Positions 1-54,573 of a stretch of DNA of 54,573 bases are shown here, in pieces. Source of the stretch: Candidatus Zixiibacteriota bacterium (GTDB lineage: Bacteria; Zixibacteria; MSB-5A5; GN15; FEB-12); NCBI GenBank assembly GCA_034003725.1, contig JAVEYB010000017.1, positions 1 through 54,573 of the forward strand, in the 5' to 3' direction. The position numbers and the translations under genes are program-made. Within the stretch, counting starts at the first letter, position 1, and every line of letters begins with the position of its first letter. The notes below the pieces were generated by a model. That model searched no databases. It saw nothing but the letters and a program-made list of their open reading frames with translations, and was not told the DNA's origin.

Positions 1-264
1 TTCGCCACGGCGGGTGGGCACCGGACGAAACGGAATGAAGGGGTGGTGGTGTCAGCACCGTTTGCGGGAGAGGTTTGTTTAGTTTGACGAGTTGGTGGAT
101 GTGCAAACGGAGCTGACCTACGGGTAGAACGCAGGTGGCGAATAAAATGGGTGGGGAGACGGTGCGATTTGACCGAACCCCGACGTTCGCGGCGGGCGGG
201 CAGGACAAGGGGTGAGGGATGCGACAGGGAGGAGGTGCATAATTATTGACAAAATACCCCATTT
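1..264. other. left-edge intergenic region, no gene recognised
   Basis: I see no convincing coding frame here. The stretch is G-rich on the plus strand (many GGTGG and GGGG runs). An in-frame TGA at 247-249 bars any upstream extension of the following gene. A good ribosome-binding-like GGGAGGAGGTG lies near 226-237 but no start codon in the frame of the next gene follows it at normal distance. The first ~20 bases (GGTGGGCACCGGACG) nearly match a 16-base piece of the right-hand intergenic region near 52474, so part of this may be a dispersed element cut by the window edge. Confidence 0.4.
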
Positions 265-282
265 TTGTTACGTTGCGTCAGT

Positions 283-1380
283 ATGCAGACACCAAAGGAC
301 TTCTCCGTTTTTTTGCTGCTGACCCTGACCTTTTTCTGCCTGCTGGCGGCGGCAGCCTTTCCCGATTCATTGACGGTGGATGCGGCAGATAGTGCCGCGA
401 CGCTAGACGGACATCAGCGTCATCTTGCGGATTCCACGGAAGAGGTAGCGGCGCCGACCCGGGACAATCACGAAGAGCATGAACAGGCGGCCGCCACCAA
501 ACGTCCCACCCTGATGACCTTTCTGACCAGCTGGAAGTATATCTGGATTTATATTCTCGCGGTCGTTGCGTTTGTATTGCTGTTCGCGAAGAAGATAAAC
601 ACGACGATTCGGGTGGGGATGCTGGTTGTAGCGTTTGTCTTGTACGGCCTGGATTTCATTTTCCCGCTACACCCATCGCCGATGTGCGCGACCACGAAAT
701 TGTTTATGTTCAAGTTCACGCACGGGGCGTTTTTCCCGCAGTTTCTCGGGTTATTCCTCGTTATGATGGCGCTCAGCCTAGTGGCGAGGAAAATTTTCTG
801 CGGTTGGGTATGTCCGCTGGGTGCGGTGCAGGAGCTGATTAACAAGATTCCGCACAAGTGGCATATCAAGAATTTCAATTTCACCGCCTTTAACACGCTT
901 CGGCTGGCGCTGCTGGGTTTGTTTTTCCTGACGTTTTTCGCCGTCAGTGCGCAGGTAGCGGGGTTGGCCGAGCAAGTCGGCGGGCAGCCCGGGGTCGGCA
1001 TGTGGGCGGCCTATTCGGCGTACAGCGTGTACGATCCGGTGAACTTTTTCGAATTGCTGCACTGGCAGGTCGACACATGGTTTATCATCATGTCGGTCAT
1101 CCTCGTGCTCGTGTCGCTGGTGCTGTATCGCCCGTTCTGTTATGCGGTGTGCCCGGTGGGCGCGCTAAGCTGGCTTCTGGAACGAATCACCCCAGGGAAG
1201 ATCCGGGTGGATCATAACGCGTGCACGCTTTGCGGTGACTGTTCCGAGAAGAGCCCGTGTCCGACAATCGGCAAGCTGGTGGACGGAAAGTCGGTGGTGC
1301 CGGATTGCACGTCGTGCGGCGAGTGTATCGGGACCTGTCCGGAGAACGCGATCTCGTTTTCGTACAAATCCAGGGGGTGA
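283..1380 (+). CDS. 4Fe-4S polyferredoxin membrane protein (NapH/CcoG-like)
   Basis: Membrane-bound iron-sulfur electron-transfer protein, 365 residues from ATG 283; a TTG at 265 could add six residues. An N-terminal signal-anchor segment is followed by a low-complexity linker and about five further hydrophobic segments. Two membrane-proximal motifs, FCGWVCPLGA and CYAVCPVGA, are the CxxxCP signatures of the NapH/NosR/CcoG family. A C-terminal ferredoxin domain follows, with Cys groups CTLCGDC...CP and CTSCGECIGTCP, enough for two 4Fe-4S clusters. In the family such proteins move electrons between quinone and periplasmic or cytoplasmic partners. No partner oxidoreductase is adjacent, so the acceptor is unknown. 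There is no clear Shine-Dalgarno at the chosen ATG, which makes the start uncertain. A hairpin terminator follows, so this is a single-gene unit. Confidence 0.85.
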   Translation: MQTPKDFSVFLLLTLTFFCLLAAAAFPDSLTVDAADSAATLDGHQRHLADSTEEVAAPTRDNHEEHEQAAATKRPTLMTFLTSWKYIWIYILAVVAFVLLFAKKINTTIRVGMLVVAFVLYGLDFIFPLHPSPMCATTKLFMFKFTHGAFFPQFLGLFLVMMALSLVARKIFCGWVCPLGAVQELINKIPHKWHIKNFNFTAFNTLRLALLGLFFLTFFAVSAQVAGLAEQVGGQPGVGMWAAYSAYSVYDPVNFFELLHWQVDTWFIIMSVILVLVSLVLYRPFCYAVCPVGALSWLLERITPGKIRVDHNACTLCGDCSEKSPCPTIGKLVDGKSVVPDCTSCGECIGTCPENAISFSYKSRG

Positions 1381-1442
1381 CGCCGGACGACGTTCCTTGA
1401 CGGGGGCGCGTAAGGGGCAGAAACGGCGCTCACCACCTCCGA

Positions 1443-1475
1443 GCCCGGCGATTCTTGAATTGCCGGGCCTTTTTA
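1443..1475 (+). terminator. rho-independent terminator
   Basis: A perfect 7-bp stem GCCCGGC/GCCGGGC with a 12-nt loop is followed directly by CCTTTTTA. It lies 60 bases past the iron-sulfur gene on the same strand and separates it from the blaI-like gene. Confidence 0.85.
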
Positions 1476-1623
1476 TTGGGTCATAATGAGTTGGCGGTTC
1501 TCGTGTCGATCTCTCGGGGGAAAAATCCGCAAAAAACTAAAAAAATAGTACAACTTTTCGGGCGGGGTCCGTATACAGGGGAAGAAATCCTAATTCCTTA
1601 AAAGTTGGCGGAAGTTTTTACGT

Positions 1624-2019
1624 ATGGCTCGTCACAAAACCCCGACTCTCACCGATGCCGAGCTGCGGATTATGAATGTGGTCTGGGATCTCGGCAGGGC
1701 GACGGTCAACAGCGTGGCCGAGGCGCAGCGGGGCTCGAAGCGCCTGGCCTACAATACGATTCTGACGATGATGCGCATTCTCGAGCAGAAGGGGTATCTT
1801 CGCCGCGAGAAGGTTGGGCGCGCACATGTCTATCTTCCGGTGGTCGATCGCTCGCAGGCGCGCACCCGTGCGATTCGGCACATGCTCAAAAGCCTCTTCA
1901 ACAACTCTCCGGAGCTGTTGATGGTCAACCTGCTGGAGAACGAAGCGTTGTCCGAGGACGATCTGGAGCGCCTTCGGCAGATGATCGACCACTCAGAAAA
2001 CACGGCCCGGCGGACATAG
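1624..2019 (+). CDS. BlaI/MecI-family transcriptional repressor
   Basis: Winged-helix repressor of 131 residues, the usual size for BlaI/MecI. The N-terminal DNA-binding part carries the family pattern LTDAELRIMNVVWDLG, then TVNSVAEA and YNTILTMMRILEQKGYL; the C-terminal part supplies the dimerisation helices. In the family the repressor is cleaved or released when a BlaR1/MecR1 sensor protease is activated. The next gene, 9 bases downstream, is exactly such an M56 protease, so the pair is very probably one regulatory operon. The upstream region is A-rich and contains GTACA (about 1548) and GTATAC (1571) elements that could be operator half-sites; that is inference. No beta-lactamase or penicillin-binding protein gene is nearby, so the regulated function is unknown. 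Confidence 0.9.
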   Translation: MARHKTPTLTDAELRIMNVVWDLGRATVNSVAEAQRGSKRLAYNTILTMMRILEQKGYLRREKVGRAHVYLPVVDRSQARTRAIRHMLKSLFNNSPELLMVNLLENEALSEDDLERLRQMIDHSENTARRT

Positions 2020-2028
2020 GAGGGGAGA

Positions 2029-4965
2029 ATGGAAGCCGTTTATCTTTCGATCACGGAGATGTCCGTTGTCTGGCTGCAGGCGATCGTGGACAGCCTCGCG
2101 CCGTCGATCGCGCTCGCTGCGCTGACCGGATTGTTGTTTCGGTACACGGAGCTGTTTAACGCCCGGGCGCGATATATCATCTGTTGGGTGGTACTGGCGA
2201 CAATCGTGCTGCTGCCGGCGGCGATGGTTGGATGGGACGCGGTTCAGGAGCGCGCCGCCGGGCGCAGTCGCAATGCAGTTTTCAGTCGCGACGCCGGTAC
2301 GCTCGATGAGAGTGTGTTCCCTGCGACGACACCGCGGTTAGCGGATGCACGGTTATCGGATGACCAGCTTCAGGTCACGACAGATGAACAGGTATCGATC
2401 CACAGGGACGGACTAACGACGTCGCCGTCGGTAGCGGCGGAGAGCGGCCGCGCGGAGCGGTCGTGGGTCGATATCGTGTACGGGCTGCTTCCGGTGGGGA
2501 TCGTGGTGTTCTGGATGACGGTCGCGGCGGCGCTGCTGGTTCGTCTGGGCGCCGCGTACTACCGTGTTCGGGTGATACTTGCGCGAAGTCTGCCTGCCGA
2601 GGATGGGCTGCACAGCCGTCTGGAGCGCTGGTGTCGGCTGACCGGCTGTCGCCGCAACGTAACGGTCCGTATCAGCGACGCGCTGTCGACACCGGCGGCG
2701 ACCGGGTTTGGTCGGGGGACGATACTGCTGCCGGAATCGCTGGTAGCGCAGTTGAGTGCGGAAGAACTTGATTCGATACTTCTCCACGAACTGGCGCACC
2801 TGCATCGCCGTGACGACTGGGCGCGGCTGGCGGAGCAGCTGGTGGTGGCTGCGGTCTTGTTCCACCCTGCGGTTTTCTGGCTGGTCAAGCAACTTGATCT
2901 GTATCGGGAGCTGGCCTGTGACGACGTGGTGGTCAATCGCCTTCGGACGCCGACCGCGTACGCGCGGACGCTGGCGAAGCTGGCAGCTATAGAGCGCGGC
3001 GGCGGGCGGCTGGCTTTGTCGTCGGGAGCCGTGCTGACGAAAAAGCACATATTCACGAGGTTTTCCATGTTGTTAAACAAGAACCGAACGGTAACGACGG
3101 GTCTGCCGAGAGTTGCGCTGACGCTGGTGATTTTCGCGATCATGGCGGGCGGGGTGTTGTTGATGCAGGCGCCGTCGGTGGTCGCGATACCGCGCGCCAC
3201 CATATCGTATGACGACCTGATCGAGCATTTTACGCCGGCATGGGCGGCGGACGAGCAGGTCGGTGAATGGACACCGGTTGCGGAACACGGCTGGGACGAG
3301 AGACAGTACGCGGCGGTGGAGGGGGATCCTCAGCCCGAGCCCCCGCGGCCGCCTGCGGCGCCGGGAGCGGCGTCGGTGAATTCTGTCCCCGTGGTTCCCT
3401 CGGTGCCGGATGTGCCCGGGGCGCCGTCGGCGCGGGCATCGTACTCGCGGCGTTCCGGGGGGGGTTTCGAGTCGCTGTTTGGATCTTTGTCTCGCGGAAT
3501 TTCATCAATCACCGACGAAGACGGAGTGACCAGGATCGTGGTCAGCGACGACAATCACCGTCTCACTATCGAGTACGCGGGTGAGATCGAGTTTACGGAC
3601 GACGATCGCGGCGTGAAGCGCATGTCGAAGGATGCGTATCTCGAGATTGAAGAGCGCAGGGGCCGCGAGCGGCAGCGGCTGGTTGTCGAGCCGACCAGTG
3701 ACGGGCTGGATTATCTGTACTATGAAAACGGCCGGTCGGCCGATTACGATGACGGAGCGCGTCAGTGGGCGGGCGACATTTTGATCGAAGCCGTACGGTC
3801 GAGCGGGATCGGCGCCGAGGCGCGGGTCAAACGCATTCGAAGCGAGAAGGGCGTGTCAGGAGTGATCGACGAGATCAAGATGATCGAACCGGATTACGTC
3901 CAGCGTTTGTATGTGGAGGCGCTTCTGGAGAGCGGTCCGTTGACCGAGGCGGAGACGGCGACGCTGATCGAAACGCTATCGCGCGGTATGGAGTCGGACT
4001 ACGAGAAAGCGGAGCTGTTGATTTCGCTGGCCGCGTACGGGCAGACCGGCGCGGGCTTGTCGCGCGCGTATGCAGACGCGATTGCGACGATCGAATCCGA
4101 TTACGAGACGCGACGGGTGCTTTCGGCGACGTTGCTTCGCGACGACGTCGATCCCGAAGTGGTGTCCGACCTGTTGTTGATAGCATCGCGGATGGATTCG
4201 GATTACGAGAAAGCGGAACTGCTTATCGAGATGTCGCCGCTGGTGACGACCGATTCGGAGCACCTGAGGACGTATCTTCTGGCGGTGCGGGATATCGATT
4301 CGGATTTCGAGCAGCGGAGGGTGTTAAGCGAGATGGGTCTCCGTCGCGAGGTTGAGCCGGAACTGGCGGAGATCATACTGGGGGTCGCGGCGGAGATGGA
4401 TTCAGATTACGAGAAGGCCGAGTTGCTGATCGCGATGGCGTCTTCCGCGGGCAGCGATGACCGGCTGACGGAGATGTATATAGCGGCGGCCGACAACATA
4501 TCATCCGACTACGAACGTCGGCGGGTGCTTTCCGAGCTGACGTTGGACGACCGCACCCCCGAAGTTATTTACGAGATGGCGCTCAGGTCGATGGCGCGGA
4601 TGTCATCGGATTACGACAAGGCCGAGTACCTGATGAGTATCGCTGATGCGTGCGCACGTGACGCGGACCTGCGGCTTCGTTATGTCGATGCTCTTCGGAG
4701 TATCTCGTCGGACTATGACAAGAAGCGGGCTTTGGAGCTGGTGCTGGAAGAGGGGAAATCGGACTCGGCGTTCCTTCGCGCGACACTTCAGGCGTTACGG
4801 GAGATCGGCTCCGATTACGAGCGGGCGCAGATACTCGACGAGCTGGCATCGGCGGTTGCGCAGCAGAAGGATCTGGAAGAGGAGTATATTCAGTTGATTG
4901 AGGAGATGTCGGAGTACGAGCGTGACCGGTTGTACCGGTCATATTATCGCAGTCGGCGCGATTAG
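2029..4965 (+). CDS. BlaR1-like M56 metalloprotease with C-terminal 34-residue repeats
   Basis: Membrane sensor/protease of 978 residues, much longer than typical BlaR1/MecR1 (~600). Hydrophobic segments near residues 10-70 and 150-180 precede an M56 catalytic domain with the zinc motif HELAH (H253, E254, H257) and a downstream RELACDDVV carrying the likely third ligand E294. A further membrane segment lies near residues 355-380, followed by a Pro-rich linker. The usual penicillin-binding sensor domain is absent. In its place is a ~100-residue charged region and then nine tandem 34-residue repeats (about 655-960), each opening with SDYE or a variant. Start ATG has a GGAGGGGAG ribosome site. 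I infer proteolytic signalling through the BlaI-like partner, with the repeats as ligand- or protein-binding sensor. What it senses is unknown. Confidence 0.88.
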   Translation: MEAVYLSITEMSVVWLQAIVDSLAPSIALAALTGLLFRYTELFNARARYIICWVVLATIVLLPAAMVGWDAVQERAAGRSRNAVFSRDAGTLDESVFPATTPRLADARLSDDQLQVTTDEQVSIHRDGLTTSPSVAAESGRAERSWVDIVYGLLPVGIVVFWMTVAAALLVRLGAAYYRVRVILARSLPAEDGLHSRLERWCRLTGCRRNVTVRISDALSTPAATGFGRGTILLPESLVAQLSAEELDSILLHELAHLHRRDDWARLAEQLVVAAVLFHPAVFWLVKQLDLYRELACDDVVVNRLRTPTAYARTLAKLAAIERGGGRLALSSGAVLTKKHIFTRFSMLLNKNRTVTTGLPRVALTLVIFAIMAGGVLLMQAPSVVAIPRATISYDDLIEHFTPAWAADEQVGEWTPVAEHGWDERQYAAVEGDPQPEPPRPPAAPGAASVNSVPVVPSVPDVPGAPSARASYSRRSGGGFESLFGSLSRGISSITDEDGVTRIVVSDDNHRLTIEYAGEIEFTDDDRGVKRMSKDAYLEIEERRGRERQRLVVEPTSDGLDYLYYENGRSADYDDGARQWAGDILIEAVRSSGIGAEARVKRIRSEKGVSGVIDEIKMIEPDYVQRLYVEALLESGPLTEAETATLIETLSRGMESDYEKAELLISLAAYGQTGAGLSRAYADAIATIESDYETRRVLSATLLRDDVDPEVVSDLLLIASRMDSDYEKAELLIEMSPLVTTDSEHLRTYLLAVRDIDSDFEQRRVLSEMGLRREVEPELAEIILGVAAEMDSDYEKAELLIAMASSAGSDDRLTEMYIAAADNISSDYERRRVLSELTLDDRTPEVIYEMALRSMARMSSDYDKAEYLMSIADACARDADLRLRYVDALRSISSDYDKKRALELVLEEGKSDSAFLRATLQALREIGSDYERAQILDELASAVAQQKDLEEEYIQLIEEMSEYERDRLYRSYYRSRRD
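3991..4908 (+). repeat. nine in-phase 102-bp (34-codon) coding repeats
   Basis: Codon groups for E/D/S/G-S-D-Y/F-E/D begin at 3991, 4093, 4195, 4297, 4399, 4501, 4603, 4705 and 4807, exactly 102 bases apart with no insertion or deletion. Units 1-6 alternate strictly between a KAELL type (1, 3, 5) and an RRVLS type (2, 4, 6), giving a 204-bp higher-order period; unit 7 (KAEYL) keeps the pattern, 8 and 9 drift (KKRAL, RAQIL). A tenth degenerate start (SEYE) is at 4909. The repeats look like helical-hairpin (HEAT/TPR-like) units, but the fold is inferred. Confidence 0.95.
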
Positions 4966-4981
4966 TCGCCGGCGCATTCTA

Positions 4982-6028
4982 TCAATCCCCGGCGCGGCTG
5001 CCGAATGCGGCGGCCGCGCTTATGTTGTGGCGGGAGAAGTCGTGGACCTGATCGAACGCCTCGCGAAACCACGCCACCGCATCGAGGACGTCGGCGGCAG
5101 TGGTGACGGATTCCAGTCGCTGGCGGAGTTCGCGGCATCCGAAGAAACCGGTGGTGTGCGCGAGCAGGTGTTTACGCATGATCACGAAGTTTTTCCGGCC
5201 GGCGAAGATGTTTTCGTAGGTCACGCTGTGTTCGACGAGGAGGTCGAGGCGGTCGTGAACGGAGATGTCATGAGGTTTCACCGCGCGATTGAACAACCAG
5301 GCATTGCCGTAGATGGCGCGTCCGAGCATGGCGCCATCCATGCCGTTTTCTGCGATCAGCCGGTCGGCGTGGTCGAGATCGCGGATGTCACCATTGCCGA
5401 TCAGCAAAGTCTGCGTGTTTTGGGCCATCGCGACGGCGGCCGGCATGACTTCCCAGTGCGCCGGCACTTTCGACATTTCCTTTCGGGTTCGCAGATGCAG
5501 GGTGATGGCGGCCGGTTTAGCGTCGAGCAGATGGCCGAGCCATTCTTCCAGGACGATTTCCCGGTAGCCGATCCGGGTTTTTACAGAAACCGGCAGCGGG
5601 TGGGCGCCTTCTTTGACGGCCTGAATGATTTCTTTGGCGAGCGCGGGAGTTTCGATGAGGGCGGAGCCGCATCCGGTGCGGACGACTTTTTTGACGGGAC
5701 AGCCCATGTTGATATCGACGCCGTCGAATCCAAGTTCCCGGCAGATGCGGGCCGCGACCTGCATGTTTTCTGGTTTTTCGCCGAAGATCTGTGCGACGAC
5801 GGGTCGTTCGATTTCATCGAAGTAGAGAAGCCGCATGAGGTTGGGCAGGCCGCGATCGGATGACAGGCCGTCGGCGGAAGCAAATTCCGCGAACACGACA
5901 TCGGGCTTGCCGCGGCGCGCGACCACCAGACGGAAGGCGGCGTCGGTGACGTCTTCCATCGGGGCGAGGGCGTAAAACGGCTGTTTGAGCCGGGCCCAGA
6001 ATCCGGCGCTGGGGTCGAGAGCTTTCAT
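4982..6028 (-). CDS. tRNA-dihydrouridine synthase
   Basis: FMN-dependent enzyme that reduces uridine to dihydrouridine in the tRNA D-loop, about 348 residues from ATG 6028; a TTG at 6037 would add three. The N-terminus has the family pattern YALAPMEDVTDAAFR. The active-site region NMGCPVKKV with the following GCGSALIETP matches the conserved Cys loop of Dus proteins. The barrel continues with VSVKTRIGY and ITLHLRTRKEMS, and GNGDIRD with GAMLGRAIYGNAWLF forms the FMN phosphate site. The length and the C-terminal helical part fit DusB/DusA-type enzymes, and I cannot assign a paralogue. It converges on the M56 protease gene with only 16 bases between stops and appears to be monocistronic. Confidence 0.93.
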   Translation of the reverse strand: MKALDPSAGFWARLKQPFYALAPMEDVTDAAFRLVVARRGKPDVVFAEFASADGLSSDRGLPNLMRLLYFDEIERPVVAQIFGEKPENMQVAARICRELGFDGVDINMGCPVKKVVRTGCGSALIETPALAKEIIQAVKEGAHPLPVSVKTRIGYREIVLEEWLGHLLDAKPAAITLHLRTRKEMSKVPAHWEVMPAAVAMAQNTQTLLIGNGDIRDLDHADRLIAENGMDGAMLGRAIYGNAWLFNRAVKPHDISVHDRLDLLVEHSVTYENIFAGRKNFVIMRKHLLAHTTGFFGCRELRQRLESVTTAADVLDAVAWFREAFDQVHDFSRHNISAAAAFGSRAGD

Positions 6029-6172
6029 GGCGCCCAATATAACAAAAATCGGGCTACGAGGTTTACATTTTCACCGGGAGGCGGATCAGCTATACTGTAA
6101 GGAGTGGGCAGTTACCAGCCGGGCAAGACGCCGGCCGGGTGTGCCCGGGGATTCAAGCGAGAAGGAACAATC

Positions 6173-6712
6173 ATGCTGATACGGATGATCACAGGTCGTG
6201 CGGTTTTTCCGGCGATCATACTTGGACTGGCGGTGGCTGTGGCATGTCAGAACAGCCAGGACAGTGACGACGAGCGCAGTGACGCGCCGCCGGCCGTCTC
6301 CGGGGAGCTGCTTCCGGGGGATGCTGAAGGCGCCGGCGATCAGGGTCTTGTCGGGGGACACGACGTACGGCTGGAGGCGTATTTGTGGCGGGATTTCATG
6401 CCCGGCCCGGACATGCCGCCGGACGGTCGGCCGCTTCGGGGAGTCGTGCGGCTGCGTGCGGTGGACAGCGATTCCATCAGCGGCGCCCTGGATATCACCT
6501 ATGTGTGGTTGAAGCAGGGAGACGTGGTCTGGGGGGCCGCCCTCACCGGGCCGCCGTCCTCCGAGCCGCCGTCGACGATCGAGAAGGGCTTTGCCGACGG
6601 GCCGATGTGGACTCCGGAGACGACGGCTGATGTGATCGTGAAAGTTGTCGACGCCGGGGGAGTGACGGCGTATTTTCGGGTTCCGGATCAGCTGATAGAG
6701 AAGACCTATTAG
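6173..6712 (+). CDS. putative lipoprotein of unknown function
   Basis: A 179-residue exported protein that I do not recognise. The start at ATG 6173 is chosen because it follows GAGAAGGAAC and opens directly on a signal peptide with a lipobox (LAVAVAC, Cys near residue 25); an upstream in-frame extension would bury it. After the Cys comes an acidic Asp/Glu/Ser-rich spacer, then a compact domain with conserved-looking LRGVVRLRAVDSDSISG and an alternation of strands that suggests a small beta-sandwich. The gene stands alone between dus and the RND operon and is closed by a strong terminator. Confidence 0.75.
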   Translation: MLIRMITGRAVFPAIILGLAVAVACQNSQDSDDERSDAPPAVSGELLPGDAEGAGDQGLVGGHDVRLEAYLWRDFMPGPDMPPDGRPLRGVVRLRAVDSDSISGALDITYVWLKQGDVVWGAALTGPPSSEPPSTIEKGFADGPMWTPETTADVIVKVVDAGGVTAYFRVPDQLIEKTY

Positions 6713-6732
6713 ACTGACACCGACGTATTGAG

Positions 6733-6768
6733 AAGTCGCCGGACGCGGGTCGTCCGGCGACTTGCTTT
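6733..6768 (+). terminator. strong rho-independent terminator
   Basis: A perfect 13-bp stem (AAGTCGCCGGACG and its complement) with a 5-nt CGGGT loop is followed by GCTTTT. It sits between two convergent genes, so it serves the lipoprotein gene and may also stop the RND transcript from the other strand, where the trailing T-run is poor. Confidence 0.85.
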
Positions 6769-6774
6769 TGGGGT

Positions 6775-9700
6775 TTACCGAATACTCTCTTCTTCAAACG
6801 CCGGCGTGGTGCTGACCGCAGTCGCATGGCGGCCGAAGAGGGACTTGACTCTCACGACAGCCTCGATACTGAAGGCAAAGACGAGGGGTGTCAGTACGAG
6901 TGTGAAGACTGACGAAAGTGCAAGTCCGCCCAGCACGACCGAACCCAGTCCACGGTACAATTCCGACCCTGCGCCGGGCATAATAACCAGCGGGGCCATG
7001 CCGAGGACGGAGGTGGCGGTGGACATAAAGATCGGGCGAACACGCACGCGCACGGACTCCTTGACGGCGCTTCGCGGATCGTAGCCTTCGCGCATGAGCT
7101 GCAGGGCCTGGTACACGATCAGGATCGAGTTGTTGATGACGGTTCCGATGAGGATGACAAAGCCGAGCATGGTCAGCACGTCAAGACCCTGATAGGGGTC
7201 CACAAGACGTACAGCCTGCAGGCCGAGCACGCCGCCGAAGGTGGCGAGGGGAACGGTCACGAGGATCACGATCGGATACGTGAAGGACTGGAAGAGGGCC
7301 GCCAGCAACAGGTACGTCAGGATAATGGCCATGTGAAAATTCTCCAGCAGGGCCACCCGCAGCTTGGTGAGGTCATCCGCAGCGCCCGACAACTGGATGT
7401 CATACAGGCCGCCGATTTGATTCTGGTCGCGAAGCGGCGCGACGATTTGCTCCTGAATGCGGGCGATAGCGTCCTCGAGTGAGATGTTATCCCCCAGCTG
7501 GACCAGCACAGAGACGGCACGCTGCCGCTCGACATGGTTGATGGTCACCGGTCCCTGCTTTTGCTGCACGGTGGCCAGATCGCCGAGGGTGATGACCCGT
7601 CCAGTGGGAGAGGCCAGCGGCAGTTGTTCGATATCCTGCGTATGGCGGGTCCAGTCGTCGCGGCCTTTCAGGACGAGATCGATTTCACGGCCCTGGTGGC
7701 GGTACTCGCTGACGATGGCGCCATCAACCAGCGCATTTACCTGTTGACCGATCTGCGAGGCGCTGAAACCGATATCGGCGGCGCGAACGCGGTCAGGATA
7801 GACACTAACTTCGGGATTGCCAAGGTCGAGACCGGGGATGGGCCGCGATGACGATCCCGGCAGAATCTGGCCGACCTGGCCGAAGACCTGACGGGCGATT
7901 GCAAGCACTTTGTTGAGGTCCGGACCGGTGATATCGATCTGGACCGAGCGCGTTCCGGAGAAGCTGCCCGAGAACAGCGATCGCTGGTTGGCGATGCCGA
8001 AGGCGCCTGGGATCGACTGCAGGGCCTCGTTGGCGACCGGCAGCAGTTCACGGCCGCGGGTTTCATCGCGCGACGCCATGCCGAGGAACGCCTGATTGTT
8101 GAGCGCCACGAAGAAGAAGTTGCTGAGTCCGCCTCCGGGAAGATCCTTTGCCTGATCGGCGGGGGTTTCCCAGAGATGGCTTAACCGGCCCTCGACGTCC
8201 TCGGCGATGCCGACCATTTCGTCGAGATTGTATCCCGGCGGCGGCAGGATGAAGCCGAAGATGAGATTCTCGTTACCGTTGGGCAGGTACTCGGCATCAG
8301 GCAGCATCACCCAGGTAAGTCCCATAGACACGGCGATCATGCCGACGATGGTAGCCAGCCGCCGCTGCCAGCGGGCGTTGACGTAATCCACCAGATGCGC
8401 GATATGGGCCGAGAAGCGGTCCAGCCGGGTGGTCTTGCCGTTGGTGAGTTTTGTCGAGGTCTTGAGGATACGAGACGACGCCGAGGGAATCACGGTGATC
8501 GACACGACGAGCGAGATGGCAATGGCGCTCGAAATGGCGATCGCAATGTCCCGGAACAACTGGCCGGCGCGCTCTTCGATGAACACCACGGGCAGAAACA
8601 CCGCGACGGTAGTTACCGTGGAGGCGAGCACCGCTCCCCATACTTCCTGCGTGCCGTCGACAGCCGCCTGCAGCCGCGGCTTGCCCATCTGCATGTGGCG
8701 GTAGATGTTCTCGAGCACGACGATGGAGGCGTCCACCACCATACCGACGGCGAACGCCATGCCGGCAAGCGAGATGACGTTGATCGTACGGCCCATCAGC
8801 GACATGGTGACAAAAGTCGTAATGACGGAAATCGGAATCGACAGGCCGATAATCAGAATCGATGACGCCGAGCGGAGGAAGAGAAACAGAACCAGGACCG
8901 CCAGCGCCGACCCGAGGTACAGGTTGTCGAAGACGAGGTCGATGGCGGAGTTGATATACCCCTTCTGATTGTAGACGTTGGCCATTTTGAGACCGCGGGG
9001 TTCGAGAATCTCGCGGTTGATGTTGTCCACCTGTTCGAGCAGGTTTTCGGTGACTTCGAGCACGTTGGCGCCGATCTGCCGCTGGGCATTGAGGGCCATC
9101 GACGGCCGCCCCAGATGGCGCACCTGGGCGACCGGTTTCTTGTAGGCTAAAGACACGTCCGCGATGTCGCCGATTCGGATGGGTATGCTGTTGCGAACGG
9201 TGATGACCGTTTTTTCCACCTGGTCGGGCGACTCGAAGCGGGAGATGGTCCGCACGACGTAGCGTCGTTTCCCTTCGCCGAAGTCGCCGCCGGAGATATC
9301 GAGGTTTTCGGAGCGCAGCGCGGCGATCACTTCGTTGATGGTAATGCCGGACGAGGCCAGCAGTTCCGGATCAAACGTGACATGCAGTTCCTCATCGAGG
9401 CCGCCGTACACGTTGATGGCGGCCACGCCGGTGACGCGCTCCAGGCGGGGCTTCACGATCTCGTCGACAAGCGAGAACATGTGCGGCACATACACGCCGT
9501 CGCGGGTTGCGCTGATGGTAAACCAGGCGATGACGTTTTCCATCTGACCGGACGACGTGACCACCGGCCGGTCGGCATTTTCCGGGTACTCGGGAACTTC
9601 GTTCAACTTATTGGTCACGCGGACAACGGCGCCGGTGATATCGGTTCCGACCGGGAATTCGAGGGTGATGCTGCCCTGACCGTCATCGGAAGACGAATTC

Positions 9701-9939
9701 ATCTCGACAAGACCTTCGACGGACTTCAGGTATTCTTCCTGCTTGTCGATGATTTCTTTTTCGATTTCTTCGGGCGACGCGCCGGGCCAGGAGGTCGACA
9801 CGGTGATAAACGGCTGCTCGACATCGGGGGTTAACTGGATCGGCACGCCGGTGATGGCCATGATACCTGCCAGCACGGCGATAAGGACGCCGACGGTGAC
9901 GGTCACCGGATACTGAATGGCGTTTTTGATGATATTCAC
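6775..9939 (-). CDS. RND-family efflux permease (HAE1-type)
   Basis: Inner-membrane proton-driven pump subunit of 1054 residues, normal for AcrB/MexB relatives. It opens with the expected cytoplasmic/TM1 start, has two large periplasmic loops, and the TM4 segment GMAFAVGMVVDASIVVLENI. In AcrB this segment has two adjacent Asp residues for proton relay; here it is VDA, a single Asp, as seen in several other HAE1 subgroups. The loop motif PSASSRILKTS follows TM6, and the C-terminal half repeats the fold, with TMLGFVILIGTVINNSILIV. The adaptor gene lies 15 bases upstream in the same operon. No TolC-type outer-membrane channel is in the window. Substrate cannot be told from sequence. Confidence 0.95.
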   Translation of the reverse strand: MNIIKNAIQYPVTVTVGVLIAVLAGIMAITGVPIQLTPDVEQPFITVSTSWPGASPEEIEKEIIDKQEEYLKSVEGLVEMNSSSDDGQGSITLEFPVGTDITGAVVRVTNKLNEVPEYPENADRPVVTSSGQMENVIAWFTISATRDGVYVPHMFSLVDEIVKPRLERVTGVAAINVYGGLDEELHVTFDPELLASSGITINEVIAALRSENLDISGGDFGEGKRRYVVRTISRFESPDQVEKTVITVRNSIPIRIGDIADVSLAYKKPVAQVRHLGRPSMALNAQRQIGANVLEVTENLLEQVDNINREILEPRGLKMANVYNQKGYINSAIDLVFDNLYLGSALAVLVLFLFLRSASSILIIGLSIPISVITTFVTMSLMGRTINVISLAGMAFAVGMVVDASIVVLENIYRHMQMGKPRLQAAVDGTQEVWGAVLASTVTTVAVFLPVVFIEERAGQLFRDIAIAISSAIAISLVVSITVIPSASSRILKTSTKLTNGKTTRLDRFSAHIAHLVDYVNARWQRRLATIVGMIAVSMGLTWVMLPDAEYLPNGNENLIFGFILPPPGYNLDEMVGIAEDVEGRLSHLWETPADQAKDLPGGGLSNFFFVALNNQAFLGMASRDETRGRELLPVANEALQSIPGAFGIANQRSLFSGSFSGTRSVQIDITGPDLNKVLAIARQVFGQVGQILPGSSSRPIPGLDLGNPEVSVYPDRVRAADIGFSASQIGQQVNALVDGAIVSEYRHQGREIDLVLKGRDDWTRHTQDIEQLPLASPTGRVITLGDLATVQQKQGPVTINHVERQRAVSVLVQLGDNISLEDAIARIQEQIVAPLRDQNQIGGLYDIQLSGAADDLTKLRVALLENFHMAIILTYLLLAALFQSFTYPIVILVTVPLATFGGVLGLQAVRLVDPYQGLDVLTMLGFVILIGTVINNSILIVYQALQLMREGYDPRSAVKESVRVRVRPIFMSTATSVLGMAPLVIMPGAGSELYRGLGSVVLGGLALSSVFTLVLTPLVFAFSIEAVVRVKSLFGRHATAVSTTPAFEEESIR

Positions 9940-9954
9940 GACGGCAACCTCGTG

Positions 9955-11103
9955 TTACTTCGGCTGGGCGGCGGGACGCCCGCCACCGTTGCTTGACAGT
10001 TGCACCTCGCCGTCGCCTTCGGAGCCGGGCTGGGGCTGGTCGGTTCGCACGGGGGCGCCGGGGAATATGCGTTCATTGCCGCGCACCACGACCGGCATGC
10101 CGGTCATCAGTCCTTCTCCGGCGACCGCGACCATTTTCCCGTCCGCAGACTTCACCTGCACCATAATGGGGGCAGCCTTGCCTTCGTGAACGGTGTAGAC
10201 CATCGTCATGGAACCATCGCGAACGATGGCGTCTTTCGAGACCGCGAGGCTCGTGAAGCGGTTATCGAGATTCAGGGTGGCGCGGACGAGTTTGCCTCCG
10301 GCGAGAAAGCGGTCGGCATTGGGGACCGTTATTATGACGGGGAACGTATGTGTTTCGGAGGCAGCCGAACGGGCAATACCGGTCACCTTTCCGGTGAGCG
10401 TTTCGTCCGAAATGTTGGATGCTTCGATAGTCACGGAGCTGCCGACCGACAGCTGGCCGTAGTGGCGTTCGGGCAGGTCGACGGTTACGGTGATGGAGGA
10501 CAGATCGACCATCTCGTACACGGGCGTGCCGACATTCACCCATTCTCCGACATCGACGACCCGTCGCAGGGTGTGTCCGGAGTAAGGGGCGCGGATCGTA
10601 CACTGATCCAGGTCGAGCGCCAGTTTGGCGCGCTCGGCATCGAGCTGAACGAACCGGGCTTCGGCGGAGACGGACCAGGCGCGCGCCGAGTCGATCGTGC
10701 TTTCGGGGATCAGTTTCTGTGAGAAGAGTTCCTCGGCGCGTTTGTGGTTTTGTTCGGCCAACAGCGCCTGCTGCCGGGCCTGCTCCGACTCGGCCTGTTT
10801 GGAGCGAAGAGCAAGGGCAATGCGGCTGGTGTCGATGGTGACCAGCGGCTGGCCCGCTTTGATCGGGTTGCCTTCGGCGGCGTTTATCGCGACTACGCGG
10901 CCGGCTACTTCGGAAACGATTCTGCTAGTGATCTTCGCCTCGGTGCGGCCGATCAGGGTGATCTGATCATGGAATTCGCGTTCGATCACCGGGTCGGTCA
11001 CAACGAGTGTCGGCGGCGGTCCCTGGGCGAGCAGGGGTGAGCCAACGGTCAGTGTCAGGGTGAACAGGATCGCGCGGCGGATGAGCCGAAGGGTCGGGGT
11101 CAT
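9955..11103 (-). CDS. RND efflux periplasmic adaptor subunit (membrane-fusion protein)
   Basis: A 382-residue adaptor linking the RND permease to an outer-membrane channel. The start at ATG 11103 is preferred because it follows AAAGGAATATGAGG and begins a signal peptide ending in LLAQG; a longer frame lacks one. The order is typical: barrel-sandwich/lipoyl half (VAGRVVAINAAEGNPIKAGQ), a coiled-coil hairpin rich in Ala, Glu and Gln (residues about 95-160), the second lipoyl half (CTIRAPYSGHTLRRVVDVGE), then beta-barrel and membrane-proximal domains. The C-terminus is Gln/Ser/Gly-rich. It is first in a two-gene operon with the permease. Confidence 0.94.
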   Translation of the reverse strand: MTPTLRLIRRAILFTLTLTVGSPLLAQGPPPTLVVTDPVIEREFHDQITLIGRTEAKITSRIVSEVAGRVVAINAAEGNPIKAGQPLVTIDTSRIALALRSKQAESEQARQQALLAEQNHKRAEELFSQKLIPESTIDSARAWSVSAEARFVQLDAERAKLALDLDQCTIRAPYSGHTLRRVVDVGEWVNVGTPVYEMVDLSSITVTVDLPERHYGQLSVGSSVTIEASNISDETLTGKVTGIARSAASETHTFPVIITVPNADRFLAGGKLVRATLNLDNRFTSLAVSKDAIVRDGSMTMVYTVHEGKAAPIMVQVKSADGKMVAVAGEGLMTGMPVVVRGNERIFPGAPVRTDQPQPGSEGDGEVQLSSNGGGRPAAQPK

Positions 11104-11336
11104 AACCTCATATTCCTTTTCATTGTCAGGGTATGTTCTCGTAAACGTATTTCCCTTAAACGCAGGCACGCTCAAATTGTTTACTGATTGGACCTATTTT
11201 GTCTCAAGAATGTGACATTGCTGAGGTGGCCGCCCCGGCATAAAATGGATTAATGAAATCCAAAATAGGACGAATGTCGGGATCAAAACGGCGGAGTTGC
11301 TGTTAATTGGGCACAGGAGGTCCGGGGAGATCAGAA

Positions 11337-11885
11337 ATGGAAAGGATTGATGTTATGATGCCGTCACGGTACGACCGGGAAGCGGTAGCTTTCATGTGGA
11401 AGGAATTGCAGGACATTGGGGTACAGCCCCTCAGCTCGGCCGCCGCGGTTGACCGGTTTCTGGCGGACGGGGAGGGAACGTCGTTGCTGGTGGTGAATTC
11501 GGTCTGTGGTTGCGCGGCCCGGATGGCGCGTCCGGCAGTGGCGCTGGCGCTTCAGCACGAGGTGATCCCGGATCGGATGGGAACCGTTTTTGCCGGGGTG
11601 GACATGGACGCGACTGCAAAGGCCCGTGAATACATGCCCGATATTGCGCCCTCGTCGCCGTCGGTGTTTCTGTTCAAAAACGGGAAACTGGTGCACGCGG
11701 TGCACCGCAGCGAGATCGAAGGTCGTCACCCGGAGGACATCGCCGGCGGATTGATTGCGTCTTTCTCCGAGCATTGTTCGGCCCAGGGGCCGTCGGTTTC
11801 TCCCGATGTCGTCAGGCAGATTTTCAAATTGACGGTTGCACCGGCGTGCGGCTCGAGTTTCGAGAGGCCCGGGCAGGGCGAGTAG
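11337..11885 (+). CDS. BrxA/BrxB-family bacilliredoxin
   Basis: A thioredoxin-fold protein of about 182 residues, slightly longer than the ~145-residue BrxA/BrxB (YphP/YqiW) family. The key motif is VNSVCGCAARMARP, where the CGC takes the place of the CxxC of thioredoxins. SPSVFLFKNGKLVHAVHRSEIEG is the family's central strand-loop with the cis-Pro region. In Firmicutes these enzymes remove bacillithiol from proteins. Outside Firmicutes they occur without bacillithiol genes, and no such gene is visible here. ATG 11337 is preceded by GGGGAGA; a TTG at 11307 is less likely. The extra C-terminus (after SFSEHC) is unlike the family core. Confidence 0.88.
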   Translation: MERIDVMMPSRYDREAVAFMWKELQDIGVQPLSSAAAVDRFLADGEGTSLLVVNSVCGCAARMARPAVALALQHEVIPDRMGTVFAGVDMDATAKAREYMPDIAPSSPSVFLFKNGKLVHAVHRSEIEGRHPEDIAGGLIASFSEHCSAQGPSVSPDVVRQIFKLTVAPACGSSFERPGQGE

Positions 11886-11912
11886 TCCGGATCCATACAA
11901 GAGAGTCAGCAA

Positions 11913-11945
11913 ACAGGCCGCCTCGATTCAGTCGGGGCGGCCTGT
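11913..11945. terminator. bidirectional hairpin between convergent genes
   Basis: A perfect 10-bp stem ACAGGCCGCC/GGCGGCCTGT with a 13-nt loop lies 27 bases past the bacilliredoxin stop and 25 bases past the stop of the convergent gene. T-richness after the stem is slight on both strands, so termination efficiency is uncertain. Confidence 0.6.
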
Positions 11946-11970
11946 CGCGTATTTGGGACTGCGGCGGGAT

Positions 11971-14595
11971 TTACAGGATGACGACCAGTTTGCCCATCTG
12001 TACCCGGCCGGAGTCGTAGTCTTCGACGACCCAGTAGTAAATCCCCGATACGATCATCTGGGTGTTGCGGGAGATGAGGTCCCATTCGGCGTGATGGGCC
12101 GTGGGATCCGACGGGGACTTATCGTGCTCAAGTTCGCGAATCAGGTCGCCGTCGAGAGAGAAAATCTTGATCGTGCACCGGGGGGGCAGGTTTTCGAAGT
12201 GGATTCGCCGGAGGCGGTCGGGGATAAAAAAGCGCGGATTGCGCCCCTCGTAGCCATTCGCGATGTACTCGTCGTCGATCCGGTACGGATTTGGATAGAT
12301 GAAGACATCGGGGAGGACATCGCCGAGCTGGTTGGCCGATCCGGCGGCGTAGGCCTCGACCGCGCGAAGGGTGCGGGAGGTCTCCAACGGCTTCAGCCCG
12401 GCTACCGGGGAGCCGAAATCAAACGCGGTAACAGTCACCCAGTACGGCACGGTCGGCAGGAGGCTGTTGATCGTGTATTCGTATTCGTAGTACTTCAGAT
12501 ACCCGTCCGGCGTGTAATCGTCATCGGTGAGCGGCGGAATCGGGACGCGCGCGTCCGGATATCTCTTTTTGATACCGTTCGGCTCGGTCAGGCTGGAGGC
12601 GTTGTATTCATGCCTGACGAAGTAAAACGCGGAGTCGGGGAAGTCCGGATGTACGTACGGGGCCGCCGGTGAGTACCAGAGCGGGTCCCACAGCGTGTCG
12701 AGGCACCCGTCGCTGCCCCTTGCGTACAGGCAGCGGAGAGAGTCGATGGTGAAGGGGTGGTCGCGCAGTTCGAAGCCGGGCTCCGGCTGTTTTTTGGTGT
12801 TGAAGACGTACTTGTCGTAATTCTCGATATCGTAGGTCGAGACCATGGTAAAACTGGCATCGCGGTTGTCGCGTGCGAAATACACGTGGTATCCCTCGAA
12901 GTCGTTGATGCCGGAGAAAATATCCTGGGAGGTTTCCGATTCCTGCCCATTCCAGCGAAGGCGCAGTCCCAGCAGCGACTGTTCGACCCATACGCGCGGT
13001 GCGGGAGGAGGAGATGCGGCCCGGTAGTCGGGCTCGCCGTCGCCCTGATAGTAGAATGTGTCAACGACCGAAGGCACCCACTGGCCGTCCACGAAAACCG
13101 AATCATAGACGCAGACGCGGAACTTGCCGGCGTACCCGTCGCCATCCGTGTCGACGCCGGGATTGTCGTATACCCATGAGGCCCACACGGCGTTTTGCGC
13201 GAATTCGGGAAAATTCAGAAACGACAGGTAGCGTTCGGGTCGGTAAGCGTTGCGGAGGTTCCACATGACGTTGCGGTTGTAGGTATGGAACCCTTCGCCT
13301 CCGACAAACGCGAAGGGGATGGTGTACGAGGCGCCGGGGGGCAGGTAGTTGGGCCCGACGGAGAGAATGTACTGGATGTCGGCCCCCTGAGATATCTGGA
13401 TCGCTTTGTTGCGGTTATCCATGTATGTCCATTCGGGGTCAGTGGCCCTGATGCCATACTGGAAGATCTGACTGTAGTCGATTTCGCCGTTGCTCATGAG
13501 GAAATAGCGTTCCCGGTCGCCCGAGGGGCTGCCGAGGCCGCCGGCGATCATCCGCCGCAGGTTGACCCGCTTCTGCGGTCCGTAGTCATCGGGGGCGTAC
13601 GAATCCTGAATGTACCAGTTGTAGGTCACGTACTCATTGTTCACCGGATCGCTGAGCAGACGGACGCCGGTGACGTTGGGTACGGAGAATTTCCCGGAGG
13701 CGTAATCGCCGTCCGCGTCGATAGCCCACGCGAGTCGAAGGGTGTCTTCCCATTCGCAGCCGTCGCGCTCCCCGGGATATGAGAACAGGTACCCGGTGAC
13801 GTCATCTTCGCCGCCTTCGATTGGCTTGCTGGGGCGGTCGCTCTGGATGGGGCTGAAGGTGGGATGGTAGACGGAAACATCGGGATCCATATAGAATCCG
13901 AAAAACACGTCTTTGAGCAGTTGTTTGCCGATGTTTTTGACCTGGTATTCGAGCAGCACAAAGTCGTCGGCATAGCCGAACGACCACATGTACGACCGCT
14001 GCGTGATTTCGACGCCGAGCGGTTTGTGGGAGCGACCGTCGTAACCGTCAAACGACGGAAACGGATTGTTGAACGTAAAGGTGTCGGTATAGACGGCGAT
14101 GAAGTCCTGTTCCGACAGTGCATCGCTGGGTTCGTTGTTGAGCGGATCGAAGGTCTGCACGCGTCGCACGATATCACCGAAGGGCGGTGAATCGGGGGCG
14201 AATTCGCGTGACGACGTAAACCGATCGGTGGCGGTCGAGACGAGCGTGTCGTTGCCGACCACGGCGCCGACCCAGATGCCGCCCTTAAACAGATAGACGG
14301 TACCGCTTCCGAGCGGGTACTCGGCATCGGGGACGCGGTCGCCCGTGACGCAATCGATCCAGGGCAGATCGGCGCCGGAGCCGAACTGGCCCCAGTTGGA
14401 GACGGTGAAGCCGATTCGTCCGATGTTGTGGGCGGCGTAGCAATAGGCCGGGTATGCGGCCGATGCCGGCGCGGCTGAGCGGTCCTGTCCGGCGGATTCC
14501 ATGGCGGAGCGGGCAAATCCAGCCGAAACCGTCACGGCGACAAGAGTCATGGCGATAGCGGCGATGCGGGGGAGATTACGAGCGGAAGAAGTCAT
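11971..14595 (-). CDS. large secreted protein with C-terminal sorting-like module
   Basis: A secreted protein of 874 residues with an N-terminal signal peptide (hydrophobic AAIAMTLVAVTVSAG, residues ~12-26). I do not recognise an enzyme. The middle is rich in aromatic and Asp residues and contains a calcium-loop-like stretch (DTDGDGYAGKF near residue 480) and beta-rich segments. It ends with the pattern IYPNPYRID...IKIFSLDGDLIRELEHD...GIYYWVVEDY...GKLVVIL, which resembles the FlgD/T9SS-type C-terminal module of FCB-group secreted proteins. This suggests outer-surface export or anchoring, though the secretion machinery is not in the window. The gene is monocistronic. Confidence 0.82.
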   Translation of the reverse strand: MTSSARNLPRIAAIAMTLVAVTVSAGFARSAMESAGQDRSAAPASAAYPAYCYAAHNIGRIGFTVSNWGQFGSGADLPWIDCVTGDRVPDAEYPLGSGTVYLFKGGIWVGAVVGNDTLVSTATDRFTSSREFAPDSPPFGDIVRRVQTFDPLNNEPSDALSEQDFIAVYTDTFTFNNPFPSFDGYDGRSHKPLGVEITQRSYMWSFGYADDFVLLEYQVKNIGKQLLKDVFFGFYMDPDVSVYHPTFSPIQSDRPSKPIEGGEDDVTGYLFSYPGERDGCEWEDTLRLAWAIDADGDYASGKFSVPNVTGVRLLSDPVNNEYVTYNWYIQDSYAPDDYGPQKRVNLRRMIAGGLGSPSGDRERYFLMSNGEIDYSQIFQYGIRATDPEWTYMDNRNKAIQISQGADIQYILSVGPNYLPPGASYTIPFAFVGGEGFHTYNRNVMWNLRNAYRPERYLSFLNFPEFAQNAVWASWVYDNPGVDTDGDGYAGKFRVCVYDSVFVDGQWVPSVVDTFYYQGDGEPDYRAASPPPAPRVWVEQSLLGLRLRWNGQESETSQDIFSGINDFEGYHVYFARDNRDASFTMVSTYDIENYDKYVFNTKKQPEPGFELRDHPFTIDSLRCLYARGSDGCLDTLWDPLWYSPAAPYVHPDFPDSAFYFVRHEYNASSLTEPNGIKKRYPDARVPIPPLTDDDYTPDGYLKYYEYEYTINSLLPTVPYWVTVTAFDFGSPVAGLKPLETSRTLRAVEAYAAGSANQLGDVLPDVFIYPNPYRIDDEYIANGYEGRNPRFFIPDRLRRIHFENLPPRCTIKIFSLDGDLIRELEHDKSPSDPTAHHAEWDLISRNTQMIVSGIYYWVVEDYDSGRVQMGKLVVIL

Positions 14596-14683
14596 CGATT
14601 CCTGCTGTTACCGAAGAAGTGATGGTGGTCCCTGCTCCCGCAAACGGCGGGAGGCTCACGTATACAACGAAGGAGGTGCGCAT

Positions 14684-14719
14684 ATGTTTACAATAAATAA
14701 CAATCGCATCGCCCCGTAA
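14684..14719 (+). CDS. possible 11-residue leader or flagellin-like remnant
   Basis: An optimal ribosome site AAGGAGGT (14670-14677) is followed 7 bases later by ATG and an 11-codon frame MFTINNNRIAP with a TAA stop. The first residues resemble the conserved flagellin start (M-F/S-x-I-N-N-N-I-A). No flagellin continues in any frame after the stop. It may be a leader peptide, a decayed flagellin start, or chance. The strength of the ribosome site is what makes it notable, because no real plus-strand gene follows. Confidence 0.3.
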   Translation: MFTINNNRIAP

Positions 14720-14799
14720 ATCGGATTTTTGCCACGGGCGCCCGGATGTGTTATTGCCCCCGGGCGTTGCGCCCCTCGCCAGGGCCCCTTCCGGCACAA

Positions 14800-15399
14800 T
14801 CAGGAGCCGGAGTAGTATGGATTCATGCCGGCGGCATGATCGGTCATATCAACAACTTCGGTGATCTCAGGCAGATGAGAGAAGACGATCTTCTCGATCC
14901 CTTGTTTCAGTGTCACGGACGATGCCGCGCATCCCTGACAGCCGCCGGAAAAGCTGATGTACGCGGACGTCCCGCGAACGTCGACCACTTCGACATGGCC
15001 ACCGTGCTGCCCGACCGCCGGATTGATTTCGCTCTCGACCAGGGCTTCCAGTTTCTCGCGCAATTGCTGTTCCGAGGGCAGGCGCCGACGAACCGCATCG
15101 CTGATCAACGGCCGTCCGCTTGCGATAGCTGACCGGATGGCGGAGCCGATCTGTCGGCCCAGGGTGGGCCAGTCGTCTTCGCTGCGCTTGGCAATCATGA
15201 CCACGTTGTTGTAGACGAACACCTGGCTGATGCCGTCGATCGCAAACAACGCCTCCAGCAGCGGCGAGCCCTCGGCCATCTCGCGACTGGTGCATCGCAC
15301 TGATCCTTCCGGATAGACCGGATGACTGAGCGTGAATTTGCATATGTGCGGGTCGAGCTGCGGCTCGCCGGTTATTCTTATGTCGCTGGTGGCGCTCAT
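14800..15399 (-). CDS. NFU-type Fe-S cluster scaffold protein
   Basis: A 199-residue iron-sulfur carrier with two domains. The N-terminal NFU_N-like domain (about 10-95) contains SPLLEALFAIDGISQVFVYNN and the MIAKRSEDDW pattern. The C-terminal NifU-like domain (about 115-185) carries the cluster-binding GGCQGCAASSVTLKQGIE with its CxxC. In the family it holds and passes on 4Fe-4S clusters. It lies 15 bases downstream of an Mrp/NBP35-type ATPase gene on the same strand, so the pair looks like an Fe-S cluster assembly operon. Confidence 0.93.
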   Translation of the reverse strand: MSATSDIRITGEPQLDPHICKFTLSHPVYPEGSVRCTSREMAEGSPLLEALFAIDGISQVFVYNNVVMIAKRSEDDWPTLGRQIGSAIRSAIASGRPLISDAVRRRLPSEQQLREKLEALVESEINPAVGQHGGHVEVVDVRGTSAYISFSGGCQGCAASSVTLKQGIEKIVFSHLPEITEVVDMTDHAAGMNPYYSGS

Positions 15400-15414
15400 G
15401 GCAGTACCTCCGGA

Positions 15415-16608
15415 TTACACATCAAACGACGGCGGGCGGTCTTCAGCCGAGTCGCCTTCGTCGATCGAACGCAAGTGGTCAAAAGTGTAGATGCCGGTGG
15501 AGTGACGATCGGAGAACGTGATGCTCAGACCGTACCGGCCGACGGGTTTGATGTCGGTGATGCTGATATCGAGGGGAACGCGGGACGGGTCGAGCAGTTG
15601 TCTGCCGGTGTCCTCGTCGATGCAATTGGCGCACGTGCAGGACTTGCGCAGATGGTAGGCGGTGTGCCGTGTGCGGAGATCGCCGGGCCAGTCGATTGTC
15701 AGGGTGCGATCATCGGTCAACTCCAGCGCCAGCGGCTCGGTACCATCGCAGGCCTGACGGCGGGTGATTTCTTCGGCGAGACGGTCGGCGACTTTCAGAA
15801 ACGCTCTGGACGGCTCGCTGTCCGGGGACGCCGACACGACGGGGGCGCCCTGCTCGCCGGACATCATGATCTCCGGGTCGAGCGGAATCGCGCTGAGAAA
15901 GGGGACGCCCAGGCGCTCCGCCATCGTCCTGCCTCCGCCTTCCTTGAAGATGGCGGTCGTCTTGCCGCAGTGTGTGCAGGTGAAGCCGCTCATGTTTTCG
16001 ATGATGCCGAGGACGGGGACATTGACCTGTTCGAACATCCGGAGTCCCTTTTTTGCGACACCGAGGGCGACATCCTGCGGAGTCGTGACGATGACGGCGC
16101 CGGTGAGGGCGGCCTGCTGCGCCAGCGTGAGCTGCACGTCGCCGGTGCCCGGGGGGAGGTCGATCAGGAGAAAGTCGCGCTCGCCCCACTCGACGGCGCC
16201 GATGAATTGCATAATCATTTTCATGGCGATCGGCGCGCGCCAGATGACCGGTGTGTCCTCGTCGATAAGCAGGCCGATCGAGATGAAATCGATCCCGTGG
16301 CGGCTGACGGGGGTCAGTTTCTGGTCGTCGGTGATGGCGGCTTTGTCGGACCCGGCCCCGAGCATGCCCGGCTGGCTGGGGCCGTAGATATCCGCATCCA
16401 TCAGCCCGACCCGGTAGCCCCGCTGTTTGAGCGCGAACGCCAGGTTAGCCGCGACCGTGGATTTCCCGACACCTCCCTTGCCGCTGGCGACTGCCACGAT
16501 GTGTTTAACGCCGGCAAGTGACGGCGGCACGGAGCGGGCCGGCATCGCTTTGGGCGCAGCCGACGGGGCGGTGGTGGCGGTCTCTTTTTCGTTCTTGCGA
16601 AACATCAT
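15415..16608 (-). CDS. Mrp/NBP35 (ApbC) Fe-S carrier ATPase with C-terminal DUF971 domain
   Basis: A P-loop ATPase of about 397 residues. The deviant Walker A is ASGKGGVGKST; LMDADIYGPSQPG follows, as in the Mrp/ApbC family. The cluster-binding CxxC lies in FTCTHCGKTT. LLIDLPPGTGDVQL is the switch/Walker B region. After residue ~300 a second domain appears, with DWPGDLRTRHTAYHLR, an SCTCANCIDEDTG Cys cluster and TDIKPVGRYGLSITFSD. This is the DUF971 (GBBH-like N-terminal) domain, known fused to Mrp in some bacteria. ATG 16608 follows GTGAGGACGAAAGTA. It is first in a pair with the NFU gene. Confidence 0.93.
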   Translation of the reverse strand: MMFRKNEKETATTAPSAAPKAMPARSVPPSLAGVKHIVAVASGKGGVGKSTVAANLAFALKQRGYRVGLMDADIYGPSQPGMLGAGSDKAAITDDQKLTPVSRHGIDFISIGLLIDEDTPVIWRAPIAMKMIMQFIGAVEWGERDFLLIDLPPGTGDVQLTLAQQAALTGAVIVTTPQDVALGVAKKGLRMFEQVNVPVLGIIENMSGFTCTHCGKTTAIFKEGGGRTMAERLGVPFLSAIPLDPEIMMSGEQGAPVVSASPDSEPSRAFLKVADRLAEEITRRQACDGTEPLALELTDDRTLTIDWPGDLRTRHTAYHLRKSCTCANCIDEDTGRQLLDPSRVPLDISITDIKPVGRYGLSITFSDRHSTGIYTFDHLRSIDEGDSAEDRPPSFDV

Positions 16609-16874
16609 TACTTTCGTCCTCACACTCTGGTACGCAATCCGGCGGTCCGACCGCAAGGCCGGCACGCTGCAGAAGCGACAGCTTTACTGCTCCAACGCTA
16701 CGGGCAGCCAAAGGTTCACTCGATACGACCAAATAGGTCCCCTGTCAAGGGGATTGGGAAAATGGACGGTGGGGACTGGCGAAGCGGGATGTAAACGCGT
16801 ATCATGGCGATGCCGGATTCGGGTTCGGCGCCATACCCCGACCAGACCGGAGACGCCAACAGGTGGAGGATTAC

Positions 16875-17762
16875 ATGCCATTGAAAAAAAAGAAGATACG
16901 CTTGCCCGGACGTGTGGGACTGGTCGTCGCTGCAGTCGTCTGGTGCCTGGCGACGGTTTCCGTATCGGCCCAGCAGGAGGAGCAACCGATGAGCGACAAG
17001 CCACGGCATTTCATGATAACACTGCTCGGCACCCGCGACGGATGGCCGGACAATATGACCCCGGACGAAGAGCGGATTATGAGCGAGCACTTCAAGTATT
17101 TGAAGGAGTTGACGCGCCGGGGCACGGTGTTGATGGCGGGGCCGGTGTCCGAGCAGTTCGGGTTGATCGTGCTCGAAGTGCGTTCGGAGGAGGAGGCGCG
17201 CGCCATCATGGAGAAAGAACCGTCGGTGGTGCAGGGTGTGCACACATATGAGATATCCCCGATGGTAGCATCGTTGATGGCGTCGAAGGCGCCTGTTTTC
17301 CGGGCAGTCGAGAATCCGACGGAGACGGTGCTTCGCAAGGAGGTGGTCGTTGCGGCGCCGCTGGCCGACGTATGGCGGTGCTGGACGACGAGTGAGGGAG
17401 TGAAGAGCTTCATCGCGGCCGATGCAAACGTGCAGCTTCGCGTGGGCGGGGCGTACGAGTGGTACTTCTCAACCGAGGCTCCTCCGGGCGAGCGCGGTTC
17501 GGAAGATTGCCGGGTGCTGAGTTTTTTGCCGATGGAAATGCTGTCGTTCGAGTGGAATGCGCCCCCGCAGTTCGGGGAGCGGCGGTATATCAAGACCCGG
17601 GTGGTGGTGCAGTTCGACGAGATCGAGCCGGGACAGGTGCGGGTGGCGCTTTCGCAGTTGGGCTGGGGTGAGCCGGAGCAGTGGCAGGAAATCTACGACT
17701 ATTTCGACCGCGCCTGGGGCTACGTGCTGGGGGCGCTCAAGAAGCACCTCGAAGGCGAATAA
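16875..17762 (+). CDS. exported YciI-SRPBCC (AHSA1-like) two-domain protein
   Basis: A 295-residue protein with a lysine-rich start and a hydrophobic signal segment ending near VSVSAQQ (residue ~33). The first domain (about 45-135) is YciI-like: FMITLLGTRDGWP, LKELTRRGTVLMAGPV, GLIVLEVRSEEEARAIMEKEP. The second (about 150-290) is an SRPBCC/AHSA1-type ligand-binding fold: LRKEVVVAAPLADVWRCWTT, VQLRVGGAYEWYF, LSFEWNAPPQFG, then a long C-terminal helix. YciI and AHSA1 domains are usually cytoplasmic, so export is unusual. ATG 16875 follows GGTGGAGGA. It stands alone and its function is unknown. Confidence 0.85.
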   Translation: MPLKKKKIRLPGRVGLVVAAVVWCLATVSVSAQQEEQPMSDKPRHFMITLLGTRDGWPDNMTPDEERIMSEHFKYLKELTRRGTVLMAGPVSEQFGLIVLEVRSEEEARAIMEKEPSVVQGVHTYEISPMVASLMASKAPVFRAVENPTETVLRKEVVVAAPLADVWRCWTTSEGVKSFIAADANVQLRVGGAYEWYFSTEAPPGERGSEDCRVLSFLPMEMLSFEWNAPPQFGERRYIKTRVVVQFDEIEPGQVRVALSQLGWGEPEQWQEIYDYFDRAWGYVLGALKKHLEGE

Positions 17763-17810
17763 AAAAACCGGTCCCGGGACATCTGTGCGAGTACGATCCG
17801 CAAGAAGTCG

Positions 17811-18833
17811 TCATCGGGGAGTAATCTTCCCCGGTACGCTACGCTCCAACTTGATAGAGAGGGCGATCAGGGCGGCGATGAATTCCGCGCACAGATTCCA
17901 CACGCGCGCGGCCACAGCGATACCGGATGCGGCGGGGGTTCCCATGAACGGTGAAAGAACCGAAATAAGCACCAGTTCTCTCACGCCGATTCCGCCGGGG
18001 GAGAATAGCGCGAGCCAGCCGATGATATAGGCCATGACAAAGGCGCCCATCGCCGCCACGGGGGGAACGGGCGCATCGGGGACGATGGATCGCACGAAGG
18101 TGTAGAAGGCGATTCCATAAAACACCCAGCTGACGAAATATCCGCCGTAGACCTGGAAGATCACTTTCATCGTGAGTTTGAGTTCGACCGGCTTGCGACC
18201 CAGCAGTTTCAAGAGGAAGTTGACCGGCAGCATGGTCTTCTGAGGCGCGAGGGCGAGGAGAAACGACCCGCCGATAGTGACCAATACGGCGGCAATCGGT
18301 CCCCATCCGACGTTGTCGCCGAGGGTCTGCTGGAGCATTTGCGGATGGAACCCGATGGCAATAAAACCGGCCAGGAAGGCGCCCGGCAGGCCGAGGATGG
18401 TGGCGATTCCCCAGCTTGTTATCGCCTCCTCCTGAGTGACGTTGATTTTCCTGAGCATGTACACCTGCCCGAGAATGGGCCAGACTTTACCGGGGATGTA
18501 CCTGCCGAGATTAACGACGTATGAAACCTTGAAGCCCTGTGCGATGGTAATGTGGTGCCCAAACGCGCGCATGAGGATGCACCATGTCGACGCAAAGAGG
18601 GTGAACGCGAGAATGTGCAACGCAACAGAACAGACCAGCAGAGGCCAGTTTATTGTCCAGTCGTACTTCTTGACTTCCGTCCAGTTTTCGATAAGCTGCT
18701 TGCCGGCGAAATAGACGACCAACGCGATCAGCCCATATTTGACGATCTCGATGATTATGCGGCGTGCGGTCAGCGGTTTTGGTTCGCGCGCGTGCATAGG
18801 GCCGTTCGGCTGCTGTTCGATTTGTCCGCTCAT
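17811..18833 (-). CDS. LPG-synthase TM-domain/flippase-like membrane protein
   Basis: A polytopic inner-membrane protein of 340 residues with about eight hydrophobic segments and the family motif FKVSYVVNLGRYIPGKVWPILGQ in the first half. Near the C-terminus GWLALFSPGGIGVRELVLI matches the PGGIGxRE signature of the lysylphosphatidylglycerol-synthase TM family (UPF0104/AglD-like). Members flip or transfer lipid-linked groups. The soluble aminoacyl-transfer domain of MprF is missing. It is the last gene of the ACP-LuxE-LuxC operon, 4 bases after the preceding stop, which suggests moving an acyl- or polyprenyl-linked product across the membrane. The substrate is inferred only. Confidence 0.85.
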   Translation of the reverse strand: MSGQIEQQPNGPMHAREPKPLTARRIIIEIVKYGLIALVVYFAGKQLIENWTEVKKYDWTINWPLLVCSVALHILAFTLFASTWCILMRAFGHHITIAQGFKVSYVVNLGRYIPGKVWPILGQVYMLRKINVTQEEAITSWGIATILGLPGAFLAGFIAIGFHPQMLQQTLGDNVGWGPIAAVLVTIGGSFLLALAPQKTMLPVNFLLKLLGRKPVELKLTMKVIFQVYGGYFVSWVFYGIAFYTFVRSIVPDAPVPPVAAMGAFVMAYIIGWLALFSPGGIGVRELVLISVLSPFMGTPAASGIAVAARVWNLCAEFIAALIALSIKLERSVPGKITPR

Positions 18834-18837
18834 TCAA

Positions 18838-19833
18838 TCACCAGAGGTTGTCGAGATCCGAATCGAAGAAGGTGACGTGCATGTCAGCGGTAATATGCGC
18901 AGGCATGGCGATGGGGTACGGCCGGGCGACGTATAGCCCCACCGCCTTGTAGATCGAACGTTCGTCGTTCGAACCGAGGGCGACGATGCCGTGGGCGTGG
19001 TGTGTATAGGCGAAATCGACGGCCAGCGAGGCGAGATCGGTCTTTGCGTGGGGAGTGCCGACGAGGTCGCAGATTTTGACCAGCTTGAGATCCCTCGTCC
19101 GGTGAGTCGCGAGGCGAAAGACGACGTAGCCGTTATCGGAATGCGTGTAGCAATGGTACTCCCGGTTGGGCTGTGTCAGCTTGTAGTTCAGGTACTCGGC
19201 GGTCCGTATGCCGTACAGCTGTTTCTGTTCTGAAAGCAGGCGGTCCCAGAGGCCGTCCCACGCCGGGTCAAACGATTCGATTCTGGTCACGGTCCCATGA
19301 CGCAGCGTTCCTGACGGTCTGATGATTGCGTTGGCGGCGCGCAGCGCGGGGGCCCACAGCGATGATTTCCCCAGATAGGCGAGCGCTTTTGCGGGTTTCA
19401 GAAACCGTGCGAACATGCCGGCGCAATCGCGGCGGATATGGTGTCCCCGCCGGATGTAGGCTTCTTCGATGATCGGCACCACCCCGACGGCCGCAAACTG
19501 CCACGGTTGGTTCTTCTCGGCGGCGGTCAGCAATTCATGGACGGCGGCCGAACGACGGCGCTGCGCGCGCTCGTCGTCGGACATATCAAGCACCAGCGTG
19601 ACGCCCCATCCCAGCCGTTCCACCCCCACGCGGCCGCTCGGCAGACCGTACCGAAATTCATGCGGAATCTGCGCAATATATCCGATGATTCCGTCCCGCG
19701 AGCGGGAGATCCATTTGAAACAGCGTTGCCATTTGACGATCTCGCCTTCGCCGAGCTCCGGGTGGTCGGGGTTCCAGCGATCGAGAAACGCCAGCAGTTC
19801 GGGAAGGTCGCTGTCCTGAAATTCTCTAATCAT
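18838..19833 (-). CDS. GNAT-superfamily acyltransferase-like protein
   Basis: A 331-residue cytoplasmic protein that opens like a GNAT N-acetyltransferase (MIREFQDSDLPELLAFLDRW) and has weak two-fold symmetry: an N-terminal half with WGVTLVLDMSDDERAQRRR and a C-terminal half with YLNYKLTQPNREYHCY and LVKICDLVG. The C-terminal half resembles the second lobe of tandem-GNAT proteins. It sits in the LuxC/LuxE operon, 26 bases after luxC and 4 bases before the flippase-like gene. It may attach the acyl product to an amine, but the donor and acceptor are unknown. An inverted repeat TGTGAT-C-ATCACA (19833-19845) overlaps its start region. Confidence 0.7.
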   Translation of the reverse strand: MIREFQDSDLPELLAFLDRWNPDHPELGEGEIVKWQRCFKWISRSRDGIIGYIAQIPHEFRYGLPSGRVGVERLGWGVTLVLDMSDDERAQRRRSAAVHELLTAAEKNQPWQFAAVGVVPIIEEAYIRRGHHIRRDCAGMFARFLKPAKALAYLGKSSLWAPALRAANAIIRPSGTLRHGTVTRIESFDPAWDGLWDRLLSEQKQLYGIRTAEYLNYKLTQPNREYHCYTHSDNGYVVFRLATHRTRDLKLVKICDLVGTPHAKTDLASLAVDFAYTHHAHGIVALGSNDERSIYKAVGLYVARPYPIAMPAHITADMHVTFFDSDLDNLW

Positions 19834-19851
19834 GTGATCATCACACGCACG

Positions 19852-19870
19852 CGGTGCGGCTACCGCACCG
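19852..19870 (-). other. hairpin at the luxC-type stop codon
   Basis: A perfect 7-bp stem CGGTGCG/CGCACCG with a 5-nt GCTAC loop spans the stop codon of the LuxC-type gene. There is no T-run, so it is more likely to set mRNA stability or reduce read-through into the last two genes of the operon than to terminate fully. Confidence 0.5.
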
Positions 19871-21074
19871 TGATATCGACCTCGCGGCAGAACTCACGGA
19901 GCAGATCGTAGCCGTCCCAGACGGCCGAAAAGGTCAGCGCCTCGCCGAACGGGACGATCCGCGAGACGCCCGCCGGGCGGGTCGTGCGCACGAAATCGGC
20001 GAGGTCGGCGCGGTTGATTCCGCAGGTGACAATGGTCTGGTCCTTGTCCCGCACGATATCGGCCAGGCGGTCGAGGCTGTCGATGCGCAGTTCGTAGAAG
20101 AGGCCGCCGCCGCACTGCAATTCACGGTTGATATCGGCCGCGCTCTGCAGTATCACCCGGTTGACGAGGCTGGTGCGGTGGCGCTCGATCGTTACGAGAT
20201 CTTTTGCGCCGATTGCGACCGAGCATTCGGCTATCAGTTTGTTGATCGCCAGCGCGGGGGCGAACCCGAGTCTCTTTTTCTCCGCGAGAGTCTCAAGCAG
20301 GGACCAGAAGACGCCGCGCGCGTCGTTCACGGTGGATTCCTCGCCGACCCAGACAACCATGCGCGGCGAGGAACACGCTTTTTGATTGAACCAGTACGAG
20401 TCGTTGTAGAATTGTTCGATCAGGCGGTCCTTGTTGTCATGGTCGAGGAAGCCCCGAGCGCCGACGAGAGCGAACGAGAACTTGTCGGCAAACACAAGCT
20501 CGGTGGCCGACGGCCCAAGCGCGACAGCGCGGATTTTTCGAATGGTTTCATCGCCGCCCCAGATGACGCGGGTGTGACAGAGCGACGAGAAATAGCCGGT
20601 GATCTCGTCGTTGTGTTCGTACCGGACAATCGCGAAGCGGTCGCGCACTTCGGTGTGTGTCGATTCGCGGGCGATTTCGTTGATGACGCCCAGCAGGATG
20701 TCGAGCTGTTCATCGGCCTGGCTGGAGACGCGCACGATGTTGATGTTGCCGACCAGCATGGACAAAAACCAGGAATAGACGAAAATCGTGTCGACATTGG
20801 CGGGCGCGATATGGAACACGACGCCTCGGCCGAGCCAGGCGCGGCTGCCGCGTTTCGATTCGAAGTCGGCCTTGAGCTTTACGATATTGCCGCGACGCAT
20901 CCAGAAGGCCATCGCCATGAGTTCCGGATACTGTTTGAAGCGCGGGTCCTTGAGGATGCGTGCCGAGACGGCGTCGACAAACGCGAGGACCGGTTCGGCG
21001 AACGGCGGTAACACGCGGCGCGACGCCAGGGTGTCGATGTCTGTGCCTTTCGGCGCAATGATTTTATACTCCAC
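19860..21074 (-). CDS. luxC-like: LuxC-type acyl-CoA/acyl-enzyme reductase
   Basis: A 404-residue reductase of the LuxC family (PF05893), which in light-emitting bacteria turns an enzyme-bound fatty acyl group into an aldehyde with NADPH. GVVFHIAPANVDTIFVYSW is the aldehyde-dehydrogenase-like nucleotide region. NQKACSSPRMVVWVG carries the active-site Cys in the same ACSSP context as LuxC. The start is taken as GTG 21074: it follows GAGGAGGCGGC and overlaps the upstream LuxE frame by 11 bases. A longer frame to 21194 begins inside luxE with composition unlike the family. It pairs with the adjacent LuxE-type gene. No luciferase genes are present. Confidence 0.88.
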   Translation of the reverse strand: MEYKIIAPKGTDIDTLASRRVLPPFAEPVLAFVDAVSARILKDPRFKQYPELMAMAFWMRRGNIVKLKADFESKRGSRAWLGRGVVFHIAPANVDTIFVYSWFLSMLVGNINIVRVSSQADEQLDILLGVINEIARESTHTEVRDRFAIVRYEHNDEITGYFSSLCHTRVIWGGDETIRKIRAVALGPSATELVFADKFSFALVGARGFLDHDNKDRLIEQFYNDSYWFNQKACSSPRMVVWVGEESTVNDARGVFWSLLETLAEKKRLGFAPALAINKLIAECSVAIGAKDLVTIERHRTSLVNRVILQSAADINRELQCGGGLFYELRIDSLDRLADIVRDKDQTIVTCGINRADLADFVRTTRPAGVSRIVPFGEALTFSAVWDGYDLLREFCREVDITVR

Positions 21075-22164
21075 GGGCAGCCGCCTCCTCGGCATAGGTA
21101 TCGCTGCAGCCGCGAATCTCCGCTTTCGGCACGCGCCCCAGCACCTCGAAGTACTTGCCCCTGCGACCGTCCGGAGAATCGTCTTCGCCGACAACTCGTC
21201 CGAGATCCTCGGTCAACAGCGCGTGGCCGGGATAACTGAGGGGCAAAATCGAGACCAGTTCGATCACTCCCTCACGACCGGCAGGCAGGACCGACCAATC
21301 GTAAGGATCGCGGATGATGATATCGGAAAAGACCGGCGTCTGGAAGTACCCGGAATCACCTTCCATGTAGATCGATCCGATCTGTTCGACCATACCGTAG
21401 AAATTGTGTATGCGGGTGATTCCGCACACGGCGCGCAGGGCCTTTTTGAAGGCGGCGTTGTCGACCGATTTGTCGGTCAGCTTCTTCCAGCCGCCGCTGT
21501 GGATCAGGACACCCCGGGTCAGGTCGATATCGGCGGATGTCGCTTTCAGTTCTTCATAGAAGTGCTGCCAGACCATAAACGTAAAGCCGAACAGCAGGAT
21601 AGGTTCATCCGGATGGGCGAGCAGGAACTTCTTGAGGTCATCGACCTTGAGCCGCATGTGGTCGTCGAGCACGTACAGATGGTCGCGGCCGAAATTGGAC
21701 AGGCCGAGTATCCCGGCACCGCGCGCCGAAAACAGCGTGCGGTCCTTGATGACGTTGGGCGTGTCGATAATGAGCATCGGCAGCCGTTTGCCCCCGATGA
21801 AGTCCTGCATGATTGCGGACAGCGCGCGGGTCTGTCGTCTCGATGTTTCCTTATCGAGGAAGATGCGCGAGACTTTCTGGCCGGTTGTGCCCGACGACGT
21901 AAGCGTTTTGATGACGTCGCCGTCGGGAATGCTTTTGAGTGCGAATTCCTTGAAAAGGCCGATCGGAAGGTACGGCATTTCTTCGACGGCAGCCCACGAC
22001 AGGCCTTTGTCTCGGTACCCGTAGGCATCGAGAATCCGGCGGTAGGGGCGGCACCGTGCGGCATGGTGGGCGGTCAACGCGTTGAGATGCTCGACCAGCA
22101 GGGCCTGCTTTTCGCGACGCGGCAGGCTGTACGGTCCGACTCCGAGCAGTTCGTCGAGTGTCAT
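21064..22164 (-). CDS. luxE-like: LuxE-type acyl-protein synthetase
   Basis: A 366-residue member of the LuxE/acyl-protein synthetase family (PF04443), which activates a fatty acid with ATP and hands it to LuxC. The adenylation motif is KTLTSSGTTGQKVSRIFLD. IHNFYGMVEQIGSIYMEGD is the family's equivalent of the YGxTE motif. ITEDLGR-like LLTEDLGRVVGED and the terminal IRGCSDTY contain the Cys that receives the acyl group in LuxE. The ATG overlaps the stop of the upstream ligase gene by 4 bases (ATGA), so the two are translationally coupled. Confidence 0.9.
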   Translation of the reverse strand: MTLDELLGVGPYSLPRREKQALLVEHLNALTAHHAARCRPYRRILDAYGYRDKGLSWAAVEEMPYLPIGLFKEFALKSIPDGDVIKTLTSSGTTGQKVSRIFLDKETSRRQTRALSAIMQDFIGGKRLPMLIIDTPNVIKDRTLFSARGAGILGLSNFGRDHLYVLDDHMRLKVDDLKKFLLAHPDEPILLFGFTFMVWQHFYEELKATSADIDLTRGVLIHSGGWKKLTDKSVDNAAFKKALRAVCGITRIHNFYGMVEQIGSIYMEGDSGYFQTPVFSDIIIRDPYDWSVLPAGREGVIELVSILPLSYPGHALLTEDLGRVVGEDDSPDGRRGKYFEVLGRVPKAEIRGCSDTYAEEAAARGV

Positions 22165-23570
22165 GGCCGCAGCATCCCTTCGAAAATCCGTTCGTACTGG
22201 ATTTTTCCCGACTCGCTTTTGAGGATCTCATCGACCGCCGCGACGCGCACCGCGGTGTGATGGAAGCCGTACTTTTTCGTGACCACGCCCTTGATTTCGC
22301 CGGCTTTGTCGTGGTCGGTGGTGGCGATACAGAGCAGATCGTCGCGGCCGCCGCAGACTGAGCTGTAACCGAGCGATTTGAGGTAGTGCTCGATCTCGTC
22401 GAGATTGACGCGGTTGCCGAAGATCTTGATGAATCGCTTCATACGGCCCGTGATGTAGAAGAAGCCATCGGCGTCAAAGCGCGCGATGTCGCCGGTGCGC
22501 AGTTCGCCGTGGAGTTCATCGTCTCGCGCGAGATCGGATTCGCTCTCGGCATATCCCATCATGACGTTGGGCCCGGAGTAGACCAGTTCACCGTCGGTGT
22601 CGGGCGTGGTGATGTCGTGCCCGGCGCTGTCGATGATCCGGAGGACGCCACCGGGGATGGCGATGCCCATGCTGGCGTACTTGTCCAGCGCCCGGTCGGG
22701 GGGAAGGTACGAGATGCGGGCGGTGGCCTCGGTCTGACCGTACATGATGAAGAACCGGATGCCGCGCTCGGCGGCAAACTCCGCGAATTCGCGCGCGTAG
22801 GTGGGCGTCAGCTTGCCGCCGGCCTGGGTCATGGTCTTGAGGCTCGGCAGGCTCATCGAGAAGAACCTGATCCGTCGCAGCATCTCATAGGTGTAGGGCA
22901 CGCCGGCGAACGAGGTCGCCTCGAGATCGCGAAACGTGTCCCAGAACGGTCGCGTAATGACAGATGCGTCAGTGAGCAGCAGGACGGCGCCGACTTTCAG
23001 GTGGCTGTTGATGACGGAAAGGCCGTACGAGTAATTCACGGGCAGCGACGTGATCGGCCGTTCGCGCGCGGAGAGGCCGAGATACTCGGCGATCGACGCG
23101 GCGTTGGCTTCGAGGTTGGCCGACGTCAGCCGGACCATCTTGGGGCTGCCGGTGCTTCCCGAGGTAGACAGCATCAGCGACAGGGCGGGGTGAATCTCAA
23201 CAGAGCGAGACGTATCACGATTCACCAACTCGTAGTTGCCGGCGGCATACGTAATGTGTCCCTCGCCGTCGGCGGGGCGCCAGATGTAGTCCGGGCGATA
23301 CAATTCGATCAGATTCGCGAGCAGGCCCGGCTCGGTGTTGGCGGCCAGCAGGACGCCGGTGTGGCCGCTTCGCACGACACCGAGGTAACCGGTCAGGGTC
23401 TCGATGTTATTGCCGCAGAGGATGAAGACCAGGCGTTTCTTGTCACCGCGCAGGTTATCGGCGAAGCGGTCGCTCGCAGTCGCCAGTTCGGCATAGGTGA
23501 TCCGTTTGCCGGCGCTGTCGATGGCCGCGGCGCTGTCGGCAAACCGGCGCAGATCATCGAAAAAACTCAA
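22161..23570 (-). CDS. AMP-forming acyl-CoA/acyl-ACP ligase
   Basis: An adenylate-forming enzyme of 469 residues, short for an acyl-CoA synthetase but with all core motifs. The P-loop is LSTSGSTGSPKMVRLTS. The aromatic/Gln motif is IMYGQTEATARISYLPP. The hinge is LRTGDIARFDADGFFYITGR, followed by MKRFIKIFGNRVNLDEIE. The C-terminal catalytic Lys lies in SESGKIQYE. It starts with TTG at 23570, which overlaps the SDR stop as TTGA; no ATG is in frame. With an ACP gene two genes upstream, the ligase may load that carrier. The acyl chain is unknown. Confidence 0.92.
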   Translation of the reverse strand: MSFFDDLRRFADSAAAIDSAGKRITYAELATASDRFADNLRGDKKRLVFILCGNNIETLTGYLGVVRSGHTGVLLAANTEPGLLANLIELYRPDYIWRPADGEGHITYAAGNYELVNRDTSRSVEIHPALSLMLSTSGSTGSPKMVRLTSANLEANAASIAEYLGLSARERPITSLPVNYSYGLSVINSHLKVGAVLLLTDASVITRPFWDTFRDLEATSFAGVPYTYEMLRRIRFFSMSLPSLKTMTQAGGKLTPTYAREFAEFAAERGIRFFIMYGQTEATARISYLPPDRALDKYASMGIAIPGGVLRIIDSAGHDITTPDTDGELVYSGPNVMMGYAESESDLARDDELHGELRTGDIARFDADGFFYITGRMKRFIKIFGNRVNLDEIEHYLKSLGYSSVCGGRDDLLCIATTDHDKAGEIKGVVTKKYGFHHTAVRVAAVDEILKSESGKIQYERIFEGMLRP

Positions 23571-24307
23571 ATCAGCATACCCCCGTCGACGCCGATAATC
23601 TGGCCGGTGATGTATCGGGAGAGATCGGAGGCGAGGAATAAGGCGCAGTCGGCGATGTCCTGCGGCGTGCCGATGCGGTTCATCTTGATGGAATCCATCC
23701 GCTCCTGGAATTTCTCCTGAGAGAGTGACCGGACCATATCGGTGTCGATGAAGCCGGGCGCGATTGCGTTGACCCGGATATTGGACGGTGCCAGTTCTTT
23801 TGCCGCCGACCGGGTGATTCCCACCACGGCGGCTTTGCTGCCGCTGTAGGCGACCTGTCCGGCGTTGCCGTTGACGCCGACAATCGAGCTGAGGTTGATG
23901 ATGGAACCCTGTTTTTGTTTCATCATCATGCGGGCCGCGTACTGCATGACGTAGATTGTGCCGAGTGCGTTGGTGGCGAACATCTGCTGTGCCGTTTGGG
24001 CGCTGAGCATCCCCAGCAGGCTGTTGTCCAGTACGCCGGCGTTGTTGACCGTTATATCGAGCTGTTTGGTGATTTTGAAGATGTGCTGGAATCCGGCTTT
24101 GACCTGCGCCGGGTCGGAGACATCAAAATAGACCGGGTGGGCGTGTACTGAGTGCCTGCCTGTCAGATCCCGGCAGATGCTGTCCAGCGATCCTTCGGTG
24201 CGCGCGTTCGCGAGGATATGCGCGCCGTTGGCGGCGAATGTTTCGATAATCGTCCGACCGATTCCGCGATTGGAACCGGTCACCAGTGCCCACTTTCCGG
24301 TCAACAT
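23567..24307 (-). CDS. FabG-like short-chain dehydrogenase (3-oxoacyl-ACP reductase type)
   Basis: An NAD(P)H-dependent SDR of 246 residues, the normal FabG size. The glycine motif is TGSNRGIG, then NNAG, the active-site Ser region IINLSSIVG, and the catalytic YSGSK (Tyr and Lys). The C-terminus GQIIGVDGGMLI is FabG-like. Start ATG 24307 lies one base after the ACP stop. The neighbouring ACP supports a 3-oxoacyl-ACP substrate, as opposed to a free sugar or alcohol. Confidence 0.93.
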   Translation of the reverse strand: MLTGKWALVTGSNRGIGRTIIETFAANGAHILANARTEGSLDSICRDLTGRHSVHAHPVYFDVSDPAQVKAGFQHIFKITKQLDITVNNAGVLDNSLLGMLSAQTAQQMFATNALGTIYVMQYAARMMMKQKQGSIINLSSIVGVNGNAGQVAYSGSKAAVVGITRSAAKELAPSNIRVNAIAPGFIDTDMVRSLSQEKFQERMDSIKMNRIGTPQDIADCALFLASDLSRYITGQIIGVDGGMLI

Positions 24308-24308
24308 G

Positions 24309-24548
24309 TTAAAACTCCACGTCGTAGCGCGCCAGGATCTTTTTGGCTTCGGCAAAGGAACTCATGTCGATGACGTCGTCGGTATCGAGCATGATGTCGA
24401 AGGCGCTATCGATTGCCGCCACGAGCGACATGTGGGCGACCGAATCCCATTCCGGGATGGAGTTGTATTCGAGGTTGTCGGCGACCCGGGCGATGTCGAT
24501 TTGAAGGGCCTCGGCGAAAACCTGTTTCAATTTTCCCGTGTTGTCCAT
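24309..24548 (-). CDS. acyl carrier protein
   Basis: A 79-residue acidic protein with the phosphopantetheine site EWDSVAHMSLV (Ser36), replacing the usual DSL with DSV. Helix I (LKQVFAEALQID) and helix III (FDIMLDTDDVIDMSSFAEAKKIL) match the ACP fold. It is a dedicated carrier, unlikely to be the housekeeping AcpP, since it is embedded in the acyl-activation operon. Start ATG 24548 is chosen because a longer frame to 24599 adds a basic non-ACP tail. Confidence 0.93.
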   Translation of the reverse strand: MDNTGKLKQVFAEALQIDIARVADNLEYNSIPEWDSVAHMSLVAAIDSAFDIMLDTDDVIDMSSFAEAKKILARYDVEF

Positions 24549-24559
24549 TGCATGATTCC

Positions 24560-24856
24560 TTACGCTGCCTGACGGCTTGCTGCGACGTATTCGTTCCAAA
24601 CTCCCGTCGCGGTGGCCTGACGCCGTACAGTAGTGTCATCGGAAGCTTCACTCGAAGCCTTCAACGTGCCGCGCGGGACATATCCGGCATACCCGCGACC
24701 GGTCAACTTGTTCCCGATAAGCGGCTTAGCCGATACGGGCTGATGCCCGTAATAGTAACGGACCGAGTCGGTTCCTCCAAGCGGATTTTCAGAGAGAGTC
24801 GGACGCCGAAGGAGCGCTTTTTTGCAGGAGGGCGGGCAGGTCGCAGGCCCGAACAA
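24560..24856 (-). CDS. possible small protein in the acyl-activation operon
   Basis: An open minus-strand frame fills most of the 240-base gap between the deacetylase-like gene and the ACP gene and stops 11 bases before the ACP start. The stretch RYYYGHQPVSAKPLIGNKL...GRGYAGYVPRGTLK looks like real protein in composition, but I recognise no family. The start is unclear: the only start codons in frame are TTG 24856 (inside the deacetylase frame) and a TTG within GNKLTG. It could be a small operon protein, the tail of a decayed gene, or non-coding. Confidence 0.35.
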   Translation of the reverse strand: MFGPATCPPSCKKALLRRPTLSENPLGGTDSVRYYYGHQPVSAKPLIGNKLTGRGYAGYVPRGTLKASSEASDDTTVRRQATATGVWNEYVAASRQAA

Positions 24857-25853
24857 AGCGCAGGGATGCGCTTTCCCGTTCGGCCAGGTCGATCAGGTTC
24901 TTCAGGTTCTGAACCAGGTGCTCGAGTGAGTACACGGTGTTGCCGGTTTCGAGCAGTTCATCGGGGTGGAAATAGGTGACGAGGAAGACGGTGTCGGATC
25001 GTTTTAGCACGAGTCGGGCCTCGTTTTGCACCGGCGCAAACAGCGCCGGCCTGCCGGTAATCGTGATGAAATATGAGGGGTGCCGCAGGGCCAGAAGCAA
25101 TTGCCCCGCAGCCTTCATTTTTCGCGCCAGCACGGCTCCCCGAAACAGGGACCAGGCCCGTGACCGGCTCACAAACACGGGGGCTTCAAGCATGGTGCGG
25201 GCGGGTTCTCCGTCCCGTGCGGGACGCCGATAATCGGCAGCGGCGGCGTAATAGGGGTGATTCGGCGTGATGGACCAGTCGAAGAAGTTGGCGTTGGGGC
25301 CGGCGCGGCGGCCGGGATCGATCCGATGTCCCGGCAGAGCCGAGAATTCCACCTGTATCCCGAGTTTCTCGAGCTCCGCGAAGGTCGTGTTATTGTGATA
25401 AGTCCAGCCGAGGCGTGCGGAGCGGAAGCGACCGGGCAATGTGCGTTCGCAGGCGTCGAAGGCGCCGCGGAGCATATCGATCTGCCAGTTGACATCGCGG
25501 TACTCCTGGTACCATCCCCCGTGTGCCGAGTCGTGATTCCAGAAGTGGGGATGCCATGCCAGTTCATCGCCGCCTCGCTCCAACTCGATCAATTGCTCGG
25601 CGAATGTCTCCATCACATATGCGTATGAGCCGTGAGCGGTTTTGACCTGGTGGTCGGCCCGCAGGCACCAGGTGAACACCGGCGGTTTACCGTCGGCGTC
25701 GCGGATCGACTCGACAGCTTTCCTGGCGCGCGGAATGCCCTCAGTCAATCCGCGCCAGATCAGTGTCGTGGCGCGTGCGGCATCCGGGTTGAACGTGGCC
25801 CGGTCCGGATCGGTGTCGCAGCCGATCACGACATATATCACGCGTTCGCTCAT
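24789..25853 (-). CDS. polysaccharide-deacetylase-like protein
   Basis: A 354-residue protein with a NodB/polysaccharide-deacetylase-like plan. It opens with VIYVVIGCDTDPDR (a CDTD in the place of the catalytic D-D motif), has FTWCLRADHQVK, the metal-site-like LAWHPHFWNHD (HxH), and later RSARLGWTYHNNTTFAELEKLG, where the acyl-substrate Arg loop is expected. A C-terminal FHPDELLE adds a further His-Pro element. ATG 25853 follows GATGAGGAACC. It is the first gene of the minus-strand operon and suggests that the pathway ends on a glycan. Deacetylase activity is inferred. Confidence 0.75.
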   Translation of the reverse strand: MSERVIYVVIGCDTDPDRATFNPDAARATTLIWRGLTEGIPRARKAVESIRDADGKPPVFTWCLRADHQVKTAHGSYAYVMETFAEQLIELERGGDELAWHPHFWNHDSAHGGWYQEYRDVNWQIDMLRGAFDACERTLPGRFRSARLGWTYHNNTTFAELEKLGIQVEFSALPGHRIDPGRRAGPNANFFDWSITPNHPYYAAAADYRRPARDGEPARTMLEAPVFVSRSRAWSLFRGAVLARKMKAAGQLLLALRHPSYFITITGRPALFAPVQNEARLVLKRSDTVFLVTYFHPDELLETGNTVYSLEHLVQNLKNLIDLAERESASLRFVRACDLPALLQKSAPSASDSL

Positions 25854-26079
25854 TCTTCGAGGTTCCTCATCGGGACAATATACAACGAACAGGGCGGAGA
25901 ACACTATTGGATTGCGTGGCGGCATTCGGGGTCCGAGTGTGTTTTCCGGGAGGCACCGGCGGTCCGAATCCGGCCCCGTTTTTGTTGTCGGTCCCTGCTG
26001 CCGGAGTTATATTGACGACAGGGTTGACCCACTGCCGGGAGCGCTTGACAATCACAATAAGCTGAAGGAAGGGTGTAGT

Positions 26080-26535
26080 ATGCTCGTACGGAGTCTGCTG
26101 GAGCAGAAGTCGCGAGATGTCATCACGACCCGGCCGTCGCACACCATCGACAAGGCCATGGATCTGATGATAACGCACAATATCGGTTGTCTGCCGGTGG
26201 TAGATGACGACGGCCATTTGACAGGAATAATCAGCGACAAGGACATTTTTCTTCGAATTCACCAGACCACGGGGGAGTATCATACGCTGAAAGTGTCCGA
26301 CGTGATGTCGTATCAGTTGATTGTCGGTTTGCCCGATGACGACCTCGAGTATATCGCGGGGATTATGGATAAGAACTGGATTCGGCACGTGCCGATCGTC
26401 CATGAGGACAAAATCATCGGGCTGGTGTCACAGCGGGACATCATCAAGGTTACGGCCACCCACACGGAACTTGAAAACCGGTATCTGAACCTGTATCTTG
26501 AGGGGTTGCATCACCGCGACAAGTCGGCAGACTGA
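26080..26535 (+). CDS. CBS-domain pair protein
   Basis: A 151-residue protein made of two CBS domains. The first runs VITTRPSHTIDKAMDLM...CLPVVDDDGHLTGIISDKDI, the second VSDVMSYQLIVGLPDDDLEYIAGIM...RHVPIVHEDKIIGLVSQRDI. Such stand-alone pairs bind adenine nucleotides and act as energy sensors on unknown partners. ATG 26080 follows GAAGGAAGGG; in-frame sequence upstream to 25642 lacks any homology and is treated as non-coding. It is 62 bases ahead of the lemA-like gene, with a small GGCCGG/CCGGCC hairpin between. Confidence 0.9.
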   Translation: MLVRSLLEQKSRDVITTRPSHTIDKAMDLMITHNIGCLPVVDDDGHLTGIISDKDIFLRIHQTTGEYHTLKVSDVMSYQLIVGLPDDDLEYIAGIMDKNWIRHVPIVHEDKIIGLVSQRDIIKVTATHTELENRYLNLYLEGLHHRDKSAD

Positions 26536-26597
26536 CTGTCGCCGGGCCGGCTCGTCCGGCCGTACTCTTAAACAGCTCTCTCGGGAGGACCCGTGAC

Positions 26598-27158
26598 ATG
26601 GCGCTGTTGATTGTTCTAAGCGTCGTCATCGTTATCATAGCGATCGCGGCCATCACACTGTACAACCGGCTGGTGCGTCTGAAAAATACGGCGCAATCGT
26701 CGTGGTCCGATATCGACGTCCAGCTGAAGAAACGTTTTGATCTGATTCCAAGCCTCGTGGAGACGGTCAAGGGGTACGCCTCGCACGAGAAAGAGGTGCT
26801 CACCCGGTTGACCGAAGCGCGGTCGATGATGGCCAGGGCCACCGGTCCGGCCGACATGGCGCGGTCGGAGAACATGCTCAAGGATACGCTCAAGAGCCTG
26901 TTTGCGGTGGCGGAGGCCTATCCGGATTTGAAGGCCAACCAGAATTTCATGCAGCTTCAGCAGCAGCTCTCATCGCTCGAGGACGGTATCGAGCAGGCGC
27001 GTCGGTACTACAACGCCGTGGTGCGCGACTACAACACGATGATCGAGTCCTTCCCGTCGAACATCGTCGCCTCGATGTTCGGGTTTCAGCAGCGGGAGTT
27101 CTTCCAGCTCGACATGCCCGATGTCGAACGCAAGCCCGTCAAACCGGACTTCTCCTGA
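26598..27158 (+). CDS. LemA family protein
   Basis: A 186-residue membrane-anchored protein. An N-terminal hydrophobic helix (VVIVIIAIAAITLY) leads into the family motif YNRLVRLKNTAQSSWSDIDVQLKKR, then the helical core with AEAYPDLKANQNFMQLQQQL and a C-terminal YNTMIESFPSNIVASMFGF. LemA proteins are cell-surface helical bundles of unclear role. The next gene, 20 bases on, is the usual DUF2207 partner. ATG follows CGGGAGGAC. Confidence 0.95.
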   Translation: MALLIVLSVVIVIIAIAAITLYNRLVRLKNTAQSSWSDIDVQLKKRFDLIPSLVETVKGYASHEKEVLTRLTEARSMMARATGPADMARSENMLKDTLKSLFAVAEAYPDLKANQNFMQLQQQLSSLEDGIEQARRYYNAVVRDYNTMIESFPSNIVASMFGFQQREFFQLDMPDVERKPVKPDFS

Positions 27159-27178
27159 AAGCGCATGGGCAAAGCCTT

Positions 27179-28927
27179 ATGTTCGGTTTGACGACGGGCG
27201 GCGCGGTGAGACTCGTCCTGCTTGTTGCGATCGTGTGCTCGGTTGTGTCGGTCGACGCGCGGGCCGAGTATTTCACGATCAATCGGTTCCATAGCGATAT
27301 CGAGGTTCACGAAGACGCCACGTGCACGGTGGTCGAGTCGATCGAGGTCACGTTCCATCGCGAGCGACACGGCATATTCCGGGATATCCCCTACAAATAC
27401 CAGACCGATCTCGGGGAAACGATACGAATGCCGATCGACGTGGCCGGCGTCGCCGACGATCGCGGCAACGCGTGGCAAACGAAGGTGGAACGAACCGGAA
27501 GTGTCGTGCATATCCGGATCGGCGATCCGGATCGGTATGTCGACGGCCGCCAGGTGTATGTCATCACCTACACCATCGAAAACGCCTTACTGTTTCTCGA
27601 CCGCCACGACGAGTTGTACTGGAACGTCACGGGGGATGAGTGGGAGGCGGTGATCGAAGAGGCGTCGGCGACGATCCGTCTGCCGAGCGGGGCGGATACC
27701 GAACGGTTTCAGTACGGCTGTTATACGGGGCGGCGCGGGTCTACGGATACTTCGTGCGTGTGGGAGGCGTCAGCCTTCGGGGCATCTTTTCGGACATTGC
27801 ACCCCCTTGGTGCGAACGAGGGGTTTACGATCGCCCTCGGTTGGAACAAAGGTGTGGTTACGCCACCGTCGGCCTGGCAGCAGTTTTTGTGGCGGACCAA
27901 CATCAGGGACAACTGGACTCTGATCGTTCCTGTGTTCGTACTTCTGTTCATGATTCGGCAGTGGTGGCGTTATGGCCGCGATCCCAAGGTCCGTGAGGCG
28001 ATCACGGTCCAGTACGATCCGCCCGCAGTGGGGGGGACGCCGATCACGCCCGCGGAGGCGGGCGCGCTTGTCGATGAGCGGCTCGATCCGCGCGATATCA
28101 CCGCATCGGTCATATCTCTGGCGGTGAAGGGGTACCTGCGAATCGAAGAGAAGACGCGCACCATTCTCATTTTCGAGTCAACCGACTATGAACTGACGCG
28201 ATTGAAGGAGGCGGACTCCGGCCTTGGTCCGTTCGAAGCCAGCCTCCTGAGCGCGTTATTTCCAGCGGGGGCGGCCACGGTCGCTATATCCGAACTCAAG
28301 AACAAGTTCTACAAACACCTGCCGGCGTTAAAAAGTGCGGTCCAAAAAATGCTGATGGACAAGAAATACTTCGTTGCGGCGCCGGACAAAGTGCGCGGGC
28401 GGTACGTCATGTACGCCGTTCTGGTTGCGATCGGGGTGTTTGTTGTGGGGTTCGCCACCGCCGAGAGCGTACCCTTTCGCCCGATTATTGCGGCGATCGC
28501 GAGCGCATTTATCGTGGCGCTTTTCGGCGCAGCGATGCCGGCCAAGACGCGGCTGGGGGCGGAAGCCAACATGCATGTGCGCGGTTTCCAGACGTTTATG
28601 GAACGGGTGGAGAAAGACCAGCTCGAGCGGATGGGGGAAAAAGACCTCTTCTATCGGCATCTGCCGTATGCGATCGCCCTCAATGTCGCCGATCAATGGG
28701 CCGGCGCATTCGAAGGAATCTACAACCAGCCGCCCGACTGGTATCGCTCGAGCCGGGGATTCACTCACTTCAGTACAGCGAGTTTCACGCATTCGCTGTC
28801 GGCGGCCACCGCCAGCATGAGTTCGGCGATGTACTCGGCGCCGCGCAGCAGCGGGACGCGGAGCGGCGGAGGAGGCGGCGGCTTTTCGGGCGGTGGCGGA
28901 GGTGGTGGCGGTGGCGGCAGCTGGTAG
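27179..28927 (+). CDS. DUF2207-domain membrane protein
   Basis: A 582-residue protein with a signal peptide, a DUF2207 extracytoplasmic domain (YFTINRFHSDIEVHEDATCT, RHGIFRDIPYKY, residues 30-240), one membrane helix near 245-262, a cytoplasmic winged-helix-like part with LDPRDITASVISLAVKGYL, two more helices near 405-445 and a C-terminus ending in a run of Gly with SW. This architecture and the Gly-rich end are standard for the family, as is its place after lemA. It is thought to act in membrane or envelope upkeep; the role is not proven. Confidence 0.93.
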   Translation: MFGLTTGGAVRLVLLVAIVCSVVSVDARAEYFTINRFHSDIEVHEDATCTVVESIEVTFHRERHGIFRDIPYKYQTDLGETIRMPIDVAGVADDRGNAWQTKVERTGSVVHIRIGDPDRYVDGRQVYVITYTIENALLFLDRHDELYWNVTGDEWEAVIEEASATIRLPSGADTERFQYGCYTGRRGSTDTSCVWEASAFGASFRTLHPLGANEGFTIALGWNKGVVTPPSAWQQFLWRTNIRDNWTLIVPVFVLLFMIRQWWRYGRDPKVREAITVQYDPPAVGGTPITPAEAGALVDERLDPRDITASVISLAVKGYLRIEEKTRTILIFESTDYELTRLKEADSGLGPFEASLLSALFPAGAATVAISELKNKFYKHLPALKSAVQKMLMDKKYFVAAPDKVRGRYVMYAVLVAIGVFVVGFATAESVPFRPIIAAIASAFIVALFGAAMPAKTRLGAEANMHVRGFQTFMERVEKDQLERMGEKDLFYRHLPYAIALNVADQWAGAFEGIYNQPPDWYRSSRGFTHFSTASFTHSLSAATASMSSAMYSAPRSSGTRSGGGGGGFSGGGGGGGGGGSW

Positions 28928-28952
28928 TCGACCCCGCAGCGGCCGATTCCGG

Positions 28953-30170
28953 TCACTTGAGCAGGAGCATCTTGCGCGACCGGGTGATATCGTCTGCCGT
29001 CACACGATAGAAGTACACGCCCGATGATACCGTGATGCCGGCAGCATCGGTGCCGTCCCAGACCACTTCATGTCGCCCCGCCTCCTGAGTCTCGTCCACA
29101 AGTGTTCTCACTTTTTGCCCCAGCACATTAAACACGTCGACTGAGACAAGGGCGGGCGACGGCAGGGCGTAGCTTATCGTGGTGCTCGGGTTGAACGGGT
29201 TCGGGTAGTTCTGGTCCAGCGTAAATTGAGACGGCAGTTCCTCAACCGATCCCGACCGATAGGCGCGGCTTTCGAAGTCGGCGATATCGGAGGAGAGGAT
29301 TCTCAACATTCCGGAACCGCTCAGCGGAATCTCGATCAGGTCGTGCCTGCCGGATTCGACCCGCGCGTGACCGAGATCGTACACGAGCAGGCGCAGCTGA
29401 TTGCCGTCGCGATGCCAGGTCAAATCCATTCCCGCCGCGGCCGGTTTCAGTCGGGGAATGCCGATCTCGGCGTCGGCATCAACTTCACATACAAAAAGCG
29501 CAGTGCCGATAGTCGCCACGGCATCCGTGGATATAACCACGGACCGGCCGTCCCGGCGCGTTTCCACGGAAACCTGCTGGGCGTGTGGATTGAGCCGGTT
29601 CAGCAGCGGCGAGGCGTCACCCACCACAACGCGAATCAGGTAGGTCAGGTCGGCCACCGTAAGCGTAATGCCGTCGGCGTTAACATCGGTTGCCTCGATC
29701 TGCTGCACGATATTGACCGTGAAGACGGTTGATCCAAAGAGAAAGTAGTTGGTGAACAGCAGGACATCGCCGACCTCATAATGAATGCCGTTGCCGTTGA
29801 CATCGCCCCGGAACCCGACCTGCTCGTCGGTCACGAAAAACGCGACATTCGAAACGGGGGACCAGTTGCCGGCCTCGTCGCCGGCTTTGATCGCCACGTT
29901 GTAGCCGGTGAGTGACGGCAGCCCGCAGATCGTCCATTGTTCTGGCGATCCGGACTCTCTGGGAATGGGCGGGAATATCACCTGCTGTGCGGAATAGAAG
30001 TTAGCCTCGGTGATGCCCGATCTGGAATAGCGAATATCATAGTATGTGGCAGTGCCGATATGACCATCATCGCCGGTGGCAGTCCAGCGAAAGGTCATGC
30101 AGCTTGCGGCGGCATCCGATGCCGCGCACACGAATATCGACAGGGCCAGTCCTGCTACCCACCTCTTCAT
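28953..30170 (-). CDS. secreted protein with dockerin-like pair and C-terminal sorting module
   Basis: A 405-residue secreted protein with signal peptide (MKRWVAGLALSIFVCAASDA). An N-terminal fibronectin-III-like region (residues ~25-120) has the YDIRYSRSGI and NVAIKAGDEAGNWSPVSNV features of such domains. Next comes a dockerin-like pair of calcium loops, GDVNGNGIHYEVGDVLLFTN and ATDVNADGITLTVADLTYLI. The tail LDQNYPNPFNPSTTISY...VRTLVDE...GVYFYRVTA...RKMLLLK is the FCB-type C-terminal module. ATG 30170 is taken because longer frames lack a signal. It lies close to the stop of the DUF2207 gene (convergent). Confidence 0.88.
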   Translation of the reverse strand: MKRWVAGLALSIFVCAASDAAASCMTFRWTATGDDGHIGTATYYDIRYSRSGITEANFYSAQQVIFPPIPRESGSPEQWTICGLPSLTGYNVAIKAGDEAGNWSPVSNVAFFVTDEQVGFRGDVNGNGIHYEVGDVLLFTNYFLFGSTVFTVNIVQQIEATDVNADGITLTVADLTYLIRVVVGDASPLLNRLNPHAQQVSVETRRDGRSVVISTDAVATIGTALFVCEVDADAEIGIPRLKPAAAGMDLTWHRDGNQLRLLVYDLGHARVESGRHDLIEIPLSGSGMLRILSSDIADFESRAYRSGSVEELPSQFTLDQNYPNPFNPSTTISYALPSPALVSVDVFNVLGQKVRTLVDETQEAGRHEVVWDGTDAAGITVSSGVYFYRVTADDITRSRKMLLLK

Positions 30171-30275
30171 CGACACACCTCTCTCAAGCGTGTGAGGAGC
30201 GCTTGGTCTGTAGAATTTCGGGTATGACCCAGCGGAAGTATGCTTTAATGAGCGACGGGAAGGGGCCGGTGTCAA

Positions 30276-30708
30276 ACGATTTATGATATGGACAGTTGCG
30301 TCTTCAAAGGCGACACCATGTAATCTATTTAATCACAAGGACATGCGTCTGCGCTGGAGTGCAATACGTGGACCGGGATTGTCAGATTTTGTCGGGGTGT
30401 GCGACCGACCATGGGGCGATTGCACCCGAAGCGGCCTTCTCGTCGATTTGCTGGATCTCTCGTCGCAGGATATCCCGGCCGCGGTACCATCCTCGATTGA
30501 TTGCCGCAGAGTATCGCGGCGGCGACGGGCCGGACGTCGGCCAGTCTTTGCACTGGACAAAGTAGACAAAATTAGCGATCTTTCGCTAACGATATCCGCG
30601 GCGGTTTACTCCTCACGTTTACCCCGTTAATGCGCGACAGTTCGGATAACCGGTCAGGATTATGTCCGATCGGAGCGGAACCCGGCGACCTCTCTGGGAG
30701 GAGATCAC
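30276..30708. other. intergenic region with an inverted-repeat hairpin
   Basis: No convincing gene lies in this 430-base gap between two divergent secreted-protein genes; the open frames in it have atypical composition. At 30572-30589 there is a perfect 7-bp inverted repeat TTAGCGA-TCTT-TCGCTAA, which could be a regulatory site or an RNA hairpin in the 5' leader of the M28 peptidase gene. A GGGAGGAG ribosome site precedes the ATG at 30709. Confidence 0.5.
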
Positions 30709-33042
30709 ATGAAAACCTTGTTGACGGCCACCCTGATTGTACTCACAGCCGTTACGGCGGCGCGGGCGGGTGATCTGTATCGTGTCGACGTGACGTCGCA
30801 CGAGCAGGCCCGAACGCTGCGGGCATCACGTGTGACGCCCGTCACGCGGCTCGAGAACGCGTACCTTGTTCTGGTCGACGCCGCCGGCGCAGAGCGGTTA
30901 GCCGGGTCAGCCCTGAAAATGGACTTGCTGGCCGCCGACATCTCACTCGGTGAGCTGGCGGTTGACATGTGTCCGGACCGGCGCAATGTCGGGCGTTTCC
31001 CTCTGCTTTTTGAGCAGGACGGGCTGCGGCTGTATCGGGTGCCACCGGCCACCCTGGCGGATTCGCGCAATCAGTTCGAGCTCGCCCCACTTCATACCGA
31101 ACTGCTGCAAATCGAATACCGGGCGGCCGAATTCGGCGTACGCGCAGCCGCCGAACTCCCGCCGGGTCTCGACACACTGATCGAACGTATCGAGTACGAC
31201 TCACTGGTATCTTACCTGTATCGTCTGCAGGCGTTCTGGCGACGGACGGTGGCGACCGATTCGAACTATGCGTCCCGCGACTGGATCGCTTCCAAGCTTG
31301 GGGAGTTCGGTTACGATACGGTGGTGATCGACAGCTTCTATCATGAATTCAGCGGTGTGCTGAAGTCCTGTCAAAACGTAGTCGCCCGGAAGACGGGTTC
31401 GGTGTATCCCGACCACCATATAGTGGTGGGGGCGCATCGGGACGCGGTTGCCGCCAGTCCCGGCGCCGATGACAACGGAACGGGAACGGCGGCCGTATTG
31501 GAGATTGCGCGGGCGCTGTCGGATGTCGATGTCGATGTCACGCTCGACTTCGTTCTCTTTGATGCCGAGGAGATCGGGCTGTACGGATCGTGGGAGTACG
31601 CATCACGAGCGTACCTGCAGGGTGAGCAGATCATATGCATGCTGAACATGGACATGATCGGGCATTTGACAAACAGCAGTGAGGCCAACCTGTTCTACGG
31701 CAACGGAACGTACTATCCGCTGCTGTGGGACCAGATCGCCGATTCGCTGGTGGGAATTCACGGCATCCTTGCGGGGACGTCGGGCGGTTCCGATCACTAT
31801 CCGTTTCACCAACTCGGCTGGCCGGCCGTCTTTCTCGCGGAGCGGAATTTCTCCACGGTCTATCACGGCGCCAGAGACAGCACCAGCTACGTTAATTTCG
31901 ATTACTTCACGCGCATGACCAAAGGCATGCTGGCGACCGCATACACGGTGGCGGTCACCAGTGAGCCGCCGCCGTTGGTGACAATCGAATTCGACCAATC
32001 GCTGCCTGACATCGCCGCCCCGGGCGAAGATTGCATAATGAATCTCACTATATCGGGATCCTACGGATCGCAGCTTGTGCCCGGCAGTGCCGAGTACCAC
32101 TGGTCTGTCGACGACAGTCCTTATACGACGGAACCGCTGGTCGACCTGGGGGACGGCGCGTTTCGCATGGTCCTTCCGGCGGCCGAGTGCGGGCGCACAT
32201 TCACGTTTTATATCACGGTCGATGAAGTCCAGACCGGCGTGTGGTACGAGGGGAGCCCGGAGGCGCCTCATGTCGTTCGGGTCGAGAGCGACCAGGCTGT
32301 CGTCTGGGCAGATGATTTCGACGACGACCTGGGCTGGACCGTCTGGGGATCGGCGACCGACGGGATCTGGGAGCGCGCTTACCCGGCCGGGCACGGCGTG
32401 GGTGGTTCGCCGCTGACCGATGCTTCCGGTTCCGGCCGGTGTTTCGTCACCGGGAACGAGGCGCGACTCGACGATATCGACGGAGGCGTCACGATCATCT
32501 ACTCACCCCTGTTCGATTTCACTGAGGTCGAGGATCCGTGGATACGCTACTCGTACTGGTTCTACAGCAGCGAGAGCGGAGGTCCCTTCGAGGATGAGTT
32601 TGAGGTCTACATTTCCAACACGTACGGGTCATACTGGATTCCGGTCGCACACTACGATATGGGGACGGGATCAGAGCGGGGATGGAAGGCCGATGCGTTC
32701 CGGGTGGCTGACTACGTTGCGCTGACCGACGGCATATATGTACGTTTCGATGCAGCCGACAGGGCGGGGGACTCGGAAGTTGAAGGTGGACTCGACAATG
32801 TATCGGTGGTGCAGTACGAGTGCGTCCCGGACGCCGTATGCGGCGACATGAACGGCGATATGGCGGGGCCCGACCTGTCGGACCTGATCTATATCGTAAA
32901 CTACCTTTTCCTCGATGGACCGCCACCGGCTGACTGGGACGTTGTCGATATAAATCGGGACGGGGCGACCGATCTGTCCGATTTGATCTACCTGGTGAAC
33001 TTCCTTTTCCTTGGCGGGCCAACTCCCGACTGCTGGCTATAG
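30709..33042 (+). CDS. secreted M28-family metallopeptidase with C-terminal dockerin pair
   Basis: A 777-residue secreted peptidase. After the signal peptide (ends ARAG) comes a ~170-residue propeptide-like region. The M28 catalytic domain has VVGAHRDAVAASPGADDNGTG (zinc ligands H243 and the bridging D), LFDAEEIGLYGS (general base and ligand Glu), NMDMIG (Asp ligand) and SDHYPFHQLGWPAVFL (His ligand), so the metal set is complete. A beta-sandwich region and a MAM/jelly-roll-like region (about 530-705) follow. The end has two dockerin-type calcium loops, DMNGDMAGPDLSDLIYIVNY and DINRDGATDLSDLIYLVNF. It probably acts on peptides outside the cell. Start ATG follows a GGGAGGAG site. Confidence 0.92.
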   Translation: MKTLLTATLIVLTAVTAARAGDLYRVDVTSHEQARTLRASRVTPVTRLENAYLVLVDAAGAERLAGSALKMDLLAADISLGELAVDMCPDRRNVGRFPLLFEQDGLRLYRVPPATLADSRNQFELAPLHTELLQIEYRAAEFGVRAAAELPPGLDTLIERIEYDSLVSYLYRLQAFWRRTVATDSNYASRDWIASKLGEFGYDTVVIDSFYHEFSGVLKSCQNVVARKTGSVYPDHHIVVGAHRDAVAASPGADDNGTGTAAVLEIARALSDVDVDVTLDFVLFDAEEIGLYGSWEYASRAYLQGEQIICMLNMDMIGHLTNSSEANLFYGNGTYYPLLWDQIADSLVGIHGILAGTSGGSDHYPFHQLGWPAVFLAERNFSTVYHGARDSTSYVNFDYFTRMTKGMLATAYTVAVTSEPPPLVTIEFDQSLPDIAAPGEDCIMNLTISGSYGSQLVPGSAEYHWSVDDSPYTTEPLVDLGDGAFRMVLPAAECGRTFTFYITVDEVQTGVWYEGSPEAPHVVRVESDQAVVWADDFDDDLGWTVWGSATDGIWERAYPAGHGVGGSPLTDASGSGRCFVTGNEARLDDIDGGVTIIYSPLFDFTEVEDPWIRYSYWFYSSESGGPFEDEFEVYISNTYGSYWIPVAHYDMGTGSERGWKADAFRVADYVALTDGIYVRFDAADRAGDSEVEGGLDNVSVVQYECVPDAVCGDMNGDMAGPDLSDLIYIVNYLFLDGPPPADWDVVDINRDGATDLSDLIYLVNFLFLGGPTPDCWL

Positions 33043-33046
33043 CGGG

Positions 33047-33415
33047 CTACTCGAGCGGCTCGTAGCACTCCGGGGTAAAGCCCGGGGTGCACAGACACAG
33101 GAAGACCAGCTCGTCGGGGCCGATATTCGCGATTCGCTGGCGTGTACCGGGCGGTATCACGACGGTGTCGCCGGCGTAGACATCAAACGCCGGTTCGTCG
33201 CCGATCTCCATGCGCCCTCTCCCTTCGAGAATCACGTACCGTTCGGTCACACCGTGGAGTCGATGCCACGCGGTTGTGATTCCGGGTTCGACGCGTGCCC
33301 GCGCGATCGACATTCCGTCGGCGCCTTCGTTCAGATACTCGTTGATGTAGCAGCGCTCATCGGTGAGATACTCCGCGCCGGAGTTGAACGGATGGATGAA
33401 CGAGTGCTGTTTCAT
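33047..33415 (-). CDS. single-domain cupin
   Basis: A 122-residue beta-barrel cupin. Metal motif 1 is AWHRLHGVTERYVILEGRGRMEIG (His, His and Glu ligands), and motif 2 is PPGTRQRIANIG, in which the usual second His is replaced. The ATG overlaps the stop of the upstream FG-GAP gene by 4 bases (ATGA), so it is co-translated with it, an odd pairing for a cytoplasmic cupin. Four bases separate its stop from that of the convergent M28 peptidase. Its substrate is unknown. Confidence 0.88.
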   Translation of the reverse strand: MKQHSFIHPFNSGAEYLTDERCYINEYLNEGADGMSIARARVEPGITTAWHRLHGVTERYVILEGRGRMEIGDEPAFDVYAGDTVVIPPGTRQRIANIGPDELVFLCLCTPGFTPECYEPLE

Positions 33416-35784
33416 TCGCAATTCGGGTCGCAGGCGGCCGGGGCGGGCCCGCCGAGAAACAGGGTGTTGACAAGGTATATCAAGTCCGAGAGATCCATCA
33501 CGCAGTTGACGTCACCGTTGACGTTTGCCGCCGCCGGACAAACCGGCGCGGGTCCGCCGAGGAAGAGGAAATTCACGAAATAGATCAGATCGGATAAATC
33601 GACGTTTCCGGAGAGGTCATTGTCGACATTTCCGGTGAAGTCCTCGCAGCACCGCTGGTCACCGACCAGAATACCGCCGCTGTACGATTTGGGGACATAC
33701 TCCATGTATGTCGTGTGCATCACCATCGAGTACATCGAGTGATAGAACGTGTCGACGACGTTGAACTGGCCGGGGGTCGGCGCGCCGCCGGTGTTAAACA
33801 CCAGGCGAAGAATCTCGCCCGAGCCGGGCGCGAGGGGCAGGGCTCCGCTACCGTCGTCAGCCGCGAGGCGGAGGGTCATGCGGTACTCCCCGGCGACAAC
33901 CTGGTACGAAAGGTATGACAGCGTCTCGAAGTAGGCCGTGCGGTCTCCGCGTTCTGCTCCCACAAAGGTGAGGTCGACCGGGTAGTCCTGAATACGAAAC
34001 GGTATGATGATCTCCTCGAGCGGCTGGCTGTTGGCGAGGTACACCGGCACGACGGCCTGCTGGCCGGGGCCGATCGTATCGATTCCGACCGTCAGGGTGT
34101 CCGCAAGTACGATGATCATATCTCGTTCGGTATGGTTGTGCCACCCGGAGGCGGAGACGTTTTCGAGGTAGACATCGTACAGCCCGCCCTCAGTGTAGGT
34201 GTGCAGCGGGTTCGGCTGGGTGGATTCGGTCCCGTCGCCGAATTTCCATTTCTGGCTGCCCGCGCCGTTCGAGCTGTCCGTAAACTGCACCGTAAAGGGA
34301 GCAAATCCGTAGGTGGTGTCGGCGGCGATGATCACAAACGGTGACTGAGCGCTGCCGTATGCGTCGTTCGACCCGCCCCAGTCCGAGATTGCCAGATCGT
34401 TCGTAAACGAGTACTGGTAGTGAACCACGAGGTCAGTCGAGGGCGCTTGTGCCAGCGAAATCCAACCGGAGACCAAGTCGTAGCAGAAGTCGTCGTACCC
34501 GAGCGGAGAGCCGTCGGCGATGACAGAGTCCAGCGAGTAGAGCGGGTCACGGCTGGTGTAGAACAGGCGGCGGGAGCCATCGACCGTGAGCGTATCGGCG
34601 CGCCACTCGACGCCGCGCGCATCGACATCCACCCACGCCATCGCCTCAACGGTCTTGGACGGGGTGGCTCTCCAGACCGGTTCGGGCGTGAAGGTGGAGC
34701 CGGTATTTTCATATACGCGGGGGCGGTCAAACCATCGGCCGGCGGCGAGATCGCGGTCGCCGTCGTTATCGTAGTCGTACAGCGACAGGCCGGACCCGTA
34801 CCCTCCGGTGGCCGATTCCCAGCCGGGGGTAGTGGCGAGGGCGCCGCTGCCATTGTTGAAGTAGACGGCAAATCGCCCGTTGCCGCTAAGCTGGCTGTTA
34901 TAGGCGACCAGCAGGTCGAGCCAACCGTCGCCGTTGACGTCGCCGAACAAAATCGTATTCGCGGACTGGTTGGTGCCGGCCTGCCATGACGGAACCGTCT
35001 CCGGCACGCCGCCGTGGTTGTAGTGCACGGCTTCGGGGCGGTCGTCATAGCAGAAGGCGAGATCAAGATCACCGTCGTTGTCGACATCTCCCCAGGTCAC
35101 GTCCATCGCCTGGGTTGCCGCCGCCGATTGCCACCCGGGCAGCGCCTGCAGCACGCCGTTCACGTTGTAGTAGATCCGATCGGAAATCGAGACGTCGTTG
35201 TACGATTCGCCCGTGGCCACCGCAAGATCCAGGTCGCCGTCCGAGTCGACATCGCCCAGGGCGCACGAGAACGAGTAGACGCTGTCTCCGGAGTACCAGT
35301 CCGGAGACGGGTGCAGGGAGCCTTTGATGTTCAGGTACATGTTGAGCAGGTTGGGCTGGCTGAAACCCTGCGGTCCGAGGAAATTCGAAACAGCGAAGTC
35401 GGCGTAGCCGTCGTCGTTGATATCGCCGACCGCGCAGTGCCCCGAGTACTCCTGATTTGTGCTGTACCACGACGCCATTGCGGGGAGCTGTCCCCGGTTG
35501 GACAGGTAGACGAAATTTGACGCGCGGACAATGTCGTTGCCGTTGGAGAAAAACGCGTCAATGTAGCCGTCGTTGTCGGCATCGCGCCAGGCCATCCCGG
35601 TCGAGTAGACGTCTTCCTCTCCGGAGGACCAAAAAGGAAGTGTATCGAGCGGCACGGGCGCTTTCGTGGCCTGGATTTCAAGCCGGGTCTCGGCCGGGCG
35701 CGGCGTATCGAGCCGCTGGGCGTGCAATTGTCCCGCAATAAGTGCCAGCGCCGCCGAGAGCGCTATCTGGATTCTGTATGTCAT
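33412..35784 (-). CDS. secreted FG-GAP/VCBS repeat protein with PKD domain and dockerin pair
   Basis: A 790-residue secreted protein. The signal peptide ends near GQLHAQ. From about residue 50 to 370 come beta-propeller FG-GAP/VCBS repeats with calcium loops such as GDINDDGYADFAVSN, GDVDSDGDLDLAVAT, GDVDNDGDLDLAFCY, GDVNGDGWLDLLVAY and YDYDNDGDRDLAAGR. A PKD domain (FAPFTVQFTDSS...WKFGDGTE) sits near 495-560, followed by a cohesin-like or beta-sandwich region. Two dockerin-type loops end the protein (DNDLSGNVDLSDLIYFVNF and NCVMDLSDLIYLVN). A role in binding or display at the cell surface is likely. Confidence 0.9.
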   Translation of the reverse strand: MTYRIQIALSAALALIAGQLHAQRLDTPRPAETRLEIQATKAPVPLDTLPFWSSGEEDVYSTGMAWRDADNDGYIDAFFSNGNDIVRASNFVYLSNRGQLPAMASWYSTNQEYSGHCAVGDINDDGYADFAVSNFLGPQGFSQPNLLNMYLNIKGSLHPSPDWYSGDSVYSFSCALGDVDSDGDLDLAVATGESYNDVSISDRIYYNVNGVLQALPGWQSAAATQAMDVTWGDVDNDGDLDLAFCYDDRPEAVHYNHGGVPETVPSWQAGTNQSANTILFGDVNGDGWLDLLVAYNSQLSGNGRFAVYFNNGSGALATTPGWESATGGYGSGLSLYDYDNDGDRDLAAGRWFDRPRVYENTGSTFTPEPVWRATPSKTVEAMAWVDVDARGVEWRADTLTVDGSRRLFYTSRDPLYSLDSVIADGSPLGYDDFCYDLVSGWISLAQAPSTDLVVHYQYSFTNDLAISDWGGSNDAYGSAQSPFVIIAADTTYGFAPFTVQFTDSSNGAGSQKWKFGDGTESTQPNPLHTYTEGGLYDVYLENVSASGWHNHTERDMIIVLADTLTVGIDTIGPGQQAVVPVYLANSQPLEEIIIPFRIQDYPVDLTFVGAERGDRTAYFETLSYLSYQVVAGEYRMTLRLAADDGSGALPLAPGSGEILRLVFNTGGAPTPGQFNVVDTFYHSMYSMVMHTTYMEYVPKSYSGGILVGDQRCCEDFTGNVDNDLSGNVDLSDLIYFVNFLFLGGPAPVCPAAANVNGDVNCVMDLSDLIYLVNTLFLGGPAPAACDPNCE

Positions 35785-35858
35785 GATTTACCCTTAACCT
35801 GGTACACCCTGTATGTCCGTTCCGTGTTTTGCGGACACATCACCCCACAGTGACGAAC

Positions 35859-35977
35859 AACCTGTCGGAGTTGTTTGAATCCGACAGGTTTTGAAGTCTA
35901 GTCGTATGATACTAGGCAATTGTCTTTTTCCAAACAGCTTTGCGATATCATGTCGACAGCATCACCGACATCGCAAA
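35859..35977. promoter_or_regulatory. three stacked hairpins between divergent secreted-protein genes
   Basis: Within the 297-base gap I see three inverted repeats. The first, 35859-35890, is a perfect 11-bp stem AACCTGTCGGA with a 10-nt loop, then TTTT. The second, 35898-35915, is CTAGT...ACTAG (5 bp). The third, 35939-35977, is a 12-bp two-part stem (TTTGCG and ATGTCG arms, with a 5-nt bulge). On the plus strand they lie in the presumptive 5' leader of the beta-helix gene at 36082. Function is not known; attenuation, operator or RNA stability are all possible. Confidence 0.55.
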
Positions 35978-36081
35978 ACGCAGTTAAACGAATCTTCCGC
36001 CTCTTTCGTTTCGTAAATACAATTGTTGATGGCAGTTAGGGTGTTATCTTAAGGGGCGACCCGCTACGAAAACGCAAGCGA

Positions 36082-37494
36082 ATGGAGAAGCCGGTGCGAC
36101 AGGTAAGCATTATGATTGTCGGTCTGGTGACGGCGGTCCTTTGTGCAACCGCCCAGGGGCGACTGGTATTCGTCCCCGGCGAATTTACGAATCTGCAGGA
36201 GGCGGTGGACTCGTTGGCGACCGGCGATACCATCTATGTTACCGCGCCGTATTTGAGCGGGTACGGTAATCGCGATGTAACCGCCGACGGCAAGGGAATC
36301 GTGTTCCAGTCCGGTCTCGGCGCGGCTGGTGTGACGATCGACTGCCAGGGCAATCCGGGTGATGAACATCGCGCGTTCATTTTCGATTCCGGGGAGGACT
36401 CTCTTACCGTTATCGATGGTTTTCGGATAGTCAACGGGTACGCCGATACGGGCGGCGCGATATATATAAACCGTACCGCTCCCACCATTCGAAACTCAGT
36501 CTTCGAGGATAACTACGCTTCGCTGGGCGGTGCAATCGGTGGATATCAGGGGGCGCCGACAATTGATTCCTGCACCTTCATTGATAACGAGGCATACCGC
36601 GGCGGGGCAATCGATGGGCTCGGCCGGCCCGTTATTCGTGCATCGCGGTTTACCCGGAATCATGCCGCGAGTCGCGGCGGGGCCGTTTCCGACGTTCATG
36701 GCGCTATCGTATCCGACTGCATGTTCGACGAGAATACGGGGGGCGGGGCGGTGTTTGACCTGGTGGGCGGCAGCGCCCGGTTGCAGCGGTGCGTTTTCGC
36801 GCGCAACGAGTCGGGCGGGCTGAGTGTCGTGTACGGGTATCAAAGCATGCAGGTCGAGCGGTGCACTTTTTACGGGAACGCCTACGGGATGCAGGCGCTC
36901 GGCGATACGTATGTAGTTCCGCGAAACACGATGATCGTCTTCAATCGCGGTGACGCGGCCTTTTGCTCGATTACCGACTCGGTGACTATCCTGCTCAACT
37001 ACTGCAACGTATATGGAAATGTCCGCAATTACTACGGCTGTATCGCGGACAATCTCGGTGAGGACGGCAATATCAGTGCGGATCCGATGTTTTGCGACAC
37101 GGCTGCGATGGATCTGACGCTGCTGTCGTCGTCGGCGTGCGCCACGGGCGGTGCAGGCGGCGTGCCGATCGGCGCGTACGGAGTCGGCTGCACTCCGACG
37201 TCGATTGTCGACGACCCGGCAGGTCTGCCGCAGGCGTTTGAGTTGCAGCAGAATTTCCCGAATCCCTTCAATCCGGCGACCACGATCGGATTCAGCGTCC
37301 CGATTCGGACGCATGTGTCGGTCGCCGTCTACAACATACTCGGCGAACGGGTAGCGGTGCTGTTCGATCAAACCGCTCCGGCCGGGTCCTACGAGGTAAC
37401 ATGGGACGGAACGGCATCCGCCAGCGGCGTGTACTTATACCGGCTGACGGCGGGCGACATCGTTGACACACGCAAGATGTTGCTGTTAAAATAG
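36082..37494 (+). CDS. secreted right-handed beta-helix protein with sorting module
   Basis: A 470-residue secreted protein. After the signal segment (hydrophobic IMIVGLVTAVLCATAQG) comes a parallel beta-helix made of ~22-residue rungs (GGAIYINRTAPTIRNSVFED, GGAIGGYQGAPTIDSCTFID, GGAIDGLGRPVIRASRFTRN), typical of polysaccharide-active or adhesive proteins. The end has LQQNFPNPFNPATTIGFSV...GVYLYRLTAGD...RKMLLLK, the same C-terminal module as in other secreted proteins here. A GTG at 36094 preceded by GGAGAAG may be the true start, giving a tighter signal peptide. Confidence 0.88.
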   Translation: MEKPVRQVSIMIVGLVTAVLCATAQGRLVFVPGEFTNLQEAVDSLATGDTIYVTAPYLSGYGNRDVTADGKGIVFQSGLGAAGVTIDCQGNPGDEHRAFIFDSGEDSLTVIDGFRIVNGYADTGGAIYINRTAPTIRNSVFEDNYASLGGAIGGYQGAPTIDSCTFIDNEAYRGGAIDGLGRPVIRASRFTRNHAASRGGAVSDVHGAIVSDCMFDENTGGGAVFDLVGGSARLQRCVFARNESGGLSVVYGYQSMQVERCTFYGNAYGMQALGDTYVVPRNTMIVFNRGDAAFCSITDSVTILLNYCNVYGNVRNYYGCIADNLGEDGNISADPMFCDTAAMDLTLLSSSACATGGAGGVPIGAYGVGCTPTSIVDDPAGLPQAFELQQNFPNPFNPATTIGFSVPIRTHVSVAVYNILGERVAVLFDQTAPAGSYEVTWDGTASASGVYLYRLTAGDIVDTRKMLLLK

Positions 37495-37567
37495 CCATTG
37501 CGGCGGTTCCGGCACGTGACCGGTTCCCAACCATGTTCTATCGGATGATGTCTTCAGAGGACGACTC

Positions 37568-38281
37568 GTGACGCAGAGTACCCCGATTCTTCGGGCGGAC
37601 AACCTGACCCGTTATTATCGCCGCGGCCCGCAGGAAGTACGCGCGGTCGACGGGGTGTCGCTTTCGGTGGAGCGGGGCGAGTTTGTGGCGCTGCTGGGTG
37701 CATCGGGTTCGGGCAAATCGACGTTGCTCAATCTGCTCGCGGGGCTCGACACGCCGACATCGGGCGACGTATTTGCCGGTGATACCCGGCTGGGCGATTT
37801 GTCCGCGCGGGAGCTGGCACGGTATCGGGCGTTGCGGGTGGGGATGGTCTTTCAGACCTTCAATCTCGTGTCGCATCGAAACGCGCTGGCCAATGTCGAA
37901 CTGGCGCTTTACCTCAACGGCACCCCGCGCCGTCAGCGGCGGGACCGGGCCGCGCGTCTATTGACCGAACTCGGACTCGGCGACCGTTTTGACCACCTCC
38001 CGGCAGACTTGTCCGGAGGCGAACAGCAGCGCGTGGCGCTCGCCCGGGCTCTCGTCAAGGAACCCGATATGCTTTTTGCCGATGAGCCGACCGGTAATCT
38101 CGATTACGAAAACGCCAACCGGATAGCCCGGTTACTGATGGACCGCAATGCCGGTGGACTGACGGTGATTCTGGTGACGCACGACCGCGACCTCGCGACC
38201 CGATGTGCCCGGCGGATCGTGCGCATGCACTACGGGACGGTGGTCGACGACAGCCGCACCGATGGGGGAGCCAATCCATGA
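37568..38281 (+). CDS. ABC transporter ATP-binding protein (MacB/LolD-like)
   Basis: A 237-residue ABC ATPase with Walker [16 protein letters not shown]-loop [12 protein letters not shown], signature [15 protein letters not shown], Walker [13 protein letters not shown] and H-loop VTHDRD. The [14 protein letters not shown] region and length place it with the MacB/LolD group that works with FtsX-type permeases. It starts with GTG after AGAGGACGACTC and overlaps the permease gene by 4 bases. The substrate is unknown. Confidence 0.93.
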
Positions 38282-39735
38282 CGTTTCGCGACATGATCGA
38301 CATCGCGGCCGGCAACCTTCGCCGCATGAAACTCCGCACGTCATTGACGATCGCGGGGGTCGTGATAGCAATCGCGGCGTTTGTGTCGATGCTGTCGTTC
38401 GGAGCCGGCAATCAGCAATACGTGCAGGAGCAGTTTGACCGTCTCGGGTTGTTTTCCATGGTAATCGTTCGACCGGCTGAAGCCGCCGACAGCACAGCTG
38501 CCGTTGACCTCACCGATTCCATGTTGACGGTGCTGGGCGAAATCGACGGGGTTTCGCTGGTCTATCCGTACGACGCGTTTGATGTCACCATCCGGCTTGC
38601 GGACACCCAGTTCGTGTCGTCGGCGCAGGCGCTGACTTCAACGGCGCTGCGCACGCCGTTGTTCTCCGACCTGTCAGCGGGTCACACCTTTGCATCGGAT
38701 ACCGCCGCTGAGGCGATGGTCACTGCGGAGCTGGTGCATGATCTGGGTATCGACACGGCGTCACAGGTGCTGGGTACGTCGTTGATTGTGGGCGTTCAGC
38801 GGTCGGTGATGGACAGCGCACTCGTCCACATGCTCGATCTGGGTGAGGGGAATCTGGAGCGGCGCATTCGATCGATAGAGTTCAGGAGGCTCCAGTTCGC
38901 CGAGTATCGTGACAGCGTCATGCAGGCGGAGCTGGGGGGAGCGCTGAAACGGTTTTTCGACGGCTACCTGCGCGCGACTGTGCCGGTCGCCGAGACACTG
39001 ACGGTTGTCGGTGTGCTTGCCGGTCACGACCGGGGGCACGTCCGGGTCAAACCGATCATCCTGCCGGCGGCGACCGCACGCGCTCTCTCCGGCGGCGGAT
39101 TCAATGCGGCGAATCCAACCGCCATGCTCACCGCGCTGGCATCGGGGCAGATTTCACTCTCGACCTCCGCCTCGGACCGCCGGACCTACAGCCAGGCGAC
39201 TATCGTCATGGCCCCGACGGCATCGTATGAAGCGATCCGTGATTCGGTCAAGGCGATGGGGTTCGAGACCTTCAGTTTTGCGGAGCAGTTCAAGGAAATC
39301 CGGCGAGTCATGTTGTATTTCAACCTTGGGCTTGGTATGATCGGGTTGATCGCCCTGGTGACCGCCTCGCTGGGTATTGCGAATACCATGATCATGTCGA
39401 TTATCGAGCGGACCCGAGAGATCGGTATGCTCAAGTCGCTGGGAGCGGCCGCGGCCGACATCCGGTTGATCTTTCTGGTCGAATCCGGGGTCATCGGTGT
39501 CAGCGGGGCGGTTCTCGGCATCGTCTTCGGCTGGCTGATCACGCGGCTGGTTTCCGCAGTCGCGCAGGCGGTGATGGAAAATGAGGGGATTGAGCCGGTG
39601 GAATTGTTCGCACTGCCGATCTGGCTGATTGCCCTCGCGCTCGTGTTCGGCACGCTGGTGAGTGTGCTGGCCGGCTTTTATCCCGCGGCGCGGGCCGCCC
39701 GTGTGGATCCGGTCCAGGCGCTGAGAGCCGAGTAG
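38278..39735 (+). CDS. ABC transporter permease (MacB/FtsX-like)
   Basis: A 485-residue permease. TM1 (SLTIAGVVIAIAAFVSMLSFG) is followed by a long periplasmic MacB-type domain (residues ~45-350) and a C-terminal FtsX block with three TMs, containing IANTMIMSIIERTREIGMLKSLGA and the end PAARAARVDPVQALRAE that marks this family. Its ATG sits in an ATGA overlap with the ATPase gene. No adaptor (MacA) gene is adjacent; the system could be a lipoprotein exporter or stress-related type. Which is not visible from sequence. Confidence 0.92.
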   Translation: MTFRDMIDIAAGNLRRMKLRTSLTIAGVVIAIAAFVSMLSFGAGNQQYVQEQFDRLGLFSMVIVRPAEAADSTAAVDLTDSMLTVLGEIDGVSLVYPYDAFDVTIRLADTQFVSSAQALTSTALRTPLFSDLSAGHTFASDTAAEAMVTAELVHDLGIDTASQVLGTSLIVGVQRSVMDSALVHMLDLGEGNLERRIRSIEFRRLQFAEYRDSVMQAELGGALKRFFDGYLRATVPVAETLTVVGVLAGHDRGHVRVKPIILPAATARALSGGGFNAANPTAMLTALASGQISLSTSASDRRTYSQATIVMAPTASYEAIRDSVKAMGFETFSFAEQFKEIRRVMLYFNLGLGMIGLIALVTASLGIANTMIMSIIERTREIGMLKSLGAAAADIRLIFLVESGVIGVSGAVLGIVFGWLITRLVSAVAQAVMENEGIEPVELFALPIWLIALALVFGTLVSVLAGFYPAARAARVDPVQALRAE

Positions 39736-39802
39736 CAGTTCGTTTCGTTTGATCATCCAATCCCGGGCGTGAACGACAACCACAGATAGTGGAAGAATCA
39801 GT

Positions 39803-40495
39803 ATGACAAAAAAGGATGTGATTGCTCTGCTGAAGAAGAACAGCAACGAGCGTGGAGTCGCGGCCTGGAAGCGGATCGACCCGACCGGCGGAGAGTGGAG
39901 TTCGTATGGAATCGGACTCACCACTCTGAAAAAACTGGCAAAGCAGATCGGCCGGGACCACACGCTGGCGCTCCAGATGTGGGAGGAGAAAAACTTTGAC
40001 TGCAAAGTCATGGCGACACTAGTAGAAGACCACTCGCAGGTGACCGAACAGCAGGTGGAACGACAGGTGTCCGAGGTCGGCTATTGGCTGATGGCCCATT
40101 CGTACTGCCAGTCATTAATGTCGGGGGTGCCGTTTCGCCGGGCCAAGTGCGAGGAGTGGATTGGGAGTGAAGACCATGTCCGGCGACGCTGCGGCTACCT
40201 GTTGCTGGCGGGCCTGGCCGGCAAGGATAAGTCCCTGCCCGACTCATACTTCGAGCCTCATATCGAGACCATCGAGCAGGGCCTGCAATCCGAGGAAAAC
40301 TTCGTCCGCGACGCCATGAACAACGCCCTGTACGCGATCGGCTGCCGATCGAAGAAGCTGCACACGCGAGCGCTTGCGGCGGCAAAAAAGATCGGTCGCG
40401 TCGAGGTCGACTATGGCGACAACTCCTGCCAGGCAGTCGATGTCGTCAAGCACCTGACATCGGACCGAATCAAGGCCAAGCTGGCCGGTCGATGA
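39803..40495 (+). CDS. AlkD-like DNA alkylation repair protein
   Basis: A 230-residue helical-repeat protein of the AlkD/DNA alkylation repair superfamily. It has the N-terminal GIGLTTLKKLAKQIGRDHTLALQMWE and core FDCKVMATLVEDHSQVTEQQVERQ, then SEENFVRDAMNNALYAIG and the C-terminal VEVDYGDNSCQAVDVVKHLTSD. AlkD-type enzymes excise alkylated bases through HEAT-like repeats; this branch (with the CQAVDV end) is less characterised and the catalytic residues cannot be confirmed by eye. Separate from the ABC genes by 67 bases. Confidence 0.82.
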   Translation: MTKKDVIALLKKNSNERGVAAWKRIDPTGGEWSSYGIGLTTLKKLAKQIGRDHTLALQMWEEKNFDCKVMATLVEDHSQVTEQQVERQVSEVGYWLMAHSYCQSLMSGVPFRRAKCEEWIGSEDHVRRRCGYLLLAGLAGKDKSLPDSYFEPHIETIEQGLQSEENFVRDAMNNALYAIGCRSKKLHTRALAAAKKIGRVEVDYGDNSCQAVDVVKHLTSDRIKAKLAGR

Positions 40496-40589
40496 GGATT
40501 CGACGGGAACACAAATCCGCTTGACTTTGGCGTTGATTCGCATCACCCTATCCCGGCTCTAATCGGAACCTTCGGACTGGAGTTTGTGC

Positions 40590-40943
40590 ATGGACCGGTT
40601 GATGCCTGTGTTGCTGTTGATCGGGTCGAATATTTTCATGACATATGCCTGGTACGGCCACCTGAGAGACCTTCGGGCGAAGCCGATTCTGTTTGTCGTT
40701 CTGATAAGCTGGGGGGTCGCGTTTTTCGAATACACGCTGCAGGTTCCGGCCAACCGGATCGGCGCCGTACATTATTCACTGGGCCAGCTGAAAGTCATGC
40801 AGGAAGTCATCACGATGACCGTGTTCGCCGGTTTCGCGACCTTCTACTTCAAGGAGAAGCTGACACTGGACTTCCTGTGGGCCGGGCTGTGTCTGGTCGC
40901 CGCGGCCTTTTTTATGTTCCGGCACGTGAACGGCGTACGATAG
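40590..40943 (+). CDS. DUF486 (DMT-superfamily) membrane protein
   Basis: A 117-residue membrane protein with four predicted helices, of the DUF486 family. Motifs are SNIFMTYAWYGHL, SWGVAFFEYTLQVPANRIG, QLKVMQEVITMTVFAGFATFYFKE and the final LAAAFFMFR-like end. It resembles a small multidrug-type transporter half; a physiological substrate is not known. ATG 40590 follows GGACTGGAG; a TTG at 40584 is less likely. Confidence 0.92.
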   Translation: MDRLMPVLLLIGSNIFMTYAWYGHLRDLRAKPILFVVLISWGVAFFEYTLQVPANRIGAVHYSLGQLKVMQEVITMTVFAGFATFYFKEKLTLDFLWAGLCLVAAAFFMFRHVNGVR

Positions 40944-41057
40944 AATCGACTACTCCTCCCTGAGCTGTTTCTCCGTCGTGCCGCCTCGCTGACCGCGTGG
41001 GCGGTGACAGGAAAATGCGCTTGACCACGGGGCTATGGCTCCTTTCTTTGCGGCGCT

Positions 41058-41825
41058 ATGACTGACACGACGCACACCATCATCACTATGGATCAGCGAC
41101 CGGATTTGATATCCGCCGCCCAGCGACTTCCATCGGCCGCCTGGCCAACCTTTATGATGCAGGACAATCTTGTGGAGCGCTACTGGATGCGCCTCTACGA
41201 GGTGTACCCTGAGTACCAATTTGTCCTTGTCGAGCCCGATACCGAGCGGATCGTGGCTATGGGCAACAGCGTGCCGCTGGTATGGGATGGGAGGCCGGAG
41301 GATCTTCCGGCGGGCGGTATCGACTGGATCCTCCCAGCCGCATTCGACAACCCGCCGCCATTTGAAGGTCAGGGCATCTGCCAGTTTGCCCTGCAAATTG
41401 TGGTCGACCCGGGACTACGTGGCCGCGCCCTGTCCGGCTCGGCAGTTCAGGCCATGCTGGATATCGGCAGGAGGCACGGCTGTCGTTCACTCTTTGCGCC
41501 CGTGCGCCCCAACCAGAAACACATGTATCCACTGACCCCCATCGAACGCTATATCCATTGGACTAACAATGAAGGTCTTCCCTTCGATGCCTGGATGCGC
41601 GTTCATGCCCGGTTGGGCGCGAAGACGGTCGGTGTGTGTGGAGAGTCGATGCGAATCACGGGGACAATCGCTCAGTGGGAGAACTGGATCGGGCTGTCCT
41701 TCCCGGAGAGCGGACCGTATGTCGTACCGCTGGCGCTGGTTCCGGTACAGATGGACCGAGAGCGAGACTTAGGACTTTATATCGAGCCGAACGTGTGGAT
41801 GCAGCACGTGATCATGGGCGACTGA
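41058..41825 (+). CDS. GNAT-superfamily acetyltransferase-like protein
   Basis: A 255-residue protein. The N-terminus covers the acceptor part (WPTFMMQDNLVERYWMRLYEVYPEYQFVLV), followed by the acetyl-CoA-binding-like VVDPGLRGRALSGSAVQAM and APVRPNQKHMYPLTPIERYIHW. The C-terminal GVCGESMRITGTIAQWENWIGLSF...PESG and EPNVWMQH complete a pattern I associate with an uncharacterised GNAT-related family. The substrate is unknown. Alone, ahead of a convergent lipoprotein gene. Confidence 0.75.
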   Translation: MTDTTHTIITMDQRPDLISAAQRLPSAAWPTFMMQDNLVERYWMRLYEVYPEYQFVLVEPDTERIVAMGNSVPLVWDGRPEDLPAGGIDWILPAAFDNPPPFEGQGICQFALQIVVDPGLRGRALSGSAVQAMLDIGRRHGCRSLFAPVRPNQKHMYPLTPIERYIHWTNNEGLPFDAWMRVHARLGAKTVGVCGESMRITGTIAQWENWIGLSFPESGPYVVPLALVPVQMDRERDLGLYIEPNVWMQHVIMGD

Positions 41826-41879
41826 CCGAGACGTGCGTAGGGCACCTTCCTGTCTACTGGCCGACTGCAGAAGTCTCAA

Positions 41880-42947
41880 CTATGGGGTCATCGGCAGGGG
41901 GAGGCTGTCATACCGTCGTGCCAAAAACACTTCCTTGGTCAAGTGTATGATCCGGTCTGAGTAGATTGCCACCAGCCCCTTGTCTCTATCGATCCAGAAT
42001 TCAATAAACGATTCTGCAAAGTAGTTTGCGATGGTTGTGTCGCTGGAGTGCGGGGACTCGAACGCAATCTTCAGGCAGCCCTCGTAGCGTCCAAACGGGG
42101 TGTCCAGAGTTGCCCCATCGGAAACCGTGCGCGTGAACGAGATGGTATCCTGCGCATTGTGCGCCCAGCCCGCGTAAACAACAGAATGTGTCCGAACTGA
42201 GTCACTATTGCCGGTCAAGGGAAGCAACAATGTATCCCTGAAAAGGGCGGCGTCAATAACACACACTACCCCGGAATCGGACTTGCGAAAGTGAAAACCA
42301 AATACCCGTGCCGGACGGTTTTGCTGTCCGTCCCACGTGTACGGTGAACGCTCAGGCCCTTTTATAAGTTTGCCTGATTCCGACACAAAGAGGTGGGTGG
42401 AGTCGAGTATCTCCCAAGCCGTCGCAATCCATCCTCCGCCGACCGGTTCTTCGGTCGCGCGCGTTATATACATTTGCGTGTCGGCGATAATCTCATCTCG
42501 TATGCCATTGTCGTTGTAATCCACAAATGGTTCCCCGGGATCATGCCGGGAGTTTTTGTAGTCAAACGTGCCGTTACCGTTAATATCATCCCACGGGATA
42601 GGCGGCTCCCAATAGGACTCGGGGCCATCGTACACACCGCTGTGATTCACGTCCTGATTGATCGATGGATCCGGGGACATGACAAAAACATCGATCCCCC
42701 GGTCGTATACACCGTTTCCGTTGAGGTCGAAAAACGGTTCCCCAAGATTCAGGTCACCATCGATGAAGTCCTCGATACCCGGCAACCATCCGGTGCGTAT
42801 GAAGTGCTGGAAATCTCCGATATCCGCCACCGGGTAGTCGGTTATACCGATGTACGTACTACTCCGGTCATAGGGATTTGTACCTGACGAGCACGCCAAA
42901 GCAACAACAACTGCTAGTACTGCAAATAGAAGGAATGTACGTGACAT
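41880..42947 (-). CDS. lipoprotein with EF-hand-like calcium loops
   Basis: A 355-residue exported lipoprotein (lipobox VVALACSS). Residues ~65-155 contain several acidic loops with DxNxNGxxD spacing: DLNGNGVYDRG, DVNHSGVYDGP, DINGNGTFDYK and DYNDNGIRDEI. The last part (about 190-340) is a beta-rich domain with no recognised family. A GTG at 42950 also could start; ATG 42947 is chosen after GGGGGGTGTG. The function is unknown; the calcium-type loops suggest a metal-stabilised surface protein. Confidence 0.75.
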   Translation of the reverse strand: MSRTFLLFAVLAVVVALACSSGTNPYDRSSTYIGITDYPVADIGDFQHFIRTGWLPGIEDFIDGDLNLGEPFFDLNGNGVYDRGIDVFVMSPDPSINQDVNHSGVYDGPESYWEPPIPWDDINGNGTFDYKNSRHDPGEPFVDYNDNGIRDEIIADTQMYITRATEEPVGGGWIATAWEILDSTHLFVSESGKLIKGPERSPYTWDGQQNRPARVFGFHFRKSDSGVVCVIDAALFRDTLLLPLTGNSDSVRTHSVVYAGWAHNAQDTISFTRTVSDGATLDTPFGRYEGCLKIAFESPHSSDTTIANYFAESFIEFWIDRDKGLVAIYSDRIIHLTKEVFLARRYDSLPLPMTP

Positions 42948-43101
42948 CACACCCCCCGTGAATGAGAGACAGGGATTTAGATCACCTGTTAATATCTATT
43001 GATAAGTATACAATTGGTTGAGCGAGACGTCAAGCTTTTCCATCGCCCAATAAACCCCCTCGTGCTGTGACTTGGAAATCGACTGACAGGAGTCTGATGA
43101 T

Positions 43102-43950
43102 CTACGATTCCATATGCCGCTTCAGCGTTCGGCGAAGCTGGTGCACCAGAATACCCCGAGGCTGGTTATCGATAAACCGTACGATCAGTTCCGTAATCTG
43201 CTCGGCGTGGGTGACTGGTCCCATGTGGCCCATCCCCAACAGGCCCCGAACCTCGGCGCGGGGGAGATTCCCGCCGAGCCACTGAGCGATTTCCTGCGTG
43301 GATGCTGGTGACTCCAGACCGTACAAATAGAGCGTGGGGATGTCGAGGTCGCGATAGGCCTCCAGCGGTGTCGGATTGCCGAAGGCGGCGTCGAAATCCG
43401 AGACCACCTTCACCATCCGTTTGGCGATTGCCTCCCGCTGCCAGGCGGGCAACTGATCCCACACGCCGGGACCGGACCAGTAATCGATAAAACGGAGAGC
43501 CGCCCGCTCGGTTTGACCCGCGTGCACGAGCGTCCGTACATCGTCGCGAACGGCCCAGATCTCCTGCGCGGCCGGCTGCGTCTCTTTCATCGTAAACAGC
43601 AGATTAAACAGGACCGGTTCGAACACGACAACACTTCGTATCCGCATGGGGCAGGTCAGGGCGAGTTTGAACGCAACCGCGGCGCCGTAGGAATGGCCGA
43701 TCAAATGAAACGGTCCGGAGATCGAGTCCAGCACCGGGGCAAGCTGCTCGACTTCGGCGTCGAGACTCAGCAGCCGACCTTCAGGCCACATCGGCGACTG
43801 CCCGTAGCCATACAAGTCCGGGGCCACGACCTGGTAGCGTTCGGCCAGCCGATCCATCAGCAGGGTCCACTGCCTGGATGATCCGGTGCTGGCATGCAAA
43901 CAGACAATGGCAGGCCCTCGTCCGGCCTTTCGTACAAACGGTGAATTCAC
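43102..43950 (-). CDS. alpha/beta-hydrolase-fold protein
   Basis: A 282-residue hydrolase. The oxyanion region is IVCLHASTGSSRQW, the nucleophile elbow is LIGHSYGAAVA (Ser), the acid probably lies in LYLYGLESP and the catalytic His in GMGHMGPVTHAEQI. GTG 43950 is chosen because it follows GGAGAGCCAGC; a longer TTG frame to 44076 would add 42 residues of no hydrolase character and run over the remnant gene. The family covers esterases and lactonases; the substrate is unknown. Confidence 0.85.
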   Translation of the reverse strand: MNSPFVRKAGRGPAIVCLHASTGSSRQWTLLMDRLAERYQVVAPDLYGYGQSPMWPEGRLLSLDAEVEQLAPVLDSISGPFHLIGHSYGAAVAFKLALTCPMRIRSVVVFEPVLFNLLFTMKETQPAAQEIWAVRDDVRTLVHAGQTERAALRFIDYWSGPGVWDQLPAWQREAIAKRMVKVVSDFDAAFGNPTPLEAYRDLDIPTLYLYGLESPASTQEIAQWLGGNLPRAEVRGLLGMGHMGPVTHAEQITELIVRFIDNQPRGILVHQLRRTLKRHMES

Positions 43951-44081
43951 GCTGGCTCTCCGAAAGTCTAGGCGTTCCCCCGGTGGTCGGACTGCTTCAA
44001 CCGATGTGACACCGTTGACGTCTCTGTCCGGGGAGCGCGTGCAATATAACGGATCGATGGCGGAGCGGCAATCCAAAATAG

Positions 44082-44465
44082 ATCAGTCTGGTCCATGAGC
44101 TGGGCGTGCCGGCGGGCTGCTGCGATATCAACAACACGTCCATGCGGATCGAAAGCGCCTTCCAGAAGGGCCAGTACCTGCCGGAACTCTCTTTTGGCAC
44201 CCACTTGTTCCATGATCTGGTCGAAGCCAGTATTCGCTACCTGCCGCCGTACCCCGACGATCCGGATATTGGGTTCAACCGGTCGTTTTTGTGCGGCGAT
44301 GAAAAGCAGCCTGCCCGCATCGGGCCCCAGTTCGCCGGGGCGTGCGAGGTGCTGCATGTCATCGACGTTCCCCATGTGACCGGTGGCCTCCCGTTGACCG
44401 TCAGCATGAACGCTGATCGCCAGCCGGCGGTCGGCTATCTGAGCGGGCCGGCGACATCTTGGTAA
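44082..44465 (+). pseudogene. remnant like the C-terminus of a PEP/pyruvate-binding (PPDK-like) protein
   Basis: An open frame of ~127 codons with no good start carries the pattern LGVPAGCCDINNTSMRIESA, then YLPELSFGTHLFHDLVEASI and RYLPPYPDD. These match, from memory, the C-terminal segment of PEP/pyruvate-binding-domain proteins (GVPVxYADINN...PELSFGTHFFQDLVE). The large upstream nucleotide-binding part is absent: the frame is closed by a stop at 44079-44081. It lies between a hydrolase gene and the phoR-like gene, with no ribosome site. I therefore call it a decayed or transferred gene fragment. A short independent protein is the alternative. Confidence 0.6.
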
Positions 44466-44562
44466 TCCTCCAATCGACGCTGCCGGAGGTTGCGCCTGCA
44501 GGGCGCCCGCTCTATATTCCCGCCAGTCGCGCACCTTCGGCGTTAGGAAAGGAGCCGGGCCA

Positions 44563-46347
44563 ATGACCCGTCGACGTCTGCTCTGGCGGATCTATCCATA
44601 CTATCTTGCCGTCATCCTTGCGTCGCTCGCCATCGCAGGATGGTATGCGTCGCACGAAATGGAGCAGTTGTACCTCGCGGAGTCGGCGCAGACGCTCGAA
44701 ACACGCGCACGCATAATCATCGAACAAGTTCGCCCCGCGCTTCTTTCGGCCGACGGTGAGTCGGTCCAAGCGCAGGTGCGCCGTCTGGGCGCGCTCAGCG
44801 ACACGCGGGTAACGGTGATTGACACGGGCGGTGTGGTGCTCGGCGACTCGGAACAGGATCCGTCCGCGCTGGAGAACCACGGGCGTCGCCCCGAGATCCT
44901 GCAGGCGCTCGCGGGCGACGTCGGCGTGCAAACGCGCTTCAGCAACACCCTGCAGACGCGGCTGATGTATGTCGCGGTGCCTGTCATTGTCGACAACCAG
45001 GTCGAGGCGGTGGTGAGAACCTCGCACGCGCTCTCACAGGTCGAAGGGGCGCTTTCGCGGTTGTACCGGCGGCTGGCAGCGGCCGCGCTCGCCGTACTGC
45101 TGGCGGCGACAGGAATCACGTTTTACATTTTCCGGCGCCTGACTCGTCCGCTCGAGGAGCTCCGGGCGGGAGCCGAGAAGATGGCGTCGGGGCACCTTGA
45201 TACGCGCCTGGCGATTCCCAACACGCTGGAAATCGCGGCGGTCGCCGAGTCGATGAACAACATGGCCGAGCAGCTCGATGCCCGCCTTCGCACGACCGCC
45301 GAGCAGCGCAACGAACGCGAGGCGATTCTCGCCAGCATGTCGGAAGGGGTCGTGGCGATCGATCTAAACGACAGGATCGTCACGATCAACCGCGCCGCCT
45401 GTGAGATGGCGCGCGTGAGTGCCGATCAGGCGATCGGGCAGCCGGTCCTCGGCGTCGTTCGCGTCCCCGGGCTTCAAGACCTGATCAGCCGGGCGGCGCA
45501 CAGCGATGAGGTCGTGGCCGGCGATATCACGCCGGCCGGGCCGCGGGAGCAGCATCTCAGCGTTCACGTGGCTGCCCTTCGCGACAGTTACGGCACCCGG
45601 ATCGGGCAGGTGATCGTCTTCAACGATGTCACCACGCTTCGCAAGCTGGAACGGACCCGCCGCGACTTCGTCGCCAATGTATCGCACGAACTGAAAACCC
45701 CCATCACCGCCATCACGGGCTATGCGGAGACGCTGTTGGAAAGCGGCGACCAGTATGGCCCGGATGTGCAGCGCTTTCTTTCGATTATCCTGAAGCATGC
45801 CACGCGGCTGAATGCGCTGGTCGACGATCTTCTTGCACTGGCGCGAATCGAAAACGATACGGAACACGTCAGACTGGAACTGAGCCGTCACAAGGTCCGG
45901 GAAGTTCTCGAGCAGGCTATCGAGTCGCGCCACGAGCTGGCGAGCGGTCGGTCGGTGGTGATTACGTGCGAATGTGATCCGGATCTTGAGTGGGACATCC
46001 TGCCGCAGCGGCTCGAACAGGCGGTGGGTAATCTCATAGAAAACGCGGTACGGCACGGCGAAACGCTCAAAAACGTAACCGTGCGTGCAGAAGTCCTCAA
46101 GGATGTCCTCGTTATCAGCGTATCCGATGACGGCGTTGGGATCGAGCCGCGCCATCTGCCGAGGCTGTTTGAGCGTTTCTATCGGGTGGACTCCTCCCGG
46201 AGCAGTGCCACCGGCGGAACCGGGCTCGGGCTTGCGCTCGTCAAACACATCGCGCAGGCACACGGCGGCATGGCCACGGTAGAAAGTAAAGCCGGGGCGG
46301 GCAGCACGTTCCGTATTCATGTCCCCGGCTCCGCTCGATTGGATTAA
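44563..46347 (+). CDS. phoR: PhoR-like sensor histidine kinase
   Basis: A 594-residue membrane kinase. TM1 (YYLAVILASLAIAGWYASH), a periplasmic region (~30-165), TM2 (AALAVLLAATGITFYIF), HAMP (RRLTRPLEELRAGAEKM), a PAS domain (REAILASMSEGVVAIDLNDRI), HisKA with phospho-acceptor H375 in FVANVSHELKTPITAITG, and HATPase motifs NLIENAVRHG, DDGVGIEPRHLPRLFERFYR and GTGLGLALVKHIAQAHGG. This order, with the pst-phoU genes following, points to the phosphate-starvation sensor PhoR. ATG follows GAAAGGAGCC. No phoB-like gene lies next to it. Confidence 0.9.
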   Translation: MTRRRLLWRIYPYYLAVILASLAIAGWYASHEMEQLYLAESAQTLETRARIIIEQVRPALLSADGESVQAQVRRLGALSDTRVTVIDTGGVVLGDSEQDPSALENHGRRPEILQALAGDVGVQTRFSNTLQTRLMYVAVPVIVDNQVEAVVRTSHALSQVEGALSRLYRRLAAAALAVLLAATGITFYIFRRLTRPLEELRAGAEKMASGHLDTRLAIPNTLEIAAVAESMNNMAEQLDARLRTTAEQRNEREAILASMSEGVVAIDLNDRIVTINRAACEMARVSADQAIGQPVLGVVRVPGLQDLISRAAHSDEVVAGDITPAGPREQHLSVHVAALRDSYGTRIGQVIVFNDVTTLRKLERTRRDFVANVSHELKTPITAITGYAETLLESGDQYGPDVQRFLSIILKHATRLNALVDDLLALARIENDTEHVRLELSRHKVREVLEQAIESRHELASGRSVVITCECDPDLEWDILPQRLEQAVGNLIENAVRHGETLKNVTVRAEVLKDVLVISVSDDGVGIEPRHLPRLFERFYRVDSSRSSATGGTGLGLALVKHIAQAHGGMATVESKAGAGSTFRIHVPGSARLD

Positions 46348-46417
46348 TCAGCTGAGTCACATGGCGCTGGCTACCAGTCGCCGGTTGTCTGAATTCTAGC
46401 TGAACAAAAACCAAACG

Positions 46418-46435
46418 CTAACACAATCCTAACAA
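46418..46435 (+). promoter_or_regulatory. possible Pho-box-like direct repeat
   Basis: Two direct repeats CTAACAC and CTAACAA are spaced 11 bases start to start, about 64 bases before the porin gene and just behind phoR. PhoB/PhoP-type regulators bind such 7-bp repeats at 11-base spacing. The match to a known consensus is weak and only two units are seen. Confidence 0.35.
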
Positions 46436-46498
46436 TCCCTCGGTTCTGTTCCGTTGCAGGCACGTGAGGAACATTTCACATGAGGGAAAACGATTACA

Positions 46499-47632
46499 AT
46501 GGGAAGCACACGCCGGCTGAATGCCGCCGTTGCCTTGTCGGTCGCAGCCATCTGCCTGGCCGCACACGGTGACACACACGCTGCCGATTGGTGGGAGAAA
46601 GTTACGGTCAAGGGCGATTTCCGGTATCGCCATGAAATGCTGGACACGGACGACAGCGACGCACGCCACCGCCATCGGGTGCGCGCCCGCCTTGGTGTGA
46701 CCGGCGAGGTCTCCGAGTACACGACGGTCGGAGTTCAACTGGCGTCCGGATCAAGTGACCCGGTGTCAACCAACCAGACGCTCGACGACGCGTTTTCGAC
46801 CAAGAGCATCGGGATTGATCTGGCCTATATCGAGACCACGCATCCAAAACTTCCGGGTGTGACCCTGACCGCCGGCAAAATGGGTAACCCGTTTTTCAAA
46901 CCGGGGTCGTCGGAATTGCTCTGGGATTCGGACCTGAATCCGGAAGGCGGTGCGCTTAACTGGCAGCGTGACATTGACGACGTATCGGTTTCGCTTATCG
47001 GCGCGGGGCTGTGGATCGACGAGCGTTCAACGGGCGATGACTCCTGGATGGGCGCCGCCGAAGGTGTTGCACGCTTTCACTTCGCCGAGAAAAAGAGCAG
47101 CGTCGCGGTGGGCGCCGGGTTGTACAGTTACGTCAACAGTAAGGGATTCGCGCCGTTCTACGACGACGAGGATCCTTACGGTAACACGCAATCGTCATTT
47201 GTGAACGGCAGTGACACGACAACCGGCTATTCGACCGAATTCGAACTGGTCGAGGCCTTCATCGAGTTCAAGCATTCGCTGGGTACGTATCCCCTGACCG
47301 TCATGGGCGATTTCGTGACCAACACTGCTGCCGACAGCCTCAGCACAGGCTGGCTGGTCGGGTTCGCGCTCGGCAAAACCAAGGCTCCGGGATCATGGGA
47401 GTTGCGCTATAACTACCGGCGGGTCGAAGCGGACGCCGTGGTGGGCATATTCACCGATTCGGATTTCCGTGAAGGCGGCACCGACGCTCGCGGGCACGAG
47501 TTCGGCGGTAACCTGCAACTGGCCCGGAACACGACTTTCGGAGTCACTTACTTCGTGAATGAAATTGGGCTGGAGGCCCAGTCGCCGACCGACTTCACGA
47601 GGCTGCAGGTGGATCTGCAGGTGAAGTTCTGA
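46499..47632 (+). CDS. putative outer-membrane porin
   Basis: A 377-residue secreted protein. Signal peptide ends near HGDTHAADWW; the mature part is made of alternating beta-strands with many charged girdle residues (KGDFRYRHEMLD, RARLGVTGEVSEYTTVGVQLASG, ELRYNYRRVEADAV) and ends in LQVDLQVKF with a terminal Phe as typical for barrel proteins. It belongs to the putative-porin type common in phosphate-regulated loci. It sits between phoR and pstS and probably admits phosphate. ATG 46499. Confidence 0.82.
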   Translation: MGSTRRLNAAVALSVAAICLAAHGDTHAADWWEKVTVKGDFRYRHEMLDTDDSDARHRHRVRARLGVTGEVSEYTTVGVQLASGSSDPVSTNQTLDDAFSTKSIGIDLAYIETTHPKLPGVTLTAGKMGNPFFKPGSSELLWDSDLNPEGGALNWQRDIDDVSVSLIGAGLWIDERSTGDDSWMGAAEGVARFHFAEKKSSVAVGAGLYSYVNSKGFAPFYDDEDPYGNTQSSFVNGSDTTTGYSTEFELVEAFIEFKHSLGTYPLTVMGDFVTNTAADSLSTGWLVGFALGKTKAPGSWELRYNYRRVEADAVVGIFTDSDFREGGTDARGHEFGGNLQLARNTTFGVTYFVNEIGLEAQSPTDFTRLQVDLQVKF

Positions 47633-47730
47633 ACAATATTAGTCTACTGTTAATAGTGTGATCACGTGCGAATGATTTGTCAGGGAGCGTGTATCCTCAA
47701 TACCGGAAACACAAGGATAGAGGAAACGAT

Positions 47731-48582
47731 ATGAAGAAGTTGATGATTGCTGGTGCGGCGCTCATGGTCCTGGGCGCGATGGCGGTCGCAGGAGGCGCGA
47801 TTACCATCAAAGGGTCCGATACGCTGGTCCGTCTCGGTCAGCGCTGGGCCGAAGTGTACATGGAGAAGAACCCCGGAGCCATCATTCAGGTGTCGGGGGG
47901 AGGATCGGGAACCGGTATTGCAGCGCTGTTGAACAGCGCCACCGATGTCTGCCAGTCTTCGCGCGACATGAAGGAAAAAGAAAACAAGCTCGCTGCAGAA
48001 AAGGGGCTGAAGGCCTACCGGGTCTCGGTGGCGCTCGACGGTATCGCTGTGTTTCTTCATGAGAAGAATCCCGTCACCGAGCTCAGTTTCGCGCAGCTGA
48101 AAGGCATTTATACCGGCGCGATCACGAACTGGAAAGAGGTCGGCGGCCCGGACGCCCGCATTATCGTGTACGGTCGTGAGAACAACTCGGGCACGTACGC
48201 TTTCTTCAAGGAGCACGTCCTTGACGAAGAGGACTTCTCCGACTTTACTCAGACGCTTCCCGGCACGGCAGCCGTGGTGAACGCGGTGTCGAAGGATCCG
48301 AATGGTATCGGCTACGGCGGTATTGCGTGGGCCACGGGCGTGAAGTACGCGGCGGTGCGCAAGGGCGACAATGATCCGGCGATCGAACCGACCATGGAGG
48401 CGGTGTCGAACGGCACCTACCCGATTTCGCGCGACCTCTACTGGTTCTTCGCTGCCAAGCCCGAAGGCGAGCTCAAAAAGCTGGTGAACTGGGCGCTCTC
48501 CGAGGAGGGCCAGAAAGTCGCGGCTGATATGGACTACGTCCCGCTGCCGAAAGACAAAGCCGCAGCCAATGTGGTGAAATAG
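47731..48582 (+). CDS. pstS: phosphate ABC transporter substrate-binding protein PstS
   Basis: A 283-residue periplasmic phosphate-binding protein. Signal peptide MKKLMIAGAALMVLGAMAVAGG; mature start with KGSDTLVRLGQRWAEVYM and the anion-binding QVSGGGSGTGIAALLNSATD. Further PstS features are GAITNWKEVGGPDARI, VYGRENNSGTY and VVNAVSKDPNGIGYGGIA. ATG 47731 follows AGAGGAAACG. It heads the pstSCAB-phoU run, separated from pstC by a strong hairpin. Confidence 0.95.
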   Translation: MKKLMIAGAALMVLGAMAVAGGAITIKGSDTLVRLGQRWAEVYMEKNPGAIIQVSGGGSGTGIAALLNSATDVCQSSRDMKEKENKLAAEKGLKAYRVSVALDGIAVFLHEKNPVTELSFAQLKGIYTGAITNWKEVGGPDARIIVYGRENNSGTYAFFKEHVLDEEDFSDFTQTLPGTAAVVNAVSKDPNGIGYGGIAWATGVKYAAVRKGDNDPAIEPTMEAVSNGTYPISRDLYWFFAAKPEGELKKLVNWALSEEGQKVAADMDYVPLPKDKAAANVVK

Positions 48583-48634
48583 TCGCGAACGACGACTCGA
48601 CGTCTTCGCAGAGTCGTTCAATACTTGAACCATC

Positions 48635-48659
48635 GGAGCGGGGCCGGGCGCCCCGCTCC
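48635..48659 (+). other. strong GC hairpin between pstS and pstC
   Basis: A perfect 9-bp stem GGAGCGGGG/CCCCGCTCC with a 7-nt loop lies 53 bases after pstS and 27 before pstC. No T-run follows. By analogy with other binding-protein genes it may protect the pstS message or partly reduce downstream transcription, giving more PstS than permease. Confidence 0.7.
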
Positions 48660-48685
48660 GCCTGGTGTGAAAGTTATCCGGCGTC

Positions 48686-49645
48686 ATGCGCGAACTGAAG
48701 TTTAAACCTAAATCCCGCTGGCGTGAGTTTCTCGGGGAGAAATTCATCGCCGTTAACGCCCTGGTCGCATTGTTCAGCATCCTGCTGATCTTCGTTTTCA
48801 TTTTCAAGGAGGCGGTCCCGGTCTTCACCGATGCCGAGGTGCAGGAGGAGGCCAGCCTGCATAAAATGACGTTCAAGCAGGAGTACTACGAAGGGCGTGA
48901 TCCGAAGTGGTCATGGCAGCCGAACTCCGAGGTGCCGAAATACTCGCTGTTCCCGCTGCTGCTCGGAACGCTCAAGGCGGCAATCATCGCCATGCTCGTG
49001 GCGATTCCCCTCGGTGTCGGGGCGGCCATCTACTCGTCGGAATTCGCCGGCCACCGCACCCGCGAGATTATCAAGCCCGCGATCGAGATGCTCGCCGCGA
49101 TTCCCTCGGTTGTACTCGGCTTCTTTGCGCTCATGATCCTCGCGAGTTTTCTTCAGAGCACGTTTGGATTCGTCTTTCGCCTCAACGCGATAAACGCCGG
49201 TATCGCGCTCGGGCTGGCGGTTGTGCCGATCATATTTACGGTCGCCGAGGACGCGATGACGTCGGTCCCTCGTTCGCTGCGTGACGCCGCCGTCGCACTC
49301 GGAGCCAACCCGTGGCAGGTGTCGATCACCATGGTTTTGCCGGCGGCCATGCCCGGGATTGCGGCCGGGATCGTGCTGGGGTTCGGTCGGGCCATCGGCG
49401 AGACGATGATCGTCCTGATGGCGTCGGGCAACGCCGCTATCATATCGGGCAGCTTTGTCGAATCTATCCGCACCTTCTCCGCCACCATCGCCGCCGAGCT
49501 TGCCGAGGTTGTGTTCGGTGACACGCACTATACGGTGCTCTTTTTCATCGGCTCGCTGCTGTTTGTTTTCACCTTCGTCGTCAACCTTGCGGGCGACATG
49601 GTGCTCGTCCGGCTGAAGGAAAGGCTGCAGGGAAGGTCGCGATGA
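48686..49645 (+). CDS. pstC: phosphate ABC transporter permease PstC
   Basis: A 319-residue permease with six helices. TM1 (NALVALFSILLIFVFIFKEAVPVF) is followed by a periplasmic loop with a Trp-x-Pro segment (WSWQPNSEVPKYSLFPLLLG), and the EAA-type loop reads RSLRDAAVALGANPWQVSITMVLP. AIGETMIVLMASGNAA is the PstC-type conserved segment. It overlaps pstA by 4 bases (ATGA). Confidence 0.94.
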   Translation: MRELKFKPKSRWREFLGEKFIAVNALVALFSILLIFVFIFKEAVPVFTDAEVQEEASLHKMTFKQEYYEGRDPKWSWQPNSEVPKYSLFPLLLGTLKAAIIAMLVAIPLGVGAAIYSSEFAGHRTREIIKPAIEMLAAIPSVVLGFFALMILASFLQSTFGFVFRLNAINAGIALGLAVVPIIFTVAEDAMTSVPRSLRDAAVALGANPWQVSITMVLPAAMPGIAAGIVLGFGRAIGETMIVLMASGNAAIISGSFVESIRTFSATIAAELAEVVFGDTHYTVLFFIGSLLFVFTFVVNLAGDMVLVRLKERLQGRSR

Positions 49646-50604
49646 CGGTAACGCGTGCGTTCATTCGGGACAATCCGGCGCCGGTCGACGCGCTGCCGTT
49701 TTCGCCGAAATCCTCGGGTATGATCCCGCGGGGACTTACGTTCACCGCAGCCATACTCATTCTGCTGATCCTGGCGATCATCATGGGCAGTATTGTGTGG
49801 GGCGGCGCCGGCACAATCACCTGGGACTTTTTGTCGAGTCCTCCGGAAGACGGAATGGAAGGCGGCGGCGTCTTCCCCGCAATATTCGGCACGGTCGCGC
49901 TCGTGCTGCTGATGGTGATTGCGGTGGTCCCGATCGGCGTGATGACCGCTATCTACATGCAGGAGTACACCTCGCCGGACTCACGCCTGACCCGCCTGAT
50001 CCGCGTCGCCATAAACAACTTGGCGGGTGTGCCGTCGATTGTATTCGGCCTGTTCGGGCTGGGGTTCTTCATCGGATTTATCGGAGGGGGGCTTGACTCG
50101 CTTTTCTTTGAAGGTTCCGGGCCCGTGTGGGGTCAGCCGGCCATAATCTGGGCGGCGTCGACGCTCGCCTTGCTGACCCTGCCGGTCGTCATTGTCTCGA
50201 CCGAAGAGGCGCTCAAGACGATCCCGCGCGAACTGAAAGAAGCCAGTTACGCCCTCGGCGGGACGCGGCTGCAGACGATCTGGCGTGTGATTATCCCGCA
50301 GGCGATGCCCGGAATCTTCACCGGCGCCATACTGGCGATATCGCGCGGCGCGGGCGAGGTCGCGCCGATCATGTTTACGGGTGCGGCCTACTACCTGCCG
50401 TACCTTCCGACCAAGCTCAACGACCAGTTTATGGAACTGGGCTACCATATTTACGTGATGGCGACCCAGTCGCCCGATATCGAAGCGACCAAGCCGATTT
50501 TGTTCGGAACGGTCCTCGTACTGCTGCTGCTGACATTCGCGCTGAATTCGGTGGCGGTGCTGATTCGTTCACGAATGAGAAAGAGTCGATCCCATGCCGC
50601 ATGA
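49642..50604 (+). CDS. pstA: phosphate ABC transporter permease PstA
   Basis: A 320-residue permease with six helices. Markers are [61 protein letters not shown] and the EAA loop [21 protein letters not shown]. The order and motifs fit PstA as opposed to a second PstC. It overlaps pstC by 4 bases and pstB by 11. Confidence 0.94.
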
Positions 50605-51415
50605 GTACTCAGTGAACAACACCGAACAGCGGAGCGCAGCGACGGACACGGATATCCAACCCCGGGTCAAGATGAGCGCCGTCGGACTTCGCTTTTTCTA
50701 CGGGAAGCTGCAGGCGTTGCACGACGTCTCCCTGGATATGCTGGAACACCGCGTGACCGCGCTGATCGGGCCGTCGGGCTGCGGCAAATCCACGTTTCTT
50801 CGCTCGCTCAACCGCATGAACGAGACCATCCCCGGCGCGCGGCTTGATGGAACCGTGCTGCTTGACGGTCGTAACGTCTACCGCGATTTCACGGATCCGT
50901 CGCAGCTCCGAACGCGCGTGGGAATGGTCTTCCAGAAGTCGAACCCCTTTCCCAAGTCGATCTTCGACAACGTGGCGTACGGTCTTCGTGTCAACGGCAT
51001 CAAGGACAAGCAGTTGATCGTCGAAGTAGTCGAAGATGCGCTCAGGCGGGCGGCGTTGTGGGACGAGGTCAAGGACAAGCTCGATCGGAGCGCGTTTATG
51101 CTCTCCGGCGGCCAGCAGCAGCGCCTGTGTATCGCACGGGCGCTCGCGGTACGCCCCGAGGTCATCCTCATGGATGAACCGGCGTCGGCTCTCGATCCAA
51201 TCTCGACCGCGCGGATCGAGGATCTGATCGCCGAGCTGAAAAACAGTTATACGATCGTTATTGTCACCCACAACATGCAGCAGGCGGCACGCGTCTCGGA
51301 TTTCACCGCCTTCTTCTTCGAAGGAAAACTGATCGAAGCGGGTGAGACCAAACAGATGTTCACGCGACCGTCCGTCAAAAAGACCGAAGATTATATTACA
51401 GGCCGGTTCGGATAA
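50594..51415 (+). CDS. pstB: phosphate ABC transporter ATPase PstB
   Basis: A 273-residue ABC ATPase. Walker A is [20 protein letters not shown]-loop region [20 protein letters not shown], signature [16 protein letters not shown], Walker [16 protein letters not shown] and H-loop [22 protein letters not shown]...[18 protein letters not shown] is the PstB end. The first ATG lies within pstA, 11 bases of overlap. Confidence 0.96.
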
Positions 51416-51435
51416 GAGCCGGGAAAGTTGCAGGT

Positions 51436-52107
51436 ATGACCAAACATTTCCAGAGCGAAATCGAACGACTGAAAAAACGCATCCTCCTGCTGGCGGCGAT
51501 GGTGGAAGAAAATCTCCAGAAAGCGGTCCGGGCGGTTGCCGAGCGCGATACGAAGTTGGCGGGGCAGGTGATCGACGGCGATCCGGAAATCGACATGCAG
51601 GAGGTCGAGGTCGAGGAAGACTGCCTGAAAATCCTGGCGCTGCACCAGCCGGTGGCGGCCGATCTCCGATATGTTGTCGCCGTTCTCAAGATCAATAACG
51701 ATCTCGAGCGCATCGCCGACCTCGCGGTCAATATCGCGGAGCGCTCCATAGCGAATGCATCCCGTCCGGCGATTGCCGCGCCGTTTGATGTGAGCTCGAT
51801 GGTTGCGGCCGCCGTCAAGCTCGTGCGCGACAGCGTGGATTCGCTGGTCAAAGAGAACGCCGCGCTGGCCCATCAGGTCATACTCGACGACGACATTATC
51901 GATGATTTTCACCGGACCGCGTATCGTACCGTGCAGGATCGTATTAAATCCAACCCGGATCAGGCCGAGCTGCTGATCAGTTTTCTGAGCGTGTCGCGGA
52001 ATCTGGAGCGAATCGCGGATCACGCCACCAATATCGCCGAGGACGTGATCTATATGATCGAGGGGGAAATCGTTCGGCACGGCATGGGCAGAGACAGCAA
52101 GAAGTAG
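51436..52107 (+). CDS. phoU: phosphate-uptake regulator PhoU
   Basis: A 223-residue all-helical protein with two PhoU repeats. Each has an E/DxxxD metal-binding helix: ADLRYVVAVLKINNDLERIADLAVNIAE and ISFLSVSRNLERIADHATNIAEDVIYM. PhoU links the Pst transporter to PhoR. Twenty bases after pstB, and the last gene of the operon. Confidence 0.95.
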   Translation: MTKHFQSEIERLKKRILLLAAMVEENLQKAVRAVAERDTKLAGQVIDGDPEIDMQEVEVEEDCLKILALHQPVAADLRYVVAVLKINNDLERIADLAVNIAERSIANASRPAIAAPFDVSSMVAAAVKLVRDSVDSLVKENAALAHQVILDDDIIDDFHRTAYRTVQDRIKSNPDQAELLISFLSVSRNLERIADHATNIAEDVIYMIEGEIVRHGMGRDSKK

Positions 52108-52136
52108 GATCACATCGCCGGGCATCGTGTCCATCG

Positions 52137-52185
52137 GGCAGGTCTGAAGACAGACCATCCCTGCCGTTGCTCCCGGTCTCTTTTT
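52137..52185 (+). terminator. possible terminator of the pst-phoU operon
   Basis: Inner stem GGTCTG-AAGA-CAGACC with an outer GGCA/TGCC pairing, followed after 14 bases by CTTTTTC. The distance from stem to T-run is longer than ideal. Confidence 0.4.
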
Positions 52186-52895
52186 CGTCGTACAAGTTTG
52201 GTGTCCTGCACGTTGCGGGGAAATGGGTTTGTTTTGTTATTTTTCGGGGGTCCCCATTTCTTCCCCTTCCCCTTATCAAGATATGCGGCATGGGAGTAAC
52301 CCATGTTTGAGCAGGATTTCGACAATCTGTCGCGATACAGAAGTACCATCATTTTTGCGCTCCGTGTGAGTCGGGTCTTTACTAAGGGGGGCCGGGCATT
52401 TTTTCCATCGAGGTGGTAGGGAAAGTGTGGGGGGGGATAGAGTTGTCCCACGGGAACCCACCTAGAAGGTGGGCCACCGGACGTGTCGCCCGCCCGCCCG
52501 CCACATGCGGCCTAGCACGTGACGCAACACTCGTGAGGGTTCGTGGCGCACGGGGACGTACGCCACGCACCGACAGAAGATGCCGGGTTCGAGGACGGAC
52601 CCGCCCTACGGGGACTGTCCGATCAATTCTCCCCGCTTTTGTTCCACCCACCACAAGTTAGCGGCCTGAACCACCAATTTATCAAGCAGAAATCGCCGTA
52701 CGTGACAAGTCGCGCAAGTCATTGCTCGGGCAGAGATTGTGTATGGAGTGTGCCTCCGCCTCCGACGTCGTGGGTTGGGTGGGTGGTGCACCGGGCATTG
52801 AAAGGCTAGGGAAACTGCGGGCGCTTTTTTCATTGCCCAATTGAATCCAACTCCTGATCTTCGCTGTATACCTTCTGACAATAGGGGAGTGACAT
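52186..52895. other. intergenic region, probable interspersed repeat sequence
   Basis: About 700 bases with no gene I can support. The first part has GGGGAAATGGGTTTGTTTTG and a T/G-rich run; the middle (about 52420-52660) is very GC-rich with small hairpins (CCCACCT-AGA-AGGTGGG at about 52464, GTGGCG...CGCCAC near 52541) and C/G triplet runs; the last part is mixed. Its composition is unlike both neighbouring genes. It looks like dispersed non-coding repeat material, but copy number cannot be seen from one window. Confidence 0.45.
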
Positions 52896-54110
52896 ATGGG
52901 TTACCGTCCGGGTCTCACGATACTTGCGCTTGCCGCTGCTCTTTTCCTTGTATCATGTGCCACTGTTTCCAAGCGAATGCCGGAAGAGCTTTCGCAGTGG
53001 CACGACGTCCTGACTCAGCACGATCCTAATACTTGTAGGAAGTACCATTACAATTTCGAGCGTGAAGCGCCGCGACTGTACAAAGAGGATCAAGCGGACT
53101 CGCTGCTTGGCGCTATAGATTACATCAAGACAGAGTGCGGTCCTGCGGCAAACCTCGAAGTAACGCGACTACTCCTCATAAGCAATCAGGGAATGTTCGA
53201 CGATTCGTTGGTTGGTTCGGCGACGATCCCTCAAATGCTCTGGCACCGTACCGAAAGGGAGTACCGGTCGTGGTGGAGCAGGTGGTCGCTGTTGTACGGT
53301 TCATCGGGTCCGATTGATAACACGCACGAGAATTTCGAGAGTTTTCAGCTCGACTTGGCCCGACACGTGGCTGCCGATTCCATGCTGGATCGAGAGGGTC
53401 GGGTTCTGGGACGATACTACAGCGGTGAGTTCGACGAGGCATTCAATAGTATTCAGGCGGACAGCATGCGCGGTACCGCGCTCCGCCGAAACTACGACGA
53501 GTATGTGGAACGAACAAAACTGCAGTTTCCCGTTCGCGGCAATATTGCCCTGCAGGCTGGGAACTGGAACCCACAGGGGGCGAATCGTCTTTTGGGTGCG
53601 CACCCAGAGCTGGCCGTGCTTATCGGGGGAGAGACGAAGCGGTGGCGGCTCGATGGCGTCATCGCGTACCGGTTTCAAAGAGCAAAAAACAAGTACGACG
53701 TAGACAGCCTCGGGCACATCGTATCGACCGATGATTTTGACAGCTGGTTGTTTGGAGGCGAAGCAGGCTTTAAGATTCTTGATCTGCGGAGGCTGAGCAC
53801 CGACATCTTTGTCGGGCTTGGTTACGACGTCATTTTCAGCATCGAAGAGGAGGGGGATTCCGAGGAGTGGGTCAGCCATGGGTCGCTGGCCACGAGTTTC
53901 GGGGTACGGCAGCGGTTTTTCCTCAACGAACGCGCGGGCTGGTATGTGGGCGCCGCCGTGCGATACAGTATGGTCGACTACGGAAACACTGGGGGAAGCG
54001 ATCTCGGAGGCAACACGCTGACGGTGTCACTGGTTACTGGATGGAGTTACCACGAAACGCTGAAGCAATTTCTGAAGAACCTGAATTACCAGGGTAACTG
54101 GCGGCAGTAA
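52896..54110 (+). CDS. lipoprotein with probable C-terminal beta-barrel domain
   Basis: A 404-residue exported lipoprotein (lipobox LFLVSCAT, Cys near residue 26). The N-terminal half (about 30-210) is helical with TPR-like features (YKEDQADSLLGAIDYIKTECG, RLLLISNQGMFDDSLVG). The C-terminal half (about 215-404) is beta-rich with alternating strands (IALQAGNWNPQG, WRLDGVIAYRFQRAKNKYD, RAGWYVGAAVRYSMVDYG, TLTVSLVTGWSYH), resembling an outer-membrane barrel. I recognise no family. ATG 52896 follows AGGGGAGTGACAT. Confidence 0.78.
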   Translation: MGYRPGLTILALAAALFLVSCATVSKRMPEELSQWHDVLTQHDPNTCRKYHYNFEREAPRLYKEDQADSLLGAIDYIKTECGPAANLEVTRLLLISNQGMFDDSLVGSATIPQMLWHRTEREYRSWWSRWSLLYGSSGPIDNTHENFESFQLDLARHVAADSMLDREGRVLGRYYSGEFDEAFNSIQADSMRGTALRRNYDEYVERTKLQFPVRGNIALQAGNWNPQGANRLLGAHPELAVLIGGETKRWRLDGVIAYRFQRAKNKYDVDSLGHIVSTDDFDSWLFGGEAGFKILDLRRLSTDIFVGLGYDVIFSIEEEGDSEEWVSHGSLATSFGVRQRFFLNERAGWYVGAAVRYSMVDYGNTGGSDLGGNTLTVSLVTGWSYHETLKQFLKNLNYQGNWRQ

Positions 54111-54117
54111 GGGATAT

Positions 54118-54219
54118 GTGCGCGAATCATTCTCGGACGACATTGAATTTCCGGATCCGCCCAAGAGCATCGTTGAGCTGACGCAGGTGTCCCTTCGTCG
54201 GGTCCGAAAACGTAGATAA
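54118..54219 (+). CDS. possible 33-residue small protein
   Basis: A short frame from GTG 54118 reads VRESFSDDIEFPDPPKSIV and ends in a basic tail (RRVRKRR), closing with TAA 8 bases past the preceding gene's stop region. An overlapping ATG frame also exists. Too short to support by composition alone. Confidence 0.25.
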   Translation: MRESFSDDIEFPDPPKSIVELTQVSLRRVRKRR

Positions 54220-54258
54220 TATCTCACCGACCGCTGATCAGCAGTTATTCGGAGAAAA

Positions 54259-54573
54259 GCTCCCCCGGCTGGACTCGAACCAGTCCGCCGGTGACGGACT
54301 GATAAACAGTCAGCGTTTCGAATCGGGTAGAAAAAGAAAAGCTCCCCCGGCTGGACTCGAACCAGTCCGCCGGTGGCGGACTGATTAACAGTCAGCGATT
54401 GGAATCGGGTAGAAAAAGAAAAGCTCCCCCGGCTGGACTCGAACCAGTCCGCCGGTGGCGGACTGATTAACAGTCAGCGATTGGAATCGGGTAGAAAAAG
54501 AAAAGCTCCCCCGGCTGGACTCGAACCGGTCCGCCGGTGGCGGACTGATTAACAGTCAGCGATTGGAATCGGG
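54259..54573 (-). repeat. 82-bp tandem array with tRNA-Asn-like 3' part
   Basis: Units begin with GCTCCCCCGG at 54259, 54341, 54423 and 54505, exactly 82 bases apart; the fourth is cut by the window end. Units 2 and 3 are identical; unit 1 differs at four bases and unit 4 at one. On the minus strand each unit gives an anticodon arm GCTGA-CTGTTAA-TCAGT (anticodon GTT, Asn), a 5-bp CCGCC-ACC-GGCGG extra hairpin, a TTCGAGT T-loop with a short stem, and a 3' GGGGGAG acceptor-like end. A normal 5' acceptor strand and D arm are missing, and CCA is not encoded. The array probably continues beyond the window. Confidence 0.93.

Follow-up and report, generated by a model that had tools for sequence, protein, structure and literature searches.

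The window, by which we mean the whole stretch of 54,573 nucleotides that was analysed (contig C17 of a 3.73 Mb genome, G000), carries a two-gene cassette on the plus strand. Its first gene (1624..2019) encodes a 131-residue BlaI/MecI-type repressor (PF03965, E 5e-34), which matches the solved MecI and BlaI proteins, and the second (2029..4965) encodes a 978-residue M56 receptor (PF05569, E 1.1e-28, residues 157-348). The receptor is composed of a BlaR1-type M56 core, four predicted membrane helices, a beta-domain, nine 34-residue units and two degenerate caps. A BlaI-like gene lies directly upstream of the receptor gene in every homologous locus whose contig shows that side. Downstream, no third gene is conserved among the relatives, and the neighbours vary by genus. 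In the window, a dus gene is convergent to the cassette, and beyond it, still near the cassette, are genes for an RND-type efflux pump, named from its sequence, and a HlyD-type adaptor (6775-11175, minus strand). In G056 and G057, the gene after the receptor, on the other strand (L036, L128), codes for a membrane protein that looks anti-sigma-like and is not conserved elsewhere, and in G056 it adjoins what reads as a sigma-70-like gene. Further along the window, a cluster on the minus strand (19863-24355) comprises a LuxC-type acyl-CoA reductase, a LuxE-type acyl-protein synthetase, an AMP-binding enzyme and a short-chain dehydrogenase.

Judged from its sequence, the receptor is a member of peptidase family M56. 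Its gluzincin active site (2785..2922, plus strand, as are all the following features of the cassette) is formed by HELAH (residues 253-257) and RELACDD (E294 and D298), in agreement with the HExxH...E of BlaR1. HELAH, the RRDD aspartate, E294 and D298 all align with BlaR1, the equivalent of D246 included, and no homologue with the M56 part has lost the catalytic HExxH, E or D. In a full-length model (pLDDT 75.7), the membrane and protease part matches BlaR1 (8exr_A) with an rmsd of 2.8 Å over 163 columns and a TM-score of 0.58 by target length. The hydropathy profile has four peaks at the expected places and a weaker one (residues 268-286) in the protease region. Membrane helices 1-3 (peaks at residues 13-31, 50-68 and 153-171, in line with the model) and a long, low-confidence extracytoplasmic loop are located at 2065..2550, and membrane helix 4 together with the APSVVA-IP that follows it at 3112..3192. 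This topology would place the protease in the cytoplasm and the beta-domain and solenoid in the periplasm. APSVVA-IP is a possible signal-peptidase site, and the receptors share a conserved P-S/A/V-x-A-I/L/V-P-like stretch at the end of helix 4, which fits a signal-peptidase rule. Signal peptidase also cleaves BlaR1 behind the final membrane helix (PMC9834060). We hypothesize that the module following helix 4 could be released.

The repressor aligns along its full length with MecI and BlaI, which bears out the BlaI-like partner named in the first-pass annotation and assigns the protein to the BlaI/MecI family. In this alignment N102-L103 falls opposite N101-F102 of BlaI, the bond at which BlaR1 cuts BlaI directly (PMC9834060), and is the predicted cleavage site. 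Relatives have N, S or H here, and the next residue is hydrophobic.

The nine 34-residue units occupy 3994..4911, one codon further on than the first-pass annotation had placed them (3991-4908). Its description of nine phased units free of indels and starting with SDYE or a near variant was confirmed: SDYE, SDFE or SDYD is found at residues 656, 690, 724, 758, 792, 826, 860, 894 and 928, at a spacing of exactly 34, with first letters at 3994, 4096 and so on to 4810. The alignment shows a degenerate unit 0 at the N-terminal side (3889..3993), in which PDYV at residue 621 precedes the array at a spacing of 35; most relatives have SDYV, within SDYVKR, at this place. A tenth near-motif, SEYE at residue 961 and at a spacing of 33, belongs to the capping unit SEYERDRLYRSYYRSRRD at the C-terminal end (4909..4962), which the alignment supports as well.

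At lag 68 the BLOSUM self-similarity averages 1.226, compared to 0.847 at lag 136 and 0.465 at lag 34, and the maximum over all lags in 500 shuffles was -0.12. The periodicity is far beyond chance and, as the similarity is strongest at lag 68, the 68-residue pair is the stronger period. This pair is made of an A unit (SDYEKAELLI) and a B unit (SDYExRRVLS). The alternation of KAELL and RRVLS types, noted earlier for units 1-6, extends over all nine, which read ABABABABA (permutation fraction 0.0054); for units 1-6 alone, the fraction obtained was 0.1, the lowest that six units can reach. At the DNA level the units are 29-59% identical, codon identity at identical residues is 0.49 compared to 0.45 expected from codon usage, and a DNA-level tandem repeat search reported none. 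Hence, the array has not expanded recently and is old and maintained at the protein level. At position 7, 92% of A units have Glu and 96% of B units have Arg, and these residues could make an alternating charge ladder along one face. The S..E/D pattern is present in 99% of 149 units. We take this pattern to be a helix N-capping box, and the conservation of the SDYE motif may thus be purely structural.

Structure prediction of the C-terminal part, one of the checks proposed in the first-pass annotation, gave a confident AlphaFold model (residues 490-978, pLDDT 89.9, mostly above 85 in the nine units) with nine strands followed by 24 helices, mostly one hairpin per unit. The array is confidently predicted to be a HEAT/ARM-like alpha-solenoid, with no support for a specific family. 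When the solenoid model was compared to known structures with VIA-align, HEAT/ARM solenoids ranked first (Z of 12-15, up to 14.9, at 7 Å rmsd); as Z-scores below about 13 may be uninformative for helical repeats, this likeness speaks for the fold and not for the function. A Foldseek search with the same model returned weak matches to designed repeat proteins (best E 5e-5). Among viral models, only generic solenoids were matched by structure, and a PDB sequence search with the C-terminal part gave only chance matches. Among Pfam HEAT families there was no convincing match, the best being PF13646 (HEAT_2) at E 0.012 in one of eight members. Like VPS35, PP2A PR65 and the karyopherins, which are the best structural matches, the array is a stack of antiparallel helical hairpins. 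It differs from these proteins in its strict alternation of two unit types, its S-D-Y-E cap box and its 34-residue phase without indels, as well as in its fusion to a membrane protease and its probable location outside the cytoplasm. A weak resemblance to DUF4476 (PF14771) was seen in two of eight relatives and was not significant (best E 0.05), and DUF4476 proteins were not found in 129 genomes of the phylum. The beta-domain (3496..3741, about nine strands, model pLDDT about 76-90) is without classification and had no match in Pfam when searched alone. It is present in a second copy in G019, G022 and G123.

A search with a C-terminal profile found relatives in 18 of 132 Zixibacteria genomes, which fall in five families of one class. 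Outside Zixibacteria, none was found in a low-sensitivity scan of genome contigs with a single protein as query, which could overlook distant relatives in other phyla. A record labelled Calditrichaeota (L035) is apparently the locus of G077, a genome that belongs with the family of the window. Similar M56 proteins may exist in Gemmatimonadota. Plasmid and phage records gave no match in tblastn, and the 69 pattern matches obtained from viral contigs with an alignment included no relative. In a defence-system library the receptor and the stand-alone module described below had no match, and the repressor had only weak winged-helix matches. All 17 sequences examined show the A/B alternation over the first units at least, and their last units drift. 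Complete arrays have 8 units (G019, G098 and G127), 10 units (most) or 12 units (G022 and G056), counting the C-terminal cap and, in G002 and G127, a last degenerate unit missed by the motif and added by eye. As complete arrays are always even and self-similarity peaks at lag 68, the evolving unit appears to be the 68-residue pair; the surmise of the first-pass annotation that the real unit may be a 68-residue pair of helical hairpins is thus supported. Within the window's genus, most units of one species pair with their positional counterpart in the other, and the array is thus inherited whole. It is a feature of this family, and the C-terminal part matched no known sensor domain of M56 proteins. 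No Pfam or NCBIfam family covers the solenoid array, and no description of the combination of M56, beta-domain and solenoid was found in a literature search that was weak on subscription papers.

One relative has no protease part. The protein in question, from G127 (L126, 2698-4230), is 500 residues long and comprises a signal-peptide-like N-terminus, the beta-domain and an array of eight units. A search of this genome (completeness 100) at E 0.001 gave no M56 gene. The module can therefore probably work alone and is probably exported, and sensing by an M56 protein is not its only use.

The promoter upstream of the repressor gene contains a candidate operator O1, ACTAAAAAAATAGT (1536..1549), whose pattern, ACTA-N6-TAGT, recurs at this position in 16 homologous loci. 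It overlaps the -35 region TACAAC (1549..1554; TTGAAC in many relatives), which has a conserved position 17 bp before the -10 box TATACA (1572..1577), a TATA-type box found at the same offset in relatives. A candidate second operator O2, CCTAATTCCTTAAA (1589..1602), is degenerate here. In relatives, O2 is a CTAA-N4-TTAG-like dyad 53-56 bp after the start of O1, and is near-perfect in some of them (ACTAATTTATTAGT in G013, ACTAATTCATTAGT in G035 and CCTAATTCATTAGG in G021). The promoter with its O1- and O2-like dyads, to which the repressor putatively binds, is conserved in 16 loci.

Mapping of operators, another check suggested at the outset, also showed how rare the strict site is. In all three genomes of the genus (G000, G001 and G002), ACTAWWWWWWTAGT occurs once per genome, at the cassette promoter, and the reversed-pattern control was zero. 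The operator with its -35 flank is found without a mismatch at twelve places across 132 genomes. Ten of these are upstream of a blaI gene adjoining an M56 gene of the solenoid family, and that in G013 is upstream of a blaI gene whose contig is not the one carrying the array fragment. The twelfth, in G050, was rejected as another target because it falls inside a coding frame. Two-mismatch matches away from blaI were no commoner than those of the reversed-pattern control and yielded no other operator-bearing genes. With exact matches confined to blaI promoters save for that in G050, the strict site of the repressor appears to be self-directed; since only strict patterns were searched for, other genes could be served by weaker sites.

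The cassette shares with BlaR1/MecR1 and BlaI/MecI of Staphylococcus and Bacillus licheniformis the M56 gluzincin core, four predicted membrane helices, a C-terminal part that is probably extracytoplasmic, a neighbouring repressor of the winged-helix type whose cleavage region matches, and candidate dyad operators at the promoter. The published BlaI/MecI operator core is TACA/TGTA (PMC7253601), whereas that found here is ACTA-N6-TAGT. Pairing of M56 and BlaI proteins speaks for an ordinary BlaR1-type beta-lactam sensor. However, the beta-domain and solenoid replace the penicillin-binding domain, which bears out the first-pass annotation in its claim that the repeats stand in place of that domain: the receptor has no Pfam or NCBIfam match to a transpeptidase/penicillin-binding domain (SXXK), and scores 64 bits with NCBIfam blaR1_generic, for which the cut-off is 400. 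Nor was a beta-lactamase or PBP target gene found. The earlier remark that no beta-lactamase gene is near held for the 30 further window proteins scanned, none of which matched a beta-lactamase family, and strict ACTA-N6-TAGT is present only at the cassette's own promoter. Since the searches for the penicillin-binding domain and for a target gene both came back empty, a beta-lactam receptor is a highly improbable explanation.

The most likely explanation, to which we assign a probability of roughly 55%, is that the protein is a mainly self-regulating receptor of the BlaR1 kind, which binds an envelope ligand through its extracytoplasmic solenoid. This proposal builds on the computed architecture, alternation, fold, catalytic residues and operator-like sites with their uniqueness, from which we infer the topology, repressor binding and cleavage, the class of ligand and the feedback output. 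In the resting state, a dimer of the BlaI-like protein would occupy the two operators straddling its own promoter, and the M56 protein would span the membrane, with the zinc protease on the cytoplasmic side and the beta-domain and solenoid on the periplasmic side. The superhelix of 68-residue pairs would bind an extracytoplasmic ligand, most likely an envelope protein or peptide. Binding would activate the protease, and cleavage of the repressor within the dimerisation region (N102|L103) would open the promoter, so that more receptor, and hence more periplasmic solenoid, would be made. The receptor and solenoid are themselves probably the main output, since the search of the genome turned up no further strict operator.

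The uniqueness of the strict operator and the stand-alone protein of G127 complicate a plain reading of the module as a sensor. In the main rival of the self-regulating receptor, the solenoid is an effector: the cassette keeps a periplasmic scaffold or binding protein at a constant level, and the M56/BlaI pair senses the state of this protein or of the membrane. An operator restricted to the cassette's own promoter, the lack of a conserved third gene and an exported-looking version in an M56-free genome all speak for this rival, and the conserved small residue and I/L/V-P after membrane helix 4 could allow release. However, the analogy with BlaR1 assigns the sensing to the C-terminal domain outside the cytoplasm (PMC9834060), and fusion to a receptor in almost all cases points to signalling, which makes an effector role rather unlikely. 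It is also conceivable that the beta-domain senses the signal and that the solenoid is a spacer, a dimerisation arm or an anchor, given that the beta-domain adjoins the membrane linker and is duplicated in three relatives, and that solenoid length varies. This we consider improbable, as the solenoid is conserved equally to or better than the beta-domain in the alignment and close relatives keep the identity of units at each position.

A stronger form of the self-regulating receptor, which we put forward tentatively as a possibility, is a self-contained proteolytic feedback device in which the beta-domain and solenoid are both the sensor and the regulated product, and the single genome-wide target of the repressor is its own promoter. 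If true, such a device would be a periplasmic homeostasis system and not a resistance switch. The cassette as a whole would extend the BlaR1/MecR1 principle, in which a membrane protease cuts a repressor directly, from antibiotic sensing to a different signal from the envelope that is read by a repeat solenoid. Solenoid receptors occur in a phylum known mostly from metagenomes, and their even counts and strict alternation provide a clean natural case of an array apparently evolving by whole 68-residue pairs.

The only other M56/BlaI pair of G000 is on contig C6 near 129,300, beside a divergent HlyD-like gene. Like the receptor of the window, its M56-TonB-type protein (L078, L080) has an adjacent BlaI-like gene, but its C-terminus is short and TonB-like, as read from the sequence, and has no solenoid. 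The pair has its own dyad, GCTAATTTTTTAGC (L080, 1420-1433), which differs from ACTA...TAGT at the outer base, and this base may keep the two BlaI paralogues apart.

Follow-up and report, generated by a model that had tools for sequence, protein, structure and literature searches.

Tandem copies of the back half of a tRNA-Asn gene, marked by a hairpin, in a Zixibacteria genome and their possible origin in homing-endonuclease-like cassettes

The end of one contig of a Candidatus Zixiibacteriota genome raises the question of what a row of evenly spaced, incomplete tRNA-like units is and how it came about. The window, meaning the whole stretch of 54,573 nucleotides that was analysed, is exactly contig C17 of an assembly of 3.73 Mb in 35 contigs (99.5% complete, labelled G000 here), and the units occupy its final 321 bases, so that the contig end cuts the array.

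An array of partial tRNA-Asn copies

When considered over the whole window, Tandem Repeats Finder reports this one tandem array only, with 97% matches and zero indels, and four tRNA-like parts can be told apart in it; the tandem units at 82-base spacing announced by the original prediction, which was made from the sequence before this analysis, are thus real. Their copy number is not fixed by the reported 3.9, because the array runs off the contig end. An assembly artefact, which the prediction had considered, is unlikely: similar arrays are internal to contigs in four other genomes (G055, G042, G050 and G107), so that an effect of the contig edge is not the cause of such arrays, and two decayed Asn units in the genome G001 are also internal to their contig. 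The features are as follows.

54253..54573, minus strand: whole tandem array, period 82, 3.9 copies, cut by the contig end (Tandem Repeats Finder)
54259..54314, minus strand: unit 1, last in the reading direction and most changed (sequence compared with the complete tRNA-Asn)
54284..54298, minus strand: hairpin of unit 1, TCCGTCACCGGCGGA, with one G-U pair, in place of CGGGTCG
54315..54340, minus strand: linker between units, TTTTCTTTTTCTACCCGATTCGAAAC; between the other units it reads TTTTCTTTTTCTACCCGATTCCAATC
54341..54396, minus strand: unit 2, with anticodon arm, hairpin, T arm and acceptor 3' strand (sequence)
54366..54380, minus strand: hairpin of unit 2, TCCGCCACCGGCGGA
54423..54478, minus strand: unit 3, identical to unit 2 (sequence)
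54448..54462, minus strand: hairpin of unit 3, TCCGCCACCGGCGGA
54505..54560, minus strand: unit 4, with a single T-stem change from CTGG to CCGG (sequence)
54530..54544, minus strand: hairpin of unit 4, TCCGCCACCGGCGGA

Read on the minus strand, a unit leads from the T-rich linker TTTTCTTTTTCTACCCGATTCCAATC, whose start resembles the T-rich stretch 3' of tRNA-Asn in relatives, through the anticodon arm with GTT (GCTGACTGTTAATCAG), the hairpin TCCGCCACCGGCGGA and the T arm (CTGGTTCGAGTCCAG) to the acceptor 3' strand and discriminator (CCGGGGGAGC). The complete tRNA-Asn of the genome, which sits on another contig (C10), has in the same part GCTGACTGTTAATCAG-CGGGTCG-CTGGTTCGAGTCCAGCCGGGGGAGCCA. 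Outside the hairpin the units are near-identical to it and are therefore part-copies of the host gene; this comparison bears out the proposed tRNA-Asn origin, including the GTT anticodon arm, T arm and acceptor 3' end on the minus strand, as well as the absence of the 5' acceptor strand and the D arm. The flanks stay in register with tRNA-Asn, matching positions up to 42 and from 50, and the seven variable-region bases CGGGTCG in between have been exchanged for a 15-bp palindrome, TCCGCC-NNN-GGCGGA, which in the window is TCCGCC-ACC-GGCGGA. The extra hairpin had been described as a 5-bp addition, and only its existence stands: it has six pairs and a 3-nt loop, and it replaces seven nucleotides instead of being merely added. 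Two details were seen correctly beforehand, namely that unit 1 retains the hairpin through a G-U pair (TCCGTC/GGCGGA) and that unit 4 has one altered T-stem pair. Three palindromes of the array are perfect, compared with about 0.01 perfect matches expected in the window when scaled from a shuffle control. The array consists of tandem copies of the back half of a tRNA-Asn gene, in which a small GC-rich hairpin has taken the place of seven bases of the tRNA.

A functional tRNA-Asn gene is ruled out, as there is no complete cloverleaf: ARAGORN finds 0 tRNA genes in the array, and Rfam gives no tRNA match for it even at E=10. The Rfam matches to ACAT, Ms_IGR-8 and CLRN1-AS1 are weak and were taken as chance. 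At 54227-54242 (minus strand), GCTGATCAGCGGTCGG may by eye be a decayed extra copy with the anticodon arm and the unreplaced variable region of tRNA-Asn, the resemblance being weak.

When units 1-3 are folded singly, the favoured structure is a longer hairpin into which the anticodon and T arms are drawn, so that the term D-armless tRNA suits the sequence of the units and not their predicted fold. In a comparison of eight diverged Asn units, 97.9% of cells keep the hairpin paired and 96.9% the anticodon stem; for the structure as a whole the figure is 91.1%, versus 16-46% in slid versions. Changes on both sides occur at four pairs, and the covariation score was reached by 8 of 500 shuffles. 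Units also fold better than shuffles, and hairpin pairing is kept while the loops vary. The hairpin is thus kept, or renewed, as a hairpin, in sequences so few and related that an RNA role is not proven by them. The pairing and the folding are what one would see if the units were transcribed as structured RNAs, e.g., as tRNA-Asn decoys for a tRNA-cutting toxin or a processing enzyme, with the array raising the dose. We regard such a role as unlikely, since no promoter consensus (and no terminator consensus) was found within the window array, the units of congeners are decayed, and the part-copies of relatives described below keep the D arm, the anticodon arm or the T arm and so have no common RNA shape.

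The tRNA-Asn locus in related genomes

The origin of the array can be approached through its relatives. In G001, a genome of the same genus (contig JAHLKV010000005.1, bacterium isolate MAG50), two decayed units built in the same way stand directly behind a complete tRNA-Asn, and one such unit stands behind tRNA-Asn in G002 and one in G012, the latter from another genus. A complete tRNA-Asn beside the array, which the original prediction had named as something to look for, is accordingly found within the genus, and the arrangement in G001 favours duplication from the adjacent tRNA over an independent D-armless tRNA. The same gene lies on the other side of tRNA-Asn in the present genome and in G001, G002 and G012, whose versions have 70, 57 and 49% protein identity, respectively, to that of the present genome. 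In their T stems, the units agree with the tRNA of the genome in which they lie, with CTGG/CCAG in G000 and TTGG/CCAA in unit 1 of G001 and in the better kept unit of G002; together with the 5' copies that carry the local promoter region (see below), this indicates that units were copied in place. In G002, similar sequence lies behind both Asn units (L005 C294 and L088 C348), and these flanks read like the end of a secreted-protein gene whose C-terminus carries a sorting domain, as though each unit had been duplicated along with its flank.

For the tRNA-Asn on C10 of the present genome, the CCA is encoded, and behind it come 1.2 kb without counterpart in G001 and G002; this stretch encodes a DUF2924 protein, and 118 bp of it are 100% identical in another genus. 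Beyond the units, no synteny was found between the window flank and the G001 flank, so that the original position of the array has to be inferred: it probably once lay directly behind the C10 tRNA-Asn, and an integrated element later separated the two, the joining sequence being absent from the assembly. Genes for tRNAs are classic landing sites of large integrases, and a serine recombinase gene adjoins the tRNA-Asn 3' end in G049 (L022, by Pfam), with two further loci (L018 and L026) looking the same by eye. The suggestion that the array is a recombination target is partly borne out: in the order, the 3' end of tRNA-Asn is a hot spot of integration, but the hairpin units are unlike att sites. 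That the units are scars of integrases, i.e., tandem att sites left by successive elements, is very improbable, even though the recombinase genes, the encoded CCA and the DUF2924-gene DNA absent from congeners are all in its favour, because att scars would keep a block of identity, the middle of which is broken by the hairpin in every unit, and because 5' part-copies with promoter regions do not fit.

The same hairpin and small GIY-YIG nucleases at several tRNA genes

Genome-wide scans by sequence pattern place the exact palindrome TCCGCCNNNGGCGGA at 12 sites of the present genome and the reversed pattern at 0. Eight of the 12 lie in tRNA part-copies and the other 4 elsewhere. Besides the 3 in the window array, 3 belong to a tandem array of period 58 bp that immediately precedes tRNA-fMet on contig C18 and whose units are composed of the acceptor 5' strand and D arm of tRNA-fMet with the D-loop segment CAGTCTG replaced, and 2 replace the same segment in tRNA-fMet copies on C10. 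The C10 copies also have a 14-bp version of the hairpin in place of the variable-region bases CCGAAGG, and form a 354-bp tandem with an ORF of the GIY-YIG type (Pfam PF01541), which is uninterrupted in this tRNA-fMet cassette and accompanied by the same hairpin. Three different 7-nt segments of tRNA genes have thus been exchanged in this genome for the same kind of hairpin. The 354-bp tandem is located at C10:1-700 (L046), and at the end of C18 (L051 1440-1836) stand the intact tRNA-fMet and the first part of the ORF; the two contigs are probably neighbours joined through the tRNA-fMet/GIY-YIG repeat, pieces of which both ends carry. An rRNA was dismissed as the reason why contig C10 ends there, since no rRNA match was obtained.

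The arrangement recurs beyond this genome. Since fixed palindromes were searched, the following counts are lower bounds and statistics on hairpin classes are biased; the genomes are mostly draft assemblies, and part of the copies were aligned to their tRNAs by eye, on the sequence as printed. Among 80 genomes of the order, 8 contain the palindrome followed by a T arm, with 12 matches in all against 0 for the reversed control; copies of tRNA-fMet or tRNA-Asn account for 11 of these, and the remaining one (G055) is in an unassigned tRNA-like context. A pattern for the fMet 5' part matched 13 times in 6 of 80 genomes, and one for the Asn anticodon arm 16 times in 8 of 132, both with 0 matches of the control; on inspection, Asn matches proved to be tRNA-Asn copies with an intact tRNA-Asn next to them, except for one G042 copy about 4.5 kb away. 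A phylum-wide scan added G083, from another family of the same class, with a tRNA-fMet part, a GIY-YIG ORF and a hairpin copy; its second match (L111) is not evidently a tRNA copy. In tRNA-Asp, it is the anticodon arm that has been exchanged for a hairpin (G058, G054, G056, G078 and G022). Across the class, then, part-copies of tRNA-fMet, tRNA-Asn and tRNA-Asp with a GC hairpin for a loop or an arm stand beside the intact gene. They often form tandem arrays with periods of 58-84 bp, namely 58 bp (this genome) and 74 bp (G055) at tRNA-fMet, and 82 bp (window), 84 bp (G050, G042) and 76 bp (G107) at tRNA-Asn. In G079 (L141), a tRNA-fMet copy has two adjoining hairpins, in the variable region and the T arm, and behind it follow a GIY-YIG ORF and two further hairpin copies.

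A decayed tRNA copied by slippage had been among the suggestions, and it describes the tandem and truncated state of the array correctly. It is incomplete, as decay does not account for the hairpin: in fMet, Asn and Asp copies, defined segments have given way to the same palindrome, often with a GIY-YIG ORF adjoining. The corresponding explanation, in which replication slippage multiplied a truncated tRNA pseudogene and the hairpin is incidental, may draw on the most changed unit lying at the edge and is nevertheless quite improbable, given that the same hairpin recurs throughout the class, in copies of three different tRNAs, while the controls have zero matches.

The GIY-YIG ORFs encode single-domain proteins of 80-90 aa, often on the same strand as the adjoining tRNA part-copies, which have the PF01541 domain and keep the conserved Tyr, Arg and Glu of the superfamily. 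At 12 of the 13 loci of the close group, a tRNA or a fragment of one lies 14-277 nt away on the same strand, as against 2 of 12 among remoter homologues (tRNA-Ser, within 200 nt). Those low-identity homologues, being mostly away from tRNAs, were set apart from the element; two of their genes (L071 and L076, in G014 and G035) have a 3' fragment of tRNA-Ser no more than 160 nt away, and tRNA-Ser is a possible further isotype of the system. In a tree of 32 GIY-YIG sequences, the seven Asn-locus proteins all fall into one clade (support 100/99), and the ten fMet-locus proteins into another (93/93), which includes a G002 protein whose locus shows no tRNA match. Both clades mix families and orders, and G042 and G050 hold nucleases of both kinds. 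Clades that track tRNA isotype are the pattern expected from target specificity. A Fisher test of hairpin class against clade was set aside, since many of the loci had been found by palindrome patterns.

Among the loci that carry an ORF, two builds, each the mirror image of the other, can be distinguished. In the first, a hairpin-bearing 5' copy is followed by the ORF and then by the promoter and intact tRNA (G046, G050 fMet, G066 and G067); in the second, the intact tRNA is followed by the ORF and a hairpin-bearing 3' copy (G022 fMet, G062 and G072). The 5' copies carry a promoter-like region similar to that of the intact gene in the same genome, and this duplicated tRNA promoter probably drives transcription of the nuclease. 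An endonuclease ORF is thus present at the tRNA-fMet of the present genome and at the tRNA-Asn of relatives; no GIY-YIG ORF adjoins the window array on its contig, and the assembly has no nuclease of the Asn type, only of the fMet type.

A candidate cassette and its nearest parallels

On balance, the window array is most likely one instance of a recurrent tRNA-gene element made up of homing-endonuclease-like cassettes. Such an element comprises an intact tRNA gene, at least one hairpin-substituted part-copy made in place and, where it is complete, a small single-domain GIY-YIG ORF between or beside them. The anatomy, recurrence, adjacency and isotype clades seen in the genomes would follow if the nuclease cut the tRNA gene and repair copied the cassette in, with one tRNA staying intact. 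The displaced part-copy would be left behind, its target segment overwritten by the hairpin, and would be neither a working tRNA nor a target. Unequal recombination between part-copies could then produce tandem arrays without an ORF, such as those observed, and the nuclease ORF may often be lost afterwards. The best reading of an array without its own nuclease is therefore that of a relic and amplification product of a cassette targeting tRNA genes. It rests on the units behind an intact tRNA-Asn in G001, G002 and G012, the share of palindromes in tRNA part-copies, recurrence with zero-match controls, proximity to tRNAs, isotype clades, copying in place and kept catalytic residues, with SegB-driven amplification and the fungal mobile ORFs, both described below, as precedents. 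Against it count a hairpin whose source it does not explain, the window array without nuclease ORF, an assembly without Asn-type nuclease and a protein not recognised as a known phage family; nor does it explain immunity, since the intact tRNA beside the nuclease still bears the presumed target. A more far-reaching claim, offered tentatively, is that of a new bacterial selfish element, in which isotype-specific GIY-YIG nucleases go together with a cognate hairpin that would replace the target and yield immune, amplifiable part-copies, the window array being an orphan.

The main rival makes the hairpin itself the active part, either as a short mobile palindrome or as the cognate site of the nuclease inserting into redundant tRNA copies much as small palindromic elements do, so that the GIY-YIG ORF would serve the hairpin instead of the tRNA gene. 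The Asn units of the genus, which have an fMet-type hairpin at an fMet-type position in an assembly with the fMet-type nuclease only, speak for this, as do the few exact palindromes outside tRNA copies and the pairing retained while loops vary. It remains doubtful in view of the concentration of palindromes in tRNA part-copies, the replacement of a defined segment each time (7 nt in three cases) rather than simple insertion, and nuclease clades that track tRNA isotype.

Several known systems resemble the proposed cassette in part. The rtT repeats behind E. coli tyrT are tandem and contain the tRNA 3' end, like the units described here; they differ in their length of about 178 bp, in containing only the last ~19 nt of the tRNA and in having no known hairpin substitution or nuclease. 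The UPF0213-type GIY-YIG proteins (structures 1zg2 and 1ywl) are single-domain and of similar size, whereas the remoter homologues in these genomes are mostly away from tRNAs and outside the fMet and Asn clades. SegB, a free-standing phage GIY-YIG homing endonuclease, drives the amplification of tRNA-Tyr in phage T6 (PMC13096335); here too a small GIY-YIG nuclease gene lies beside tRNA genes, and a tandem segment with a tRNA and a truncated nuclease gene is comparable to the 354-bp repeat on C10. SegB differs in that it belongs to a phage rather than a chromosome, a whole tRNA is amplified and no hairpin substitution is reported; our protein matches nothing in PHROGs up to E=0.1 and so was not placed in the SegB family, and no DNA similar to the array was found in plasmids or phages. 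The mORFs of fungal mitochondria are mobile ORFs with duplicated gene 3' ends (PMC3630166), in which an endonuclease ORF has inserted at a host gene, the duplicated part likewise keeps that gene whole and the displaced native part remains; in contrast with the present case, these are mitochondrial protein genes, the nucleases are mostly LAGLIDADG and the displaced part has no hairpin. Finally, Rickettsia palindromic elements and REP sequences are likewise short palindromes at many genomic places (PMC3767692, PMC3733652); they are dispersed, while the palindromes here, of 14-19 bp, are concentrated in tRNA part-copies and replace a fixed segment.

The literature searched yielded no account of small nuclease cassettes by which tRNA genes of bacterial chromosomes are duplicated and marked with a hairpin, and the set of hairpin-marked tRNA gene fragments is apparently undescribed so far. 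If the model holds, it would account for one kind of tRNA pseudogene and tandem repeat seen in uncultured bacteria, would point to small natural nucleases with tRNA-gene specificity, and would offer a parallel to the recently shown SegB-driven amplification of tRNAs in phages. The question of how a fixed segment of a tRNA gene gives way to a DNA hairpin also becomes open to direct test.

Elsewhere in the window, 52181-52436 is a dispersed repeat of 256 bp with 81.6% identity to a stretch of contig C11 (L047 1216-1471, opposite strand). The C11 copy adjoins a longer hairpin containing TCCGCCAGAGGCGGA, and beside it, from L047 1913-2032 onward on the reverse complement, run tandem hairpins CCGTGACCAAGGTCACGG at a spacing of 51 bp.
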